DNA from: an uncultured Bacteroidota bacterium
Lineage (GTDB): Bacteria > Bacteroidota > Bacteroidia > B-17B0 > Aurantibacillaceae
Reading direction: 5' to 3'
DNA: 64,000 nt
Assembly (NCBI GenBank): GCA_937873155.1
Contig: CALMVZ010000012.1
Coordinates: forward strand, 124,001 to 188,000
Below the pieces are notes generated by a model. The model ran no database searches and was not told the DNA's origin. It saw nothing but the letters and a program-made list of their open reading frames with translations. Position numbers and translations under genes: made by a program. Shown piece after piece: positions 1 through 64,000 of the stretch (position 1 is its first letter; each line of letters begins with the position of its first letter).

Positions 1-1
1 T

Positions 2-787
2 GTCATTGCTGAAATGGGTTTTGATAGCTTTGAAAGTAACGAGAACGGGTTTGTTGCTTACATTCCTGAAGACCTGAATTCAGGCATTGATCTTTCAGAA
101 TTAAAGTTTGAAGATTTTTCTTATTCATTCTCTACCCAAAAAACACCACAGGTAAATTGGAATGAGGAATGGGAAAAGAATTTTTCTCCCGTAATTGTAA
201 ATGATGACTGTATTATCCGGGCGCCATTCCACCACTTGTCCCAAGGGGATGCCTTCGGCAATAAAACTCATAAATACGATATCGTGATCATGCCTAAAAT
301 GAGTTTTGGTACAGGTCATCATGATACCACCTGGCTTATGTGCAGGAATTTATTAGATCTCGATGTAAAAAATAAAACTCTTTTCGATATGGGAACCGGT
401 ACAGGAGTTCTCGCGATCCTTGCTAAAAAATTGGGTGCGGCAACAATTGTAGGTAATGATATTGATGATTGGTCGGTTGAGAATGCCCTTGAAAATTGTG
501 CAGCTAATGATTGTAAAGACATAAAGATCTTTAAAGGTGACGGCGATCTTCTTGCTTCAAAATCCTGTTACGATATCATTCTTGCTAATATCAATAAAAA
601 CGTTCTCAAGTCCTATATTCCCCAACTTTCAAACGCTCTTAAACCAACCGGAATTCTGTTCATCAGCGGTTTCTTTAAAACCGATTGTGAAGAGTTAATT
701 AATTTAGCTTCAATGCATTATTTACACCTAAATAAACAGGAAGTTAAGAACGATTGGGCTATGATCAGCTTTACAAAGGCCTCTTAG
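2..787 (+). CDS. prmA: Ribosomal protein L11 methyltransferase, 5' end outside window
   Basis: SAM-dependent methyltransferase that modifies lysines of ribosomal protein L11. The reading frame is open to the left edge (VIAEMGFDSFE), so the true start lies before the window; the first ATG inside it, at 14, would cut the family's N-terminal L11-recognition domain. The Rossmann SAM-binding loop is seen as DMGTGTGVLAILAKKLGA and the substrate-pocket motif as LANINKNVL. There is no obvious terminator before trxB. Identification is firm from the domain order; only the start is missing. Confidence 0.9.
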   Translation, partial: VIAEMGFDSFESNENGFVAYIPEDLNSGIDLSELKFEDFSYSFSTQKTPQVNWNEEWEKNFSPVIVNDDCIIRAPFHHLSQGDAFGNKTHKYDIVIMPKMSFGTGHHDTTWLMCRNLLDLDVKNKTLFDMGTGTGVLAILAKKLGAATIVGNDIDDWSVENALENCAANDCKDIKIFKGDGDLLASKSCYDIILANINKNVLKSYIPQLSNALKPTGILFISGFFKTDCEELINLASMHYLHLNKQEVKNDWAMISFTKAS

Positions 788-857
788 AAGTCCCTTTTTT
801 TACATGTAATTATTCATAAAATATTAAAATAACCCCTCTTATCTTTAAATCTTAAGT

Positions 858-865
858 TAAATTTG
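858..865 (+). promoter_or_regulatory. -7 promoter element of trxB
   Basis: TAAATTTG matches the Bacteroidota -7 consensus TAnnTTTG. It lies 29 nt before the trxB ATG, leaving a short leader with a purine-rich stretch (GAAAGGA). I do not see a convincing TTTG at -33. Confidence 0.5.
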
Positions 866-894
866 CATCGCAAATAAGCACGAAAGGAATTTCT

Positions 895-1836
895 ATGTCA
901 TCTGATAATATTATAAAATGCCTTATTATAGGCTCTGGTCCTGCCGGATACACTGCAGGCATTTATGCAGCACGCGCTGATCTGAAACCTATTATGTATA
1001 CCGGTATGCAGCCTGGCGGACAATTAACAATTACAACTGAAGTTGAAAATTATCCGGGTTATCCGAAAGGAACCCAGGGCCCGGAAATGATGGAAGATTT
1101 TAAAGCGCAGGCGGAACGTTTTGGTACTGATATCCGTTTTGGTTACGTGAACAAAGTTGATTTCAGTGGACCGATCCATAAGGTTTGGGTGGATGAAACT
1201 ACCGAATTACACGCTCATACAGTAATTATTGCTACAGGCGCATCTGCAAAATGGCTGGGCCTACCAAGCGAACAACGTTTGAATGGCTTTGGTGTTTCTG
1301 CATGTGCAGTTTGTGATGGATTCTTTTTTAAAGGACAGGATGTTGCGATCGTTGGCGCAGGAGATACTGCAGCTGAAGAAGCTACATACTTAGCAAAATT
1401 ATGTAAGAAAGTTTATATGATCGTCCGCCGCGGGGAAATGCGTGCCAGTAAAGCAATGCAGAACCGCGTTCTGAATACTCCGAACATTGAGGTTTTATGG
1501 GATTCTGAAACCGAAGAGATCTTAGGCGAAAAAGGTGTCAGTGGCGCGCGAATCAAAAATCTTAAAACAGGAGAAGTAAAAAATATTAATGTAACCGGGT
1601 TCTTCGTGGCTATTGGTCATACCCCGAACACTGCGATCTTTAAAGATTGGATCGATATGGATGAGCAAGGTTATATCAAAGCTGTTCCGGGTACAAGTAA
1701 AACTAATGTTAAAGGCGTATTCGCTGTTGGCGATGCTGCCGATAAAGTATACAGACAGGCCGTTACTGCTGCAGGTACCGGCTGCATGGGTGCACTCGAT
1801 GCAGAACGTTACTTAGCGGAAATTGGCATTCATTAA
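895..1836 (+). CDS. trxB: Thioredoxin-disulfide reductase
   Basis: FAD/NADPH enzyme that reduces thioredoxin in the cytoplasm. 313 residues, the usual bacterial length. The FAD-binding GSGPAG is at residues 13-18, the redox-active CAVC pair is C137/C140, the NADPH-binding GAGDTA is at 154-159, and a second FAD motif (GVFAVGDAAD) lies near the C-terminus. The start ATG follows a purine-rich Shine-Dalgarno-like stretch. It stands alone between prmA and a MORN-like gene. Identification is very secure. Confidence 0.97.
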   Translation: MSSDNIIKCLIIGSGPAGYTAGIYAARADLKPIMYTGMQPGGQLTITTEVENYPGYPKGTQGPEMMEDFKAQAERFGTDIRFGYVNKVDFSGPIHKVWVDETTELHAHTVIIATGASAKWLGLPSEQRLNGFGVSACAVCDGFFFKGQDVAIVGAGDTAAEEATYLAKLCKKVYMIVRRGEMRASKAMQNRVLNTPNIEVLWDSETEEILGEKGVSGARIKNLKTGEVKNINVTGFFVAIGHTPNTAIFKDWIDMDEQGYIKAVPGTSKTNVKGVFAVGDAADKVYRQAVTAAGTGCMGALDAERYLAEIGIH

Positions 1837-1883
1837 GAATTTTGAAATTGCTTTTTTCAGCGCTTTTTTGTAAATTTATATAA

Positions 1884-2612
1884 ATGCGTTTAGCAGTTCT
1901 GATAGTCATTTTGTCCTTTAGTTCAGTTACCGGGTGGTCGCAGCGTTTTGCTGATCAGATACCAGGCATAAAACGTTATACCACCGACGAAGTTATTGAC
2001 CCTGTTGCCGGCATTAAAATGTATAATAAGCTGACTCCATCCATAGGAGGGGATTCTGTTCGTTACAATAATGCAGGTTACAATTTACAAGGCTGGCAGG
2101 AAGATTATTATATGAATGGAAAATTGCTACATAAGGGTTTTTATGTAGATGGCCAGATAAAAGTATTTAAGAATTATTTCGAGAGCGGACAGATTGAAAG
2201 AAGTATCGTGGTTTCTGACCCGGCCCGTTGTTCAGTTGATATTTATTACCCTAGCGGCACGGTCCGCACCCAGATCTTGTATTACAGCGGCAATGCTCAG
2301 AATGAATATTCTTTTTTCCCCAACGGAACTAAGGCATCAGTTTTAGAAAAAGACAAGGACGCTCAATACATTTACAGGAGCAGTAAGTATTACGAAGACG
2401 GTTCGCCTTCCAAGGAAATCTCTCTTATCGACAAAAAAACAAAAAAATATTCTGATAAAGAGTATTACGAAAATGGTAAAGTAAAAGTGGAAGGTTATTC
2501 GCTTTACGATCCTTCTTCAAAAGACTACCAAAAAGAGGGCGAATGGGTCTATTACAACGAAAAGGGCCAGGCTGTTAAGAAGGAGAAATACAAGAACGGG
2601 AAGCTGCAGTAG
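1884..2612 (+). CDS. Secreted MORN-repeat-like (YwqK-type) protein
   Basis: 242 residues with an N-terminal signal peptide ending near GWSQ. The body has repeated YYxNGK-type segments (YYMNGKLLHKGFY, YYENGKVKVEGY, KYKNGKL), characteristic of the MORN-variant family often annotated as YwqK antitoxin-like. Its role is unknown; such proteins in Bacteroidota are usually exported and may bind envelope components. It is transcribed alone, followed by a 155-bp spacer with repeated ATTCGTAT words and no gene. Confidence 0.7.
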   Translation: MRLAVLIVILSFSSVTGWSQRFADQIPGIKRYTTDEVIDPVAGIKMYNKLTPSIGGDSVRYNNAGYNLQGWQEDYYMNGKLLHKGFYVDGQIKVFKNYFESGQIERSIVVSDPARCSVDIYYPSGTVRTQILYYSGNAQNEYSFFPNGTKASVLEKDKDAQYIYRSSKYYEDGSPSKEISLIDKKTKKYSDKEYYENGKVKVEGYSLYDPSSKDYQKEGEWVYYNEKGQAVKKEKYKNGKLQ

Positions 2613-2767
2613 AAGTACGAATTTTTACGAATATACAGATCACTCGCCTAATTTAAAAATCACAAAGTCGTATCCTTATTAACATCGCAGGATTCATATA
2701 TTAATTCTGGTGGCCATCTGTTAAAACCTCTGATTCGTATATTCGTATTGATTCGTAATCAACCATC

Positions 2768-4207
2768 ATGCGCGTTTTATTTTTTTTACTGATCCCCTTT
2801 TTATCGGTTTCACAAACAGTAACTACAGTTGAACAGGTAGTTGATGTTTGGAAAACAGATAAGGTTCTTTGCAACAGCACTTTTGCATTTTGTGTTCTGG
2901 ATGCAGAGACTGGAACAATGCTAAAAGAAAATAACCAGCATGTTTCTGTTATTCCTGCCAGTACTTTAAAAGTGGTAACAACAGGAGCAGCTTTAGGGAC
3001 GCTGGGAAAATTCTACCGTTACGATACACGAATTTACTTTAGCGGGAATTTTGATAAAGCAACCGGCGTTCTGAATGGCGATATTATCATCCGCGGTTCA
3101 GGTGATCCGACTTTGAATTCAGAATTATTCAGGAACAAAAAAGATACGGTTGATGTCACTTACAAATGGGCTGAAGTTTTAGCGCAAAAAGGATTAAAAG
3201 AATTAAAAGGCCGCATCATTGGCGATGCGTCTTGTTACGAGCAACACATTCCTGCGAATTGGATCTGGGGTGATATCAGTAATTATTTTGGTGTGGCGCC
3301 ATGCGGATTATCGTTCAATGATAATTTATACAGTATCGTTTTCGAAAGTAAAGAAACAGGAAGTAAAGCAACGGTTATCGATATAAAACCCAAATACAAA
3401 AGCATCACTTTGGAACACGACGTAGACGTTAAAGCTGCAGGAAAAGAAGATGACGCATATGTAACAGGGGATCCTTTCGGGAATAAAAAAAGAGTGAAAG
3501 GAACAATTCCTCCGAATAGAAAAGAATTAGAAGTGAGAGCTGCCCTCCCCGATCCTGCTTTACTTTGCGCTGAGTTCCTGGAAACATCTTTGAATGCTTT
3601 AGGAATAAAAACACCTTCCTTATGCGCAAAAAGTAATTACGATAGCGAGAATCCCGATATCAAAAAAGAAAAATTACTTATGCACTCACATTATTCACCC
3701 GCCCTTGAAAAAATAGTTTATTACACAAATCTCACCAGTAATAATTTATTTTCTGAAACCCTCCTGAAAACAATGGGTAAAGGCAGTAATTATTCAGGTA
3801 TCGAAAAAACAAAAGAGTACTGGAAAAATAAAGGCCTTGATATTTCTGAATTATACATGGTAGATGGTAACGGATTATCGCGTGCTAATACGATAACCAC
3901 AAACTTCGAAGCAAACCTTCTTTACAAAATGTATCACGATTCAGTTCTGTTTAAACCATTTTATAATTCATTACCGCAAGCCGGACTCAGTGGCAGTATG
4001 AGAACTATTGGAAAAGGCACATTTATTGAGAAAAATATGAGGGCTAAAACAGGTTATATCAGCCGGGCCCGCGGATACTGCGGTTATGTTAAGACAAAAG
4101 CCGGAAAAGACCTTTGCTTCTCTATTTTATTCAATAATTACAACTGCAATCCGAGCGAAATGAAGGTAAAAATTGAAACTTTCCTGGTTTCGCTTGCTGA
4201 CCTATAA
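2768..4207 (+). CDS. dacB: D-alanyl-D-alanine carboxypeptidase/endopeptidase (PBP4, family S13)
   Basis: Periplasmic penicillin-binding protein that trims or opens peptidoglycan cross-links. 479 residues, starting with a signal peptide ending near SVSQ. All three penicilloyl-transferase motifs are present: S65-T-L-K68, S324-N-N and K427-T-G. The large insert between the first and second motifs is typical of class C PBP4. Its stop is 20 nt before the next gene, but that gene has its own promoter element. Confident call. Confidence 0.94.
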   Translation: MRVLFFLLIPFLSVSQTVTTVEQVVDVWKTDKVLCNSTFAFCVLDAETGTMLKENNQHVSVIPASTLKVVTTGAALGTLGKFYRYDTRIYFSGNFDKATGVLNGDIIIRGSGDPTLNSELFRNKKDTVDVTYKWAEVLAQKGLKELKGRIIGDASCYEQHIPANWIWGDISNYFGVAPCGLSFNDNLYSIVFESKETGSKATVIDIKPKYKSITLEHDVDVKAAGKEDDAYVTGDPFGNKKRVKGTIPPNRKELEVRAALPDPALLCAEFLETSLNALGIKTPSLCAKSNYDSENPDIKKEKLLMHSHYSPALEKIVYYTNLTSNNLFSETLLKTMGKGSNYSGIEKTKEYWKNKGLDISELYMVDGNGLSRANTITTNFEANLLYKMYHDSVLFKPFYNSLPQAGLSGSMRTIGKGTFIEKNMRAKTGYISRARGYCGYVKTKAGKDLCFSILFNNYNCNPSEMKVKIETFLVSLADL

Positions 4208-4212
4208 ATGCT

Positions 4213-4220
4213 TATTTTTG
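4213..4220 (+). promoter_or_regulatory. -7 element with probable leaderless start
   Basis: TATTTTTG matches TAnnTTTG perfectly and ends 7 nt before the ATG at 4228, so the transcript would start at or next to the start codon. The same geometry recurs at several other genes in this window. Confidence 0.45.
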
Positions 4221-4227
4221 TATCTGA

Positions 4228-5550
4228 ATGGCAGGTTTTGTTACCATACTGAAAAAAGGCTGGGGTTTCGTTAACGAAAAGCTCTGGGTAGTGCGTTTAG
4301 ATAAACTAAGCAAACGTCATTATTTTTTGGTAAAACAACTCCGCATCTTTTCTTTAGCTATCAAAGGATTTAATGAAGACAAGTGTTTAATAAAAGCAAC
4401 AGCTCTTACTTTTTATACTTTATTTTCAATCGTTCCTATTTTAGCGATCGTATTTGCTATCGGAAAAGCATTAGGTTATGATGAAGTATTAAAGCAAAAT
4501 CTTACCGGCAGCGGCGTCGATTCCTCAACTGTTCTTAACCAGGCTTTTATTTATGCAGACAGAATGCTTGAGAACGCCAAGGGCAGTCTCATTGCCGGTT
4601 TAGGAATTCTTTTATTATTGTGGTCGGTAATATCATTGTTGATGAACATCGAGAACAGCTTTAACGATATCTGGGAAATAAAAAAAGGAAGAACGTGGTA
4701 CAGAAAGGTGACAGATTATATTACCATCATTATTATAGCTCCTATCTTTCTGGCTGTATCAAGTGGTCTAACAGTTTTTCTTCAATATTACAGCAATAGT
4801 GATGCGTGGGTCTTATCAACCGCAATGGCTGTAGTACTTAAATTGGTCTCTTTTTTAATGTTAGCAGGTGTATTTACTTTCATCTACATAGTTTTGCCAA
4901 ATACAAAAGTCACTTTCAGATCAGCCGGAATTGCTGCTTTGATCACTGCGATTCTTTTTGAATTACTTGAGTGGGCTTATATTAATTTCCAGGTAGGTGC
5001 AGGGCGTTTGAATGCCATCTATGGAACTTTTGCCGCATTGCCTTTGTTCCTCATCTGGGTTCAATATAGCTGGTACCTTATTCTATTCGGCGCTGAACTT
5101 GCTTTTGCAAACCAGAATGTCGGCCATTATGAATTGGAGAATGAGATCCAGAACATCAGTGTCCGATATAAACGCGTTGTTGCTTTATTGATCTGTAACC
5201 GTATTGTAAAGAATTTTCATGAAGGAAAAAAACCATTGAGTGCTAAAGATATTGCTTTGGGGTTAGATCTCCCTGTTCGTTTGGCGCTGACTATGATCAA
5301 TGAATTGGTAGAAACAAGGGTCCTTTCGGAAGTAAGAACAGATGGTAATAAAGAAATTGCATTCCAGCCGGCTATCTCAGATTCGAAACTCACCATAAAA
5401 TTCATTATTAACCGCCTGGATGAAAAAGGAGTTAATGAATTACCAATTATGGATACAAAGGAATTAACAGTAATTAACGGCTTACTTACAGATCTAGATC
5501 GTGTAATGGACAATAAGACCGGTTCCACTTTAGTTAAAGATATTATCTAG
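4228..5550 (+). CDS. YihY/virulence factor BrkB family membrane protein
   Basis: 440 residues with six predicted membrane segments in the middle of the chain and the family signature ALTFYTLFSIVPILA near residue 60. The C-terminal 130 residues are soluble and resemble the winged-helix-like tail seen in the longer Bacteroidota members. Function is not settled: the family was once wrongly called RNase BN and is suspected to be a transporter. The stop codon TAG overlaps the GTG of the next gene by one base, implying translational coupling. Confidence 0.85.
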   Translation: MAGFVTILKKGWGFVNEKLWVVRLDKLSKRHYFLVKQLRIFSLAIKGFNEDKCLIKATALTFYTLFSIVPILAIVFAIGKALGYDEVLKQNLTGSGVDSSTVLNQAFIYADRMLENAKGSLIAGLGILLLLWSVISLLMNIENSFNDIWEIKKGRTWYRKVTDYITIIIIAPIFLAVSSGLTVFLQYYSNSDAWVLSTAMAVVLKLVSFLMLAGVFTFIYIVLPNTKVTFRSAGIAALITAILFELLEWAYINFQVGAGRLNAIYGTFAALPLFLIWVQYSWYLILFGAELAFANQNVGHYELENEIQNISVRYKRVVALLICNRIVKNFHEGKKPLSAKDIALGLDLPVRLALTMINELVETRVLSEVRTDGNKEIAFQPAISDSKLTIKFIINRLDEKGVNELPIMDTKELTVINGLLTDLDRVMDNKTGSTLVKDII

Positions 5551-6134
5551 TGGGACGTTGTTATAGCATAATCCTCTTTTTGTTTTTTTCTCTTCTGACA
5601 TTTAATGTAAATTCACAGGATACATTAAAGGTTGATAAAAAAGGAAAGAACAAAGCCATTTACCGTGAAGCAAGAAAAGCTACGATCATGAGTGCCATTA
5701 TTCCAGGACTTGGACAAGCCTACAATCGTAAGTGGTGGAAAGTTCCTATAGTTTATGCAGGTATCGGAGGTTTTGGTTATTTATTCTACAACAACCAGGC
5801 GCAATTTACTTATTATGGAAATAATTTGAGATACGAGAATGACGGTGATCCGAATACTATCAATGAAACAAAATACAACAGTGATCAGCTGCTGAGTTTA
5901 AAAAATGATTTCCGTAAGTACCGTGATCTTGGTGTTATCGGTTGCGCGATCATTTATGTTCTGAATATTGTGGATGCCAACGTGGATGCCCATTTAAAAA
6001 CATTTGATGTAAGTGATGACCTGAGTCTTGAAATAAAACCATACAACAATGTGTATTGTTTCAATAATTCAGTGGGAATGCAAACTGGTGTTTCTTTAAA
6101 TTTAAAATTCAAGCCACGAAAAAACACTAATTAA
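5550..6134 (+). CDS. DUF5683 domain membrane protein
   Basis: 194 residues starting at a GTG that overlaps the previous stop by one base. A signal peptide (ending near VNSQ) precedes the DUF5683 core, recognisable by SAIIPGLGQAYNRKWWKVP and the following hydrophobic segment. The family is common in Bacteroidota and has no established function; a small envelope protein is the safe description. Probably co-transcribed with yihY. Confidence 0.8.
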   Translation: MGRCYSIILFLFFSLLTFNVNSQDTLKVDKKGKNKAIYREARKATIMSAIIPGLGQAYNRKWWKVPIVYAGIGGFGYLFYNNQAQFTYYGNNLRYENDGDPNTINETKYNSDQLLSLKNDFRKYRDLGVIGCAIIYVLNIVDANVDAHLKTFDVSDDLSLEIKPYNNVYCFNNSVGMQTGVSLNLKFKPRKNTN

Positions 6135-6176
6135 TTCGTGAAAATTTGTGTAATTAGTAGCTAAAAAATAAACATT

Positions 6177-6893
6177 ATGAAAATTGTTTTACTAGGTTAC
6201 GGAAAAATGGGAAAGGAAATTGAAAAAATTGCCCTTGACCGTAAACATGAGATCGTTTTGAAAGTGGATGAGAGCAACCATACTTCTATTGGTAAAGAAC
6301 AGTTATCAAAAGGAGAAGTCGCAATTGAATTCAGTACACCTCATACTGTGGAAGAAAATATTTACAAATGTTTTAATGCCAACTTGCCTGTTGTGGTTGG
6401 AACTACGGGTTGGTACGATAATTTTGAAAAGATCTCTGCTGATTGTAAGAAAAGGAACAACTCATTGTTCCACGCCACAAATTTTAGTGTTGGTGTGAAT
6501 TTGTTTTTTAAAGTGAATAAATATTTAGCCGAACTGATGAACAATTATCCTGAATATAACGTCAGTATGGAAGAAATTCATCACATCCATAAATTAGATA
6601 AACCAAGCGGAACGGCTATTACTTTAGCGAATCAGGTTATAGAAAAAATAAAAAGCAAAAATAGCTGGAGTATTGATCCTGCAAGGAAAAACGATCCAAC
6701 CACTCTTTTTATAGAAGACAAGCGCGAAGGTGAAGTCCCCGGCACCCACATTTTAAAATATACTTCACCGATAGATGACATCGAAATAATGCACAAAGCC
6801 CACAACCGAAAAGGGTTTGCATTAGGCGCTGTTCTGGCAGCGGAATTCCTTTATAAAAAGAAGGGGATCTATACGATGGAGGATTTGATCTAA
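6177..6893 (+). CDS. dapB: 4-hydroxy-tetrahydrodipicolinate reductase
   Basis: Reduces 4-hydroxy-tetrahydrodipicolinate with NAD(P)H in the lysine and meso-diaminopimelate pathway. 238 residues, slightly short but normal for Bacteroidota. The nucleotide-binding GYGKMGKEI is at the N-terminus and the catalytic/substrate loop is HHIHKLDKPSGTA. Lies alone; a weak AAAATTTG box at 6141-6148 could be its promoter. Firm call. Confidence 0.95.
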   Translation: MKIVLLGYGKMGKEIEKIALDRKHEIVLKVDESNHTSIGKEQLSKGEVAIEFSTPHTVEENIYKCFNANLPVVVGTTGWYDNFEKISADCKKRNNSLFHATNFSVGVNLFFKVNKYLAELMNNYPEYNVSMEEIHHIHKLDKPSGTAITLANQVIEKIKSKNSWSIDPARKNDPTTLFIEDKREGEVPGTHILKYTSPIDDIEIMHKAHNRKGFALGAVLAAEFLYKKKGIYTMEDLI

Positions 6894-6965
6894 ATCAGTG
6901 ACTTCGGCTACACTCAGTCACCAATAACCTCCTTTACTCATCTACGAACTACCAACTCCGAACTA

Positions 6966-7730
6966 CTAACTTTTTTGGCACAAATAGATCATCTCCCCCG
7001 CAGGCAACCTGTAACGATCTACAAGATCTGCACCAAGTGTATTTACAAAATCATCTACAGTTACTTTAAATCCTGCTGCTGCTAATTTGTCTTTATAATC
7101 TAATCCGAATAAACGGACATGGTCTTTTTGCCAGAAATGTTTTTCACGGTCTTCTTCACTCGTTATTGTTTTGTCTTCGTAAGTTGTCGCGCGTGTAGTA
7201 TCCAAAGGCACTTGAAATATTCCCCAGCCTCCGGGTTTCATTATGCGGTATAATTCACGCATGCACTGATCAGCATCTTCAACATGCTCTAAAACATGAT
7301 TACAAAATATAACATCAAATGTATTATTCTCAAAAGGCGCTTTGTGAAGATCGAAATGTATGTCAGCGATCGGTGAATTGTAATCGCCTGTTGTGTAATC
7401 TAAATTCTTCATCGCTTTGAACAATTTGTAAAAACATTGTTCAGGCGCAATATGTAATACTTTGTGTTTCGCTGTAAAGAAATTGGTCTTTTGTTTTAAG
7501 TATAACCACAATAAACGGTGACGTTCCAGCGATAAACTACCGGGACATAAAACATTCTTGCGTTTTGCTCTGCCGCTATAACCATAGGGTAAAAATTTAC
7601 GGTATGTCTTGCCACTGATCGGGTCTTCGTAACGGGTGCCGTAATACAGTAAAGGCGCAATTTTACTGAACCACAGACTAAACGTGATCAATATCGGGCG
7701 AGGTATGGTACGGAGCAAGAAATGAAACAT
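6966..7730 (-). CDS. Class I SAM-dependent methyltransferase
   Basis: 254 residues from the preferred ATG (MFHFLLRTIPRP); an upstream in-frame ATG at 7772 would add 14 poorly conserved-looking residues and run into the divergent promoter. Methyltransferase_11-type core: an acidic end of strand 2 in TTGDYNSPIADIHFDL, then FDVIFCNHVLEHVED and MKPGGWGIFQVPLD. The substrate is not evident. Divergent from the GT39-like gene to its right. Confidence 0.75.
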   Translation of the reverse strand: MFHFLLRTIPRPILITFSLWFSKIAPLLYYGTRYEDPISGKTYRKFLPYGYSGRAKRKNVLCPGSLSLERHRLLWLYLKQKTNFFTAKHKVLHIAPEQCFYKLFKAMKNLDYTTGDYNSPIADIHFDLHKAPFENNTFDVIFCNHVLEHVEDADQCMRELYRIMKPGGWGIFQVPLDTTRATTYEDKTITSEEDREKHFWQKDHVRLFGLDYKDKLAAAGFKVTVDDFVNTLGADLVDRYRLPAGEMIYLCQKS

Positions 7731-7775
7731 TACGGGTGTAAAAATACAGTTTATTGCCCATATTTTAACCAATAA

Positions 7776-7810
7776 TTGACCCTTAAAATATACTTATTTT
7801 ATTACATTTG
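7776..7810 (+). promoter_or_regulatory. Promoter of the GT39-like gene, leaderless geometry
   Basis: TACATTTG at 7803-7810 is a perfect TAnnTTTG box, 6 nt before the ATG at 7817. A TTG at 7776-7778 could be part of the -33 element, although the spacing is a little long. The in-frame TTG inside the box (7808) is not a likely start. Confidence 0.45.
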
Positions 7811-7816
7811 CAGGGT

Positions 7817-9496
7817 ATGAGCAAACAGGCTTCGAAAGCGAAAACCCAAACAAAAAAACCGGCGGAAGGCCTGGTTAAATTTGAGAATTGGTTTATTGCC
7901 AACAATACAAAAGTTTTTTATTTTCTTACCATTCTTTGTGCTGTGTTCTCTGTTATGTTCTTCAATGCCCGTATCAGTGAAGCCCACGATGACGCCCTTT
8001 ACATTGAAGCCGGCTGGCGTTACGTTAATGAATTCCCTAAATATTTTTATACGCAAAATGCCCCGCTCTATCCTTTATTCTTAGGTTTACTCACTAAATT
8101 TTTCGGCACAAATTTAATTGTCTTCAAAATTTTCTCTGTCCTTTTTAATGTCGGCGGTTTTGTTTTATTCTACAAGTCTTTTGAGAAGCGCATCCCTTTC
8201 GTTGTATTTATTCCGGTTGCTGTGTTTGCGGCGATCAATCACTTGATCCTGTATTACGCCAGCATGACCTTTACTGAAGCGTTCTATTTCTTCTTACAGG
8301 GTTTATTTTTCTTTTACGCCACCAAGACGATTGACATGGTGAATAAACATAATGTCAATTTTAAATCCCAATGGAAAACATGGCTGATGCTTGGCTTAAG
8401 CATGTTCCTTATCAGTACTGTAAAAAGTTCAGCTATTGTTGTTGTACCGGCAGTAATGTTATTTTATTTTATTGAAAAGAACTGGAAAGCACTTGGCGCC
8501 GGTTTAGTTTCCTACCTGGTTTTTAAAATTGCTTACGAAGGAATTGTGAGGTTAGTGTGGGGTGCGCAAAATCAATTCAGCGGACAAGGAAAGATCTTAA
8601 TGCAAGTGGATCCTTATGATGTGAGTAAAGGAAAAGAAACACTGGGCGGTTTTATCACCCGTTTTTTTGATAACTGCGATCTTTATCTATCAAAACGTTT
8701 TTTCCAGATCATCGGCTGGCGCGATGAGATGTCGGTTGAAGTTTATGGTTTACTTTCTTTATTAGTAGTGATCATTGTCCTGATGGGGCTCTACCTTGTA
8801 TACAAACAAAAGAACAAACCTTTATTATTATTTGGTCTTTTCTCCGGAGCTCAGGCATTATTATCATTCATCATTCTACAGGTGCGTTGGGACCAGGCAC
8901 GCATCATTTTAGTTTGTATGCCGGTGATGCTGTTGCTTATTTTTTATGCTTTCTATCATTACACCAAAAAAGGCGGTATGGGAAAAATGATCTATACAGT
9001 TGTGGTCGTGATGGTGATCGGATCTGTTTTCTTATCGAGCATAAAACGCGGGTTCGCTAATTTACCTATTGTTACAAAAAATCTAAAAGGTGATAAATAT
9101 TTTGGTTACACACCTGACTGGCAAAATTATTTACGTTGCAGCGAATGGTGTGCTGATAGTTTGAAAAAAGAAGATCTTGTTGCATGCAGAAAAGCACCAA
9201 TGAGTTTTGTTTATGGCAAAGGAAAAAAATTCTTCCCGATCTATAGTGTGATCAAGAAAGATTCTTTAACACAACAATCGCATCCTGACAGTGCCTTAGC
9301 TTATTTCAATTCTCAAAAGGTAACGCATATCATGGTAGCGAGTTTGCGGATTGACCCTACTAAAAATACAGGACAGATCATCAACACGGTTCACAATATC
9401 ATTCAGCCTATTATGGAAAAATACCCGAATAAATTAAAACTGGTTCACACCGAGGGTATGAATGAGCAGTGTTACTTGTTTGAAATTGCGAAGTGA
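7817..9496 (+). CDS. Polytopic membrane protein, GT39/ArnT-like glycosyltransferase
   Basis: 559 residues with about eleven hydrophobic segments and a soluble C-terminal domain of about 130 residues. After the first membrane segment comes RISEAHDDALYIEAG, in the place of the acidic DD/DE motif that GT-C enzymes use to bind a polyprenyl-phosphate sugar donor; TQNAPLYPLFLG further on also fits the GT39 fold. Likely transfers a sugar onto a lipid or protein outside the membrane, but the acceptor is unknown. The ATG was chosen because the TAnnTTTG box ends just before it. Confidence 0.65.
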   Translation: MSKQASKAKTQTKKPAEGLVKFENWFIANNTKVFYFLTILCAVFSVMFFNARISEAHDDALYIEAGWRYVNEFPKYFYTQNAPLYPLFLGLLTKFFGTNLIVFKIFSVLFNVGGFVLFYKSFEKRIPFVVFIPVAVFAAINHLILYYASMTFTEAFYFFLQGLFFFYATKTIDMVNKHNVNFKSQWKTWLMLGLSMFLISTVKSSAIVVVPAVMLFYFIEKNWKALGAGLVSYLVFKIAYEGIVRLVWGAQNQFSGQGKILMQVDPYDVSKGKETLGGFITRFFDNCDLYLSKRFFQIIGWRDEMSVEVYGLLSLLVVIIVLMGLYLVYKQKNKPLLLFGLFSGAQALLSFIILQVRWDQARIILVCMPVMLLLIFYAFYHYTKKGGMGKMIYTVVVVMVIGSVFLSSIKRGFANLPIVTKNLKGDKYFGYTPDWQNYLRCSEWCADSLKKEDLVACRKAPMSFVYGKGKKFFPIYSVIKKDSLTQQSHPDSALAYFNSQKVTHIMVASLRIDPTKNTGQIINTVHNIIQPIMEKYPNKLKLVHTEGMNEQCYLFEIAK

Positions 9497-9502
9497 TCTC
9501 AA

Positions 9503-10162
9503 TTATTCCTTTTTACCAAATCCGAACATATACCCTACCTGTAAACCAAATAACAGATTTTTACCTGTCTGTCCGTTTTCAGCAAGCACTCCGCTAAAAA
9601 CATTTTTAAAACCTGTAGTACCAAAAATTGATATTTGAATTATATCTACATCTAAGCGGGAAATATTCAACCCGACACTTGCCAATACCCCAAAATCGTT
9701 AGGTTCAGAATCATCAATTAAATTATAAGCTTCATAATTATTTACTCTTTGTGAATTTAACAGTATACTGTAGATTCCCGCCGCACTAAAGCACAGCCGA
9801 CTTTTTTTAAAGATTTCTTTGGTTTGAAAAGACATGCCGGGACAAATATCCAGGTACTCGAATCTGTACCTGGGATCGTAAGTATGTATTCCTTTATCAA
9901 ATATAGCACCTCTTTGCTGATAAGACAGAGCCAGATTTATTCCCCATCTATCTTTTAATACGTATAAAAAATTTAAACCTGTTCCGCTACTTGATTTTAT
10001 GGAATAAACAGGTAACTCGGTTCCCTGATGCGCGTTTGCTGTTTTAACCCCATAGTATGTAGAGCCTCCCACACAATAATGTGCGCCAACTTTAAAACCG
10101 GTTTGTGCGCTTGCAAAAAACAAAAGCGCAACAAATAACATTAGTAAAACTGATCTCCGCAT
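9503..10162 (-). CDS. Outer-membrane beta-barrel domain protein
   Basis: 219 residues with a signal peptide (ending near FASAQ) followed by alternating aromatic/glycine strands and a C-terminal FGLQVGYMFGFG-like closing strand, as in PorT-family/OMP_b-brl proteins. It begins 1 nt after the multicopper oxidase stop on the same strand, so it is very probably in that operon. No substrate can be named. Confidence 0.65.
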   Translation of the reverse strand: MRRSVLLMLFVALLFFASAQTGFKVGAHYCVGGSTYYGVKTANAHQGTELPVYSIKSSSGTGLNFLYVLKDRWGINLALSYQQRGAIFDKGIHTYDPRYRFEYLDICPGMSFQTKEIFKKSRLCFSAAGIYSILLNSQRVNNYEAYNLIDDSEPNDFGVLASVGLNISRLDVDIIQISIFGTTGFKNVFSGVLAENGQTGKNLLFGLQVGYMFGFGKKE

Positions 10163-10163
10163 T

Positions 10164-11651
10164 TTAAGTTATTTTATAATTTAACATCATACCACTATCT
10201 TCATGTTCCAAATTGTGACAATGAAATACAAATTTTCCCGGATTATTTGGAAAGGTCATGATTATTTTAACTTTTTCACCCGGCATACATAAAACAGTAT
10301 CTTTCCATCCGCTTTCGTGCGGAAGTATTACTCCCCTGCCGCCTGTACGTGATAAAACCTGGAAGTGAACTCCATGCAAATGCATCGGATGCAGATCAGG
10401 CCCATTAGAATTATCAAATTCCCAGATCTCAGTAGTTCCTGCGGTCACGGTTTCATCGATCCGCTCCATATCAAAAGATTTGCCTCCGATCTTATGAATA
10501 GAAGCTGAACTGGAGGCTCCTCCATGTCCGCCTGAGTGATCATTGGCAATTTCAAAATATCTTGTTTTTACAGATGATGTAGATGGGATCAGGGTAAATG
10601 TAGAAAGAGCAGTTGGGATAGAAAACGTTTCTGCTACTTGCTCACTGATAATAAACTTCATTACTTTAAACGATTCCTGTCCCTGTGATTCTCCTCCGTT
10701 AAAGGAATTACTTTGTAAATAAATTTCAGTTCCTAAGGCAATTGAACTAAAATCAACCAACACATCCGCTCTTTCTCCCGGAGATAACATTAAACTGCTC
10801 ACAGTTTGAGTTGCAGCCAGCAGCCCGCCATCGGAACCAATAATATAAAAATTTGATACGTTGGTAAATGACAGATCATACACTCTGGCATTTGAACCAT
10901 TCAATATCCTTAACCTGTAAATTTTTGTTTTAATGTTATGATAAGGTGACCAGGATCCGTTTACACAGATATGATCGCCAAAATAACCATTCATTACATC
11001 GGTCGGTTCCGGCGAGTAATTAAGACTTCCATCGGAATAGATACGTTTATCCTGTATTATTACAGGTAATTCAAATTCACCTGAAGGCAGGCCTAAGGCT
11101 GTTTCTTCAACATCATTCACAATAAACATTCCGGCTAATCCTTTATACACTTGTTTACCTGTGAGTAAATGCGGATGCGGATGAAACCAATAAGTTCCGG
11201 CACGCTGATTGATCGTAAATTGATAACTGAACGAACTGCCGGGAACGATCTTATTTTGCGGATGACCATCCATGCTTTCAGGGATTATCAATCCATGCCA
11301 ATGAATATTGCTTATCTCCTCCAGCTGATTCTTAAAATCTATATTTACATTTTGACCACTATTAACTTTTATCGTTGGTGATAATATACTATCGCCATAA
11401 CCTAGAACAACCGAGTTTTTACCTTTAATAACAGATGTAGTATTTTTCTTTGCCTTCAGCGAGATCCCGATACTTCCATCAACTATGGAAGGTAAGCGAA
11501 GAGGGTTATCAAAATTACCTGTACGCACAGAAATTGCCTTGGCTATTTTCATGCTTTTCTTCATACAACCCTCCAACAACCATGTGATACCACCGGTTAA
11601 AGTAAATAGAGTTGCACTGCCTGAAATCTTTAAAAATCTCTTTCTGTCCAT
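10164..11651 (-). CDS. Multicopper oxidase
   Basis: Three-cupredoxin laccase-like oxidase, 495 residues, exported (hydrophobic N-terminus; LLEGC at 26-29 could be a lipobox). All copper ligands can be read: H117-W-H119, H157-P-H159, H421xxH424xH426 and H477-C478-H479 with H483 and axial M488. So the type 1 and trinuclear centres look intact. A His/Gly loop (NDHSGGHGGASSSASIH) precedes the third domain. Family members oxidise Cu(I) or phenolics, or act as bilirubin-oxidase-like enzymes; the substrate cannot be decided here. Sits between a PKD lipoprotein and a barrel protein. Confidence 0.9.
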   Translation of the reverse strand: MDRKRFLKISGSATLFTLTGGITWLLEGCMKKSMKIAKAISVRTGNFDNPLRLPSIVDGSIGISLKAKKNTTSVIKGKNSVVLGYGDSILSPTIKVNSGQNVNIDFKNQLEEISNIHWHGLIIPESMDGHPQNKIVPGSSFSYQFTINQRAGTYWFHPHPHLLTGKQVYKGLAGMFIVNDVEETALGLPSGEFELPVIIQDKRIYSDGSLNYSPEPTDVMNGYFGDHICVNGSWSPYHNIKTKIYRLRILNGSNARVYDLSFTNVSNFYIIGSDGGLLAATQTVSSLMLSPGERADVLVDFSSIALGTEIYLQSNSFNGGESQGQESFKVMKFIISEQVAETFSIPTALSTFTLIPSTSSVKTRYFEIANDHSGGHGGASSSASIHKIGGKSFDMERIDETVTAGTTEIWEFDNSNGPDLHPMHLHGVHFQVLSRTGGRGVILPHESGWKDTVLCMPGEKVKIIMTFPNNPGKFVFHCHNLEHEDSGMMLNYKIT

Positions 11652-11697
11652 TTATGATGCTTATAGCAGAATAATGTCCGGCTTTAATTAAAAAAAA

Positions 11698-12012
11698 TCA
11701 GTTAACTGTTACTGTTACAGTTTTCTCATCTTCTTTCTTACTGTTTTTTGAAACAGCTTTCAATTTTGCAGTATAAGTTCCTGCGTTATTATACACATGA
11801 GAAGCGGATGCTGAATGAGCGCTTCCTCCGTCGCCAAAATCCCATTGGTAATGATGAGCGTTCTCCGAACAGCTTCCGTCAAATGAAATAGCTTGCCCCG
11901 CTATACCTGATTTACTGGCGCTATCAACACATGCAATTGGTTTTTTTGTGCAATTCGTAAACACTATTACCATGGTTACAAGCACTATCAGGATTAGTTT
12001 TTTAGTTTTCAT
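11698..12012 (-). CDS. PKD-domain lipoprotein
   Basis: 104 residues. Signal peptide and lipobox end at the Cys in VFTNCTKK. A single PKD domain follows, recognised by YQWDFGDGG and the closing YTAKLKAVS strand. PKD domains mediate protein or glycan contacts on the cell surface. It precedes the multicopper oxidase on the same strand with a 46-bp gap and may be co-transcribed. Confidence 0.75.
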   Translation of the reverse strand: MKTKKLILIVLVTMVIVFTNCTKKPIACVDSASKSGIAGQAISFDGSCSENAHHYQWDFGDGGSAHSASASHVYNNAGTYTAKLKAVSKNSKKEDEKTVTVTVN

Positions 12013-12268
12013 CTTTATTCTTTTTAATTATCATTTATAGTTATAACGTATTACTAAGATTTTTATTAAACAGACTATGTATTTCGATACACGAATATAC
12101 GAAAAGACATTAAAGACTGTTAATCTATGCTGAAAGAATATGTTTTGCTGTGTGTTCGTAATCACCAAATAAAGGTTCATTATCCCCTTTCAGCGAATAT
12201 TTCTAATTTTCCATCGTTTCGCAAATATTTTTGTTTTTTAAATGCGTTAAATTTAATCTCCACACTAC

Positions 12269-12439
12269 ATGAAAACTTCTCGTAACACTACAGGCAAACA
12301 AAGCAAACAGGGCAATTCCAAAAAAAACAGACCAGAGATCAGGGATGATATGGACAGCCGCAAACAAAAAGAAGCCGGCTACAAAGGCGACAAGAGCAAA
12401 AAGGGAGACCGGAAGAAGTTGGTGAAGGCCAAAAAATAA
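12269..12439 (+). CDS. Small Lys-rich basic protein, 56 aa
   Basis: An open frame from ATG to TAA encoding 56 residues, of which about one third are Lys or Arg (begins MKTSRNTTGKQSK, ends KKLVKAKK). It is highly charged with no hydrophobic stretch. A perfect -7 box TATTTTTG lies at 12226-12233, giving a leader of about 30 nt. It could be a nucleic-acid-binding or ribosome-associated microprotein; I do not recognise the family. Supported by the promoter and by coding-like codon use only. Confidence 0.45.
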   Translation: MKTSRNTTGKQSKQGNSKKNRPEIRDDMDSRKQKEAGYKGDKSKKGDRKKLVKAKK

Positions 12440-12861
12440 TTCTGTAACCCTTTACATTAATTGCAGGTTTTAAATAATCTAAATGTTTAGATAAAACTTG
12501 TTGCAATGAGCCGGCCTCATTTAATAATTATAGGTATTTATACTCAATATATCGTTTTAGTTTTATTAATCGTTTAATTAAAATTGGTTTGCAACTTATT
12601 TGATGTACATTTACCATACACCAAATTTATCCTTAGAATTTGTATTAATCCGATGATGAGCGAAATCATCCCGTCCATCCGGGCGGGCGCCCTAATGCTC
12701 GGTAAACAACCGGACAACATCTTCCTTTTCTACAGGATGGAGCATTTCAAAATAACTCTGCATTTAACTTCTTCCACTCACGTTTAAGGTAGAAGATATT
12801 TTATACCCAATTTTTTCACTCGGGTAAAGGTACAAATTGAGAAAATACGGATGAAATGTTA
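12440..12861. other. Gene-free spacer
   Basis: No convincing gene. A 67-codon plus-strand frame (12584-12787) has no good start signal and no recognisable domain. A GC-rich patch (12675-12691) stands out from the AT-rich background. Short minus-strand fragments (for example HPVEKEDVVRLFTEH) may be decayed coding sequence, but I could not assign them. Confidence 0.4.
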
Positions 12862-13653
12862 CTATTTTGAGAGCTTTAATATTCGTAAAGCTCCATTCAT
12901 AACTAATAAAAAAACAATACTACCGACAATCAGATCAGGGAATTTCGATTTGGTAAAGTATACAGCTATCCCTGCTGCAATAACCCCAAGATTGACAATA
13001 ACATCGTTGCTTGTAAAAATAACACTCGCTTGCATGTGCGCCTCCTTACTTTTCTGTTTTTGCAATAAATAGAGCGAAGCCGCATTTCCGATAAGTGCTA
13101 AAAAAGAAATAATTATCATAGTTTGAAAGGCAGGCACTTCCTCAAAGCCCAAAAATCTTCGCATTACTTCCGCCAATCCGAATATCGCAAGTGCCATTTG
13201 AAAGTAACCACTGACTTTGGCAATTTTCTTTTTCTTTGAAGCAATATGGCCGATAGCATACAAACTTAGGCTATAAACAATCGCGTCGGCGAACATATCC
13301 AAGCTGTCGGCAACTAAACCCATTGATCTTGAAAAGAATCCGGTAATTATTTCTACTAGAAAAAAACCGAAATTGATCAGCAATACAGTCCATAAAAGTT
13401 TCTTTTCATTATCAAGATCGCCTACGGAAACTACGTCCTGGCTCTCCTCGGTGTTGAACAATGTAGAACCTAAATTCAGTTCATTCAGAGCATTTTTAAT
13501 TGCAGTTGGATCTCCTTCGTGATACACATAAAGGTTTCGCTTCGGAATATCAAAATCCAATTTATTAAAACTTAATCCTTGAAGTTTCATGCGGATCATG
13601 TTTTCCTCCGAAGGGCAATCCATTTTCGAGATATGAAAAGTTGTTTTTTTCAT
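12862..13653 (-). CDS. CDF-type cation transporter with N-terminal HMA-like domain
   Basis: 263 residues. Residues 1-70 look like a heavy-metal-associated ferredoxin fold with a single Cys (SKMDCPSEE). Then come six membrane segments of the cation diffusion facilitator family, with DxxxD in SMGLVADSLDMFAD and a second, asymmetric metal site NDVIVN in TM5. The usual cytoplasmic C-terminal domain is missing, so the HMA-like domain may replace it. Exports a divalent metal; which one is unknown. It has its own leaderless-type promoter and sits at the end of the leftward sulfur arm. Confidence 0.75.
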   Translation of the reverse strand: MKKTTFHISKMDCPSEENMIRMKLQGLSFNKLDFDIPKRNLYVYHEGDPTAIKNALNELNLGSTLFNTEESQDVVSVGDLDNEKKLLWTVLLINFGFFLVEIITGFFSRSMGLVADSLDMFADAIVYSLSLYAIGHIASKKKKIAKVSGYFQMALAIFGLAEVMRRFLGFEEVPAFQTMIIISFLALIGNAASLYLLQKQKSKEAHMQASVIFTSNDVIVNLGVIAAGIAVYFTKSKFPDLIVGSIVFLLVMNGALRILKLSK

Positions 13654-13658
13654 ACTTA

Positions 13659-13666
13659 CAAAAGTA
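13659..13666 (-). promoter_or_regulatory. -7 element of the CDF gene, leaderless geometry
   Basis: On the minus strand TACTTTTG ends 5 nt before the ATG at 13653. A second candidate TAnnTTTG-like word lies just upstream. Confidence 0.45.
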
Positions 13667-13727
13667 CAAAACGTAAGAAGAAAAGACTATCAAGAAATGA
13701 ACACTGCCACCCTAAGACCAGCAAAAC

Positions 13728-13753
13728 AACAAGTCACTCGTGAGTGACTTGTT
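13728..13753 (-). terminator. Perfect 12-bp hairpin after the rhodanese gene
   Basis: AACAAGTCACTC and GAGTGACTTGTT are exact inverse complements separated by GT. It lies 7 bp past the rhodanese stop; the minus strand then reads GTTTTG, a weak U-tract. Probably the terminator of the leftward operon, though so perfect a palindrome could also be an operator. Confidence 0.55.
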
Positions 13754-13759
13754 ACAGTT

Positions 13760-14077
13760 TCATTTTGCCTTTTTATTATCATTCTCCATCCAGCCGAAAG
13801 TGCCCCCATCTAAAAAGTAAATGTCATTTTTACTGTTTTCCCGCAGATACTTTGCCGCGCGCTCTGAGCGTCCGCCGCCCTTGCCACAAGCGGTAACAAT
13901 AATTTTACCGGGTTCAGGAATAAAGATTCCCGTCTCAATAACTTCAATAGGTAGGTTTCCTGCGAACGAAATATGCTTTTCATTATACTCATCTTTGCTT
14001 CTCACATCAAGCACCATGATGTTTTCTTTATCCTCCAGCAACTGCTTTAGTTCGGCACGAGTTATAGTTGTTTTCAT
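13760..14077 (-). CDS. Single-domain rhodanese (sulfurtransferase)
   Basis: 105 residues, one rhodanese domain, no signal peptide, so cytoplasmic. The CH2A motif VLDVRSKDEY is at 22-31 and the active-site Cys is C64 in VTACGKGGGRSERAA. It would move sulfane sulfur between a persulfide and acceptors. The start overlaps the end of the MFS gene by about 50 nt in another frame, indicating coupled expression. Last gene of the leftward arm. Confidence 0.85.
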   Translation of the reverse strand: MKTTITRAELKQLLEDKENIMVLDVRSKDEYNEKHISFAGNLPIEVIETGIFIPEPGKIIVTACGKGGGRSERAAKYLRENSKNDIYFLDGGTFGWMENDNKKAK

Positions 14078-15335
14078 GTTGTTTATTTTGTTTGGGTCTT
14101 TTGAAAATCCAATCGGTCAATTTAGGCGATGAAGTTTTGCAGCGCATTCTGTTTTCAATTACCAGTGACGATGCAACAGTTAATACTCCAATTACAATAA
14201 CCGAGGCATTGATACCGAAGGCATCGGCAATAATTCCTGTAAGAATTGCGCCAATAGCATATCCTAAATCCCGCCATAAACGGAATACTCCTAAACTTTT
14301 CGGACGATCATGGGGGTTTGTGTTTTCAGCTACAGTGGCAAGAAATGTAGGATATACCATTGCTGTTCCCCAACCCAGAATAGAAGCCAGGATGATGAAG
14401 TGTGAAAAAGTTGAAGCGAAAATCATAGCTAAAAGCGCAATGCCCTGCATGAACATTCCCCAAAATAACATGCTCTTCTTGCAAAATATGTCCGACATCT
14501 TTCCTGTGAACAACTGCCCAATTCCCCAGACTGCAGGATAAACGGCTGTAATAATGGCGATTTCCGAAAGCTCAAAATTTTTCTCTGCTAATAAAATAGG
14601 CAATAAACCCCATGTCATGCCATCATTTAAATTGTTGATCAAACCTGCCTGCGTTACTGAACCAAGGTTACGATCAAATAGTGTCGTGTCCCAAAAAACA
14701 TTTTTTAATTTAGATATATTGCTAGTTCCTGCTTCTTTCGCCACATGACGTTTCGTGTCTTTCACCAGCAACCAAGAAGACAACAGTCCGGCAATTGATA
14801 AAACGATGCCGATGTAAAACGGATAAGGTCTTAGCCCGAACTCGCTTGCCACCATTCCGGTTGCAAAAGCAACAACAGCTACTGCTAAGTATCCGGCAAA
14901 TTCATTTAATCCCATAGCAAAGCCTCTGTCTCTTTCACCCACTAAATCAATTTTCATAACAACGGTGCTGCTCCAGGTTAAACCCTGATTAATCCCTAAA
15001 AGGATGTTAGCAGCTATAATCCAATTCCAATTATCTGCTATCATAAGTAAAAATGGAACCGGAATTGCAAACAGCCAGCCGGTAACCAAAAGATTTTTTC
15101 TTCCGAATTTATTGGCCAATGCACCGGTAAAATAATTGGTAAGTGCCTTCACGATTCCAAAAACAATGATAAACGAAAGTATCGCAGTTTTGGCTGCAAT
15201 GTGAAATTCTGCCTCTGCGATGTTCGGCAATATAGAACGTTCAAGTCCAACCATGCCGCCGACGAAGGCATTTACGACAACCAACAAAATGAACTGGTTC
15301 AGGTTTTCCTTTAATCCAAGTTTAATATTGTTCAT
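14028..15335 (-). CDS. MFS transporter
   Basis: 435 residues from the preferred ATG (MNNIKLGLKENL); another in-frame ATG lies 27 nt upstream. Twelve hydrophobic segments with the MFS loop motif GALANKFGRKNLL between TM2 and TM3. It is embedded between sulfur genes, so it may move a sulfur compound or metabolite, but the sequence does not tell which. It overlaps its upstream neighbour by about 14 nt and the downstream rhodanese by about 50 nt. Confidence 0.85.
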   Translation of the reverse strand: MNNIKLGLKENLNQFILLVVVNAFVGGMVGLERSILPNIAEAEFHIAAKTAILSFIIVFGIVKALTNYFTGALANKFGRKNLLVTGWLFAIPVPFLLMIADNWNWIIAANILLGINQGLTWSSTVVMKIDLVGERDRGFAMGLNEFAGYLAVAVVAFATGMVASEFGLRPYPFYIGIVLSIAGLLSSWLLVKDTKRHVAKEAGTSNISKLKNVFWDTTLFDRNLGSVTQAGLINNLNDGMTWGLLPILLAEKNFELSEIAIITAVYPAVWGIGQLFTGKMSDIFCKKSMLFWGMFMQGIALLAMIFASTFSHFIILASILGWGTAMVYPTFLATVAENTNPHDRPKSLGVFRLWRDLGYAIGAILTGIIADAFGINASVIVIGVLTVASSLVIENRMRCKTSSPKLTDWIFKRPKQNKQHENNYNSCRTKAVAGG

Positions 15336-15777
15336 CCGTTTTTGATCGTATTGATTTATCAAAAATCGCAGTCGTATCTACCCATCTGCTTTCTCCTCGC
15401 ACACTTGCTGAATCCTTTATTCGGGTTTGCAAACTATTTCTCAATTCAAGTCCCAGATTAAAAGCTTCCCTCCTGTCTTTTGTTTCGTGCACAACTATTC
15501 TCCGGTTTTTATGATGCACTAGGCTGACCTGGTAATAGGAATGATCATTGTTCTCATACTCCTCGATCGAGCAGGCTTCACATTTCGCAAACAGTTGTTT
15601 AAAGACAAGCACGTAATCTATTTTAGGTAAGGGCAAAGATTCGCCCCACCGGAAAATTCCCAAGAAGCTTTCCTGTAATTTATAGCTTCGTTTATCAGGA
15701 TCAACGAAAGTTGCAAACTGCCTCAACCAATTACTTATTGCATTTCTATTGCCTTTTATTATACCGGGGTAATTCAT
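15322..15777 (-). CDS. Hypothetical protein, 151 aa
   Basis: Soluble protein with no signal peptide and no domain I recognise. It contains two Cys in FAKCEACSIEEYE and a basic central segment (VHHKNRRIVVHETKDRREA). It begins 1 nt after the small membrane gene and overlaps the MFS start, so it is a fixed member of this operon and presumably works with the sulfur genes. Confidence 0.65.
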   Translation of the reverse strand: MNYPGIIKGNRNAISNWLRQFATFVDPDKRSYKLQESFLGIFRWGESLPLPKIDYVLVFKQLFAKCEACSIEEYENNDHSYYQVSLVHHKNRRIVVHETKDRREAFNLGLELRNSLQTRIKDSASVRGESRWVDTTAIFDKSIRSKTDEQY

Positions 15778-15778
15778 A

Positions 15779-16012
15779 CTAATTTCCTTTCCTGTTTGCG
15801 TTTGGATTCACATCGCACGCTCCTGCCCCACAACAGCCTGTGTTGAAAAAGGCCTGCGCGAATAACATTAAACCAAGAGTCCCTAACAGCCAATCAGAAT
15901 TTATGATGGATCCTGTAAGCACAACTATTCCAAGGCCAAGTCGAAGAAATCGGGCAAAGTTCCATCCATACAGTAACATGTTTTTTAAATAATCTCTTTT
16001 ATACCAGTTCAT
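15779..16012 (-). CDS. YgaP-like (DUF2892) small membrane protein
   Basis: 77 residues with two hydrophobic segments: NFARFLRLGLGIVVLTGSI, then LLGTLGLMLFAQAF followed by the Cys-rich NTGCCGAGACDV. This matches the DUF2892 membrane half of YgaP, a membrane rhodanese, here without its rhodanese domain. It is the first gene of the leftward arm, preceded by a palindromic operator and a -7-like box. Confidence 0.75.
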   Translation of the reverse strand: MNWYKRDYLKNMLLYGWNFARFLRLGLGIVVLTGSIINSDWLLGTLGLMLFAQAFFNTGCCGAGACDVNPNANRKGN

Positions 16013-16037
16013 GTTTTGATCGTTTTACTTTCTTATA

Positions 16038-16045
16038 CAAATTTC
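16038..16045 (-). promoter_or_regulatory. -7-like box of the leftward sulfur operon
   Basis: Minus strand GAAATTTG, one mismatch to TAnnTTTG, 25 nt before the ATG at 16012. Its inner end is 36.5 bp from the centre of the palindrome at 16067-16082. There is no TTTG at -33, as expected for an activator-dependent promoter. Confidence 0.45.
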
Positions 16046-16066
16046 CTCATAAACTTCTCCTGACTC

Positions 16067-16082
16067 TGTAACATTTGTTGCA
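16067..16082. promoter_or_regulatory. Crp/Fnr-type operator, leftward arm
   Basis: TGTAACATTTGTTGCA: inverted repeat TGTAAC-N4-GTTGCA with one mismatch. Its position is near -41.5 from the start predicted by the box at 16038-16045. Confidence 0.6.
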
Positions 16083-16126
16083 TACGTCTTTCTATGGAAA
16101 CTAAAAGCTCAGATTTACACCAGTTA

Positions 16127-16142
16127 GGTAACATTTGTAACC
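16127..16142. promoter_or_regulatory. Crp/Fnr-type operator of tauE
   Basis: GGTAACATTTGTAACC, the same half-sites with one mismatch per arm pair. Its centre is 37.5 bp from the end of the -7-like box GACCTTTG at 16165-16172, upstream of tauE. Confidence 0.6.
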
Positions 16143-16190
16143 GTTCGGCAAACAGATCTATGCTGACCTTTGTCTCATTAAATTTTTGAA

Positions 16191-17009
16191 ATGGAAGTAT
16201 TAGGTTATCTGTCATCAATCATTATTGGAATTTCACTTGGATTAATTGGCGGAGGCGGCTCTATTCTCACAGTGCCTGTATTGGTGTACCTGTTAGGAGT
16301 GAACCCTGTAACTGCTACTGCTTATTCATTGTTTATTGTTGGAACCAGCAGTCTTTTTGGCGTATGGCCAAAATACAAGCAGGGATTAGTTGATCTTAAA
16401 ACCGCTGTTGTCTTCGGAATCCCATCCATCGCGGCGGTTTTCGCCACAAGGAAATTCATAGTACCCGCGATACCTTCTGATGTTTTTCATGTTGGAGAAT
16501 TCGTAGTTACAAAAGCTATTCTGATGATGGTACTATTCGCTGTCTTAATGGTGGCGGCTTCCATCTCAATGATAAAAGAAAAGAAGAAAGAAGATATAGA
16601 AGAAAACGAGCCGCAAAATTTTAATTACCCGCTGATCCTCGTTGAGGGCGGCATAGTTGGTGTTTTAACAGGACTCGTGGGCGCTGGAGGCGGATTTCTT
16701 ATCATTCCTGCGCTTGTGATGTTAAGCAAACTCTCAATGAAAAAAGCCGTAGGCACTTCATTGCTCATTATTGCAGCTAAATCATTGATTGGGTTCATAG
16801 GTGACACAATTTCAGATTCGGCAAGTATGAATTGGATTTTATTATTAAGTGTAACGGGCCTTGCTATCGTAGGAATACTCGTTGGTAATCTTTTATCAAA
16901 AAAAATAGACGGAAATAAACTGAAGAAAGGTTTCGGATGGTTTGTCCTTGTTATGGGCGCCTATATTCTACTTAACGAACTAGTGCTTAAATCAGGTGGT
17001 GGACATTAG
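16191..17009 (+). CDS. TauE/SafE family sulfite or sulfur-compound exporter
   Basis: 272 residues in two repeated halves of about four membrane segments each. The glycine-rich repeat signatures GISLGLIGGGGSILTVP (N-terminal half) and GLVGAGGGFLIIPALV (C-terminal half) define the family. Members export sulfite, sulfoacetate or related anions. In the staphylococcal cst locus a TauE protein accompanies CstB, the same pairing as here, which suggests export of sulfite or thiosulfate made by the next gene. It has its own operator and is separated from the next gene by a second regulated promoter. Confidence 0.88.
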   Translation: MEVLGYLSSIIIGISLGLIGGGGSILTVPVLVYLLGVNPVTATAYSLFIVGTSSLFGVWPKYKQGLVDLKTAVVFGIPSIAAVFATRKFIVPAIPSDVFHVGEFVVTKAILMMVLFAVLMVAASISMIKEKKKEDIEENEPQNFNYPLILVEGGIVGVLTGLVGAGGGFLIIPALVMLSKLSMKKAVGTSLLIIAAKSLIGFIGDTISDSASMNWILLLSVTGLAIVGILVGNLLSKKIDGNKLKKGFGWFVLVMGAYILLNELVLKSGGGH

Positions 17010-17025
17010 TGTAACAAAAGTTACA
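17010..17025. promoter_or_regulatory. Perfect Crp/Fnr-type palindrome, distal site
   Basis: TGTAACAAAAGTTACA: exact 6-bp inverted half-sites around AAAA. It is 29 bp upstream of the second site, centre to centre, and would sit near -70. Confidence 0.65.
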
Positions 17026-17038
17026 GATCAATTTTGAG

Positions 17039-17054
17039 AGTAACTTTTGTAACG
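17039..17054. promoter_or_regulatory. Crp/Fnr-type operator, proximal site
   Basis: AGTAACTTTTGTAACG, imperfect copy of the same palindrome. Its centre (17046.5) is 36.5 bp from the end of the -7 box, placing it at about -41.5. Confidence 0.65.
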
Positions 17055-17075
17055 GATAAAGGAAAAACGATAGGG

Positions 17076-17083
17076 TAATTTTG
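17076..17083 (+). promoter_or_regulatory. -7 element of the persulfide dioxygenase operon
   Basis: TAATTTTG is a perfect TAnnTTTG match. No TTTG is present at -33; two Crp/Fnr-type palindromes take its place. The TTG inside the box is in frame with the gene but is not a credible start. Confidence 0.6.
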
Positions 17084-17113
17084 TATCATAAATCAAACAC
17101 AAAAATAAACAAT

Positions 17114-18529
17114 ATGAAAGTAGAGCAAATTTATACCGGATGTCTTGCACAAGGTGCTTATTACATCACTTCTAATGGGGAAGCGGCAATCATCGACCCA
17201 TTAAGAGAAGTACAGCCGTACATAGATCGCGCCACAAAAGATGGCGTAAAAATAAAATATGTTTTTGAAACTCATTTTCACGCCGATTTCGTTTCTGGTC
17301 ACATTGATCTGAGCAACAAAACGGGAGCAGCCATTGTATACGGCCCTAACGCCAATCCAGAATTCTCCGCCATTATCGCAAAGGATAATGAGGAATTTAA
17401 ATTAGGTAATATTACTATTAAAGTATTGCATACGCCCGGTCATACGATGGAAAGTTCCTGCTTTCTGTTGATAGATGAGAACGGGAAGGAAAGCGCTTTA
17501 TTTAGTGGTGATACTCTTTTTCTCGGAGATGTAGGCCGTCCTGACCTCGCCCAAAAAGCTGCGGGAATGACGCAGGAAGAATTAGCTGGTTTGCTTTACG
17601 AATCGTTGTATAACAAAATACTGCCATTGCCTAATGATGTTATAGTTTACCCCGCCCACGGTGCTGGAAGCGCCTGCGGAAAGAATATGATGAAGGAAAC
17701 CGTTGATGCACTCGGCAACCAGAAAAAAATGAATTATGCCTTGAATCAGCCAAACAAAGAGGAATTCGTAAAATCGGTAACAGAAGGTTTATTGCCCCCT
17801 CCGGGATATTTCGGAATGAACGTAGCCATGAATAAAAAAGGTTATGAGAGTTTTGATACAGTTTTAAAAAAGGGATTAAAGGCATTAACACCATCTGAAC
17901 TGGAAGCTGCAAAGCAGGTAACCGAAGCAATAATCCTCGATGTGAGAGATGCCGGTGATTTCTCGCAAGGTTTCATTCCTCAATCCATCAACATCGGATT
18001 ACGCGGAGATTTTGCTCCCTGGGTGGGTGCGATGATCGTAGATGTAAAACAACCAATCATACTTGTAACTAAAGTTGGAGATGAAGAAGAAACCGTTACA
18101 AGATTGTCACGTGTCGGTTTCGATAATGTGATTGGCTATCTGAAAGGAGGATTTGAAAGTTGGAAGAGTTCAGGAAAAGAAACTGATACCGTTAACAGGA
18201 TTTCAGCTCAGCAATTCAAATCTGAACTAAAGGTTGGAGAAAGCAAAGTGATTGATGTAAGAAAAGAATCTGAATACGCGGCAGAACATGTTGAAGAAGC
18301 TTACAGCATGCCACTTGCTTTTATCAACTCATGGTTCAGTAATGCCAAAGATGAAAAACCATTCTATTTACATTGCGCAGGAGGCTATCGAAGTATGATA
18401 GCGGCCAGTATTTTAAAATCAAGAGGCATTCACAATTTTAAAGAAGTAGCCGGTGGTTTCAAAGCTATTGCGGAAGCCGGTGTGCCCAAAACAAATTATG
18501 TATGCCAAAGCAAAATGATCAAATCATAG
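17114..18529 (+). CDS. CstB-type persulfide dioxygenase-rhodanese fusion
   Basis: 471 residues in three domains. Residues 1-250 are a metallo-beta-lactamase fold of the persulfide dioxygenase (ETHE1/Blh) type with TH54FH56AD58, H110 (HTPGH), D133 (SGDTLF) and H182 (PAHGAG). Residues 270-350 are a rhodanese-like domain without a catalytic Cys (LVTKVGDEEE). Residues 365-460 are an active-looking rhodanese with C421 in HCAGGYRS. This order matches CstB, which oxidises low-molecular-weight persulfide and uses the rhodanese to yield thiosulfate. Cytoplasmic. The start ATG is at 17114; 2 bp separate its stop from the next gene. Confidence 0.9.
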   Translation: MKVEQIYTGCLAQGAYYITSNGEAAIIDPLREVQPYIDRATKDGVKIKYVFETHFHADFVSGHIDLSNKTGAAIVYGPNANPEFSAIIAKDNEEFKLGNITIKVLHTPGHTMESSCFLLIDENGKESALFSGDTLFLGDVGRPDLAQKAAGMTQEELAGLLYESLYNKILPLPNDVIVYPAHGAGSACGKNMMKETVDALGNQKKMNYALNQPNKEEFVKSVTEGLLPPPGYFGMNVAMNKKGYESFDTVLKKGLKALTPSELEAAKQVTEAIILDVRDAGDFSQGFIPQSINIGLRGDFAPWVGAMIVDVKQPIILVTKVGDEEETVTRLSRVGFDNVIGYLKGGFESWKSSGKETDTVNRISAQQFKSELKVGESKVIDVRKESEYAAEHVEEAYSMPLAFINSWFSNAKDEKPFYLHCAGGYRSMIAASILKSRGIHNFKEVAGGFKAIAEAGVPKTNYVCQSKMIKS

Positions 18530-18530
18530 T

Positions 18531-18896
18531 ATGAGAATTATAAGAAACGCCGTTTTACTACTATTGGTAGTAGTCGGCTTCACAAGGTGTAATTCACAAA
18601 TTAAACAAAACGAAATGAAAACAAATAATAACGATACGTCCGACAAAAAAGAAATAATTGTGGATGTGAGAACAAAGGATGAATGGATAAACGACGGACA
18701 TTCTGATTGCTCCGTAAATTATCCGCTGGATCAGTTTGACAACAAGATCGAGGAACTGAAGAAATATGAAAAAGTAACATTGGTGTGCCGTAGCGGAGCA
18801 AGAGCGGGAGTAGCGAAATCGAAACTCATCAGTGCTGGCTTTAAAAACAAGGTTGAAAATCTTGGTGCATGGCAAAACGTTGCTTGCCGAAACTAA
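18531..18896 (+). CDS. Rhodanese-domain lipoprotein
   Basis: 121 residues. Signal peptide with lipid-attachment Cys C20 (GFTRCNSQ), then one rhodanese domain: IIVDVRTKDEW near 42-52 and catalytic C86 in LVCRSGARAG. It would act in the periplasm or on the membrane surface, unlike the cytoplasmic rhodanese at 13760. It starts 2 bp after the CstB-type gene and so shares its transcript. Confidence 0.85.
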   Translation: MRIIRNAVLLLLVVVGFTRCNSQIKQNEMKTNNNDTSDKKEIIVDVRTKDEWINDGHSDCSVNYPLDQFDNKIEELKKYEKVTLVCRSGARAGVAKSKLISAGFKNKVENLGAWQNVACRN

Positions 18897-18928
18897 ACTG
18901 TTTTAAAACTCTGGAATAACAAATAAAT

Positions 18929-19489
18929 ATGAATTGGATCAATCAACCCTGGCCCTGGTACGTTGCAGGGCCATTACTCGGACTCATCGTTCCTGCGCTA
19001 TTACTGATCGGGAATAAAACCTTTGGCATAAGCTCCTCACTAAGACACGTGTGCGCCGCTTGCTTTCCTGCAAACGTTAAGTTTTTTAAGTACAACTGGA
19101 AAAAGGAAATATGGAATTTATTTTTCGTTGCAGGTGTTTCAATTGGGGCGTTACTAACTATATCATTCATCCCAAATGCTGGTATCGTAAATATTCATCC
19201 TGAATTGGCATCTGACCTTACCAAGTATGGAATAACAGACTACTCAGGTTTAATACCCTCTCAGTTATTTTCCTGGGATGCTTTACTCACGGCACGCGGT
19301 ATAATTATGATAGTGATCGGTGGATTTCTTGTTGGATTTGGTTCAAGATACGCCGGAGGATGTACATCAGGTCATGCCATTTCGGGTATTTCAAATTTAC
19401 AGCTACCGTCATTAATAGCTACTTGTTGCTTCATGATCGGAGGATTCATTATGACCAACGCCATTTTACCATTCATATTAAAATTATAA
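18929..19489 (+). CDS. YeeE/YedE half-transporter, first subunit
   Basis: 186 residues with about five membrane segments. The conserved Cys motif YAGGCTSGHAISG lies in the second half; YeeE-type channels pass thiosulfate or sulfide-derived sulfur through such Cys residues. Only half the length of one-chain YeeE; the other half is the next gene, an arrangement like the PmpA/PmpB pair found with persulfide dioxygenases. Likely thiosulfate or sulfane sulfur transport. Confidence 0.85.
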   Translation: MNWINQPWPWYVAGPLLGLIVPALLLIGNKTFGISSSLRHVCAACFPANVKFFKYNWKKEIWNLFFVAGVSIGALLTISFIPNAGIVNIHPELASDLTKYGITDYSGLIPSQLFSWDALLTARGIIMIVIGGFLVGFGSRYAGGCTSGHAISGISNLQLPSLIATCCFMIGGFIMTNAILPFILKL

Positions 19490-19499
19490 CATCTGAACA

Positions 19500-20006
19500 A
19501 TGAAGATTAAAGATATCAATAAAGAATCCGGTGAGTTTCAGCAACGTGCTTTAGATACCGTATGCGTAAATGAATCACATTTGAATCACCCGTGGTGGTA
19601 CAATTTGAAGTATGTATTTGTGGGAATTTTATTCGGCATAGTGTTCGTCAAGGCTGAAATCATCTCCTGGTTCAGAATTCAGGAAATGTTCCGTTTGGAA
19701 TCCTTCCATATGTATGGCATTATCGGATCTGCTATTGCTGTAGGAATGCTCAGTATTTTTCTGATCAAAAAGTTTAACGTGAAAACCATTTACGGGGAAG
19801 AAGTTGAATTTCATCCCAAAACATTTAATAAAGGACAGATCTTTGGTGGATTATTATTTGGGTTAGGCTGGGCTATGACAGGTGCGTGTCCGGGGCCTCT
19901 ATTTGCACAGATCGGAACGGGAACAACAGTCATCATTGTTAGTTTATTGAGCGCTCTCGCTGGTACGTGGGTATATGGTTATTTCAGAGATAAACTACCG
20001 CATTAA
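19500..20006 (+). CDS. YeeE/YedE half-transporter, second subunit (DUF6691-like)
   Basis: 168 residues with four to five membrane segments. The signature GLGWAMTGACPGPLFAQIG carries the Cys expected to line the sulfur pathway. It begins 10 bp after the first subunit. Together they should form one pseudo-symmetric channel. Confidence 0.85.
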   Translation: MKIKDINKESGEFQQRALDTVCVNESHLNHPWWYNLKYVFVGILFGIVFVKAEIISWFRIQEMFRLESFHMYGIIGSAIAVGMLSIFLIKKFNVKTIYGEEVEFHPKTFNKGQIFGGLLFGLGWAMTGACPGPLFAQIGTGTTVIIVSLLSALAGTWVYGYFRDKLPH

Positions 20007-20021
20007 TTAAATCGTTTTGTC

Positions 20022-21101
20022 ATGGCAGAGGAGAATGAAGATCAGGGATTAGTCAAAGCTTTCGGTAAGCTCCTGAATTTGGTGGTCTTTTTACTGCTGG
20101 TGATTCTTGGACTGTTTACGGCGTTAATCTATACTAATTCTTCTAAGCAGAAAAAAAGTGTCGTGACAGCAATAGAACGATCATTTGTCGTAGAAAATTC
20201 AGGATCGCAAAATTTGAATCCCGTTATTGATACTACCCATTACTGGAATGCGCCGGATGAAGCGAATCTGGCAACTGACCCCAAAAAAGAAAGAGTTCTA
20301 TATGGTAAGGAACTGATCGCTCATACTTCCATTTATTTTGGCCCGAAGGGTACGATATCCAAAGAAAGCACAAATGGTATGAATTGCCAGAACTGTCATC
20401 TCAATGCCGGAACAAAAGTATTTGGAAATAATTACAGCGCGGTCGCAACCACGTATCCTAAATACAGAGCAAGGTCAGGAACGAAGGAAGATATTCCAAA
20501 ACGAGTGAATGATTGTTTCGAGCGAAGTCTGAACGGGAAAACACTGAAAATAGATTCAAAAGAAATGCAATCTATTATCGCGTATCTAAAATGGTTAGGC
20601 AAAGATGTTCCTGCTGGAAAAAAACCTGCGGGATCGGGATTTCAACAGATCGCTTATTTAGAGCGCGCCGCTGATCCTGAAAAAGGCAAACTTGTTTACG
20701 TACAAAAATGCCAGAGCTGTCATCAGCAAAGCGGGGAAGGTTTAATGAATTCTGATGGGACAGCATTTACCTATCCTCCTTTGTGGGGTGATCACAGTTA
20801 CAACAATGGCGCTGGCCTTTACCGACTTTCTAACTTCGCAAGATTCGTAAAATACAATATGCCGATGGGTGCTTCGCACACTAATGTCCAGCTTTCAGAC
20901 GAAGAAGCCTGGGATGTTGCTGCATTTGTAAATTCTCAACCTCGTCCGAAAAAAGATTTGAAAAAAGACTGGCCAAAAATAGAAGAAAAACCGTTTGATC
21001 ACCCTTATGGCCCTTACGCAGATTCGTTTTCAGAATCGCAACATAAAAACGGACCGTATCAACCCATTCTAGACGCATCGGCAAAAACAAAAAAGAAATG
21101 A
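20022..21101 (+). CDS. Membrane-anchored dihaem cytochrome c, TsdA-like thiosulfate dehydrogenase
   Basis: 359 residues. One N-terminal anchor (VVFLLLVILGLFTALIY, about 21-37) and a periplasmic part with two haem sites, C122-x-x-C125-H126 and C230-x-x-C233-H234. Between them RVNDCFERSLNG places C165 where TsdA uses a Cys as distal ligand of the active-site haem; MPMG at 280-283 offers a Met ligand for the second. TsdA couples two thiosulfates to tetrathionate and passes electrons to the respiratory chain. Soluble TsdA is the norm, so the anchor is unusual. A generic cytochrome c is the alternative. Confidence 0.75.
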   Translation: MAEENEDQGLVKAFGKLLNLVVFLLLVILGLFTALIYTNSSKQKKSVVTAIERSFVVENSGSQNLNPVIDTTHYWNAPDEANLATDPKKERVLYGKELIAHTSIYFGPKGTISKESTNGMNCQNCHLNAGTKVFGNNYSAVATTYPKYRARSGTKEDIPKRVNDCFERSLNGKTLKIDSKEMQSIIAYLKWLGKDVPAGKKPAGSGFQQIAYLERAADPEKGKLVYVQKCQSCHQQSGEGLMNSDGTAFTYPPLWGDHSYNNGAGLYRLSNFARFVKYNMPMGASHTNVQLSDEEAWDVAAFVNSQPRPKKDLKKDWPKIEEKPFDHPYGPYADSFSESQHKNGPYQPILDASAKTKKK

Positions 21102-21102
21102 T

Positions 21103-22503
21103 ATGAAGAAGTGTTTTATTACGCCAATACTTTTAACTGCCTTTGCTGTTAGCGCACAGGAAAGTAAGGAACACCACATTGTTTTAAAACCATCAAAAGA
21201 CAGCACCTGCATCAAAGAATGTATTCAAAAAGCCGATTGGGAATTCAGAAGCAGATTTTTTTTAATGTCAACAATTAATGATGGCATACTTAAAGATGAC
21301 TATGCATTGGCTTCAGGCGCCGGGGTGGGAATGCTTACAAGGCCTTTTCATGGTTTTCAGGTTGGAATCAGCGGGTTCTTCACTTATAATTTATTTTCAA
21401 GCGATCTCTTCAAACCGGATTCTCTGACTGGTCAACCCAACCGCTACGAAGTAGGTCTTTTCGACATTGAAAACCACAATAATAAGAACGACCTCGATAG
21501 ATTGGAAGAATTGTATCTTAAATATACTTTAGGTAAAAATTCCATCACTATTGGCAAAATAAATTTGAACACACCATTCTTTAATCCGCAAGACGGACGC
21601 ATGCGTCCCACGTTAGAAGAAGGTGTTTGGTTAAGTACTCGAGAGTCAAAAAAATTAAGTTTTAGCGGAGGTTGGATATGGGATGTATCTCCAAGATCAA
21701 CCGTAAAATGGTTTTCGCTCGCAAATTCTTTAGGTATTTATCCTTCCGGAATTACTACCAAAGGAAATAAATCTTCATACGCAGGGAATATCGTTGGCAA
21801 TTCCGGCATGGCTATCGGGAATATATATATTCATCCGCATGAAAATGTAAAGATAAATTTATGGGATTCCTACCTGGAGAATGTAATGAATACAGCGATG
21901 ATTGAGATTAATGCTGAACAAAGAAAGGAAAACTTTAAATTGTATGAAGGACTAATGTTCATCCGCCAGGACGCTATCAATAACGGTGGAAATATCAATC
22001 CGGACAAAGCTTACATTGAGAAGGGAAGCACTTCAAATGTTATCAGTGCTCAGGCAGGGGTGAAAAACAAGAAGTTTAATAGCAGTTTAAATTACACACA
22101 TATTACAGGAGATGGTCGTTACCTAATGCCACGTGAATGGGGGCGTGATCCTTTTTATACTTTCCTGCCACGCGAGCGAAACGAGGGCTTTGGGAATGTT
22201 CATGCTATTATGGGAAAGGTTGCATTCACCTATATCCTTCCCCACACTGGCGCAAGTATTGCATATGGGTACTATCGGTTACCAGATGTGCAGGATTTTA
22301 GGCTGAATAAGTATGGAATGCCGTCTTACCATCAACTGAATTTAGAACTGAATCATTCGTTTGATAACGTTCTTAAAGGATTGGAGCTTAGGTTCATTGC
22401 CGCTGGAAAATTGGGTCAAGGCCCAACATACAATAATCTTAAGTACCTTTATAACAAGGTAAACATAGTCAACCTTAATGTGATAGTAGATTTTAAAATA
22501 TGA
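21103..22503 (+). CDS. Outer-membrane porin-like beta-barrel
   Basis: 466 residues, signal peptide ending near VSAQ, then many alternating amphipathic strands with an OprD-like layout and a terminal strand VNLNVIVDFKI. An N-terminal segment carries two Cys (STCIKECIQ). It starts 1 bp after the cytochrome stop and overlaps the regulator by 4 bp (ATGA), so it probably brings the sulfur substrate in or lets the product out. Confidence 0.7.
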   Translation: MKKCFITPILLTAFAVSAQESKEHHIVLKPSKDSTCIKECIQKADWEFRSRFFLMSTINDGILKDDYALASGAGVGMLTRPFHGFQVGISGFFTYNLFSSDLFKPDSLTGQPNRYEVGLFDIENHNNKNDLDRLEELYLKYTLGKNSITIGKINLNTPFFNPQDGRMRPTLEEGVWLSTRESKKLSFSGGWIWDVSPRSTVKWFSLANSLGIYPSGITTKGNKSSYAGNIVGNSGMAIGNIYIHPHENVKINLWDSYLENVMNTAMIEINAEQRKENFKLYEGLMFIRQDAINNGGNINPDKAYIEKGSTSNVISAQAGVKNKKFNSSLNYTHITGDGRYLMPREWGRDPFYTFLPRERNEGFGNVHAIMGKVAFTYILPHTGASIAYGYYRLPDVQDFRLNKYGMPSYHQLNLELNHSFDNVLKGLELRFIAAGKLGQGPTYNNLKYLYNKVNIVNLNVIVDFKI

Positions 22504-23144
22504 TGACATCCGCTGAACTAAAAACCAAATTATCCTCCATTTTTGAAAAGGGGCTGGTAGATGAAATTCTGGAACTTGCAAAAGTTATTGAAGTGAAAGA
22601 AGGTGAAATCGTTCTTGATTATGGAAAGAACATAACCTTTATGCCATTGGTTTTGTCAGGCACTTTGCGAGTAATCCGAAAGGATGAAGAAGACAAAGAA
22701 ATACTCTTATACTATTTGAGCGACAATGAAAGTTGCGCAATGGCCTACGCATGTTGTATGGAAGCTAAAAAGAGCGAGGTGAAAATGGTGGCCGAAGAGA
22801 ACTCAGAGATCATGAAATTGCCGCACCAAAAACTTGACGAATGGCTAAATAAATATCCTTCGTGGAAAACATATGTTTTCAGCAGCTTCACACATCGTTT
22901 TAATGAACTGTTGAAGTCATTGGATTCACTTGCTTTTCACAAGCTGGATCAGAGATTAGTAAAGTATCTTCAGAACAAAGCTAAAATATTAGGCAAAAAC
23001 ACTCTGCCATTATCCCACAACCAGATTGCTGAAGAATTGGGTACAAGTCGCGTAGTTATTTCCAGATTACTTAAGCAACTGGAAAACGATAAGAAACTTG
23101 TTCTTTATAGAAACGAAATCAAGCTTTTGAGCGGTTTCATGTAA
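22500..23144 (+). CDS. Crp/Fnr family transcription regulator
   Basis: 214 residues: an N-terminal cyclic-nucleotide-binding-type beta-roll (about 20-130) and a C-terminal winged helix with recognition helix in EELGTSRVVISRLLKQLE. No N-terminal iron-sulfur cysteines as in Fnr. Instead C79, C85 and C86 cluster in SCAMAYACC inside the effector pocket region, which suggests thiol or persulfide sensing rather than nucleotide binding. It is last in the rightward operon and is the natural candidate to bind the TGTAAC-N4-GTTACA palindromes at 16067-17054. Start and the porin stop overlap as ATGA. Confidence 0.88.
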   Translation: MMTSAELKTKLSSIFEKGLVDEILELAKVIEVKEGEIVLDYGKNITFMPLVLSGTLRVIRKDEEDKEILLYYLSDNESCAMAYACCMEAKKSEVKMVAEENSEIMKLPHQKLDEWLNKYPSWKTYVFSSFTHRFNELLKSLDSLAFHKLDQRLVKYLQNKAKILGKNTLPLSHNQIAEELGTSRVVISRLLKQLENDKKLVLYRNEIKLLSGFM

Positions 23145-23241
23145 TCGTCGTGTTTTTTTTACAGTCAGATTTAAGTCTAAACAACTTGATCTTACATGTC
23201 ATCTTCAATTTGATTAACAGCTATAAGTTGGATACTAATAA

Positions 23242-23400
23242 CTTTCTAGCTTTGACATTAAGACAAGACTTCAAAAACTGGTGTTTCCCGAGGGAGCGAG
23301 TTATGACAAGAAAACAGACTCGCTTTTAACCCCTGAAAATAAATGAAGCCATCTTTGAAATTGCCCGTGTTGCGGGCAATTTGGCTATAATAAAAAGGGA
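23242..23400 (+). pseudogene. Remnant of a serine site-specific recombinase C-terminus
   Basis: A stop-bounded fragment reads LQKLVFPEGASYDKKTDS, the wording of the conserved C-terminal tail of large serine recombinases in Bacteroidota (VFPxGxxYDKxxD). After LLTPE a one-base frameshift restores a frame reading INEAIFEIARVAGNLA. No N-terminal catalytic domain is present, so it is dead. A 10-bp hairpin (23358-23382) falls inside. The call rests on motif memory. Confidence 0.5.
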
Positions 23401-23715
23401 TTTAAATGTTCCTCAGAACAAAAAAAATCCCCCTTTGCGGAAAGAACGTTACAATGTTCGAACCTTCATCCGCTTCAGGAATTGGATATCAACGGAATAG
23501 ATTTAGCTACCTCCCCTCACCAAATAGAAGGTCGGGAACCAGGGTCTATAAAAGGTGATTTATTAATGGATATTGCAGCTATAAATGAGTTTCTTTTCTG
23601 CTTGGAATCAGAGCCTTTTATTAGCCCTGAAAAGACCATTAATCGCAAACGTGCGCCTTTTAAAAAAACAATCGCCGCATAGATGTAAAATTAAACAAAT
23701 ACTTCAAAGAACAGC
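23401..23715. other. Spacer after the recombinase remnant
   Basis: Contains a 66-codon plus-strand frame (23482-23682) with no ribosome site or recognisable domain. It is probably further decayed mobile-element sequence; I see no real gene. Confidence 0.35.
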
Positions 23716-23717
23716 AA

Positions 23718-23760
23718 GAAGCGGGAATGTTAAGTATTATCATTAAACATTTCCTGCTTC
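23718..23760 (-). terminator. Hairpin at the end of the ECF operon
   Basis: GAAGCGGGAATGTT and AACATTTCCTGCTTC pair over about 14 positions with minor mismatch, spanning the stop of the last gene. No strong U-tract follows on the minus strand, so termination is inferred. Confidence 0.4.
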
Positions 23761-24282
23761 AGACTGTCTTTGAACTTTAGTTTTTAAGGTCTTATAAAGA
23801 GCTATTAAATAATCCCTCACTACTAAATGCTTTTTAGATTGAAAAAAATAATTGACTAATTCAAGAGCAATAAAACCAATAATAATGGATAACAATCCTT
23901 GCAACCACTCAGGAGCATCGTTAACCACAACTTTTTTTCTACCCGCTAATCCAAAAAGGTTTTTGAGGCCTCTTTTTTCTAAGACATGATGAGAGAACAT
24001 AACTGTTACCCACATTCCGACCACGAAACCAATAAAGTTGCCTATAGCCTGCTTAACGATAAAATCCTTTATTTTCTTTTTAGAAAACCTTTCCCTTAAC
24101 GTTAATGTGCGTGCCATTACCTGATCTATTTCTACCCCTTCCCATATTTTTTTGGCTTTAGTAAAGAGTTCTTTATTTTTTTCGTTTTCATTAATCCATG
24201 TCAAAAACACTACAGCCTCCCGCTGAGTTTCACTGTCGGAGAGATGTTTTGATAACATAAACCATATTTTTGGGTCTTGCAT
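23743..24282 (-). CDS. Membrane protein with FecR-N-like (DUF4880-type) head
   Basis: 179 residues. The first 60 residues (WFMLSKHLSDSETQREAV, then FLTWINENEKNKELF, KAKKIWEG) resemble the N-terminal anti-sigma helix bundle of FecR proteins, as in the FecR protein of this operon. Instead of a FecR periplasmic domain it has two membrane segments (about 85-105 and 128-146). It may be a second, non-periplasmic ligand for the sigma factor. Last gene of the operon. Confidence 0.6.
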   Translation of the reverse strand: MQDPKIWFMLSKHLSDSETQREAVVFLTWINENEKNKELFTKAKKIWEGVEIDQVMARTLTLRERFSKKKIKDFIVKQAIGNFIGFVVGMWVTVMFSHHVLEKRGLKNLFGLAGRKKVVVNDAPEWLQGLLSIIIGFIALELVNYFFQSKKHLVVRDYLIALYKTLKTKVQRQSEAGNV

Positions 24283-24292
24283 AATTCTTCAA

Positions 24293-24892
24293 TTACTTAG
24301 CTGAATCTTTTTTGTCTTTTTTCGATCCGACACCATAACCAACTCCGGAACCAACAGCACCGCCAATTATTCCACCGACTACGGCACCTTTAGTTTTATC
24401 CTTACTTGTGGCTGCTCCGGTAACTGCGCCTGTAACAATACCAGCCCCAGCACCAATGAGTGCTCCTTTTGTTTTATTGCTCATCTTTTTCTTTTTGTCT
24501 GTGGAAGTAGAAGAATTATCTCCGGAATTATTTTGTGCGGTTGAGTTTTCACTTACATTCGCCGAGGCATTGTTATTATTGTTGCCGTTATTTGTCTGCG
24601 GATTCGAGGCTTGTTGATTTCCCTTCGGTATATTGGAAGCATTATTGCCACCTGCGTTCTTCTTAGGTTGGCTAACGGAAATATTATTGCCTTGCATATT
24701 GTCGTTTGCAGGCATGCCTGAGTTACCATTTACAGTGTTCATAGAATCAATGGTTCGTTGGCGAACCTGACTGGTGTAATTGGCAGAGTTGATAGAGTCG
24801 AGCACAGCCTGTTTAGCGTTTTCAGCAGCTTTTTTAGAATCGTTGCATGCCACTATGGCGAGCAACAGGATAGGGAAAAATAATTTTTTCAT
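24293..24892 (-). CDS. Lipoprotein with glycine-zipper C-terminus
   Basis: 199 residues. Lipobox Cys in LLAIVACNDSKK, a long Asn/Ser/Gly-rich low-complexity linker (about 55-125), then a Gly-zipper block (GALIGAGAGIVTGAVTG and AVVGGIIGGAVGSGVGYG) of the OmpA/YMGG type that inserts in or packs on membranes. Ends with a Lys/Asp tail. Likely an envelope-stress-type lipoprotein under the ECF sigma. Confidence 0.7.
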   Translation of the reverse strand: MKKLFFPILLLAIVACNDSKKAAENAKQAVLDSINSANYTSQVRQRTIDSMNTVNGNSGMPANDNMQGNNISVSQPKKNAGGNNASNIPKGNQQASNPQTNNGNNNNNASANVSENSTAQNNSGDNSSTSTDKKKKMSNKTKGALIGAGAGIVTGAVTGAATSKDKTKGAVVGGIIGGAVGSGVGYGVGSKKDKKDSAK

Positions 24893-24916
24893 ATAGTTAT
24901 ATTTTAAAAGTTAATA

Positions 24917-25624
24917 TTAAAACTTGAAACTGAAACCGCCGGTTATATAAGATATGCCATACCCGGCTTCAGCAAACAAAGCTACTTTAGGAACAAAATA
25001 CCACCGAGCACCTGCAAATACTGAATAAGCCGGATATATATTTCCACTGTTATACTTATAATAATTATACGCCCAAGGATCCGGATTATTTGTTTCGAAT
25101 TTGTAAGTTTGAATCCTGACTCCGACAAGCAACCCTGCATATACTTCTCCTTTTTTAAAATTCAAAAAATCAAAATGATATGCTCCACGCGCCGCTACCA
25201 TAAAATTATTCCAATTGTGCTTGTTGTAATAATACCCTTTTATATTGTTGTCGTCATAATAGTAATTATAAGTGGAACTAAAATTCTGGAAACCTAAATA
25301 TGCCCCAATACCTAAATAACCCGGTCCCAGTTTTTTCGGAAATGCCTGTTCATAGGAAAGGCTTATTGCGGGATTGGCTTTATAACTATAACCAAAGCCT
25401 CGATAAACGGAATAATACGATACGCCACCGAAGCCTGCGCCAACATTTAAAATATGTGTATTTTCATCGAAGCAGCGCTCTTTTGTATCACTACTTGAAT
25501 TGTTCCTTTCTTTTTCTTCTTCCTTTTCTTTCTTCGGTTTGCCTTTTAAGCCCTGACCGTTTGTGACTGAAAAAGTGAATAGCATCGCTAAACACATGAG
25601 GGTAATTTTGGTAATTGTTTTCAT
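24917..25624 (-). CDS. Secreted outer-membrane barrel-like protein
   Basis: 235 residues from the ATG at 25624 (MKTITKITLMCLAML); an upstream in-frame ATG at 25693 would put 23 residues in front of a clear signal peptide. After a charged linker rich in Lys/Glu (GKPKKEKEEEKERN) there are Tyr/Gly-rich strands typical of small outer-membrane barrels. No known function. Confidence 0.65.
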   Translation of the reverse strand: MKTITKITLMCLAMLFTFSVTNGQGLKGKPKKEKEEEKERNNSSSDTKERCFDENTHILNVGAGFGGVSYYSVYRGFGYSYKANPAISLSYEQAFPKKLGPGYLGIGAYLGFQNFSSTYNYYYDDNNIKGYYYNKHNWNNFMVAARGAYHFDFLNFKKGEVYAGLLVGVRIQTYKFETNNPDPWAYNYYKYNSGNIYPAYSVFAGARWYFVPKVALFAEAGYGISYITGGFSFKF

Positions 25625-25697
25625 AAATCCTGACTTTAAGGTTAAGTTCTTCAGTGATCCTGTTGCCGATCCTTCAGTATTGCTGTCGCCCATTCTT

Positions 25698-26243
25698 TTA
25701 TTTACCTATCCATTTGGGCTTATCAAATATCAACCAGCCCCTGTCTGATTTTATGCATTCTGGTATTTCCATTTTATACAGGCTACTGCCGGAGTTAAAA
25801 TAAATTACAAGCTTAGCGAACTCGATATTGTTTTCTTTTCGCGTACTTAATTCTGATGTTGAAAAAGCAACGTCTTTCCAATCAATTGCGTTTTTACTTC
25901 CCTTGTTTTTTATTTCTTCAATTGAATGAAGCGCATTTCGTCTAATGTCTTTTGTGTTTTTGTCACTGTTATTTAAGATTTGCTTTTTCTCTTCTTCATT
26001 TCCTTCGTAAGAATTCATTATTTCAGCCACGTCTGCTACCGAAGGAAAAAATGTCTCTATATATTTTGAGTCATTATTTTTGACTGCCATCAGAAAGGAT
26101 GCACCAAGATCGTCAGGTGTTTCATTCGATGCCTGAGAAAGATCAATCGTCGTAGCTTTATCATTTTTCGTTTCTTCTGAACAAGCTATTAAGCTCGCCA
26201 AAAAAGAAACGAATCCGAAAATTTGAAGTATTCTTGTTATCAT
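25698..26243 (-). CDS. Hypothetical lipoprotein, 181 aa
   Basis: Lipobox Cys in ASLIACSEETKND. The remainder is soluble, with acidic helices and a DUF4878-like flavour (short secreted alpha/beta domain ending GWLIFDKPKWIGK). Function unknown; member of the ECF operon, 15 bp after its upstream neighbour. Confidence 0.6.
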   Translation of the reverse strand: MITRILQIFGFVSFLASLIACSEETKNDKATTIDLSQASNETPDDLGASFLMAVKNNDSKYIETFFPSVADVAEIMNSYEGNEEEKKQILNNSDKNTKDIRRNALHSIEEIKNKGSKNAIDWKDVAFSTSELSTRKENNIEFAKLVIYFNSGSSLYKMEIPECIKSDRGWLIFDKPKWIGK

Positions 26244-26258
26244 AAGCCTGTTTTAAAT

Positions 26259-26690
26259 TTATTTTTCGTTCGTGCTATAGAAATTAATTACCGCGTCAGT
26301 TCCGGTATCGTAAGACTCATATATCAATAAAACTTTTTTACCTGACCACTCGTAATTCTGTTTAAAAGTTTTCGGAATACCATATTTTGACTTAAGCAGA
26401 TCAAGAAATGCTTTGCCTGTAGAGTTTTTAGTTGTAAGGGCAATGGCACTAAGTTTGTTTTTTATAAATGTAAGCCTCACATTTTCGAATTCAATGCCTT
26501 GGATTTTAATTTCTTCGGGTGCAACGCTGAATAGTTTAATGTTTCCCTCATCAATTTCAACAGTTAGGTTTTTATAGTTAGCTTGTGAGGAGCCGAATTT
26601 AAAATTCTCAAATCCGTTGGATTCATCTAGATTATTGTTGAAGGGGCTATATCCCACAAACAAAATAAATAGTACGACAAGGGTTTTCAT
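26259..26690 (-). CDS. Hypothetical secreted protein, 143 aa
   Basis: N-terminal signal peptide (MKTLVVLFILFVGYS), then a small alpha/beta domain. No family recognised. It begins 2 bp after the coiled-coil gene, so it is co-transcribed in the ECF operon. Confidence 0.6.
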   Translation of the reverse strand: MKTLVVLFILFVGYSPFNNNLDESNGFENFKFGSSQANYKNLTVEIDEGNIKLFSVAPEEIKIQGIEFENVRLTFIKNKLSAIALTTKNSTGKAFLDLLKSKYGIPKTFKQNYEWSGKKVLLIYESYDTGTDAVINFYSTNEK

Positions 26691-26692
26691 GG

Positions 26693-26902
26693 CTATATTT
26701 TTTGTAGAGTTTTTAATTCTTCCTGTGCAGCAGACAAAATAACGCTGAAGTCATCATGTATGCTTTTAATATCTTTTCTCCGTTTTATTAAGTTATTCTG
26801 AACACTGTCAATTAAATTTTCACAATACGCAATCCGTTCTTTTTTTTCTAATCTGCTAATAGTTTGTCTGTATAATGAATCTAATTCTGCCAATTTTTTC
26901 AT
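26693..26902 (-). CDS. Small coiled-coil protein, 69 aa
   Basis: Entirely helical, with heptad-like Leu/Ile spacing and many Lys/Glu; no signal peptide. Located 9 bp after fecR and 2 bp before the next gene, which supports its reality. Function unknown. Confidence 0.5.
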   Translation of the reverse strand: MKKLAELDSLYRQTISRLEKKERIAYCENLIDSVQNNLIKRRKDIKSIHDDFSVILSAAQEELKTLQKI

Positions 26903-26911
26903 AAGTAACCA

Positions 26912-27718
26912 TTACTTAATCTTTCGTTTTACTTTTCTTATTATCTTTTTAATATCCTTTTCCAAATCGTGTTTCGCCCACCATTTGAAATCCTTTCGCG
27001 TATTTTTTGATTTAGAAATGCCAGAATGTTTTTTATTGAAAGCGCCACGGTCGTTCGGTTCCAGAACAATTTTACTGGAACTATCATCTTCATCTGAAAG
27101 CTCAACATGGCCGGTGACTACAATCACCTCAACTTCTTCGTCTTCTTCATAGCCCTTTATATTAAAAGATGTACCGAGAACCTTTGTGCGGGTACCGTTA
27201 CAGGCAATTATAAAAGGTACGTTTCCCGGAATAACTTCAAAAAATCCTTCACCATTCAAAAAAACCAATCGCTCGTTTGAATTAAATGCTTCAGGATAAG
27301 TGAGTGTTGTATTTTTATTCAAATAAACCCGGCTGCTATCCGGTAGATAAACAACCATAACGCTGTCGGTTGTTACTACTTCCACTAAAGTAGCGCCACC
27401 TGATGTTTTAAATAAAGTACTCAATAAGTAAGTGAGGCCAAGCAGTAACAAAATAGATGCAGCCATCTTTAACCAGTAACGTTTTAAAAACAATACTTTA
27501 GGTTGATTTATTTTAGCCTGAAGTTTTTGCCATTCTGTTTCTGCATCGGGAGTATAATCTCTACTTGGGTCTTCGGTATTTTCCCAAAGTTTTGAAACTT
27601 GTTTAAATGTTTGAGCATTAGAATCTGACTGAAGCCAGGAATTTAGTTCCCGGTCCTCTTCGGCGGTGATTTCGCCGGAAAGTTTTTTCGCTATCAAATC
27701 CCAATACTTCGGTTCCAT
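26912..27718 (-). CDS. FecR-family anti-sigma factor
   Basis: 268 residues. Cytoplasmic DUF4880-like head (WDLIAKKLSGEITAEEDREL), one membrane segment near 87-105 (MAASILLLLGLTYLLSTL), then the periplasmic FecR domain with VYLPDSSRVYLNKNTTLTYP and TKVLGTSFNIKGY. The usual C-terminal DUF4974 secretin-like domain is replaced by a short basic tail, so it is a compact FecR. It should hold the ECF sigma encoded 94 bp upstream until an envelope signal arrives. Confidence 0.88.
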   Translation of the reverse strand: MEPKYWDLIAKKLSGEITAEEDRELNSWLQSDSNAQTFKQVSKLWENTEDPSRDYTPDAETEWQKLQAKINQPKVLFLKRYWLKMAASILLLLGLTYLLSTLFKTSGGATLVEVVTTDSVMVVYLPDSSRVYLNKNTTLTYPEAFNSNERLVFLNGEGFFEVIPGNVPFIIACNGTRTKVLGTSFNIKGYEEDEEVEVIVVTGHVELSDEDDSSSKIVLEPNDRGAFNKKHSGISKSKNTRKDFKWWAKHDLEKDIKKIIRKVKRKIK

Positions 27719-27812
27719 AAAACTTCTGCCCTTTATATCATATCACAGTTTAAATAAACGTTACCCCTACTCATAAAATTGAGAAATGCTGAAAATAATG
27801 AAAATCAACTGA

Positions 27813-28409
27813 TTAGAAATTCCGATTGACTTGCAGAATTATTAAAAGAAGAGATAAAAAATGCAGCAGGGCTGATAGGCCGGCTGTAGCGGCAATAATA
27901 AGAAACTCGCGGGTAAGGAAAGGCTTGAGTTCTTCGCGCATGATCTCAAGGGCTTTCCCCATTTGATTTTCGACGGTTTTAACGGAAATATTTAATTGTT
28001 CAGCAATTTGTTTGTAGCGTAGTTCCTCGAATCGGCTTAATACAAAAATAACTTTGCACTTTGGAGGCATGCGATCAAGCGCTTTCTGAACCTCTGACTG
28101 TAATTCTTTTAAAGAAATATCTTGTGAAGTTTTTTCTTCATTGGAAGGCTGATATTCCTTACGGTATTTATTCAACCGGCTAATACTTTCTAAATAATTG
28201 AGCGCTGTATTTGTGGTTGCTGTGTAAAGATAACCACCAAGAGGTCGGTCAGTTTGAATTGTATCGCGAGAATTCCAAACTTTTAGAAATACATCTTGTA
28301 CAATATCTTCAGCACCTGCTCTATCATTTACAATACGGTTGGCCAGTCGGCACAGGTTTTTGTGATTAGACCTGAAAAGCTCTTCATATTGAATTGTTGA
28401 GATTGACAT
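27813..28409 (-). CDS. ECF RNA polymerase sigma factor with C-terminal hydrophobic tail
   Basis: 198 residues. Sigma region 2 (FRSNHKNLCRLANRIVND, then AEDIVQDVFLKVWNSR) and region 4 with the helix-turn-helix LRYKQIAEQLNISVKTVENQ. The last 30 residues (IIAATAGLSALLHFLSLLLIILQ) are strongly hydrophobic and could be a membrane segment, unusual for a sigma factor. First gene of an eight-gene leftward operon and presumably its own activator. Confidence 0.9.
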   Translation of the reverse strand: MSISTIQYEELFRSNHKNLCRLANRIVNDRAGAEDIVQDVFLKVWNSRDTIQTDRPLGGYLYTATTNTALNYLESISRLNKYRKEYQPSNEEKTSQDISLKELQSEVQKALDRMPPKCKVIFVLSRFEELRYKQIAEQLNISVKTVENQMGKALEIMREELKPFLTREFLIIAATAGLSALLHFLSLLLIILQVNRNF

Positions 28410-28413
28410 GAAG

Positions 28414-28421
28414 CAAAATTA
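28414..28421 (-). promoter_or_regulatory. -7 element of the ECF sigma gene, leaderless geometry
   Basis: Minus strand TAATTTTG, a perfect TAnnTTTG, 4 nt before the ATG at 28409. Confidence 0.45.
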
Positions 28422-28590
28422 AACCATTTTTTCTTTAGTTTTATGTTGAAGAAGAAACTAAGCTTGTTTTTTGATCTAACTACTTAACACTACATTGAGT
28501 AGTTTGCATCTATTGCTTATTAGAACATGTAGAATTATCTTTTGAATTTACAAGCAATATAATTACAGGACAATATTAATTTATGAAAAA

Positions 28591-28609
28591 GGTGAAAGGG
28601 ATTCGAACC
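28591..28609 (-). other. tRNA T-arm-like remnant
   Basis: Plus strand GGTGAAAGGGATTCGAACC reads on the minus strand as a T-loop GGTTCGAATC followed by an acceptor-like CCTTTCACC. The rest of the tRNA is missing. A chance match is possible. Confidence 0.3.
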
Positions 28610-28640
28610 AAAATAGCCGAATATAAACGAAAAAAGTGTC

Positions 28641-28690
28641 ATAAAACTTAATTGCGCTTAATAAAACTCAATACAGATCAATAAAACTTA
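28641..28690. repeat. 20-bp-period tandem repeat
   Basis: ATAAAACTTA at 28641, ATAAAACTCA at 28661 and ATAAAACTTA at 28681: three copies exactly 20 bp apart with a looser second half (ATTGCGCTTA, ATACAGATCA). It lies directly beside the rearranged tRNA-Ser fragment, in the spacer upstream of the ECF sigma gene. Confidence 0.6.
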
Positions 28691-29044
28691 AAAGCGGAGA
28701 CTGAGGGATTCGAACCCTCGGTACAGTTTCCCGTACGCATGTTTAGTCCCCACAATTCTGTGGGGATCCTTTCGGCCACCTATTTTTTTTATGAGATTTT
28801 TGTCTGAAATAATTAACGCTTTTAATCTTTCAGTAGTCGCCTTTTTCAGGTTTTTCTCCCGCTTTAATGCACTTGTTTTCGACTGATGTTCCTCAATATA
28901 AACCAACTTCCAGGGTGCTTTTCTCGAAGTATAAAGAGAAAGCCCTTCATTGTGTTGTTTTAATCTCTCTTCACAATTTTCACTAAATCCCTTGTAATAA
29001 GAAGAATCTTGTTCACTTTGAATTATATAAACATAAAAAGGCAT
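28688..29044 (-). CDS. GIY-YIG nuclease whose C-terminus is encoded by a tRNA-Ser fragment
   Basis: 118 residues. Residues 1-80 form a GIY-YIG/UPF0213 domain: VYIIQSEQDSSYYKGFS with YKG in the YIG position, then ERLKQHNEG and LVYIEEH. From about residue 88 (GGRKDPHRIVG to the end) the codons are those of the rearranged tRNA-Ser sequence, so this tail is unlikely to be selected as protein. Solo GIY-YIG genes are frequent in Bacteroidota and their targets are unknown. It starts 39 bp after the intact tRNA-Ser. Confidence 0.8.
   Translation of the reverse strand: MPFYVYIIQSEQDSSYYKGFSENCEERLKQHNEGLSLYTSRKAPWKLVYIEEHQSKTSALKREKNLKKATTERLKALIISDKNLIKKIGGRKDPHRIVGTKHAYGKLYRGFESLSLRF
28695..28781 (-). 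pseudogene. Rearranged tRNA-Ser fragment with inserted hairpin
   Basis: From the anticodon loop onward (CTAAACATGCGTACGGGAAA and the following T arm) it is identical to the intact tRNA-Ser(GCU) at 29083-29169, and GTGGCCGAAAGGA of the D arm is also kept. Between them the 8 nt CATGTTTG is replaced by a 20-nt perfect hairpin, TCCCCACA-ATTC-TGTGGGGA on the plus strand (28747-28766). The 5' acceptor arm is gone and the 3' acceptor differs (AGTCTCC), as if taken from another tRNA-Ser. It cannot fold as a tRNA. Confidence 0.75.
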
Positions 29045-29051
29045 TAACTAA

Positions 29052-29079
29052 AAAAAGGCTATCCTGAGATAACCTTTTT
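29052..29079 (-). terminator. Terminator after tRNA-Ser
   Basis: On the minus strand AAAAAGGTTATC-TCAG-GATAGCCTTTTT, a stable stem with one G-U pair followed by a U run, immediately 3' of the tRNA and ahead of the GIY-YIG start. Confidence 0.75.
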
Positions 29080-29082
29080 GTG

Positions 29083-29169
29083 CGGTGAGGGAGGGATTCG
29101 AACCCTCGGTACAGTTTCCCGTACGCATGTTTAGCAAACATGTCCTTTCGGCCACTCAGGCACCTCACC
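29083..29169 (-). tRNA. tRNA-Ser (GCU anticodon)
   Basis: 87 nt with a long variable arm (CGTACGGGAAACTGTACCG) as in class II tRNAs. Acceptor GGTGAGG/CCTCACC; anticodon stem CATGT/ACATG around loop TTGCTAA, giving GCT in DNA, which reads AGC and AGU. CCA is not encoded. A TATCTTTG -7 box lies upstream. Confidence 0.93.
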
Positions 29170-29182
29170 AATTTGTGGACGG

Positions 29183-29190
29183 CAAAGATA
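29183..29190 (-). promoter_or_regulatory. -7 element of tRNA-Ser
   Basis: Minus strand TATCTTTG, perfect TAnnTTTG, 13 nt before the tRNA 5' end. Confidence 0.55.
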
Positions 29191-29336
29191 TTTATTTTTT
29201 TGAATTGGTAAAAGGTAAAACCGGTCTTTTTGAATGATTTTCCGCCTTAAAACCAGCCATTTCAGCTACAAGCTATTAAAAACCACCTTTAAACGAAAAA
29301 CCAAAAAAAAGTAAGAGCCTGCCTTTATTTTTAAGG

Positions 29337-29344
29337 AAAATTTG
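29337..29344 (+). promoter_or_regulatory. -7-like element of the glycosidase gene
   Basis: AAAATTTG has one mismatch to TAnnTTTG and ends 6 nt before the GTG at 29351. This decides the choice of GTG over the TTG that lies inside the box. Confidence 0.35.
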
Positions 29345-29350
29345 CCAAAA

Positions 29351-30670
29351 GTGTATTCATTTTCCCACCTGAAACAGCGAAAAGGCCAAGGTTTAGTATT
29401 GGTTCTCTCTTCCGTAATTTGCCTGTCTTTTTCATTGGACCCACCCTCTGAAACAAACCAACCTTGTACTGTCACCATTAAAAATGAAGGCGGACATTAT
29501 CAATTATACCGGAATAACGAACCTTATTTCATTAAAGGCGCCGGCGGCTATAAATACTACGAAAAACTGAAAGAATGCGGAGGGAACTCTGTACGTCTTT
29601 GGAGCACAAAAGGCGCGAGGGAATACATGGATAGGGCCCATGCCCTCGGATTAACTGTTACCCTGGGATTAGAACTTGGTCATGAAAGGAAAGGTTTTGA
29701 TTATAATGATAAAAAAGCCGTTAAAGAACAATTCGAACAGGTAAAAAAAGATATTCTCGAATTCAAAGATCATCCCGCCCTTATCATGTGGGGTATCGGC
29801 AATGAGGTGGATCAGTTCGCAAATAATTATAAAGTATGGGATGCCGTGAATGATATTGTAAAATTCATTCATGAAACAGATCCTAAACATCCAACCACAA
29901 CAATGCTTGCAGGTGTTCCGATTAAACACATTAAAGAAATTAAAAAACGTTGTCCTGACCTTGACCTTTTATCAATTAACGCATTCAAATGGATCGCACC
30001 TGTAAAAAAAGATATCACTGCTGCGGGTTGGACGGGACCTTATCTGATCGGTGAATGGGGTGCTTCAGGATATTGGGAATCAGAAAAAGTACCCTGGGGA
30101 ACGTTCATGGAAGAAACCAGTACACAAAAAGCAGAGGTTTGCCAGGAAAGATATAAAGCCGGAATAAAAGATAATACTGAACGCTGCGTTGGATCTTACG
30201 TTTTTTATTGGGGATGGAAACAAGCCCGTACTCATACCTTATTAAGCTTATTTTCTGAGGACGGACAGGAAACAGGGATCTTAGATATTTTATGTAAAGA
30301 ATGGACCGGAAAAGAAAGATCAAACCGCGCGCCAACTATTTTACCAATTGGTATCGATAACTTTCAAACCCATAAAGGTGTTTATTTAAAACCTTCTTCA
30401 CAACATATGGCTTATACAGACGCAAAAGATGCTGACGGTGACAAACTCTATTATTATTGGGAGATCTATCACGAAAGCACGGAGAAGAAAGAAGGCGGAG
30501 ATATGGAAGCAAAACCAAAAGCCATTACTGACCTGATCACAAACGGGAAAGATAAATCTTTATCTTTTAAAACGCCGGCAAAAGAAGGTCCATATCGTTT
30601 ATATGTTACTGTTTATGATGGAAACAATCACATTGCTACTGCGAATGCTCCGTTTTACGTAAAGAAATAA
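29351..30670 (+). CDS. Secreted TIM-barrel glycosidase (GH2/GH5-like)
   Basis: 439 residues from a GTG start, with a hydrophobic export signal (GLVLVLSSVICLSFSL). The barrel carries both clan-A catalytic glutamates: E152 after Asn in GIGNEVD (acid/base) and E235 in IGEWGASG (nucleophile). The C-terminal 110 residues form an Ig-like domain. The barrel resembles the third domain of the GT2 fusion at 33089, so the two may act on the same glycan. Its 3' end overlaps the convergent LtaS-like gene by 35 bp. An alternative TTG start at 29342 is less likely. Confidence 0.78.
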   Translation: MYSFSHLKQRKGQGLVLVLSSVICLSFSLDPPSETNQPCTVTIKNEGGHYQLYRNNEPYFIKGAGGYKYYEKLKECGGNSVRLWSTKGAREYMDRAHALGLTVTLGLELGHERKGFDYNDKKAVKEQFEQVKKDILEFKDHPALIMWGIGNEVDQFANNYKVWDAVNDIVKFIHETDPKHPTTTMLAGVPIKHIKEIKKRCPDLDLLSINAFKWIAPVKKDITAAGWTGPYLIGEWGASGYWESEKVPWGTFMEETSTQKAEVCQERYKAGIKDNTERCVGSYVFYWGWKQARTHTLLSLFSEDGQETGILDILCKEWTGKERSNRAPTILPIGIDNFQTHKGVYLKPSSQHMAYTDAKDADGDKLYYYWEIYHESTEKKEGGDMEAKPKAITDLITNGKDKSLSFKTPAKEGPYRLYVTVYDGNNHIATANAPFYVKK

Positions 30671-33092
30671 GTGTATTCTTTTTTGGCGCCAGGGCTGCAT
30701 TCATGAATTTATTATGGTACTGGATCCAAGCTGCTAATTTGGCGTGGCAGATTTCTGTTTCAGAAGGAGTGGCGATGTTTTGTGTTTCGAAAGGATCTTT
30801 TTTCAGATCATAAATTTCGGTGAGATCCTTGCTGGCATTGTAAATGTATTTTTTATTTCCTTCCCGGTAACCATATAAATAATCTGACCAGGGGCAGAAA
30901 AAATAAGTTCTGTTATTTCTAACCGGTGAAAATAAATTTTCTCCCTGCCACTCTTCTGCTCCTTCTGATCCTATCATTGCCATAATGGTCGGTGCAACAT
31001 CAATCATTCCGCCTATTTGTTCTTTTCTTTCAGCTTTGAATCCAGGATTAATAAATATCAACGGGATATGTAAATTCTCCTCGTAAATCTTTGAACCGTG
31101 CGTGATCTGATCATGTCTTCCAAACGCTTCTCCATGATCTCCAACTACAACAACTAATGTAGATTTTGAAAGCCCGTTCGCCTTTAATTGTTTTAATATC
31201 TTACCAAGAACCATATCACTATGGTTGACAGCGTTCATATACCTGTTTAATACGGTATCATAAATCACGTAATCTTTTTCTTCTTTTCCCGGATAATAAG
31301 GATAATGTGTCTGGTATGTCCAAAGCATTCCGAAGAAAGGTTTGCTTCTGTCTTTTTTCATCCAGGTGATCAAAGCATCTGCTGCGCACTCGTCATCAAT
31401 ACCGTCTAAAGGATCCCATTTATTTCCCTGTTCAGAGAATTGTAATTTACAGGGAAGATTCTTGCAGTCTTTCATCTCATCAAATTTCCTGAAGGATAAA
31501 AATTCATCTGCTTTTTGGAAACGGCTATCACCCGAATTAAAGAAAGCGGTACGGTAACCTTTATCTTTCAATTTAGAACTTAAAGTCGGAATATTAATAT
31601 TAGGATGCTCTTGCGTTAAACTTTCATATGATAACCACGGATAAACAGAACCCAATAAACTCACCATCGATTTATTTGTAGCCGGAGCATGCGCGTAAAT
31701 GTTATCAAATACGATCGCATTCGTCAATTGTTTTTTAAGTTCCGGGGTAAGGTTATATAAAGTATCATAAGGTTGCAAATATTCTGCAGGAGTTGATTCA
31801 AGTACAACCACCAGTACATTCCTGATCTTTGCCGGAAACCCTTCTGGCATTTTGTAATCGGCTTTTATATTTCCAAATGTTCTTAAACTGTCCGGGACAT
31901 TCATTGTATATAGTTGCGGGATCTTTGTGAATGGAGAAATGGATTCCAGGAATGCTGTTACAGGATTGGCCAAACGGTCGTACTCCCAATTCTGAACAGA
32001 AATGGCTCTTTTTGCAAAGAACACATAACACAAATTCACCAAAACAAATATTACAAACGCTACTTTTCTTATGCGTACTTTTTGCATGAACCATTCGATC
32101 GCATAAACGATCAGTACGCCGGCGATCACTGCTGCACAACAAACAGCTACAACATTTAAAATATATTCCATTGAAATATTAGAAGCCATTGCTGATTTTG
32201 CTTCAGAACTTTTCAGGAAACCGGAATAATACAACCAACGGAAATTAAATGGTTTTCCCATTGTTTCCATCATCCGGATATTCAAAATTCCTGCAATTAT
32301 TGAGATGAAATTCACAAGGATCGCCATAGAAACAAAAACATACTGAACCTTACGCCGTTTTTTGAAAAGAAAGACAAGTAAAACAAAGAACAAAGTATAA
32401 CTTATCACATAAAGATGGTCATAGAATCCGGCATAGAGAACTTGCGGAAAGAACTCGATCGGCTGATAATATAATTTCCAGCTCATCAATGAAACCGATG
32501 CCCTGATCAAAAGTAATACAGCAAGAGTGATTCCCCCGCCCCCTAAAATTATTTTTAATGGTCCCGGATTTAGTCTTAGCCCTTTGAATCTATATTTCTT
32601 CACAATGTAAAATACCAAAGCCATGATTAAAATTCCTATCAATAAAGGCCACGCAAAATTCAACAATGTGAGCTGCTGTTTAGGCTGTATCTCTTTTTTT
32701 GAATCTATCATTGCAATATTATCATTAATAGCCATGGTGTGGTAATCCTTTTGCGGTTGTGTATTTGTATCCCATACATCTGAAGGCACACCACGCGGGC
32801 CTTTTGTGATCCAGAAAGTATAGTCGATCATAGTCCCAGACTTTACTTTGATATCAACAGAAAAAACACCACTTTCTTTTTCAGTCATTAAAGTATGGAC
32901 AAGATCATCTTTAATATAACTCCCGGGAGGAAGTTCATCTTTATCCATTACCTGCCAATTATTCACTCCCCAAACTAAATACACCTCACTCGCATGCTTG
33001 GCTACGTACCGGATCTCTTGATTGACCGGCTGATCTTGAGCCACACAAAACAGTGCAGTCAACAAAAAGATCAATAACATTGCTTTCTTCAT
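30636..33092 (-). CDS. LtaS/sulfatase-superfamily membrane enzyme
   Basis: 818 residues. Signal peptide, an N-terminal beta-sandwich (about 25-125, carbohydrate-binding-like), five or so membrane segments (about 150-390), then an extracytoplasmic alkaline-phosphatase-fold domain. VLVVVLESTP holds the first metal ligand, NIYAHAPATNKSMVSLLGS the expected Thr/Ser nucleophile, and VVVGDHGEAFG the DHGE metal site. Relatives move glycerol-phosphate or phosphoethanolamine onto glycans or lipids. It overlaps the GT2 fusion by 4 bp (ATGA), so both products are made together and probably modify the same polymer. Confidence 0.8.
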   Translation of the reverse strand: MKKAMLLIFLLTALFCVAQDQPVNQEIRYVAKHASEVYLVWGVNNWQVMDKDELPPGSYIKDDLVHTLMTEKESGVFSVDIKVKSGTMIDYTFWITKGPRGVPSDVWDTNTQPQKDYHTMAINDNIAMIDSKKEIQPKQQLTLLNFAWPLLIGILIMALVFYIVKKYRFKGLRLNPGPLKIILGGGGITLAVLLLIRASVSLMSWKLYYQPIEFFPQVLYAGFYDHLYVISYTLFFVLLVFLFKKRRKVQYVFVSMAILVNFISIIAGILNIRMMETMGKPFNFRWLYYSGFLKSSEAKSAMASNISMEYILNVVAVCCAAVIAGVLIVYAIEWFMQKVRIRKVAFVIFVLVNLCYVFFAKRAISVQNWEYDRLANPVTAFLESISPFTKIPQLYTMNVPDSLRTFGNIKADYKMPEGFPAKIRNVLVVVLESTPAEYLQPYDTLYNLTPELKKQLTNAIVFDNIYAHAPATNKSMVSLLGSVYPWLSYESLTQEHPNINIPTLSSKLKDKGYRTAFFNSGDSRFQKADEFLSFRKFDEMKDCKNLPCKLQFSEQGNKWDPLDGIDDECAADALITWMKKDRSKPFFGMLWTYQTHYPYYPGKEEKDYVIYDTVLNRYMNAVNHSDMVLGKILKQLKANGLSKSTLVVVVGDHGEAFGRHDQITHGSKIYEENLHIPLIFINPGFKAERKEQIGGMIDVAPTIMAMIGSEGAEEWQGENLFSPVRNNRTYFFCPWSDYLYGYREGNKKYIYNASKDLTEIYDLKKDPFETQNIATPSETEICHAKLAAWIQYHNKFMNAALAPKKNTLISLRKTEHSQ

Positions 33093-36000
33093 CTTGCTTT
33101 CCTTTCTAAAACTTTGATCGGTAACGATGCAGTTGTCACTCGGTATTCTTCCTTATCTGTAACAAATAAGTAAAGCCGATAATCTGCCGGTTCTTCCGGA
33201 ATTGTAATTTTTACTAACTGTGGGTCATCAAACTTCTCTATAACATCTACTTTATCAAAATCATCATCCTTTAATAAACGCCATTCATAATCCAGGTCTT
33301 CATTACTTTTTCCATCGGCAGTAAAGAAATAGGTCTTTCCCGGAATTAAATTCTCTCTTGTCGTTATTTTATACTCAGGTAAAGATCTACCCTTCTTTTT
33401 TGTCCATTCTTCTTTTAAAGCGAAATACGAAGGTTTAAGTCTGCCTTTATAATCTGTTAACCCGAACCACGTGAAACTTCCTTCCATTCTATCATGCCAG
33501 CAATATGCGAATCCGCCAATATTGAATCCTTTGTAACCCTGAACGTACTTCTCCCATTGATATCTATACCAATCTGATTTTTCCTGATCACTCTCTTCTA
33601 ACACAGTGTTATTTTTCTGATCATTGTATTTCGGATCCCAATAACCGCGTGGACCGAATTCAGAAACCAAATACGGACGTAATGAATCAAATTGCCATGC
33701 AACGTGATTAAGTGTACTGATCTGCTCTTTATAGTATGAATTTATCCCGATCACATCAATTGAAGGCGCCCCGTCATGAAACGCGACTAACTCGCCGGGC
33801 AATTGATATTCTTCATGTTCTATACAACTGAAAACCGGCCTCGAAGGATCTAATTCATGAATGCGCTGAGCCATCCGCTCGATCATTTGTACATATGCAT
33901 TCCTCACTTTCGTTAAATAAGGTTTTGCAAAACTATGTTTGAGCAATCCCCAGGATTCATTTCCTAACGACCAGGCGATAATAGCAGAGTGATCTTTATA
34001 CTTCAGCACTTTGCTTTCCATTTCGTTCATGTAAGCAAGAACCTTTGCAGAATCTTTATAGAAATCAATTTTAGGATCGAACCAAAAACCATAAAGAACA
34101 TTGAGATCATATTCTTCTGCAATATTCAGGACATTCCTGTCGTAAATACCATGACCATATCTCCTGATCGTATTCGCTCCCATTTCTTTGATCTTCTCAA
34201 AATCTTTCTCCACTTGTCTTCTGCTTAAAGGCATATGACCATCACGCCAATCGTGCGCAGTATTGTAAGCAACGCCTCTTATATAATATGGTCTATTATT
34301 GATCATTAATTGAAATTTACCAGGTTTCCCCATTACAAATGCCGAATGATAAATCATTTGTGATGGTCCTGAAACATTTGAAAAATCACTTCTTGAGTAA
34401 TTTTCATTCCTCAATTGTTCTTTAATGGAACTTAACGTTGTTTTTGATCTGACGCTAAAATCACAACGGGTAAGAAAAGTGTCTGTACCAAAAACTGTAG
34501 TAATAGTTTTTTCTTCGGAATAAAATATGACAGAACGGATCTCTTTATATTTTGCAGAAATACTTTTTAGCGCGTCGGAAAACCAATATGATTGGGAAGA
34601 ACCCAACACTGTGCCTAAATTTGTTATCATCACAGGTTTTTTGAATTTTCCATAAGCCTTACGGTATGGTTCATATAAACCACTGAACAGGTACCAATCT
34701 TTTGCTTTGGCATTATCAGCGTAATTCAGACAACTGACACCGATCCAGTCGACAAATTTTTCGCCTGGATAATGATCTTCATTCTTATCTGATAACGGAC
34801 ACCAAACCCAGGTCACATTTGAGATACCAAGGTTGTTGAAGAATGTATAAACATATTGCCATGCCTTTTGGAATTGTTCTCCGGTGAATTGATCTCCCGG
34901 TAAAGCTTCGAAAGTCATAAATACTGGATGTTTGTAATTCCTAAGATCAGATGCGTATTCTTTAAGGAAAGTATCGTAGTTGCCTTTACAGATCTCCCGG
35001 TACAAATTATTTTTTATTTCCTGAGGCAATACATGTGTTGAAATTGTAATGTATGGAATACCGGTCTCCTGATTGAACAAGTCAGCAGCAGGAACTTCTC
35101 CCCACTTCTGAATAAACGAGGTCACATTATTATTTATATCCTCAGAAGATCCTGCATGTTTTCCAAGATAAAATCCGCCGAACTCTTTTGGCTTGTAAAC
35201 TGATCTTTCATTCTCATCCTCTAAAATACTCACCGAACTAACAAAAATGAGAGAAAGCGCGATCATTAATACAATAACACTGTTTCTTACTAAACCATAA
35301 GCATACTGCTGGAATCTTTGAATGATCGATCCTATAAAATTCCTTACACCATTTATAAAAGGCATTTTGATACAATAATTTTGTGCCTGCATAATAAGTT
35401 TCTGCTGGCTCATTAATACAGTAAAACCAAGAATACCTGCTGTAATTAAAGAGTAAAACGCCATTGCAATACTGTAAGGTGTCCAATCGATATACAAACC
35501 ATACACAATGAAAAAACCGCACACAACTAAAACAATTATATTCGGAACACTCAGCTTTATAAAATTCTGATGCTCGTCTTCCTTTGGTGTCGGAATATAC
35601 GGTACTTTAATATTGAAAATACTGTAAACGAATCCAACTAAAAATACCCACCAGGTTGCAGTGCGCAATATTCCTCCTGCCAGATGAAAACCTCGTTCGT
35701 GTTTTTCGAGCAGCCACCGTTGACTATATAAACGGATCATCATTGAGAACAGGCACATTGGTAAGAAATAAAGTCCAAACTGACCCATATTTACTTCCCA
35801 GGGCACCTGTGCAAGTCCTAATGCAACAACGGGAATTGCGATATCAATCAGATTTATTAACCCAAACAAAAAATAAATTGGAATGCAGAAATAATGTAAT
35901 TTCTGGCGCCATGTGAAATTCTTACACAGATGAGGAAATGTACGGAACAACAATTCAAACGTTCCTCTCGACCACTTTAACTGTTGTTTGTAGTACGCTG

Positions 36001-36886
36001 ATAATGTTGCGGGCACTAAACCTCTTGAAAGAATTTCAGGAACGTATACAGATTTCCATCCCTTTGCATGCAACTGCATTGCTGTGTGCATATCTTCAGC
36101 AAGCCCCGCTGCATGACCACCTATTGAATCTAATGCAGTTCTTCTGAATGTACAATTGGCTCCAATAGCCTGAACTGTTCCATAAGTATTCATACACATC
36201 ATCATTGGCCCGTAGAAATGATAGGTTTGTTCAGCTGCGCCTCTTGCAATAAAACTTTCATCCTGGTTACCATAAGCCTGAACACATTGTACATAGCCGA
36301 TATCATGCTGTTCAAAATATGGAATGACACGATCCAAAAATTGAGGGATAGGAACGTGATCAGGATCTAAAACAACACAAAGTTCACCGGTTGCCTGTTT
36401 TAAGGCGTTATTTATATTTCCGGCTTTTGCATCCACCTTAACAGTTCTTGTCACATGTACAATTCCTAATTCCTCGCAGATCTTTTTTAATTCAGGGTCA
36501 TTTCCTTCATCGCATAAATAATTGGTGTGCGGATACGTAATACCTTTCATCGCATATAAAGTGCGAATGATCATATCACGCGGTTCACCCGGACAAGAAG
36601 TGGTCAGGACGTCGACTGTCCATTGTTTGGTCACCGTTGGTCTTTCCGGAACACTTGGGCTCCAGTAATGATACCATTCGTGCACCATTTTTGCCAGTTT
36701 AAAAAACAATGCAAACGTCAGCAACAAAAAAACGGGTGCATAACCAATATGTTCACGGTCAATGAACCAACTGAGGAAAAGAAGCATTAACGCAACGGCG
36801 CAACAGATGAGGATTCGGATTATTCTTATTTCGGACCTGGAAGGAGATTTTACTTTAACAATATCATCTTTTGTAGAAACACTCAT
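33089..36886 (-). CDS. GT2 synthase fused to a GH26-like and a TIM-barrel glycosidase domain
   Basis: 1265 residues from the ATG at 36886 (MSVSTKDDIVK); an earlier ATG at 36925 adds 13 odd residues. Two N-terminal membrane segments, then a cellulose-synthase-like GT2: DPDH, E264-D265 and Q-L-K-W305, followed by membrane segments to about 560. Residues about 590-810 look like GH26 (TWVWCP and YPGEKFVDWIG) with E660 kept at the acid/base position but N756 (MITNLG) where the nucleophile Glu should be. Residues about 860-1150 are a TIM barrel with E977 (LGNES) and E1076 (SEFGPRG). An Ig-like domain ends it. Probably makes and trims an exported glycan. Confidence 0.82.
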   Translation of the reverse strand: MSVSTKDDIVKVKSPSRSEIRIIRILICCAVALMLLFLSWFIDREHIGYAPVFLLLTFALFFKLAKMVHEWYHYWSPSVPERPTVTKQWTVDVLTTSCPGEPRDMIIRTLYAMKGITYPHTNYLCDEGNDPELKKICEELGIVHVTRTVKVDAKAGNINNALKQATGELCVVLDPDHVPIPQFLDRVIPYFEQHDIGYVQCVQAYGNQDESFIARGAAEQTYHFYGPMMMCMNTYGTVQAIGANCTFRRTALDSIGGHAAGLAEDMHTAMQLHAKGWKSVYVPEILSRGLVPATLSAYYKQQLKWSRGTFELLFRTFPHLCKNFTWRQKLHYFCIPIYFLFGLINLIDIAIPVVALGLAQVPWEVNMGQFGLYFLPMCLFSMMIRLYSQRWLLEKHERGFHLAGGILRTATWWVFLVGFVYSIFNIKVPYIPTPKEDEHQNFIKLSVPNIIVLVVCGFFIVYGLYIDWTPYSIAMAFYSLITAGILGFTVLMSQQKLIMQAQNYCIKMPFINGVRNFIGSIIQRFQQYAYGLVRNSVIVLMIALSLIFVSSVSILEDENERSVYKPKEFGGFYLGKHAGSSEDINNNVTSFIQKWGEVPAADLFNQETGIPYITISTHVLPQEIKNNLYREICKGNYDTFLKEYASDLRNYKHPVFMTFEALPGDQFTGEQFQKAWQYVYTFFNNLGISNVTWVWCPLSDKNEDHYPGEKFVDWIGVSCLNYADNAKAKDWYLFSGLYEPYRKAYGKFKKPVMITNLGTVLGSSQSYWFSDALKSISAKYKEIRSVIFYSEEKTITTVFGTDTFLTRCDFSVRSKTTLSSIKEQLRNENYSRSDFSNVSGPSQMIYHSAFVMGKPGKFQLMINNRPYYIRGVAYNTAHDWRDGHMPLSRRQVEKDFEKIKEMGANTIRRYGHGIYDRNVLNIAEEYDLNVLYGFWFDPKIDFYKDSAKVLAYMNEMESKVLKYKDHSAIIAWSLGNESWGLLKHSFAKPYLTKVRNAYVQMIERMAQRIHELDPSRPVFSCIEHEEYQLPGELVAFHDGAPSIDVIGINSYYKEQISTLNHVAWQFDSLRPYLVSEFGPRGYWDPKYNDQKNNTVLEESDQEKSDWYRYQWEKYVQGYKGFNIGGFAYCWHDRMEGSFTWFGLTDYKGRLKPSYFALKEEWTKKKGRSLPEYKITTRENLIPGKTYFFTADGKSNEDLDYEWRLLKDDDFDKVDVIEKFDDPQLVKITIPEEPADYRLYLFVTDKEEYRVTTASLPIKVLERKAR

Positions 36887-37054
36887 GCAAATCAATTTTA
36901 GTACCGCCGGCCTGCATAATAACACAGCTCCGGGTATAAAATTACTTCTGCATTCTGCGGAAACATTTTCTATTCGCTAATAGCACAGATTTGATGGTTA
37001 AAAAACTTCTTAAGAAGTGTGAAAAGAATTCGCTTGTAGGGATTTTATAACAGG

Positions 37055-37092
37055 AAAAAATTCACTTACAGAAATCTTATCTGTGAGAATTT
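37055..37092 (-). terminator. Terminator of the pyrG-rimM operon
   Basis: Minus strand AAATTCTCACAGA pairs with TCTGTAAGTGAATTT with minor mismatch and is followed by a run of U. It starts just after the rimM stop. A separate 14-bp palindrome (ACTTCTTAAGAAGT, 37005-37018) lies beyond it. Confidence 0.65.
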
Positions 37093-37096
37093 ATTT

Positions 37097-37585
37097 TTAC
37101 AAGTAAAGGTCGAGCAAGCCTTCAGGGGCTTTATAGAATATTTGTTTTTTTGTTTTCACGATCTTTGTAACAAATTCATCACTGAATGGAAGTAAGATCT
37201 CTTTTCCATCCTTAACAATTACAAAAAGCGGATTTGCATCGCTTCCGGTCAATCCTTGTATCAAACCAACCTCTCCTTTTTCTTCATCGATGAGAAGAAA
37301 ATTCAAATATTCAAAACTTTCTTCTTCAATAATGAATTTTTCTTCAGCTAAAACATCTTTATTCTTTAAAAGGTTGGCAGCATTGACATCATTCACTGCT
37401 TCTAGTTTCACCAGGAATCCTTTATTGAATGGTTTGAACTCTTCTATAAAATACGGCGCTTGCGAACCGGACTGTTCAATAAAGATCACTTTCAATTTAT
37501 TTTTAAGATCGAATTCAGTAAACAAGATCAAATGGCCTTTTAGCCCGTGTGGTTTGCTAAAATGTCCTATCGGTCTTAATTTCAT
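37097..37585 (-). CDS. rimM: 16S rRNA processing protein RimM
   Basis: 162 residues. N-terminal RimM domain with IGHFSKPHGLKGHL and C-terminal PRC-barrel domain ending ILLPFSDEFVTKIV and GLLDLYL. Helps mature the 30S head by binding S19. It starts 3 bp after pyrG in the same operon, an unusual pairing but clear from spacing. Confidence 0.92.
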   Translation of the reverse strand: MKLRPIGHFSKPHGLKGHLILFTEFDLKNKLKVIFIEQSGSQAPYFIEEFKPFNKGFLVKLEAVNDVNAANLLKNKDVLAEEKFIIEEESFEYLNFLLIDEEKGEVGLIQGLTGSDANPLFVIVKDGKEILLPFSDEFVTKIVKTKKQIFYKAPEGLLDLYL

Positions 37586-37588
37586 TTA

Positions 37589-39244
<1,656 letters not shown>

Positions 39245-39266
39245 CTAAAACAGGGGGACTGGCAAA

Positions 39267-41258
39267 TTATATCTTGATTCCGATCACTAAAATATCATCA
39301 ACTTGTTCATAAACGCCTTTCCAGGTTAAATGACTGTTAATAAGCTGCTTTTCCTGTTCGTTCATATCCCCTGAAGGCAGTGATTCTAAAAGGGCCTTGA
39401 AGTTTTTGGTCATGAATTTCTTGCTCTGTTCACCGCCAAACTGATCGGCAAAACCATCGGTTGAGAGGTACAGTCTGTCGCCCTTTTTTAACTGAATGTT
39501 TGTTTGCTTAAAAACATGGTCATCAGGGGTAAAACCTGCAATAGCAACCTTATCTGATTTGTATTCCTGTAGTTTATCATCACTAACGATGTACAGAGGC
39601 CTGTTAGCTGCAGCAAAATCCAGTGAATTGGTCTTAATATTGACCCTTATAAGAGCGAGGTCCAAGCCATCTCGTTGCTTAGTCTGATCATCATGTTGCT
39701 TCAAACTGTTCTTGATCTCTACATTCAGAAATTGCAGGATATCGCGCGGCTCTGTGATCTTCTTTTCAAAAATAGCCTGAGTTATCTTATCCATACTGAC
39801 AATGCTCATTAAGGCACCCGGAACACCGTGACCGGTACAATCGGCAGCGATCAGGTAAAAATGATCGCCAAGCTTATGGAACCAATAAAAATCACCGCTT
39901 ACAACATCCTTAGGTAAATAATAAATAAATCCTTCCGGGAATACATTTTTTATTTCAGTTATAGAAGGCAATAGAGCGTTTTGAATTCCTTTGGCATATT
40001 GAATACTGTGTTCTATCTCTTGTTTTTTCTGAGTGATGATCGCATTTTGCTCTTTCAATAACAAGTTAGCAGCATTCTTTTGACGATTCTGTTTGTACAA
40101 TAAATAAGCGATCGTAATAATGATCAACAAGACAACACCTACTCCTAATAAAATGAAATTATTCTGTTTTGCTTTTAATTCCTGGATCTCATTGGCTTGC
40201 TTCAATTGTTTAATACTGGCTTCTCTTTTATCGAGCTCAAATCCACTTTGAATATCTGTAAGGTTTGTAGAAAACAATTGCCGGTTCATTGAATCTTTCA
40301 AAACAACATAAGTATTGAAATAATCATAAGCTGTAGTAAGATCCTTTTTTGAATAATAGAAATGATTTAAATGTCCGCTTGCGGCCATAACCAATTCTTT
40401 ATAATTCTTTCTGTCGGCAAATTCATAAACTGACTTAGCAATTTCAATGGCTTTTTCGGTATTTCCAAGATTAAATTCGATCCCGGCCATATCATCCAGA
40501 TTATTGTAATACGCTAATGAATCTCCAATTTTTAAATCACGTTTCAATTTTTTTTCCATATAAAACTTAGCTGAAGCAAAATCACCGGATAATGACATCA
40601 GATCTGCCAATCCCCCATAAAAAGCTTCATAAGCGCCCGGTTCAAACTCTTTGCCGTTTTTAATCAGTTCAATAACTTTATTGAGATAATGCATTGAAGA
40701 ATCGTAAAACTCTTTCTTTTTGGTGATGCCGTATTGTTCACTATAGAATTGGCTTAAAGTATTCATCATCCCCGCCGTACTTTCATTGTCTTTTAATTCT
40801 TCATAAATAGCAAGCGACCGGTACAAATAACCGATCTCCTTCACATTCTTTTGCTGCATTACAATTATCCAACCGATATTGTATAATGATTCCGCAATAC
40901 CTGCCTGGTCTTTTATTGAATCGTTGATCTTGTACGCTTTATAATAATATTTCTGGGCGGTGATGTAATCTGAGTGATACCAATACGCGTCCCCAATATT
41001 ATTATAAGAGGATACTTTTCCCTTTACATCATTATTTTTTTCCGCTATCTCAAGCGCCTTATGGGCATAATCCATAGCTACAAGAAAGTCGTTCCTTTGA
41101 AAAATATTAGAGATCTTATTCAGGTAATATATCCTTGTAGAATCGTCGGTGGCAGCAGAAAGTTTTTCGAGATACTGTTTTTTTCTCTCCATATTCTGAG
41201 AAAAACCCAGTTGGAATAAACCAAAAAACAGGAGAAGATATAAAGCTCTTTTTGCCAA
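39267..41258 (-). CDS. TPR-SpoIIE sensor phosphatase
   Basis: 663 residues. Signal peptide, about seven TPR repeats (residues 25-330), one membrane segment (FILLGVGVVLLIIITIAYLL), a short coiled coil, then a PP2C/SpoIIE domain with metal-binding DVVSGDFYW and AADCTGHGVPGALMS. So a periplasmic protein-binding region probably controls a cytoplasmic Ser/Thr phosphatase acting in a partner-switch pathway. This layout is common in Bacteroidota. No target genes are adjacent. Confidence 0.88.
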   Translation of the reverse strand: MAKRALYLLLFFGLFQLGFSQNMERKKQYLEKLSAATDDSTRIYYLNKISNIFQRNDFLVAMDYAHKALEIAEKNNDVKGKVSSYNNIGDAYWYHSDYITAQKYYYKAYKINDSIKDQAGIAESLYNIGWIIVMQQKNVKEIGYLYRSLAIYEELKDNESTAGMMNTLSQFYSEQYGITKKKEFYDSSMHYLNKVIELIKNGKEFEPGAYEAFYGGLADLMSLSGDFASAKFYMEKKLKRDLKIGDSLAYYNNLDDMAGIEFNLGNTEKAIEIAKSVYEFADRKNYKELVMAASGHLNHFYYSKKDLTTAYDYFNTYVVLKDSMNRQLFSTNLTDIQSGFELDKREASIKQLKQANEIQELKAKQNNFILLGVGVVLLIIITIAYLLYKQNRQKNAANLLLKEQNAIITQKKQEIEHSIQYAKGIQNALLPSITEIKNVFPEGFIYYLPKDVVSGDFYWFHKLGDHFYLIAADCTGHGVPGALMSIVSMDKITQAIFEKKITEPRDILQFLNVEIKNSLKQHDDQTKQRDGLDLALIRVNIKTNSLDFAAANRPLYIVSDDKLQEYKSDKVAIAGFTPDDHVFKQTNIQLKKGDRLYLSTDGFADQFGGEQSKKFMTKNFKALLESLPSGDMNEQEKQLINSHLTWKGVYEQVDDILVIGIKI

Positions 41259-41291
41259 AATAAATCAGAAACCTAAATGTACTAAAAAGTC

Positions 41292-41305
41292 CCGATAGCT
41301 ATCGG
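41292..41305. repeat. Perfect palindrome CCGATAGCTATCGG
   Basis: 14-bp exact palindrome between the HMA lipoprotein stop and the SpoIIE start. Similar CCCGATAGCTATCGGG words recur in many Bacteroidota genomes between genes, as REP-like or terminator elements (from memory). Only this one copy was noticed here. Confidence 0.5.
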
Positions 41306-41314
41306 AGAAACGGG

Positions 41315-41665
41315 TTATTTCGTTTCAAAAGGACGGCGCTCATACTGGCATGCCGCAGGAAGCTTATTGTAAGCGTAATCATCCGCAAAGAACTTCTCAT
41401 TATCATAACCGGCTTTGGCTACAGCTTGTAATACTGTGTTCACAGTAACAACAGAAGTATCTAATTTCAATTTTAAAAGCTTGGAATCAGGGCTCCACAC
41501 AGCTTCAGTAACACCTTCAACCTTAGAAGCGGCTTCGATAGTAGCTTTACACTGATCGTTATTACCCCAAACGTGAACAGTAGCTTCAATAGCAGGCGTT
41601 TTATTGCCGGTACAGGCAAAAGCGAAAAGAAGGGCTAAAACTGCTATTGAAAAAAGTCGTCTCAT
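41315..41665 (-). CDS. HMA-like lipoprotein
   Basis: 116 residues from the ATG at 41665 (MRRLFSIAVL). Lipobox Cys in LLFAFACTGNK, then a ferredoxin-like heavy-metal-associated fold. The metal loop reads WGNNDQCKATIE with only one Cys in place of CxxC, so metal binding may be weak or absent. The periplasmic location fits a metal scavenger or a degenerate chaperone. It begins 8 bp after the deacetylase stop. Confidence 0.65.
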   Translation of the reverse strand: MRRLFSIAVLALLFAFACTGNKTPAIEATVHVWGNNDQCKATIEAASKVEGVTEAVWSPDSKLLKLKLDTSVVTVNTVLQAVAKAGYDNEKFFADDYAYNKLPAACQYERRPFETK

Positions 41666-41672
41666 TACGATT

Positions 41673-42290
41673 TTAAAGTGCTGCAAATTTATAATTTAAT
41701 TTTAAAAAATACTCAATAGTTTTAGGCAAAGCATGCTTTATTTTCTCCTCTGCTTTAATATTATCATGGAATAATATAATACTCCCGTTTTTAACATTTC
41801 GGATCACGTTCTTAAGGCAGGTTTCAGGTTTGATCTTCTCGTAGTCGTAAGATATTACATCCCACATAATTATCTTATATCCCCTATCTAAAAGTGATTT
41901 GTATTGCGACTTTTTAAGTTGACCGTAAGGCGGCCTGAAGAGTTTAGTATTGGTCAGCCTTTCGCATTCTTCTGTATTGGCCAAATACTCACTGGTTTTT
42001 GTTTTAAAGCCTTTTATGTGATTGTAAGTATGATTTCCAATACTATGCCCCTCCTGCTTTATCCTCTCAAAAACACCTTTGTTCTTTGCAATATTATCAC
42101 CGACACAAAAGAAAGTGGCTTTGACCTGGTATTTTTTTAGTGTATCCAAGACCCATTCGGTTAATCCCGGAATTGGTCCGTCATCGAAGGTCAGATAAAG
42201 TGTCGGGGTTGTGGGTTCAAGTTTCCAAACCGCTTTCGGATATAAAAGCTTTAAAGCTTTTTGTGGTTGAAAATTGAATTTACCCAGCAA
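41673..42290 (-). CDS. Polysaccharide deacetylase (NodB domain)
   Basis: 205 residues, one CE4 domain. Metal and catalytic residues: D36-D37 in LTFDDGP, H87 and H91 in GNHTYNHIKG, then FRPPYGQLK and the C-terminal ILFHDN. No clear signal peptide. Acts on N-acetylated glycans such as peptidoglycan. Compact operon with the methyltransferase upstream, 6 bp away. Confidence 0.87.
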   Translation of the reverse strand: MLGKFNFQPQKALKLLYPKAVWKLEPTTPTLYLTFDDGPIPGLTEWVLDTLKKYQVKATFFCVGDNIAKNKGVFERIKQEGHSIGNHTYNHIKGFKTKTSEYLANTEECERLTNTKLFRPPYGQLKKSQYKSLLDRGYKIIMWDVISYDYEKIKPETCLKNVIRNVKNGSIILFHDNIKAEEKIKHALPKTIEYFLKLNYKFAAL

Positions 42291-42296
42291 TTGAAT

Positions 42297-43058
42297 TTAT
42301 TTTTCGGCTATATAAAACAGATCCAAACTTTTATCATCCACTTCTTTCAAGAAAAAATCGGATGATTTTATTCCTGACGTAAGATCATTATTCGAGTTCA
42401 GTAATTTTTTCCGGTTCCTGCGGTTCATGTAATCGTATGGTATTTGCAGAATTTGGCGCGGTAAGATCCATTGCAGATTGAAAATGTCGTATTTCATTAC
42501 CTTGTTAACCGATTCTTTATTCTTCTGATAATATTCCATCACCACATCATTCCCATATACACCTTTTGCATCTACTGTTTTAAAATGTTTTTTAAGAAGT
42601 GTTGTTAGTTCCTGCGGTTTATATTCCCGGATATGCCATGGATTACGGCTGAGCGACATATGCCTGTTCGGAGTTGTAACTATTAGTTTTCCTCCCGGTT
42701 TTAAAACGCGGGCAATCTCTTTCACATAAAGGTCATCCGGAACAATATGTTCAATAACCTGGAATGTCACAACAAAATCAAAACTGTTATCACTTATACC
42801 CTGAAAAGGAGGAACTGTTTGTTGTTTGAATTCCACATTCGTGTAAGCTTTGAAATCAACATCACAAACAAATTTATCTATGGTAACAAATTTTGAAACA
42901 ACGGGCGCAATATATTTTACACCGTAACCGGAACCTGTTCCGATCTCTAAAACATTCCCGCTTACTAGTTTTGCAGCTTCAAGGTAAGCGAAGATGCTAC
43001 GCTGTAAAACGTAATTATCAGAATGATCAGTAGCACTTACTCTCTCAGCGGTTGACAT
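42297..43058 (-). CDS. Class I SAM-dependent methyltransferase
   Basis: 253 residues. SAM motif VLEIGTGSGYGVKYI, acidic VTIDKF at strand 2, and FDFVVTFQVIEHIVPDD followed by LKPGGKLIVTTPN, as in Methyltransf_11/UbiE-like enzymes. The C-terminal 90 residues are basic and unassigned. Upstream of the deacetylase and 8 bp after the DUF2723 gene, so probably one envelope operon. Substrate unknown. Confidence 0.75.
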   Translation of the reverse strand: MSTAERVSATDHSDNYVLQRSIFAYLEAAKLVSGNVLEIGTGSGYGVKYIAPVVSKFVTIDKFVCDVDFKAYTNVEFKQQTVPPFQGISDNSFDFVVTFQVIEHIVPDDLYVKEIARVLKPGGKLIVTTPNRHMSLSRNPWHIREYKPQELTTLLKKHFKTVDAKGVYGNDVVMEYYQKNKESVNKVMKYDIFNLQWILPRQILQIPYDYMNRRNRKKLLNSNNDLTSGIKSSDFFLKEVDDKSLDLFYIAEK

Positions 43059-43066
43059 CTTAAAAA

Positions 43067-46000
43067 CTAATTAGCCATTGGCTGTGGTTGTCCTTGCGGC
43101 ATTAATTCCTCAGCCGGAACGATCGATTGCAAACGGGTCATGAATTCTTTTTGCAAAGCTTCCTGCTTGAATTGTCCGGTTAAACCAACCAAACGGCGCA
43201 TGATCTCTTTACATTGGTTCATTTCCCTTCCAAATGCAGCGCGGTGAGCACTCTTTTGCGCATTATACACTCTTAGATCGCCTTCAAAGATATCGAATAA
43301 CTGTTTTGCTAACTCGTTTGCCCTCTTGGTTTCACCTAATTGATAATAACCCGCAGTAATTGTAAATAAAGTTGCATCGAAAGGAATATTCTCATCCGGC
43401 ATTTTCTCTAAACACAGATCAAGTATTTTTTTAGCTTTACTTTTCTTGCCTTCGGAGATCAATGCGTTCGCTAAAATTGACATTTGCATACGGAGGTTTG
43501 CAGCCATACGGTTACAGTTCTCATCTAAATTCACGCCCGGCTTATCCATGCCACCCCATAAGAATTTTTCAGTGATGTTCTTGTACATCGCCTCGGTATT
43601 TACTCTTCCTCCACCCATTTCTTCTTCTTCATTTTGTTTTACAGGCACTAAACGGAATGCCAAACCTTCCAATTGGAAATATTTTTCTAACCCAACATAA
43701 GCTTCGTTACCGGTTGTAACTGCAAAATAGATCGGGCGTTTCCAGTCTGTGTGTGCTAAAAGGTCTAACACCATCAGATCATTTTTAGTAATGGCACCGC
43801 GCGGAATATTCCAACTGATGTTCTTAACAATACGTCCTGTATCTTTTACAGAGACAACTTTATTTTTCATTACCGCTGCAGAATCAACTGGTAAATAGAA
43901 TTGTTTTGTAGGTAAATAATCTAAATATCCATTTCCGTATTCGAATTTATTTGCAGGATCATCACTCTCAACAAACTTGATAGCTTGCTTCAAATTCATA
44001 GGACCGGTGTTCTTATCAAATAAATAAACCACTTCACGTTTGCGGCATAACAATTTTTCTTCAGGAATTGTGAATGGTACCGGCGCAGATTCGTAAGCAG
44101 CGCGGCGCATCTGACGGATATACCAATCGGTTTGCAATAAACTTAAGTTACAAACGCGGACATCTGTACGGATACCTTCAACTTCCTGGGCGTACCAAAG
44201 GGGGAAAGTGTCATTATCACCATTCGTAAATAAGATCGCGTTAGGTGCGCATGATTCTAAATAGTTAATTGCAACATCACGTGATAAAGTACGGATAGAA
44301 CGATCGTGATCATCCCAACCACCTGCAGCCATTAAACTCGGACCAATCAAACCGATACAGGTTGCAATGATGGCAGCCATTTTAATATTTGTCTTCTTGC
44401 TCAAGAAATCATAGAGGAACAGAACACCAAAACCAATCCAGATCGCGAAGGCATAACAGGATCCTGCATAAGCGTAATCACGTTCACGCGGCTGATAAGG
44501 CGGTGTGTTCAGGTAGATCACTAAAGCTAATCCAGTCAAAAGGAATAAAGCTCCAACGATCCATGTTCCTGCCTTGCTGTTCTTGTAATGGAACCAGAAT
44601 CCTAATAGACCTAAGATGAATGGAATTCCATAGAAATAGTTTTGCGCTTTGTTGTTTTTCATCAAATGCGTTTTCAAACTACTATCTGAATCCAATAAGA
44701 AATCATCAACAGCTTTTATACCTGTAACAGCATTTCCTTCCAAAGTATTATTGGTCATACCTTGTATATCATTCTGTCTTCCGATATAATTCCACGCAAA
44801 ATAACGGAGCCACATATACCGCACCTGGTAATTAAAGAAGAAACGCATATTTGCCCCGAAAGTCGGGATTTCTACCGATTCGCTCTCGCCTGTTTGTTCG
44901 TTCACCCTGTTAACAGTCCTGTGATTATTAGCTACATCTCCCCAATAACGGTAAGCTGCTTCATGGTGTGATTGACTGCTATACATACGAGGGAATACTG
45001 TACAGAATTCTTCTTCGTAAACCGGGATATCATTCTTACGGTCGTCAGCTACAATATATTTTTTTGATTTTTCGTCCTTTATATAAATAGGGTCTCCATC
45101 CTTGAATTGCGAACTTGGTTTTGTAGGAGCGTTATAATATTGTCCGTAGCCGATCGGCCAGTCGCCATACTGTTCACGTAATAAATACGATAGCATGTTC
45201 GGGGCGTTCTCAGGATCATTCTCATCCATAGGAGGATTTGCCTGGGAGCGGATCACTAAAACGAAGAATGATGAATAACCAATAAGAATAGTGGCTAAGC
45301 TCATCATGATTATATTAAGATTATTGTATTTAGCTTTGATCTTAGAGATACCGTAAAGAATGGCACCGAAAGAAAGAGCGCGGGTGAACATGGCGCCGGG
45401 ACTTGGAGCGGCGATCACAACAATAAGTGCAAAAACTATAAGAGAATAAAAGCCGAGTTTATAATGGGATTCCTTTTTACTTGTGGTATACATGATAAAT
45501 CCTGCTAAAGAAATGATCATTAAACCGAAGTATACCATTGTTCCGGAGCTAAAGCCCATATGGAAGTGGTTGGTAAAGTAAACCTCCACATCTGAAACGA
45601 ATTTTACGATCTTAGGGATGATCATTGACTGAACTATGCCTAATATCAGTACCGAGATGATACCTGCAATAAAAAAGCTTTTCCAGGTAAATGTGTACTT
45701 TTTGAAATAGTATATAAAACAGATAGCAGGGATAACAAGTAAGTTCAATAAGTGGACACCTATAGAAAGACCCATTAAATAAGAGATCAAAACGATCCAG
45801 CGCATAGCGCCTGTAGGGTTGCTGTCATCTTCTTCATCCCATTTTAAAATGGCCCAGAATACAACTGCGGTAAAGAATGCTGACATCGCATAAACTTCAC
45901 CTTCAACAGCTGAGAACCAAAAAGAGTCTGAAAAAGTGTAAGCTAAAGCTCCAATGGCACCTGCGCCAAGAACAGCATATTGTTTCCCGATGTTGAATTC

Positions 46001-46336
46001 CTCGCCTTTTTTAACAATAGCCTTTAATGCCAGGCGGGTGATACTCCAGAATAAGAATAAAATTGTAAATGAACTGCACAGGGCCGACATTATATTGATC
46101 ATCATGCCTGCATTAGCCGGATCTCCTCCTGCAAAAAGGGCGAAAAAGCGGCCTATTAACATAAAAAACGGGGCTCCCGGCGGGTGACCAACTTCCAGCT
46201 TGTACGCGCATGCAACGTATTCACCACAATCCCAGAAACTAGCAGTAGGTTCGATGGTTGCGCAATAGGTGAATGTTGCAATGGCAAAAACAAGCCACCC
46301 GATAAGGTTGTTAAGTTTTTTAAATGCAGGTGTCAT
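43067..46336 (-). CDS. DUF2723 membrane protein (GT-C, protein O-mannosyltransferase-like)
   Basis: 1089 residues from the ATG at 46336 (MTPAFKKLNN); an earlier in-frame ATG at 46378 is near the divergent tRNA promoter. N-terminal membrane half with PTASFWDCGEY, the acidic motif of this GT-C group, then HPPGAPFF. The C-terminal half is soluble with GWDDHDRS, FTNGDNDTFPLWYAQE and TPR-like helices. In Bacteroidota this family is linked to surface protein glycosylation. Head of the four-gene leftward cluster. Confidence 0.85.
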   Translation of the reverse strand: MTPAFKKLNNLIGWLVFAIATFTYCATIEPTASFWDCGEYVACAYKLEVGHPPGAPFFMLIGRFFALFAGGDPANAGMMINIMSALCSSFTILFLFWSITRLALKAIVKKGEEFNIGKQYAVLGAGAIGALAYTFSDSFWFSAVEGEVYAMSAFFTAVVFWAILKWDEEDDSNPTGAMRWIVLISYLMGLSIGVHLLNLLVIPAICFIYYFKKYTFTWKSFFIAGIISVLILGIVQSMIIPKIVKFVSDVEVYFTNHFHMGFSSGTMVYFGLMIISLAGFIMYTTSKKESHYKLGFYSLIVFALIVVIAAPSPGAMFTRALSFGAILYGISKIKAKYNNLNIIMMSLATILIGYSSFFVLVIRSQANPPMDENDPENAPNMLSYLLREQYGDWPIGYGQYYNAPTKPSSQFKDGDPIYIKDEKSKKYIVADDRKNDIPVYEEEFCTVFPRMYSSQSHHEAAYRYWGDVANNHRTVNRVNEQTGESESVEIPTFGANMRFFFNYQVRYMWLRYFAWNYIGRQNDIQGMTNNTLEGNAVTGIKAVDDFLLDSDSSLKTHLMKNNKAQNYFYGIPFILGLLGFWFHYKNSKAGTWIVGALFLLTGLALVIYLNTPPYQPRERDYAYAGSCYAFAIWIGFGVLFLYDFLSKKTNIKMAAIIATCIGLIGPSLMAAGGWDDHDRSIRTLSRDVAINYLESCAPNAILFTNGDNDTFPLWYAQEVEGIRTDVRVCNLSLLQTDWYIRQMRRAAYESAPVPFTIPEEKLLCRKREVVYLFDKNTGPMNLKQAIKFVESDDPANKFEYGNGYLDYLPTKQFYLPVDSAAVMKNKVVSVKDTGRIVKNISWNIPRGAITKNDLMVLDLLAHTDWKRPIYFAVTTGNEAYVGLEKYFQLEGLAFRLVPVKQNEEEEMGGGRVNTEAMYKNITEKFLWGGMDKPGVNLDENCNRMAANLRMQMSILANALISEGKKSKAKKILDLCLEKMPDENIPFDATLFTITAGYYQLGETKRANELAKQLFDIFEGDLRVYNAQKSAHRAAFGREMNQCKEIMRRLVGLTGQFKQEALQKEFMTRLQSIVPAEELMPQGQPQPMAN

Positions 46337-46417
46337 ATAATAAATAAGATAAGTTGCGAAGTTAACAAAATGCCCCATAAAGGTGCGGTTTTAAGAATCA
46401 AAATTTTTAAGAAATTA

Positions 46418-46447
46418 TTTGACTTAACAGAAAAATTGTTAATTTTG
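46418..46447 (+). promoter_or_regulatory. Promoter of tRNA-Gln
   Basis: TTTG at 46418-46421 and TAATTTTG at 46440-46447, 18 bp apart, the full Bacteroidota consensus. The predicted start is a few bases before the tRNA 5' end at 46461. Confidence 0.75.
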
Positions 46448-46460
46448 CAGCTCTCTAAAA

Positions 46461-46533
46461 TGTCCGATGGTGTAACTGGCAACACGTCTGATTTTGGTTC
46501 AGAAGAGTCTAGGTTCGAAACCTAGTCGGACAA
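46461..46533 (+). tRNA. tRNA-Gln (UUG anticodon)
   Basis: 73 nt. Acceptor TGTCCGA/TCGGACA, anticodon stem TCTGA/TCAGA around loop TTTTGGT giving TTG, T arm CTAGG-TTCGAAA-CCTAG. CCA is not encoded. Its last 14 bases are the left copy of the integration core of the following element. Confidence 0.94.
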
Positions 46534-46534
46534 C
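46520..46534. repeat. Attachment site attL (direct repeat in tRNA-Gln)
   Basis: ACCTAGTCGGACAAC, the 3' end of tRNA-Gln, repeated exactly at 55120-55134. The integrase gene begins 143 bp inside. Confidence 0.85.
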
Positions 46535-46563
46535 AGAAGGAAAAACAAGGAAAAACAAAAGTA

Positions 46564-46597
46564 ACAAAACCCCCTATGAAACACGAGGGGGTTTTGT
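46564..46597 (+). terminator. Terminator just inside the element
   Basis: ACAAAACCCCCT and AGGGGGTTTTGT form a perfect 12-bp stem with a 10-nt loop and a following TTT. It ends the tRNA-Gln transcript in the integrated state, replacing the native terminator now displaced to 55145. Confidence 0.8.
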
Positions 46598-46609
46598 TTT
46601 TAACCACTT

Positions 46610-46638
46610 TTTGTTTTTGGATATTTTTAGTACCTTTG
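46610..46638 (+). promoter_or_regulatory. Promoter of the integrase gene
   Basis: TTTG at 46610-46613 and TACCTTTG at 46631-46638 with a 17-bp gap. The leader to the ATG at 46678 is about 35 nt. Confidence 0.55.
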
Positions 46639-46677
46639 GGATACCTTTTAATACACCCTTTAAAAAAGGTATCACAA

Positions 46678-47868
46678 ATGAGAGTCCTATTTACACCTGT
46701 TTTCAACCGTAAACACAAACTCAGTAAAAAAGGTCGCGCACCTATTGAGATAAGAATCTACCAAAACCGTAAGCGTAAATTTATTTCTACAGGCATCTCC
46801 ATCAAACCTAATCAGTGGGACGCAAAAAACGAGGTGGTTAATGATAAACACCCTGATTATGAGTCATTAAATTATGACATTAAAAGCCTCATTACCAAGT
46901 TTGAAAATCAAAAGACGTTACAGGTCATTAAGGGCAAAAGTTTTTCTATAAACCAAATACAACATAAAAAAGGTCACAAAGTCACCCCATCGTTTATTGA
47001 ATTTATAAGGAACGAGGTTGCAGATAACGCCGAGATCAAACCAAAAACCAAAACAAGCCACTTAAACACCGTTAATAAACTGTTAGAATATAAATCCGGA
47101 GCCGATATCCTGATTGGGGACGTTGACTTTTCTTTCGTCGCTGGTTTTATTAATTCCTTAAGAAAACAAAAGCTTGCGGTTAACACAGTACATAAGCAGT
47201 ATAAAAATCTTAAAAAATATATTGAATTGGCAATTAACAAGGGGCTTTATGAGGGGAACAATCCGTGTAAGTCAAAAGAGTTAGTCGTTCGTCCGGAGGT
47301 AACTAAAAGGGATTTTATCACTATAGACGAAATCAAAAAGATAGCAGATTTAAATCTTACTAAATTCGATGAGAGATTTACATGGGTACGGGATATGTTT
47401 TTATTTGGGTGTTATACGGGGCTCAGAATAAGCGACGTCGTAAATTTAAAAACTGAATACATTATTAAGGATGTTGACGGGTACAAACTACAGTTTAAAT
47501 CTATAAAAGTTGATAAAGATGTTTCGCTTCCGTTGCGTGATTTGTTTCCTGTTCCAAAAAAGAAACTTTCTCGACCTGAAACAATACTTGAAAAATATTA
47601 CGACAAAAAGCACACACACTTATTTCCTGATATTACCGAGCCTTTTATCAACAGGCACTTAAAGGGGATTGGTGAAGAAGCAAAAACACCAATTAAGCTG
47701 ACGTTCCATGTATCGAGGCACAGCTTCGGAAATTACATGGCGACAAAAATACCATTGCCCCAATTAATGTATTTAATGCAACACAGCGATATTAAAACAA
47801 CAATGATGTATGTGAATACTAAAGCAAACGAGGTAAAAAAAGGATTACAGAAAGTTGATTGGGATTAA
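46678..47868 (+). CDS. Tyrosine recombinase/integrase
   Basis: 396 residues from the ATG at 46678 (MRVLFTPVFNRK); an earlier ATG at 46576 lies in the terminator loop. Arm-binding N-terminal domain with LSKKGRAPIEIRIYQ, SAM-like core-binding domain (about 110-215), and a catalytic domain with R250 (TGLRISD), H344-x-x-R347-H348, H369 (QHSD) and Y378. All catalytic residues are intact. It catalyses integration into and excision from tRNA-Gln. Confidence 0.93.
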   Translation: MRVLFTPVFNRKHKLSKKGRAPIEIRIYQNRKRKFISTGISIKPNQWDAKNEVVNDKHPDYESLNYDIKSLITKFENQKTLQVIKGKSFSINQIQHKKGHKVTPSFIEFIRNEVADNAEIKPKTKTSHLNTVNKLLEYKSGADILIGDVDFSFVAGFINSLRKQKLAVNTVHKQYKNLKKYIELAINKGLYEGNNPCKSKELVVRPEVTKRDFITIDEIKKIADLNLTKFDERFTWVRDMFLFGCYTGLRISDVVNLKTEYIIKDVDGYKLQFKSIKVDKDVSLPLRDLFPVPKKKLSRPETILEKYYDKKHTHLFPDITEPFINRHLKGIGEEAKTPIKLTFHVSRHSFGNYMATKIPLPQLMYLMQHSDIKTTMMYVNTKANEVKKGLQKVDWD

Positions 47869-47876
47869 TTGACATT

Positions 47877-48686
47877 ATGAAAAAAGAGAAAGAAATAATA
47901 TCCCCTGAAGAAATTGCTAAAAAATTTTTTAGTGAAATAACCGATGGGTATATTTTAGATGCTGATGGAAAATCAGTACCCACGGGAGGAATGATGTGTT
48001 GGGGGGTTGATGCTGTTACAAAACTCATCGAAAAAGAAATTATTACTAATAGTATATATACCACTCAAAATAAAACTCAAATTCTATCAGCCTTAAAAAA
48101 ACTTTATATTGATGAGGTAAGGCCAATCAATGCGGCTCTAAAACCTATTAGCGGTAGTAATAGCGCTAATGTGGTTTTTACTCAATGGGTGAGCGCTTCG
48201 GTTGATATAAAAGCATTTATCACCGAAAACATCAAAAGGTTAGAAGCTCACACCGTCAGAACACCACCACCAACAAAAGGCAAAACTAACCTTCAATCCT
48301 TAACTCTAAAACATGGTAGTTTACATTACGTGCTTAAACAAATCATTAAGGATGGGTTTGTGATGTGCGATGATGTAAAAACATTTCTAAAAATATTTAG
48401 TGGAGATAAAATAAACGGTTCACAAAGAGTCCATTTTAAATCAGTAACCAACTGCAACACATTTTTAAGGTTTCTATATAAAAAATACTCAGAGATTAAG
48501 AAGGAACGGACAAACGTTGATTGGGTAAGCGCTGCTAATTGTTTTATTTTCGGTAATAATTATGAAGTTATTCCACATGAGAAACTAAGTAATAGCAAAT
48601 TTAAAAAAGGAACTTCCAAAAAACCTAATGATAAAATAAATTTTGCGGTTTCGCTCCTTGATAATACCCCAGCATCTAAAAAATAA
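47877..48686 (+). CDS. Hypothetical protein, 269 aa
   Basis: Soluble, mostly helical, with no signal peptide. The last third (VHFKSVTNCNTFLRFLYKKY) looks like the regulatory or accessory proteins that follow integrases in Bacteroidota elements, vaguely RteC-like, but I cannot assign it. It starts 8 bp after the integrase stop, so it is co-transcribed and may help excision. Confidence 0.55.
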   Translation: MKKEKEIISPEEIAKKFFSEITDGYILDADGKSVPTGGMMCWGVDAVTKLIEKEIITNSIYTTQNKTQILSALKKLYIDEVRPINAALKPISGSNSANVVFTQWVSASVDIKAFITENIKRLEAHTVRTPPPTKGKTNLQSLTLKHGSLHYVLKQIIKDGFVMCDDVKTFLKIFSGDKINGSQRVHFKSVTNCNTFLRFLYKKYSEIKKERTNVDWVSAANCFIFGNNYEVIPHEKLSNSKFKKGTSKKPNDKINFAVSLLDNTPASKK

Positions 48687-48711
48687 TTTCTGTTTTTTTA
48701 TAAGGCTGTTT

Positions 48712-48804
48712 GTTTCATTTCCGCAATGAAACGACTTTAATTTTACTACACACCTTACTACACACCCTACTACACCCTGCCCTAAAACATGGCTTTGTTT
48801 TGGG
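48712..48804. repeat. Hairpins flanking three 12-bp direct repeats
   Basis: GTTTCATT-TCCGC-AATGAAAC (48712-48732), then TACTACACACCT, TACTACACACCC, TACTACACCCTG in tandem (48744-48779), then CCCTAAAACA paired with TGTTTTGGG (48780-48804). Gene-free region just before the excisionase-like gene. Candidate origin or recombination-accessory sites; a terminator role for the first hairpin is also possible. Confidence 0.6.
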
Positions 48805-48873
48805 TTGTTTGTATTTACTTTGTCTAAAGTTGCAACAACCAAAACAACAATACTAATATAAAACTATTCCGAT

Positions 48874-49158
48874 ATGAAGAACGAAAAGAGAGTAATCGAC
48901 TTAACAGTAATTGAATTTCAAACTCTAATTACAGACTCATTTAAAAACAATATAGCAACTCTACCGAATGCAACAGAAGATTCAGAGTTTATTAACGTAG
49001 AACAGGCCAGCAAATTATTAAACCTGGCTCCCCAAACGATTTATACTTTGCGGTTCGAAGGTAAATTACAGGCCTACAAGGCGGGTAAAAAATTATTTTT
49101 TAAAAGAAGTGAGTTACTAAAGCTAATCGAAGATGGCAAGATCGGGAATAAAAAATAA
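48874..49158 (+). CDS. Excisionase-like helix-turn-helix protein
   Basis: 94 residues. The C-terminal half is a MerR-type/HTH_17 winged helix: FINVEQASKLLNLAPQTIYT, then KAGKKLFFKRSELLKLIED. Small HTH_17 proteins beside a tyrosine recombinase usually act as recombination directionality factors. Following genes begin 2 and 3 bp after each other, forming an operon. Confidence 0.82.
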   Translation: MKNEKRVIDLTVIEFQTLITDSFKNNIATLPNATEDSEFINVEQASKLLNLAPQTIYTLRFEGKLQAYKAGKKLFFKRSELLKLIEDGKIGNKK

Positions 49159-49160
49159 TC

Positions 49161-49496
49161 ATGGAGAAAGAAATTGAATTTTGGGAAAGTAAAATACAGA
49201 AAGTTGATATGGATAACCAACTGTTTTTAAAAAACCATAAGGCTCGCTTGGACGTACTTTTAGCCACCGACGTTACCCAACTACCTGAGCAAGCCCAAAA
49301 GCAGCACCAAGCCAAAGTAAAATACCTCGAAATCGTAATTGAAACGGTTGAGGGGTTGCGTGAAATTATTTCCGGCATGGTAAAGACTTACCGTAATGAA
49401 TTGCTAACTCCGCAACAAAAACTTAATATAATGGCAGTGGTCAATTCCAACCTTACCATGCTTGTTGAACGCTTAGATTGCCAACTAAAAAACTAA
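49161..49496 (+). CDS. Hypothetical helical protein, 111 aa
   Basis: Predicted almost fully helical with coiled-coil character and no signal peptide. 2 bp after the excisionase-like gene and 3 bp before the next. No family recognised; may form a complex with its neighbours. Confidence 0.6.
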   Translation: MEKEIEFWESKIQKVDMDNQLFLKNHKARLDVLLATDVTQLPEQAQKQHQAKVKYLEIVIETVEGLREIISGMVKTYRNELLTPQQKLNIMAVVNSNLTMLVERLDCQLKN

Positions 49497-49499
49497 ATT

Positions 49500-49718
49500 A
49501 TGACACGAACCCAACTTGCAAAACTTTACAGCGTACATTATAAAACCTTTTTATGCTGGATGCAAGACATACCGGAACTTGCAAACATCTCGAAGCGCCA
49601 AAGAATCTTAACACCCTTGCAGGTGCGAACAGTTTTTGCTAAGATGGGCGTACCGGCTAATTTACCAAAATCACTTTGTGACAAATACCAAACAGAAACA
49701 ATACGTGAACAACTATAA
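49500..49718 (+). CDS. DUF4248-like small DNA-binding protein, 72 aa
   Basis: MTRTQLAKLYSVHYKTFLCW followed by RQRILTPLQVRTVFAKMG reads like the DUF4248/HTH family of small Bacteroidota element proteins (TKKQLAxxYGVSYKTFxxW). Probably binds DNA. Ends the excisionase operon; no hairpin was noticed directly after it. Confidence 0.65.
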   Translation: MTRTQLAKLYSVHYKTFLCWMQDIPELANISKRQRILTPLQVRTVFAKMGVPANLPKSLCDKYQTETIREQL

Positions 49719-49775
49719 AGATAAACTGAATTAGCATAAACAACTATTAACCAACATTCACAAAATTATCTGTTA

Positions 49776-49783
49776 TATGTTTG
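49776..49783 (+). promoter_or_regulatory. -7 element in the 49719-49937 spacer
   Basis: TATGTTTG is a perfect TAnnTTTG. It is 155 nt before the next gene; a 9-bp inverted repeat (TATTAAATA at 49844-49852, TATTTAATA at 49869-49877) lies in the leader. Confidence 0.4.
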
Positions 49784-49937
49784 TAACGGATTTGTAATAA
49801 GTATATAAACTTTTTGGTTAGTATAAAAAAACAATAACAGCAGTATTAAATAACAGTTTCATAGTTACTATTTAATAATTACAAAAGTAATTTGAGGCCT
49901 TAACAAAAATGGTTTGAAATAATTAAAAAATAATAAA

Positions 49938-50306
49938 ATGACAGTAACGGAATCAGAATTAAAAAAGGCAGAAGCCATTACCGGAAAAATATTTAAACAC
50001 CGTACCTGCGGATTTTGTTCCGAAATAATGTACACCACGTCCACAAGTACCCTGTGCTCCAATAAGTGCCGCCAAGGTGCTTTCAGAGCTAAATTAATCC
50101 AGGCCCAAACGCCATCAAAAGCAAGTGTTGCAGGTGTGCTTAATACCGCTCTACCTGATGAAAAGAAAATCAAAAAGGAAATTTCAGAAAGTGACAAAAA
50201 GGAGCTTAATAAAATTAAAGAAGAGCTTACACCTGCCCAAAAAAAACAAGCAGAAAAGTTTGAAAAACAAATCGAAGAAGCGAACAAACAACTTAAAAAA
50301 AAATAA
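49938..50306 (+). CDS. Small zinc-finger and coiled-coil protein, 122 aa
   Basis: Residues 18-50 hold four Cys as CxxC and CxxxC (HRTCGFCSEIM, then STLCSNKCRQ), a treble-clef or ribbon-type zinc site. The C-terminal half is a very basic/acidic coiled coil (KKELNKIKEELTPAQKKQ). Likely binds nucleic acid. The next gene starts 1 bp after its stop. Confidence 0.65.
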   Translation: MTVTESELKKAEAITGKIFKHRTCGFCSEIMYTTSTSTLCSNKCRQGAFRAKLIQAQTPSKASVAGVLNTALPDEKKIKKEISESDKKELNKIKEELTPAQKKQAEKFEKQIEEANKQLKKK

Positions 50307-50307
50307 C

Positions 50308-50646
50308 ATGGAATCAATTGAAAAAATTGCAGAAACACAAGCAGAAACCATTAACAAATTAATGGCTTCCGGAAGCGACAAAGACAAAACTATTTCGGCA
50401 AAGGATGCTGAAATAGCTGAACTAAAAAAGAAGTTGGCTGAAAAGCCAGCCTCGACGCTTAATGTATCGGAAGCTGCAACGGCTGATAAGGACAAAGAAA
50501 CCAAAACGGTTAGACTAACTCCACCCGCTCGCTCGGTTTTTGATACTGTGTATAGCAGACCTCGTTTAATCGACGTGGAATTGCCAGCCTCCGATAAAAA
50601 AGGAATTAAAGAATTAACCGATAAAGGTTACCGTATTGCCTCATGA
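50308..50646 (+). CDS. Hypothetical coiled-coil protein, 112 aa
   Basis: ATG at 50308 directly after the previous stop. An N-terminal coiled coil (KDAEIAELKKKLAEK) is followed by a conserved-looking C-terminus (RSVFDTVYSRPRLIDVELP, then KKGIKELTDKGYRIAS). Frame choice is supported by the coupling with its neighbour. Function unknown. Confidence 0.55.
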   Translation: MESIEKIAETQAETINKLMASGSDKDKTISAKDAEIAELKKKLAEKPASTLNVSEAATADKDKETKTVRLTPPARSVFDTVYSRPRLIDVELPASDKKGIKELTDKGYRIAS

Positions 50647-50676
50647 TTGATTGATTAGTTTTCTTTCATACCACGA

Positions 50677-50715
50677 AGGAAGCGGTGAGAGCCTGCTCGG
50701 TTGTAACCGCTTCCT
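50677..50715. other. Strong two-tier hairpin
   Basis: AGGAAGCGGT and ACCGCTTCCT form an exact 10-bp stem around a 19-nt loop that itself holds GAGC-CT-GCTC. No U-tract, so not a simple terminator. Candidate replication, packaging or translational control signal of the element. Confidence 0.55.
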
Positions 50716-50743
50716 GAATGGTTGAAGGCTGAAAAAAAACGAA

Positions 50744-50890
50744 ATGGAAAATAAAGGAATGATTTTTAAAAAAGATGGGAATTTTTACAAAGTTGCGGAC
50801 GGCGTGTATCAGGTTATTGGAGGTACTGAGTTGCAACGGTTATATTTAGAATATTTTTTTTTAAGCAAGTTCAAAACATTTATATCTTAA
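50744..50890 (+). CDS. Tiny protein, 48 aa
   Basis: MENKGMIFKKDGNFYKVADG opens a 48-codon frame, 5 bp before the next tiny gene. Purine-rich leader GAAAAAAAACGAA upstream. No recognised family. Confidence 0.4.
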   Translation: MENKGMIFKKDGNFYKVADGVYQVIGGTELQRLYLEYFFLSKFKTFIS

Positions 50891-50895
50891 AACCA

Positions 50896-51069
50896 ATGGA
50901 ACCAATCAATGAGAATGAATTAATGCAAAGGCAAAACAGTCGTTACGGCTGTTCATTCTGGACTAACGGTCAGCATACCATACAGGTCGCAAAAGAGGCA
51001 GGAAACCATTACCCTCAGATTGAGAACCTGAAAAGTATGGGATACACAATAGATCAAACCAAACGCTAA
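50896..51069 (+). CDS. Tiny protein, 57 aa
   Basis: 57-codon frame (begins MEPINENELMQRQNSRYGCS). Its TAA overlaps the next ATG by one base (TAATG), so it is translationally coupled. Function unknown. Confidence 0.5.
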   Translation: MEPINENELMQRQNSRYGCSFWTNGQHTIQVAKEAGNHYPQIENLKSMGYTIDQTKR

Positions 51070-51308
51070 TGAAGACAGAAAAAACAAAGCCAAGCGGTTT
51101 AACCAAGCCGAAAAACGTTAAATGGGACTGGTCGTTTTTTGCGGTTCCCGATGTACTGCCTGAAGGTGGTTATTTAACTAAAGAAGTAAAATCGCATGGA
51201 ACAACCCGCTATCAGCGCCAAACATATATACTTGACCGCACCGATAGTTATTTTTCTGACGGTCGTATAGTGGTAGCTGGTGTTATGAAACCGCTTCCAT
51301 CGAAATGA
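51069..51308 (+). CDS. Small protein, 79 aa
   Basis: Basic N-terminus, then a beta-rich stretch (WDWSFFAVPDVLPEGGYLTK). Overlaps the preceding stop and the following start (ATGA), the middle of a coupled chain. Function unknown. Confidence 0.55.
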   Translation: MKTEKTKPSGLTKPKNVKWDWSFFAVPDVLPEGGYLTKEVKSHGTTRYQRQTYILDRTDSYFSDGRIVVAGVMKPLPSK

Positions 51309-51478
51309 TTAAAAAAACTAAAGATAAATGGCTGCGGCACGACCCCTGTGCGAACGAAGCCAACCTCGTAGCAGAAAACGCAAACGATAAGGCAGGTGTA
51401 ATTGGCGAAACTAAGTTTACACCTGCTTTTAAAAAAACACCTGCATCAGGTCAAAAAAAGGGGACACACGGCAGGTAA
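51305..51478 (+). CDS. Tiny basic protein, 57 aa
   Basis: 57 codons (begins MIKKTKDKWLRHDPC), Lys-rich, ATGA overlap with the preceding gene, ends 7 bp before a terminator. Function unknown. Confidence 0.45.
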   Translation: MIKKTKDKWLRHDPCANEANLVAENANDKAGVIGETKFTPAFKKTPASGQKKGTHGR

Positions 51479-51485
51479 GAAATTA

Positions 51486-51515
51486 AAAAACCCTGCGGAT
51501 TAAGGCAGGGTTTTT
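51486..51515 (+). terminator. Terminator of the small-gene chain
   Basis: AAAAACCCTGC and GCAGGGTTTTT, exact 11-bp stem, 8-nt loop, U-rich right arm. Confidence 0.85.
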
Positions 51516-51718
51516 AAAATATTTTTGGTTAAAGAATTGAAAGGCCTGAAACCAAAAAAACAAATATATGACATGACAAAGTTAAGAAATTCTACAATAC
51601 AAGCCAAACACAGCCACTCGGACATGGTATGGCCGTCAACACCACCCTTTTTAATTACGTTCGTTAGCCAGGCTAAAAGCTGCCTTAATTTTAATTTTTT
51701 AAGCTCCTTTTTAAGTAA

Positions 51719-51744
51719 GACCCCCATCAAATATTATGGGGGTC
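51719..51744. other. Perfect 9-bp hairpin upstream of the Rep-like gene
   Basis: GACCCCCAT-CAAATATT-ATGGGGGTC, ending 27 bp before the Rep-like ATG and lacking a U-tract. Position and form fit a rolling-circle nick-site hairpin (double-strand origin or oriT), which is an inference. Confidence 0.5.
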
Positions 51745-51771
51745 AACTTTACCTAAAAAACAGCTAATAAT

Positions 51772-52932
51772 ATGATAGAAGTCCCCATAATCAAGGCTTA
51801 CAAGCCAAACACGTCCCAAAAAAACAGGGTAGCTTATTGCATCAATTTGGATTGGTTACAATTCATGTGTTCGGGTGAGCTGGTTTATTACGATAATCCG
51901 GAAGTAAGATATTGTTTTGGAACAGAGTTGGTGCTGGTTCAAAAGGAAATGGGTACACGGTTATTTAAGTATGGTTATGAAGTTTTTTTAAAGGATAAAA
52001 GTTTTGGTGCGATTTATTGTTCGCCGAGATCGAAAATTTTAGAGCGTAAACTAATACAATTCAAATTAAATAATAATGTGTTATATGAAGCTGGTTTTTT
52101 AAATGATTTTAAAAAAATTCTTTTGCAGCTTAAGTGGGAAGTTAAAAACGTTAGCCGTGTTGATATTGCTATTGATGGAGGCAAGCCTTTAAGATTAATA
52201 AACCAATTTGTAAGTGGTAAAATTGAAAAGCTCGGTAAAGCGAAAGTAAAACATTTTTTGACAGGTAAAGCAAAAAGCGAAGGTTTTGACGTTGGCAGCA
52301 AGGCGAGTAATAAATGGATAACGGGATATTTAAAAAGTCCGCTACTGGAAACAGAAGGTAAAAATTATATCAAAGATTTTTGGGTACAATCAGGATTAAA
52401 TATAAATGAACCCGTTGAAAGATTAGAGCTAAAAATCCGTAACGAGCAAGTGAAGCTCTTGAAAGATTTTGATTGGCGGAAATTGGACAAAACAGAATAT
52501 TTGGCAGGTATATTTAAAAAAGAAACCGAAAACTTTTTCGAGTTCGTTAAAAAAAGTAAAAGTAAAAACATAAGCAGGCGCAAGCGGAATAAAACAATAC
52601 AGTTTATTGATTGGAGGTTATTGAAAGCTGAACAACTGGAGCGATTATCAACGCAACAATCAAATGAAGTACATCGAATGAAGCAAGCGATTAAAACAAA
52701 TTATTTTTGTTTTTTGGAAGCCGAAAACGGAGCAGGTGAAAAATATAAAAAAGTGGCGGAGGAAATGGTGCAAAAAATACGTTCAGAAATATGGTTCATG
52801 GTTCATGTGCCGAAGTGGGAGGAGGAATTTGAGAAGCAACACACCTTTGAGTTTTTGAAAAACAAAAAACAAAAAGCGCAGGACGATTACATGAATTTTG
52901 AAAAGGCAAAACGAGCAAAACAATATAAATAA
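51772..52932 (+). CDS. Probable Rep_trans-type replication initiator or MOBT-like relaxase
   Basis: 386 residues. CINLDWLQFMCSG at the N-terminus, KNVSRVDIAIDGG in the middle, FDVGSKASNKWITGYLKS and VERLELKIRNEQV later follow the order iDWL - RxDxAxD - GSxxS - RxEl/k that I associate with filamentous-phage Rep/RstA and NicK-like relaxases (PF02486). A specific catalytic Tyr cannot be assigned with certainty. Starting an ssDNA operon with SSB next, 14 bp later, supports a rolling-circle enzyme. Alternative: an unrelated element protein. Confidence 0.6.
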   Translation: MIEVPIIKAYKPNTSQKNRVAYCINLDWLQFMCSGELVYYDNPEVRYCFGTELVLVQKEMGTRLFKYGYEVFLKDKSFGAIYCSPRSKILERKLIQFKLNNNVLYEAGFLNDFKKILLQLKWEVKNVSRVDIAIDGGKPLRLINQFVSGKIEKLGKAKVKHFLTGKAKSEGFDVGSKASNKWITGYLKSPLLETEGKNYIKDFWVQSGLNINEPVERLELKIRNEQVKLLKDFDWRKLDKTEYLAGIFKKETENFFEFVKKSKSKNISRRKRNKTIQFIDWRLLKAEQLERLSTQQSNEVHRMKQAIKTNYFCFLEAENGAGEKYKKVAEEMVQKIRSEIWFMVHVPKWEEEFEKQHTFEFLKNKKQKAQDDYMNFEKAKRAKQYK

Positions 52933-52946
52933 TAAAAATAAATACC

Positions 52947-53306
52947 ATGAAAAAAACAGCAATTATCGGGAACGTGTGCGCTGACGCAACCACCCAACAA
53001 GTGAATGAAAAAACGGTTATTAATTTTACGGTTGCCGTGAACGAAAACCGCAAAGACAAAGACGGCAACAAAACACAAAACACTACTTACATTGATTGTA
53101 GTTTTTGGCGTAAAGCGGGACAAAGTACAGCAATTACCGAGTATCTTAAAAAAGGAGTGCAGGTTTATTGTTCCGGTTCCCCGACGGTAAGTGCGTTCAT
53201 TAATAAGGAGGGTCACCCGGTCGGGAAGCTCGCTTTAACAATAAGCGACATTGAACTGTTATCCGCTAAAAAAGAAACCGTAACGCCGAGTGAAATTGAG
53301 GGATAA
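52947..53306 (+). CDS. ssb: Single-stranded DNA-binding protein
   Basis: 119 residues, one OB fold: KTAIIGNVCADATTQQ, then VINFTVAVNEN, FWRKAGQST and YLKKGVQVYCSG, a typical short SSB. The long acidic tail of chromosomal SSB is reduced to a few residues. It follows the Rep-like gene by 14 bp, so it likely coats ssDNA made by it. Confidence 0.92.
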   Translation: MKKTAIIGNVCADATTQQVNEKTVINFTVAVNENRKDKDGNKTQNTTYIDCSFWRKAGQSTAITEYLKKGVQVYCSGSPTVSAFINKEGHPVGKLALTISDIELLSAKKETVTPSEIEG

Positions 53307-53331
53307 AAATAGTTTTAAATTGTGGTTATTA

Positions 53332-53358
53332 AAACCCGATGTTTACAGCATCGGGTTT
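53332..53358. terminator. Bidirectional terminator between ssb and the repressor
   Basis: AAACCCGATG and CATCGGGTTT, exact 10-bp stem, 7-nt loop; A-rich before and T-rich after, so it works on both strands for the convergent genes. Confidence 0.8.
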
Positions 53359-53400
53359 ATAATTTCATTAAAGATAGTACATTGTACTTTTAGTGTGGCA

Positions 53401-53622
53401 TTAGTCTTTAAAAAAATCTTCTACTTTAATTTTCAAAACTTCAGCAAGGGTGTATAAAATATTTAATGTTATATTTTGTGTTCCCGCTTCAATTCTCTGA
53501 ATGGTGCTTAAATTTACCTCGCAGTCATAGGCTAACTCTTGTTGCGTTATCCCCCGCTCCTTTCTAAGTCTCTTTAACCTTACACCTATTGATTTAAGAT
53601 GTTTTTTATATTTCGGATTCAC
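53401..53622 (-). CDS. XRE-family repressor
   Basis: 73 residues from a GTG start. HTH_3 core: RLKRLRKERGITQQELAYDC, then EVNLSTIQRIEAGTQNITLN. It is divergent from the lipoprotein genes, with a perfect palindrome between. Likely represses that promoter and perhaps its own, as in phage and ICE control regions. Confidence 0.85.
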   Translation of the reverse strand: MNPKYKKHLKSIGVRLKRLRKERGITQQELAYDCEVNLSTIQRIEAGTQNITLNILYTLAEVLKIKVEDFFKD

Positions 53623-53655
53623 TCGGTTAAACTATAAATCTTTGCAATTATTTTT

Positions 53656-53671
53656 ACTTCATATATGAAGT
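53656..53671. promoter_or_regulatory. Perfect 16-bp operator palindrome
   Basis: ACTTCATATATGAAGT is self-complementary. It lies in the 97-bp divergent spacer, where the -33 region of the rightward promoter should be, so a bound repressor would block it. Confidence 0.65.
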
Positions 53672-53687
53672 GTTTGGATCTTTTTAC

Positions 53688-53695
53688 TATTTTTG
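53688..53695 (+). promoter_or_regulatory. -7 element of the lipoprotein operon
   Basis: TATTTTTG, perfect TAnnTTTG, 24 nt before the ATG at 53720. Confidence 0.55.
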
Positions 53696-53719
53696 ACTAA
53701 ACCAATTAAAAACTTAAAA

Positions 53720-54292
53720 ATGAAAACAACGATTAAAACGATTATGGCTATTGTATTCGCATTTACAATCGCATTAACAGGATGTAAAAAAGACGCTGGC
53801 CCGAAAGGTGATAAAGGTGATAAAGGCGATGCCGGCGTAAACGGCACGAATGGCACGAACGGCACAAATGGCAACGCCAATGTGATTGCGTCTACTACAT
53901 TTACATTAAACAACTGGACATCAAATTTTGATGACGGTATTAATTTTAATTATAGCGCTTCGGCATCATGGGCTGGTATAACCCAAGCTATTGTAGACAA
54001 AGGAGTAGTTGTGGTTTATTTTGACGATGGTTCTGGTGGATGGGTTGCCTTGCCTTATTCCTATGCGGAAGACACTTATTCTTCTACGACAATTAATTTT
54101 TCATTTAGTGTTGGGATGGTTGCTGTTGAATATACAGGCTTTGATGATTCGGGTTCCTTCGGCGCATCTGCGTTAAATGGGTTACTTGCCATTAGAATTG
54201 TTGCTATTTCAGCGTCAAACAGGGAAGCGTACCCAAATGTAAACTGGTCTAATTATAATGAAGTAAAAGCGGTATTAAACTTAAAGGATTAA
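53720..54292 (+). CDS. Lipoprotein with collagen-like Gly-X-Y stretch
   Basis: 190 residues from the ATG at 53720. Lipobox Cys in IALTGCKKD, then about eight Gly-X-Y triplets (GPKGDKGDKGDAG, NGTNGTNGTNG) and a C-terminal beta-rich globular domain of about 140 residues. Collagen-like lipoproteins are surface fibres in Bacteroidota. The triplet-coding stretch is made of near-identical hexamers and could slip. Cargo of the element, under the XRE-type operator. Confidence 0.75.
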   Translation: MKTTIKTIMAIVFAFTIALTGCKKDAGPKGDKGDKGDAGVNGTNGTNGTNGNANVIASTTFTLNNWTSNFDDGINFNYSASASWAGITQAIVDKGVVVVYFDDGSGGWVALPYSYAEDTYSSTTINFSFSVGMVAVEYTGFDDSGSFGASALNGLLAIRIVAISASNREAYPNVNWSNYNEVKAVLNLKD

Positions 54293-54302
54293 AAAACTAA
54301 AA

Positions 54303-54650
54303 ATGAAAACAAAAAACTTATTATTTATAGCCATAGTGCTATTAGGAGTATTAACAACAAGTTGTACATCAATAAAAAATATTGGTGCGTTGAATATGGT
54401 CTCTACACGAAACATTGAAACTTCTATTAAGTACGTAGTGGTTCAGAAGAACTTTGAATTAACCAAAAAGGACAAGAAGCGTAGTAGAGCAGAAACAATT
54501 CAAGAGGCTGTTGATGCTGCGGTTAAAAAAGTTGATGGTGGAGAATATTTAATGAATGCACGGATTTATTTAATAAAACACGACTACTTCTTTGCCTATT
54601 CATACTATTATGCTGTTGATGGAGACGTTTGGGGTATAGGCAAAAAGTAA
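54303..54650 (+). CDS. Hypothetical lipoprotein, 115 aa
   Basis: Lipobox Cys in LTTSCTSIK. The mature part has a basic helix (KKDKKRSRAETIQEAVDAAV) and a Tyr-rich end. Similar small lipoproteins are found in Bacteroidota, without function. It starts 10 bp after the collagen-like gene, in the same operon. Confidence 0.65.
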   Translation: MKTKNLLFIAIVLLGVLTTSCTSIKNIGALNMVSTRNIETSIKYVVVQKNFELTKKDKKRSRAETIQEAVDAAVKKVDGGEYLMNARIYLIKHDYFFAYSYYYAVDGDVWGIGKK

Positions 54651-54667
54651 AAATATTATACAGTAGT

Positions 54668-54695
54668 AAAAGCCATCCATTCGGGTGGCTTTTTT
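54668..54695 (+). terminator. Terminator of the lipoprotein operon
   Basis: AGCCATCC-ATTC-GGGTGGCT stem with one G-T pair and TTTTT after. Confidence 0.8.
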
Positions 54696-54702
54696 ATTTA
54701 CC

Positions 54703-54954
54703 ATGAAAACTACCGAAATATTAACCCAGTTAATTGCGAAGGGCGGGCTTATCGGAATGTGCGCCAAAAAATACTTGGAAAACGAAGCATTGGGCATAGA
54801 ATTCATCTACGAATGTTATCAGCAATGCCACAATACGACCGCTCAAAAATTTTGGGGCGAAAAGTTAGTTAAAGAGATAGAAAATTTTTGCCTGCACAAT
54901 AAGAATGAAGCATCCGGTATATTACCCCAACAAAGCCATAATATTACCCCATAA
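54703..54954 (+). CDS. Hypothetical protein, 83 aa
   Basis: ATG at 54703 (MKTTEILTQLIAKGG); an upstream in-frame ATG at 54685 is inside the terminator. Helical, no signal peptide, several Cys (GMCAKKY, YECYQQCH, NFCLH). Last gene before the right end of the element; the rest to 55119 has no gene. Confidence 0.5.
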   Translation: MKTTEILTQLIAKGGLIGMCAKKYLENEALGIEFIYECYQQCHNTTAQKFWGEKLVKEIENFCLHNKNEASGILPQQSHNITP

Positions 54955-55119
54955 ACGCTTATTTCCATTTAAACAGGGTAAGTTCGCCTATGTTTGGCAC
55001 AAAGCCCAAAACCACGCATTAAGCCCCGCAAATGGAGATTTTGAGTTTAAGCCCGCAGAATGATACCTTTTTAGCACCCCAAAAACATACCTACCAATGA
55101 AAATACGCTAAATTTTGCT

Positions 55120-55134
55120 ACCTAGTCGGACAAC
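55120..55134. repeat. Attachment site attR
   Basis: ACCTAGTCGGACAAC, exact copy of 46520-46534. Only the 3' end of tRNA-Gln is repeated, as expected after integration at a tRNA. Confidence 0.85.
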
Positions 55135-55286
55135 GGTGAAGTAGAAAAATCCACACTTAGAATGTGGATTTTTTTGCTTCTTACATTCCGGGAAAACTTA
55201 ATGATTTTATTAGGTGCTGCAAAGTGTGGATTTTACACTTCACCGTCCTGTAGTGTGACGAACAAAGTGAGTCTCTACTATAGGAC
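55134..55286. repeat. Paired inverted repeats before the second GIY-YIG gene
   Basis: CGGTGAAGTAGAAAAATCCA and the bases to 55158 are mirrored, with about three differences, at 55222-55245. Next to it GTCCTGTAGTG (55245-55255) pairs with CTACTATAGGAC (55275-55286). Together they could fold into a long cruciform. Confidence 0.6.
55145..55173 (+). terminator. Native terminator of tRNA-Gln, displaced
   Basis: AAAAATCCACA and TGTGGATTTTT, exact 11-bp stem, 7-nt loop, more T after. It lies just outside attR, where the tRNA terminator would be before insertion. Confidence 0.75.
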
Positions 55287-55325
55287 ATACGGGCAAATCG
55301 AAGAAAACTTCAAAAATTATTTAGA

Positions 55326-55643
55326 ATGATATTACCTTATTGCGTGTATGTTCTATTCAGTGAAATAGATCATTTACTGTACATCGGATTTACTACAAAC
55401 CTTGAGAATAGATTAAAAACTCATAATTCCGGAGGATCAAAGAGCACTTCATTTAGAAGGCCTTTGAAACTTATTTTTTGCGAACACTATCTTTTTGAAG
55501 AAGATGCATTAAAAAGAGAACAATACTTTAAAACCAGCGCCGGTAAAAGAGCTTTAAACTTGATGTTAGGATCAACTTTAATATCTTTGGAATACAAAAA
55601 AGGAAAGAAAGCCCCTCAAATAATCTGTTTATCAGAATTATAA
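55326..55643 (+). CDS. GIY-YIG nuclease
   Basis: 105 residues, one GIY-YIG domain: CVYVLFSEIDHLLYIGFT with YIG intact, then NLENRLKTHNSGG, LIFCEHYLFEE and LKREQYFKTSAGKRAL. Full length for a solo domain of the UPF0213/SLX1-like kind. It lies outside the element, 190 bp past attR, after a block of inverted repeats. Substrate unknown. Confidence 0.85.
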   Translation: MILPYCVYVLFSEIDHLLYIGFTTNLENRLKTHNSGGSKSTSFRRPLKLIFCEHYLFEEDALKREQYFKTSAGKRALNLMLGSTLISLEYKKGKKAPQIICLSEL

Positions 55644-55652
55644 CGAGGGGCT
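55610..55652 (+). terminator. Terminator overlapping the GIY-YIG stop
   Basis: AGCCCCTC (55610-55617) pairs with GAGGGGCT (55645-55652) across 27 nt, followed by ATTTTG. Modest support. Confidence 0.45.
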
Positions 55653-55747
55653 ATTTTGCTTATGTGTAAGCATCTATAATTACGGTGAAAAAAAACTGCT
55701 TTTATTTACTATTATTTTCACTACATTTATTTCCGTACTAAAATTTT

Positions 55748-56275
55748 ATGATGAAGAGAACCCGCATATTATTTTCCTTAGTTGTTCTGCTGAATTTTCT
55801 CTCCCATGGCCAAACTTTAAAATATGAATTTGTAAAGAACTGCCTCATCTTTACTGAAACTGAGATCATCGCTGACCTTACAGCCCGTAATTTTAATTTT
55901 GTTAGTAAAGAAACCGTGAACCTGGGCGACCCGCTTATCAACCGTTCAGATTATTATACCAGCAGGAAGGAAGGCAGCCTAGATACAGCTGAAGTTGCCG
56001 TTTTTATAAATAAAAGAAAAGCTTCTAAGAAAAGTGTGGTCTTTTCTTTCCAGGAAACAGAGGCTTTCGCTAATTATAATGCTTTAGAATCCAAGATCCA
56101 GGGTGGTTTAAAATCCGAAGGGTCCTTTCACAGCGATAAGTTCGACTCTTATGTGTCGAAATATTCATTCGATGATAATTACTATTATTATTTGTTCAAG
56201 GACGATTATATATGGTACATCATAGTTTCTAATTTCAAGTTAGAAGAAACGTACTTTACCCTTAAATCGAAATAA
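55748..56275 (+). CDS. Hypothetical secreted protein, 175 aa
   Basis: Signal peptide (MMKRTRILFSLVVLLNFLSHGQ), then a beta-rich domain with Tyr-rich FDDNYYYYLF near the end. No family recognised. Convergent with the next gene, which ends on the adjacent base. Two ATGs stand side by side at the start. Confidence 0.6.
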   Translation: MMKRTRILFSLVVLLNFLSHGQTLKYEFVKNCLIFTETEIIADLTARNFNFVSKETVNLGDPLINRSDYYTSRKEGSLDTAEVAVFINKRKASKKSVVFSFQETEAFANYNALESKIQGGLKSEGSFHSDKFDSYVSKYSFDDNYYYYLFKDDYIWYIIVSNFKLEETYFTLKSK

Positions 56276-57058
56276 TTATTCAGAAGCTGTTTTGCCGCTC
56301 TCTTTGTTATTCTGGATCCCTAATTCCGGGTGTTCAGGATCAAAAGCGATCTCATAGAAATTTCCCCTGTGATATTCAACCACCAGTTTCGATTTACCAT
56401 CCCACTGCTCTATTGGCGTTTTGGTCATGTTAGTAATGGTTTTGGCGCAGGAGTTAATGTATTTATTTTTCCAAATTGCTCTGCCTTCAACGGTATTCCA
56501 GCGTGCAAAGAATAATTTCGCCTCTTTTTCTCCATTACAATTACCACCTAGTTTAGAGAAAGCATATACATAGAGTAAAATATAGGTTGTATCCCCTTTT
56601 TGTTGCTGGAAAAGAACTTTGTTGAATTCAGGATCTTTCATAACCGAATCTACCATGCAATACAGAAGATTGGTATCCTTACTCACTACATTGATGCACA
56701 ACTTCATCTTGTCACCTTCTTTGGTCGGGCGCTTTGTACGGACGTAAAACGTATTATTTCTCTTTTTATAAGCAATCCTGAACGCTTTGCGGATTGAGTC
56801 GTTACTACGCTTTACCTCTTTGAAGATCGTTTTTTTACCGGTTACGGGATCCGTTTCGCTTTCGTGCGGCAATTGATAATCCACAGCTTCAAACGGTGTC
56901 ATTCCATCGTACATCGCGAAACCTAAGATAGTATCAATAGAAGGACGCGATGTTTCAGTCGGAACAACAGGTTCTTCTGTTTTTTTACCTTTCTTGGTTT
57001 GTGCCGAAAGTGAAATGGAAACGGCAACTAACGCTACTAAAAAAAGATGTTTGCTCAT
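56276..57058 (-). CDS. Hypothetical secreted protein, 260 aa
   Basis: Signal peptide ending near LSAQ, a Lys/Pro/Glu linker, then an alpha/beta domain with several Cys (KLCINVVS, LLYCMVDSV, GGNCNGEKE, NSCAKTI). Two or more disulfides are possible. Function unknown. Confidence 0.6.
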   Translation of the reverse strand: MSKHLFLVALVAVSISLSAQTKKGKKTEEPVVPTETSRPSIDTILGFAMYDGMTPFEAVDYQLPHESETDPVTGKKTIFKEVKRSNDSIRKAFRIAYKKRNNTFYVRTKRPTKEGDKMKLCINVVSKDTNLLYCMVDSVMKDPEFNKVLFQQQKGDTTYILLYVYAFSKLGGNCNGEKEAKLFFARWNTVEGRAIWKNKYINSCAKTITNMTKTPIEQWDGKSKLVVEYHRGNFYEIAFDPEHPELGIQNNKESGKTASE

Positions 57059-57181
57059 AACGGATGGTTTTATCTTACAATATTATAAAAGAATTACGTT
57101 GTAAACCAAATAAAAGTGACAAACAGATTAACAATTTAGCTGTTAAAAAGCCTTCCTAATTGCTTTTAAGTGTTCAAACAA

Positions 57182-57958
57182 CTAAATATCCAGCGTTTTA
57201 AAGTAATCAGGCGCAAATTGTAACCGGCTTCCGTACCAGCTGAACATTTCTCCATCCACTAAATGAATTCCGGTATGCGGACAGATCTGTTGCAATTCCG
57301 CCACGTGCTTTTCTTTGAAAGGAAACGGTTCTGATGAGAGAAAAATAAGATCGGGATCAGCACTTTTTATTTGAGCAGCATTGATCTCAGGATAGCGGGA
57401 TAAGTAAGAGAATGCATTTATCATTCCCAACTTCTCCAATAAATAATTAATAAAAGTATTTGAAGCTGCTACCATAAAAGGACTATACCAGATAAAATAA
57501 GCCACTTTTTTACCTGTGAATTGTACAAGGTCTAATTCCGAAAATCTATCTTTAATAGTTTTTATAAATTGATCCGCTTCTTTACTTTTATTTGTGATCT
57601 CTCCAAGTACTGACATCATTTCATATGCATCACTCAGATCGTAAATGTCGCTCATCCAAACCGGGAATTCTTTCCTTAATTCTTCTACCTGGCTTTGTTC
57701 ATTCTCTTCTTTGTTCCCGATTATCAGATCAGGTTTCAACTTTCTTATTTTTTCAATATCCAGTTTTTTTGTCCCGCCTACTCTTTCAATTGCCTTATAC
57801 ATTTCATCCGGATGGATGCAAAATTTGGTTATGCCAACCAATTCGTTGCGCAAACCAAGGTCCCAAAGTAGTTCGGATTGTGAAGGTACAATGGAGATGA
57901 TGCGTTTGGGTTTGTGAATCAATTCAACCTTATTCCCTATTTGATCGGTGTACTCCAT
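57182..57958 (-). CDS. BtuF-like helical-backbone metal/cobalamin-binding protein
   Basis: 258 residues of the class III substrate-binding fold: KRIISIVPSQSELLWDLGL at the N-terminus, LKPDLIIGNKEEN, and a C-terminal ADPDLIFLSSEPFPF. Relatives bind vitamin B12, haem or siderophores for an ABC importer. There is no signal peptide, so it is either cytoplasmic or exported otherwise; no permease genes are adjacent. The missing signal peptide is common in this Bacteroidota subgroup (from memory). Confidence 0.78.
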   Translation of the reverse strand: MEYTDQIGNKVELIHKPKRIISIVPSQSELLWDLGLRNELVGITKFCIHPDEMYKAIERVGGTKKLDIEKIRKLKPDLIIGNKEENEQSQVEELRKEFPVWMSDIYDLSDAYEMMSVLGEITNKSKEADQFIKTIKDRFSELDLVQFTGKKVAYFIWYSPFMVAASNTFINYLLEKLGMINAFSYLSRYPEINAAQIKSADPDLIFLSSEPFPFKEKHVAELQQICPHTGIHLVDGEMFSWYGSRLQFAPDYFKTLDI

Positions 57959-58047
57959 TCATTCAAAATTCAAGATTTAAAGATTAAGATACAAATTAAT
58001 GCTTACAATGTTTGAATTTTAAACCTTGAATCTTTAAATTTTTCCTG

Positions 58048-58055
58048 CATCTTTG
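58048..58055 (+). promoter_or_regulatory. -7-like element, leaderless geometry
   Basis: CATCTTTG, one mismatch to TAnnTTTG, 7 nt before the GTG at 58063. Confidence 0.35.
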
Positions 58056-58062
58056 CATACCC

Positions 58063-58953
58063 GTGAGTAACGCTTTAAAAGCTCATATTTCTTTATTTGC
58101 CGCGCAGGTCATTTACGCCCTCAATTATTCTATTGCAAAAGACCTAATGCCTGTACATATTGGTCCTTTAGCTTTAGTTTTGCTGCGTATAGCCGGGGCC
58201 GGCGTATTGTTCTGGATCCTTTCTTTATTCGTAAAAAAAGAAGCTTTAGCAAAAGGTGATCTCAAAAAAATGGCCATTCTTGCGTTATTCGGTGTTTTTA
58301 TAAATCAGGTTTTCTTTATCTACGGATTAAGTTTAACTAAACCGATTAACTCAGCAATAATCATGATCTCAAATCCGATCATGGTGATCGTTTTCACATT
58401 AATAGTTTTTAAAGAACGCATCACCATCTTAAAGATCAGTGGCTTGTTGTTAGGAATAGTTGGAGCCGTTACTTTACTACTTTTCAAAGGTAATTTTGAA
58501 TTCGGCAGCGAAACAATGACCGGTGATCTTATGACATTGATAAACGCTTCATCATGGGCGGTGTTTGTGGTAATGGCAAAACCTTACATGCAAAAATACC
58601 AGACCGTAACTGTAATGAAATGGATCTTTTTATTCGGATTTTTATACATGTTGCCGGTTGGATTCAAGGATATTCAAACTGTACAATGGCAAACCTGGAG
58701 CGGTGACGTTTGGTTCGGGGTGATATTTGTTGTTGTTGCCACTACTTTTTTGGCTTATCTATTGAATACTTACGCTCTTAAAGACCTCAGTTCTTCAGTG
58801 GTAAGCATGTACATTTACATGCAGCCTTTTTTAGCAACATTATTTGCTGTATTTTTAGGGAAGGATACTTTAACGCCAACCAAAATATTATCGGGAATTT
58901 TTATAATTGTGGGAGTTTATTTGGTGAGTACGAAATCGAAAATTAAGGATTAA
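58063..58953 (+). CDS. EamA/DMT-family transporter
   Basis: 296 residues from a GTG start, ten hydrophobic segments in two EamA repeats. The first repeat has GPLALVLLRIAGAGVLFWIL, the second ASSWAVFVVMAKPYMQKY; the end of each carries the typical GxxLIxxGV-like segment. Likely exports an amino acid or metabolite. yicC follows after 4 bp, so they form the head of an operon running to 63.5 kb. Confidence 0.85.
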   Translation: MSNALKAHISLFAAQVIYALNYSIAKDLMPVHIGPLALVLLRIAGAGVLFWILSLFVKKEALAKGDLKKMAILALFGVFINQVFFIYGLSLTKPINSAIIMISNPIMVIVFTLIVFKERITILKISGLLLGIVGAVTLLLFKGNFEFGSETMTGDLMTLINASSWAVFVVMAKPYMQKYQTVTVMKWIFLFGFLYMLPVGFKDIQTVQWQTWSGDVWFGVIFVVVATTFLAYLLNTYALKDLSSSVVSMYIYMQPFLATLFAVFLGKDTLTPTKILSGIFIIVGVYLVSTKSKIKD

Positions 58954-58957
58954 AACG

Positions 58958-59827
58958 ATGTTGAAATCAATGACCGGCTTTGGAAAAGCCACAAAAGAAT
59001 TTGAAAAGCGGACCGTGAATGTTGAGATACGTTCGTTGAACAGTAAAGGAATGGACCTGAGTTTACGTTTATCAAATTCGTACCGTGAACATGAATTGGA
59101 TCTGCGAAGTGAAATTACCCGTTTACTTGAGAGAGGAAAAGTTGACCTTTCAATATATGTGGAAAGCAAAACAGTAGAAACCCCGGTCGAGATCAATTCG
59201 GATCTTGCGAAAGAGTACCAGAAAAAAATAAAACAACTGGCTTTTGAATTGAATGAACCTGCCAATGATGTTCTTCACCAGATCTTAAAAATGCCGGATG
59301 TCCTGAAATCAGAACGCCGTGAACCGGATGAGAGCGAATGGAAGGAAATTAAAACTGTAATTACAGAAGCAGTCGAATCATTAAATAAATTCCGCGTACA
59401 GGAAGGAAGATCTATTGAAAAAGATTTTACAGATCATTTGGGCGTTATTCAAAAATGTCTTGATCAAATAATTGAATTGGATAAAAGCCGTATCGCAGGT
59501 ATTAAAGAGCGCATCAAAGGAAATTTAAATGAAGTTATTGGTGCCGATAAGATCGACGCTAATCGTTTTGAGCAGGAACTGATCTATTATATTGAGAAAT
59601 TAGATATCAACGAAGAGAAAGTCCGCTTAAAAACACATTTAGATTATTTTTTAACCACAATGAAAGAACCTTCAGGCGGAAGAAAACTGAATTTTATTGC
59701 ACAGGAGATCGGAAGGGAAATAAATACCATTGGGTCAAAAGCTAATCATGCTGAAATGCAAAAGTTAGTTGTGTTAATGAAAGATGAACTTGAAAAAATA
59801 AAAGAACAGACCAGCAACGTACTTTAG
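58958..59827 (+). CDS. YicC family endoribonuclease
   Basis: 289 residues. N-terminal signature LKSMTGFGKATKEFEKRT and RSLNSKGMDLSLRL, C-terminal DUF1732 with DYFLTTMKEPSGGRKLNFIA and QEIGREINTIGSKAN. E. coli YicC cleaves RNA and aids small-RNA decay. Full length. Between a transporter and miaA with gaps of 4 and 2 bp. Confidence 0.93.
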   Translation: MLKSMTGFGKATKEFEKRTVNVEIRSLNSKGMDLSLRLSNSYREHELDLRSEITRLLERGKVDLSIYVESKTVETPVEINSDLAKEYQKKIKQLAFELNEPANDVLHQILKMPDVLKSERREPDESEWKEIKTVITEAVESLNKFRVQEGRSIEKDFTDHLGVIQKCLDQIIELDKSRIAGIKERIKGNLNEVIGADKIDANRFEQELIYYIEKLDINEEKVRLKTHLDYFLTTMKEPSGGRKLNFIAQEIGREINTIGSKANHAEMQKLVVLMKDELEKIKEQTSNVL

Positions 59828-59829
59828 TT

Positions 59830-60747
59830 GTGAATCCCAACCAAAAATATCTTGTTGTAATTGCAGGACCTACCGGGGTTGGAAAAACAGCATTAGCCAT
59901 TCAGTTGGCAAAACACTTCAATACAAAAATCCTTTCGGCAGATTCAAGACAATTCTACAAAGAGATGTCGATAGGAACAGCCAAACCAACTCCCTCCGAA
60001 TTAAAAGAGGCTGAACACTTATTCATTGATTCCTTAAGCATCCACAATAATTATAGCATTGGTGATTTCGAAAAGGATGCAATAAAAGCTTTGGATGAAT
60101 TATTCAAAGACAACCAGGTCGTTTTTCTAGTCGGAGGTTCAGGTTTATACATCAATGCTGTTCTTTATGGTATTGATGAATTTGAGAACGTTGCTGATGC
60201 AACTAAAGAAAAAGTAAGAAAGCAATACGAAGAAAAAGGGCTGAATTGGCTTCAGGAACAAATCCGCAATTCAGATCCTGATTATTATAATACCGTTGAT
60301 ATCAATAATCCTCAACGTTTACAAAGAGCTTTAGAAGTTTGTTTGGAAACCGGGAAGCCCTACTCTTCTTTTTTGAGTCAGGATAAAAAGCAAAGGAATT
60401 TTGAGGCGATAAAGATCCTGATCAATACAGATAGAGAAAAATTATATGAACGTATTAATAAACGCGTTGATCAAATGATAAAAGATGGTTTAGTTGAAGA
60501 AGCTAAATCGCTTTATCCCAATAAACATTTGAACGCTTTGAATACTGTTGGTTATAAAGAACTATTCTCTCATTTCGGAGGAGAAATAGAATTGCCGGCT
60601 GCAATAGATCTTATCAAACAAAAAACGCGGAATTATGCTAAACGTCAATTAACATGGTTCAATAACCAGGATACTTACGAGATTTTTGGTCCGGATGACG
60701 CTGAAAAAATAAAAGCTTACCTTGAAATAATTATACAGAACTCGTAA
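59830..60747 (+). CDS. miaA: tRNA dimethylallyltransferase
   Basis: Adds a dimethylallyl group to A37 of tRNAs that read UNN codons. 305 residues from a GTG start 2 bp after yicC. P-loop AGPTGVGKTALAIQ, catalytic/substrate motif DSRQFYKEMSIGTAKP, then VGGSGLYINAVLYG and the C-terminal KQKTRNYAKRQLTWF. Confident. Confidence 0.96.
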   Translation: MNPNQKYLVVIAGPTGVGKTALAIQLAKHFNTKILSADSRQFYKEMSIGTAKPTPSELKEAEHLFIDSLSIHNNYSIGDFEKDAIKALDELFKDNQVVFLVGGSGLYINAVLYGIDEFENVADATKEKVRKQYEEKGLNWLQEQIRNSDPDYYNTVDINNPQRLQRALEVCLETGKPYSSFLSQDKKQRNFEAIKILINTDREKLYERINKRVDQMIKDGLVEEAKSLYPNKHLNALNTVGYKELFSHFGGEIELPAAIDLIKQKTRNYAKRQLTWFNNQDTYEIFGPDDAEKIKAYLEIIIQNS

Positions 60748-60748
60748 T

Positions 60749-61999
60749 ATGTTCGCCTTTCTTAACGATTATAAAAAACTCGAAACACAGGTACTTAATG
60801 TTGTGTATGCCGAGTTCTTTATCCAGTTAGTGAATGCAACTTTCATGAACATATTACCGCTTTACATGACCCGGGAAGGATTTAGTGATGAAGAGATTGC
60901 TTTATACATCACGTTCCGTTTCTTAGGCGTATTCATTTTAGCCCTTCCCTTCGGAAAATTCATAAAAGGGAAACGTTTAGCGCCTCTCTTTTATTTATCT
61001 TCCGTTTTCGTTCCGTTATTCGGTTTGATAATTGTATTTGCCATAGCATTGAAAATAAAGTGGCTTATTTTCACTTCACTCTTACTTTGGGGCGCTTCTT
61101 TTACATTCATGCAAATACCGGTGGCGCCATTTGTTTTACGAAACTCTTCAAAAGAAAATCAGACAGCCGGGATCTCGTTAAGTTACAGCACCTGGAGTTT
61201 CGCCGGGATCGTTAGCGGAATTCTGATTGCTATTTTAGATGCGATCAACCCTGCTTTGTTCAATGAAAAACTAATTCTCATTATCTTTTCTGTAATGGGA
61301 TTTGGCGGTGTTTACTTTTTAATAAAAACAAAATTCGTGGAGAAAATGGATGATCCGCCTCAATTCATTCCCGGACTTCCTCCTCAAAGAACCAATTGGC
61401 GTTTAATAATAAAAGGATTGATCCCAACCTTGATCATTGCCACAGGCGCCGGATTAACTATTCCTTTCATCAGTTTATTTTTCGATAAAGTTCATCATTT
61501 AGATAAAGGCGGTTTCTCAGTTATAAGTTCTATTGCTGCCGTTCTTGTAGCTTACGGAGCAATGATGGTTCCGAAAGTGAAACAATATATCGGTTACAAA
61601 GTAGCGATCCCAACTACACAATCTTTAGCCGTAATTTCATTGGTCGCTTTAGCAACAACTCAATTCTATAGTCAATACACAATTGCGCTTTATATTGCAA
61701 TAGCCTGTTATTTGCTTCGCCAGCCTTTAATGAACATGGCGGGACCAATGACGACAGAGGTAGTTTTGAATTATGTAGGAAAAGGTAACAGGGAAATAAC
61801 AAGCGCATTAACTTCAGCTATCTGGAGCGGCAGCTGGGTAATTAGCGGATTTATGGTGAAAGTGATGTTTGGCAGCGGTTATGAATTTGTGAATATATTC
61901 CTGATCACATCGGCTTTGTATGCTTTTGGTGTTATTACGTATTATGTCCTTATATTAGATTACATCAAACGTGAAAAACAAGGCTTAATTGATTCGTAG
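60749..61999 (+). CDS. MFS transporter
   Basis: 416 residues with 12 hydrophobic segments in two halves and a charged middle loop (VEKMDDPPQFIPGLPPQR). The ATG is 1 bp after miaA and its stop overlaps the next GTG by one base, so it is in the same operon. Substrate unknown; annotation as a generic MFS permease is the most I can support. Confidence 0.85.
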   Translation: MFAFLNDYKKLETQVLNVVYAEFFIQLVNATFMNILPLYMTREGFSDEEIALYITFRFLGVFILALPFGKFIKGKRLAPLFYLSSVFVPLFGLIIVFAIALKIKWLIFTSLLLWGASFTFMQIPVAPFVLRNSSKENQTAGISLSYSTWSFAGIVSGILIAILDAINPALFNEKLILIIFSVMGFGGVYFLIKTKFVEKMDDPPQFIPGLPPQRTNWRLIIKGLIPTLIIATGAGLTIPFISLFFDKVHHLDKGGFSVISSIAAVLVAYGAMMVPKVKQYIGYKVAIPTTQSLAVISLVALATTQFYSQYTIALYIAIACYLLRQPLMNMAGPMTTEVVLNYVGKGNREITSALTSAIWSGSWVISGFMVKVMFGSGYEFVNIFLITSALYAFGVITYYVLILDYIKREKQGLIDS

Positions 62000-63501
62000 T
62001 GAGATCCGTTTTATTCATATTGTTATTTCCGGTCCTTGTTTGCGGACAAAGTATAGAACGTGCTTTATTAAAACCGAACTCACTTCATTTCAGAAACTCT
62101 ATTTATGTTTTTGGATTTGAGCAAAACAAAAATGATCTGAATTTCAAGCTGTATAAAGTTTCAACAGATCTGAGTAAATTGGATTCCGTTTCAAACACTC
62201 TTGGTAAAGAAAAAGCTGAAGATCTTTTAGAGATCACTGCCGATACCTTGCATGGCTATCTTAATTTCTATTTTCAAAAAGCAAACAGCAAGAATTTAGC
62301 AACGCTTGCCAGATATAACGATTCTCTCAAGCTAATTGCTAAAGTTGAAAATTTTGAATCGAATAAGATCAATAGCCTGACCACTTTTGAGAATGAAACG
62401 TATACTTATAAAAATTCAACCTATACTATAAGAACCTCGGAGGATAGTTTGGGAAGACAATTCTATTTGACCAAGTACATCTTTATTTCCGACCAAAAGC
62501 CTTTTGAATACAAACAAACCTGGCAATATCCGCTTGAGAAAAGAAATATCAATACAACGCATGTCTTTTATGCTGATTCGGAGGTTGTTTTTATTTATGT
62601 GACTATTCTATCGGGCGACAGAAAAGGACAATGGATCTTAAAATTAAATTCAAAAAATGGAACTTTAGTAAAAGGAATTAAGCTGAATACGAATGGTGAT
62701 GACAGGAATTATATTCTAAACACTTTCTATTATGATCTAAAAGAAAAAGAATTATTGATCGCCGGGAATGTTTATACCAAACAGCAATTAGATATCGGGT
62801 CAAAAACTTTTGCTTTTACAGGATTGAATAAGGAAAATACTTTTTTCTTTATTAAGATCGACGGCAATAATGAAGTTGTAAGCCGTGACCAGAAAACAAT
62901 TCCTGTTGCAGTTATTGCTCCGGTGGCAAAGTCTGCAGGAAAGCCAGGCTCGCCTCCATTCTATCATGTAAAAATCAAGGAACTGAAAAGAACTTCTAAA
63001 ACCGAATACACCGCTTATTGCAATGTTTACAAAAGCACGCCAGGTTCATTGGTATTCTTGTATGAAGGCGGCTTTAGTTTTGATGTAAGTATAGAAGAAA
63101 TGGGAATTGAACTTACGGCTGATAAAATATACAATTCAATCGTCCCGTTTCCCGGGCTCGTTAATACCGATCCGAAAGATATCAATGGAAAAATAGAATT
63201 AAAGGACATCCTTGAATTCGATAAATTCCTTTATAAACAACCGATAGCTGATGTAGAAAAACAATTCGGGAAAGATGATCTGAAAAATCCGAAATGGATC
63301 ATTTGCAAAAGTGATATGAAAACAGGGATCAATTCGTTTTACAATGTTACGATAGGGCAAAAAGGAATTGAAAGTAAATTAGTATTACAGGGAAGTAAAT
63401 ACAATAACCCGGCAGTGTATAAAATAAAGAATGATAAGCTGATCCTGTTCAATTACAACCAGGAAACTTTGGTTTTCAGCTTATTCGTGGCGAATTGGTA
63501 A
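61999..63501 (+). CDS. Hypothetical secreted protein, 500 aa
   Basis: GTG start overlapping the previous stop. Signal peptide ending near LVCGQ, then repeated beta strands with short loops, which suggests a beta-propeller or similar all-beta fold, without a named domain. Probably periplasmic or surface. Last gene of the rightward operon. Confidence 0.6.
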   Translation: MRSVLFILLFPVLVCGQSIERALLKPNSLHFRNSIYVFGFEQNKNDLNFKLYKVSTDLSKLDSVSNTLGKEKAEDLLEITADTLHGYLNFYFQKANSKNLATLARYNDSLKLIAKVENFESNKINSLTTFENETYTYKNSTYTIRTSEDSLGRQFYLTKYIFISDQKPFEYKQTWQYPLEKRNINTTHVFYADSEVVFIYVTILSGDRKGQWILKLNSKNGTLVKGIKLNTNGDDRNYILNTFYYDLKEKELLIAGNVYTKQQLDIGSKTFAFTGLNKENTFFFIKIDGNNEVVSRDQKTIPVAVIAPVAKSAGKPGSPPFYHVKIKELKRTSKTEYTAYCNVYKSTPGSLVFLYEGGFSFDVSIEEMGIELTADKIYNSIVPFPGLVNTDPKDINGKIELKDILEFDKFLYKQPIADVEKQFGKDDLKNPKWIICKSDMKTGINSFYNVTIGQKGIESKLVLQGSKYNNPAVYKIKNDKLILFNYNQETLVFSLFVANW

Positions 63502-64000
63502 TTAATTGATATTCTTCTCAAGGAAACCAACTGAAGACATATTGAACCACCCTATTGCTTTTGTTGCACCATCAGGAGTATTAATATTGGTCTTCACATT
63601 TTCAGGAGTTGTTGCAAATAATCCTGAATTAGTAGTTTGTTGCTGGACCTGGAACAAAAAGAAATAAGCTTCTTTTGAAATGGAATGAACCTCCACACGT
63701 ACAACATCACCAAACTGGTAAGGTTCGCCAAAACGATTAATGCCTTCAGCAATAGGTGGAATAAAAATAAAACCGTCAGCTCCTGCAGAATAAGCACCAT
63801 CAAATGCTAAATTTATCTCACCACCTTTGTTGTACATAGTTCCGTTCCTGAAAGCCTTTACCCAATAATAATCAGGTTCAGGTCCCGGAGGATCGAATGC
63901 CCAGAACTTGCAATAATATCCTTCTTCAGTGAATGCGTTTTTCTCCCTGAAATTCGAGCTGATACTATCGACCACGGTTGAGCGTTTTTGCTTTCCATAT
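63502..64000 (-). CDS. DUF4249 family protein, 5' end outside window
   Basis: The frame is open to the right edge (YGKQKRSTVVDSISS), so only the C-terminal 166 residues are here; an internal GTG at 63975 is not the true start. The sequence with DYYWVKAFRNGTMYN, FGDVVRVEVHSISKEAYFFL and FATTPENVKTNINTPDG, ending KAIGWFNMSSVGF, is the DUF4249 C-terminus, found in SPII lipoproteins next to TonB-dependent receptors. It starts one base after the convergent neighbour ends. Confidence 0.8.
   Translation of the reverse strand, partial: YGKQKRSTVVDSISSNFREKNAFTEEGYYCKFWAFDPPGPEPDYYWVKAFRNGTMYNKGGEINLAFDGAYSAGADGFIFIPPIAEGINRFGEPYQFGDVVRVEVHSISKEAYFFLFQVQQQTTNSGLFATTPENVKTNINTPDGATKAIGWFNMSSVGFLEKNIN

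Follow-up and report, generated by a model that had tools for sequence, protein, structure and literature searches.

In Proteobacteria, periplasmic glucans are determinants of envelope homeostasis and of interaction with the host. They have been divided into groups, with the NdvB type as group 4 and the OpgH/OpgG/OpgB/OpgE type as group 1 (PMC10514313; this source and the two following are cited from excerpts). The Pseudomonas aeruginosa GT2-GH17 protein 'Orphan'/NdvB has been linked to a cyclic β-glucan that is partly glycerol-phosphorylated, with an MdoB homologue as the proposed partner, and for the 'Orphan' family it is stated that the GT2 sequence alone does not determine the linkage (PMC10237404). 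The idea of a phospho-decorated glucan produced by a GT2-glycosidase fusion is already known from this Pseudomonas system. In Bacteroidota, BuGH158 of Bacteroides uniformis has been characterized as an endo-β-1,3-glucanase (PMC7157763). No report of a phospho-decorated GT2-glycosidase glucan system in this phylum was met among the titles and abstracts listed in searches of an open-access library.

The DNA stretch analyzed here (64,000 nucleotides of an uncultured Bacteroidota bacterium, referred to as the window) contains a three-gene locus with the following features:

33089..36925, minus strand: gene of the GT2-GH26-GH158 fusion synthase (ORF list, Pfam, homologue alignment)
35222..36886, minus strand: BcsA-like processive GT2 with transmembrane helices, residues ~14-568 (sequence, hydropathy)
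34349..35200, minus strand: catalytically degenerate GH26 domain, residues ~576-859 (AF2 model, Foldseek, VIA, alignment)
33092..34327, minus strand: GH158-type TIM barrel with a C-terminal Ig-like part, residues 867-1278 (sequence homology, alignment)
33089..33092, minus strand: ATGA stop/start overlap of the fusion gene and the phosphotransferase gene (direct sequence reading)
30636..33092, minus strand: gene of an LtaS/OpgB/OpgE-type phosphotransferase, 818 aa (Pfam, NCBIfam, alignment, hydropathy)
32688..33041, minus strand: CBM20/25-like (starch-binding-type) module of the phosphotransferase, N-terminal, residues 18-135 (AF2, Foldseek)
29342..30670, plus strand: stand-alone GH158 gene, 442 aa (phmmer, alignment, hydropathy, trees)

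The fusion ORF covers 1278 amino acids from a GTG. An ATG at residue 14 (36886) yields 1265 amino acids, and the homologue starts fall near this ATG in the alignment, which supports it as the likely start. The original prediction of one 1265-residue chain joining a GT2, a GH26 and a further glycosidase domain agrees with the Pfam matches, the homologues and the GH26 fold, and the ATGA coupling to an LtaS-like gene that it described is present. The convergent glycosidase noted as resembling the third domain does so, both being GH158-type by sequence; its gene and the phosphotransferase gene share 35 bp at their 3' ends. Promoter and terminator scans of the locus gave a signal near the shuffle level.

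A first homologue search returned seven loci with 42-59% identity, six of them carrying the full fusion and one (L008) being cut by a contig end; a second search added two genomes (G034, G090) and recovered two loci of the first (G033 is the genome of L006, G044 that of L005). A sequencing or assembly fusion is ruled out by the full-length homologues in the six genomes of the first search and in further genomes, which recur across Bacteroidota. In a class draw of 395 genomes, the synthase was found in 20, counting matches that included the GT2 part at an E-value of 1e-100 or better; G422 (2e-32), in which a distant GT2 lies beside a GH26 gene (L101), was not counted. The architecture is three-domain in 13 of the 20 genomes, GT2-GH26 in four (G341, G399, G417 and G117, the last with two copies) and GT2-GH158 in two (G258, G285), and one genome (G319) has separate GT2 and GH26 genes. 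Three-domain fusions also occur outside the class (G519, G572).

The locus shares with NdvB/'Orphan' of Pseudomonas and rhizobia a PilZ-less BcsA-like GT2, membrane helices and a periplasmic TIM-barrel glycosidase or transglycosylase. However, NdvB carries its GH17 domain at the N-terminus, whereas the domains fused here are a GH26 and a GH158-type domain at the C-terminus; the phosphotransferase gene of the window overlaps the synthase gene and carries a CBM-like module, and the host belongs to the Bacteroidota. A genome-wide GH17 search gave no match, with no signal from its control either. With the Opg system of Escherichia coli (OpgH/OpgG/OpgB/OpgE), the locus has in common a GT2, a periplasmic glucanase and a Thr phosphotransferase whose catalytic residues align with OpgB/OpgE, but the Opg backbone is β-1,2-linked, OpgG belongs to GH186, and GT2 and glucanase are encoded by separate genes. 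OpgG was not found in the genome of the window, although the E. coli control was detected. Since the same logic is realized through other glycosidase families, the locus is a member of neither the NdvB nor the Opg family; it has the appearance of a counterpart, assembled independently, to the periplasmic-glucan systems of E. coli, Pseudomonas and rhizobia. The fusion family provides concrete genes with which a periplasmic glucan system can be tested in Bacteroidota, and it supplies candidate β-glucan processing enzymes and a candidate glucan phosphotransferase.

The reading that we put forward, and consider somewhat more probable than its negation, is a three-gene β-glucan module whose phospho-substituted product works like osmoregulated periplasmic glucans. 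The BcsA-like GT2 would polymerize UDP-glucose and extrude the chain via its own membrane channel, as expected from its family. An extra C-terminal transmembrane helix is predicted to place both glycosidase domains in the periplasm. There, the catalytically dead GH26 domain may bind the chain as a guide and the GH158-type domain may cut, and probably transglycosylate, the emerging β-(1,3)-containing chain. Chains of limited length, possibly cyclic, would thereby be released. The LtaS/OpgB-type enzyme could grip the glucan by its CBM20/25-like module, a fold taken from the model, while Thr472, identified by alignment, would transfer glycerol phosphate or ethanolamine phosphate from a phospholipid to glucose hydroxyls. 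The secreted stand-alone GH158 may trim or remodel the product. A β-glucan is the favoured identity of the glycan; its β-(1,3) character is suggested by the homology of both barrels to the β-1,3-glucanase BuGH158.

Pfam assigned the fusion protein to GT2 (PF13641, 7e-23), GH26 (PF02156, 2.3e-6, above the cut-off) and a GH2-type TIM barrel (PF02836, 5e-16), and gave no match to a PilZ domain. The nearest solved GT2 is BcsA (phmmer 4e-38). The curated CelA model TIGR03030 scored 173 bits against a cut-off of 699, so that the protein does not qualify as a cellulose synthase. The motifs CDE, DPD, [AST]ED and QQLKW and a VPYIPTPK-type gating loop are conserved in 28/28 alignment rows, with QQIKW in place of QQLKW in a single row (L099). 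The GT2 helices are followed by a further helix at residues 550-568 (hydropathy); the segment preceding it (506-547) has five positive and no negative residues, and for these reasons the glycosidase domains are predicted to be periplasmic. The GT2 core, the gating-loop region and the companion endoglucanase gene resemble the BcsA complex, which differs in its PilZ domain, the motif Q(Q/R)xRW and the absence of two tethered glycosidase domains; bcsB, bcsC and bcsZ were not recognized among the scanned neighbours of the synthase. The resemblance could also indicate a synthase-dependent exopolysaccharide, a long β-glucan crossing the outer membrane with the GH158 enzymes as BcsZ-like clearing hydrolases. 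A secretory hydrolase beside a BcsA-like GT2 indeed parallels bcsA-bcsB-bcsZ, and TPR proteins are encoded ahead of the split GT2/GH26 genes in two loci (L042, L100). We regard such an exopolysaccharide as unlikely: the synthase is without PilZ, and no outer-membrane export gene was recognized among the scanned neighbours, the latter being a weak argument with most neighbours of L082-L099 outside the Pfam scan.

The AF2 model of the GH26 domain (mean pLDDT 81) is that of a GH26 fold. As the original prediction required of the middle domain, its best structural matches are GH26 enzymes, namely entries of the lichenase CtLic26 (Foldseek 1e-16, VIA Z 24-25; against 2bv9 Z 25.3 and rmsd 2.8 over 246 residues), followed by GH26 xylanases (Z 21-22) and mannanases (Z ≤20). 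The proposed replacement of the nucleophile Glu by Asn was correct: N756 corresponds to N769 of the 1278-aa ORF, lies within 'VMITNLGT' and is Glu in 7/8 of the remaining full-length sequences in the first alignment. The acid/base is lost as well, the HE motif being replaced with Leu at the Glu column, and thus neither of the two catalytic Glu residues of GH26 is present in the window domain. Both are retained in seven fusions (L014, L084, L089, L091, L092, L129 and L130) and in the separately encoded GH26 proteins (L042, L098, L099, L100, L101, L008, L113, L115). The proximity of the domain to a β-1,3-1,4-glucanase was counted for the β-glucan reading.

The Sinorhizobium GT2 BgsA makes a mixed-linkage β-(1,3;1,4)-glucan. 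Such a product, with the lichenase-like GH26 and the GH158 as two matching processing enzymes, would fit the closeness of the GH26 domain to CtLic26 and of the GT2 to cellulose synthase. In the GT2 tree, however, the presumed BgsA groups with BcsA (99/96) apart from the fusion family, which is weak evidence on long branches, and since the references sit on such branches the glycosidic linkage is not fixed by this tree. BuGH158 was moreover much more active with laminarin than with mixed-linkage glucan (PMC7157763, excerpt), and we consider a mixed-linkage product doubtful.

A profile of 15 fused third domains matched BuGH158 (6pal) at 2e-39. The third domain of the window fusion and the stand-alone glycosidase each match BuGH158 plus another GH158, with homology spanning the barrel and the Ig part; by sequence, both are GH158-type. 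The acid/base within Asn-Glu and the Glu nucleophile (N136/E137/E220 in BuGH158) are conserved in the fused domain and the stand-alone enzyme of the window. In the window fusion, the catalytic Glu pair, predicted to be intact before the family was recognized, is indeed so (N989-E990 and E1089), and these residues are invariant in the first full-length homologue alignment. Unlike BuGH158, a catabolic enzyme of a utilization locus, the window enzymes stand in a biosynthetic context and belong to separate lineages. The glucanosyltransferase family GH72 was matched (E ≤0.05) by 14/15 fused and 2/12 stand-alone domains, a weak hint at transglycosylation by the fused domains, which could instead be plain hydrolases. 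The GH2 barrel was matched by 15/15 fused domains and scored far higher in the window (62 bits vs. 25.0 for GH72, cut-off 25.9); the order was reversed in L084 (28 vs. 31 bits).

The catalytic pairs were compared in 20 fusions with both glycosidase domains complete, the 28 alignment rows less eight: the truncated L008, L093-L097 with an unrecognized third domain, and L098-L099 with an unrecognized fused GH26. According to the alignment, at least one pair is intact in 19 of the 20. Thirteen, including the window fusion, combine an intact GH158 pair with a broken GH26 pair; the reverse was found in four (L089-L092), both pairs are intact in two (L014, L084), and both are broken in one, L085, in which the gene is also interrupted by an in-frame stop. 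The intact GH26 state of L090, in which Pro replaces the His before the acid/base, was assigned by judgement, and for L086 and L087 the alignment is poor around some of the broken sites. The GH158 domain of L091 has Asp for Glu at the acid/base and Glu at the nucleophile column and may not be fully dead; two fusions from outside the class seen later (L129, L130) share this state, with an intact GH26 pair and Asp for Glu in GH158. Fisher's test on the pair states gave p = 0.014, uncorrected for kinship. In the GT2 tree, the two catalytic states form two groups with L091 apart; the members with both pairs intact branch without resolution close to the base of the larger one, and the well-supported branches require at least two changes of each state label. 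In the synthases with GH26 alone (L093-L097), the GH26 domain is also degraded and a stand-alone GH158 is encoded nearby. The simplest reading is that both tethered enzymes share one substrate chain and that one of them is enough. The family thereby holds a natural set of variants, in which each of the two domains is active in some members and dead in others. We tentatively extend this to the view, plausible to us but short of even confidence, that Bacteroidota have an additional class of phospho-substituted β-glucans, perhaps cyclic, whose machinery was assembled independently. The tethered glycosidases would then be interchangeable: the one still active would process the chain, the inactive one would become a pseudo-enzyme that guides the glucan, and decoration of the product would fall to the OpgB/OpgE-like enzyme with its CBM.

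The LtaS-like protein consists of a hydrophobic signal-like N-terminus, the CBM20/25-like domain, about six hydrophobic stretches (146-359) and an alkaline-phosphatase-superfamily domain (PF00884, 8e-44). The original prediction of an LtaS/sulfatase-type enzyme held in its first part: T472, E432, D652 and H653 coincide in the alignment with the corresponding residues of OpgB and OpgE from E. coli (22-23% identity), and with its membrane helices, Thr nucleophile and metal ligands the protein is, by sequence, of the LtaS/OpgB/OpgE type. Sulfatases carry a formylglycine motif, Cys or Ser in CxPxR. The site reads PATNKS here, with Thr in 13/13 aligned family members, and a sulfatase is ruled out. 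The best NCBIfam score, for choline-sulfatase, was far below the cut-off (84.6 vs. 433 bits), as were those of the equivalogs LtaS (68.7 vs. 970 bits) and phosphoglycerol transferase I (57.4 vs. 572).

For the AF2 model of the N-terminal domain (mean pLDDT 83), all 50 Foldseek matches listed are CBM20/CBM25 domains or amylase-type enzymes that carry such a domain (lowest E-value 7e-5; query-normalized TM 0.39-0.58). Pfam CBM53 matched below the cut-off, and a profile search of PDB sequences gave no match at E-values up to 1, the model search alone giving matches. CBM20/25 modules typically bind α-glucans, which counts against a β-glucan acceptor. The module is duplicated in L043, with two CBM-like repeats, and missing from the versions in L113, L114, L116 and L117.

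Scores of the close phosphotransferase family are bimodal, with nine of the 395 genomes at 1e-160 or better and the next at 2.5e-40. All nine, distributed over seven families, have the synthase (naive hypergeometric 3e-13, inflated by kinship). The two genes adjoin in three of them (G000, G403, G090); among the six others, two genomes are very fragmented. Outside the class draw, the genes adjoin in L003, L004 and L009 and share a cluster in L008. Of the 20 synthase genomes, 11 gave no close phosphotransferase when two candidates were scored per genome, and phosphate decoration is therefore not universal. Elsewhere, MBOAT/AlgX-type genes neighbour the synthase.

The LtaS-like enzyme might modify another acceptor, such as lipid A or a teichoic-acid-like polymer, and be a mere neighbour of the synthase. 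The superfamily has many acceptors, and the gene lies away from the synthase in six of nine carriers; yet the nine-of-nine co-occurrence in seven families, the ATGA overlap and the glucan-binding-type module make this quite unlikely, as does the position of the gene in L113 and L115, where it adjoins a GH26 gene like those found after the synthase in L098/L099. The phosphate of the original prediction, a phosphate-decorated exported glycan, is likely, given the aligned Thr and metal ligands, the module and the co-occurrence. Retention of the glycan in the periplasm is at least as likely as its export.

The stand-alone GH158 matched 9oro (phmmer 3e-82; no publication met for this structure set) and BuGH158 (6pal, 1e-56), has the aligned catalytic residues N154, E155 and E238 and begins with a hydrophobic, signal-like stretch (hydropathy). 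Its phylogeny was analyzed with sequences from synthase-free genomes, of which the class draw holds 47 with a GH158 (10 used in the trees, plus two from the earlier search). In a first tree, without the extra copies of synthase genomes and with three duplicate rows dropped, the 12 synthase-free sequences form one clade (100/100), and the 27 synthase-associated ones fall outside. A second tree of 49 sequences added eight extra copies distant from the synthase in synthase genomes, together with the GH158s adjoining L129 and L130; the 12 synthase-free sequences and 8/8 extra copies form one group of 20 (100/97), with 29/29 synthase-associated sequences outside. A catabolic laminarinase placed here by chance, as the characterized catabolic GH158 of Bacteroides might suggest (PMC7157763, excerpt), is very improbable, since this tree sets the copy apart from the synthase-free GH158s and the eight extra copies, 18 of the 19 fused-synthase genomes of the class draw have the gene beside the synthase (exception G192), and nine scanned neighbour proteins of the window gave no SusC/SusD-like match. 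A catabolic utilization locus is likewise unsupported by the scan and the tree. 'Beside' means adjacent or separated by the phosphotransferase gene alone, or, in L085, by the broken-off synthase end; G033 and G044 encode the stand-alone GH158 elsewhere, away from the synthase. The synthase-associated GH158s are not one clade, and their two main groups correspond to the groups of the GT2 tree.

Eight GH158 copies located far from the synthase in synthase-carrying genomes (loci L132 to L139) cluster with the GH158s of synthase-free genomes, and the GH158 proteins seem to be divided into biosynthesis-associated and other lineages. One copy of the synthase was found to be interrupted:

L085:7828-11814, interrupted fusion (genome G376)

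The gene is broken by an in-frame stop, catalytic residues are missing from both GH domains of the encoded fusion, and a stand-alone GH158 follows. This fusion is apparently a copy in decay.

MBOAT O-acyltransferase genes adjoin the synthase in two loci (L087 and L088), accompanied in L087 by an AlgX-like gene, and the phosphotransferase in a third (L117), which suggests O-acylation as an additional decoration. A tandem pair of the CBM-like N-terminal modules is present in the phosphotransferase encoded at L043:6819-9641.

The genome of the window (G000) harbors further genes of these families on contig C13:

L040:9559-11400 and L041:6342-9935, second GT2 synthase (613 aa) and two GH26 proteins

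The second synthase is encoded approximately 20-25 kb from the two GH26 proteins, each of which retains both catalytic Glu residues and one of which bears a Por secretion tail; together they perhaps represent a further polysaccharide locus. Other genes in the window itself were the following:

26912-28409, minus strand, adjacent genes for an ECF sigma factor and a FecR-domain (anti-sigma type) protein
43067-46378, gene for a protein of 1103 aa that includes a TMEM260-like protein O-mannosyltransferase domain (PF11028, 1.6e-75)
46576-47868, tyrosine recombinase with an Arm-DNA-binding domain
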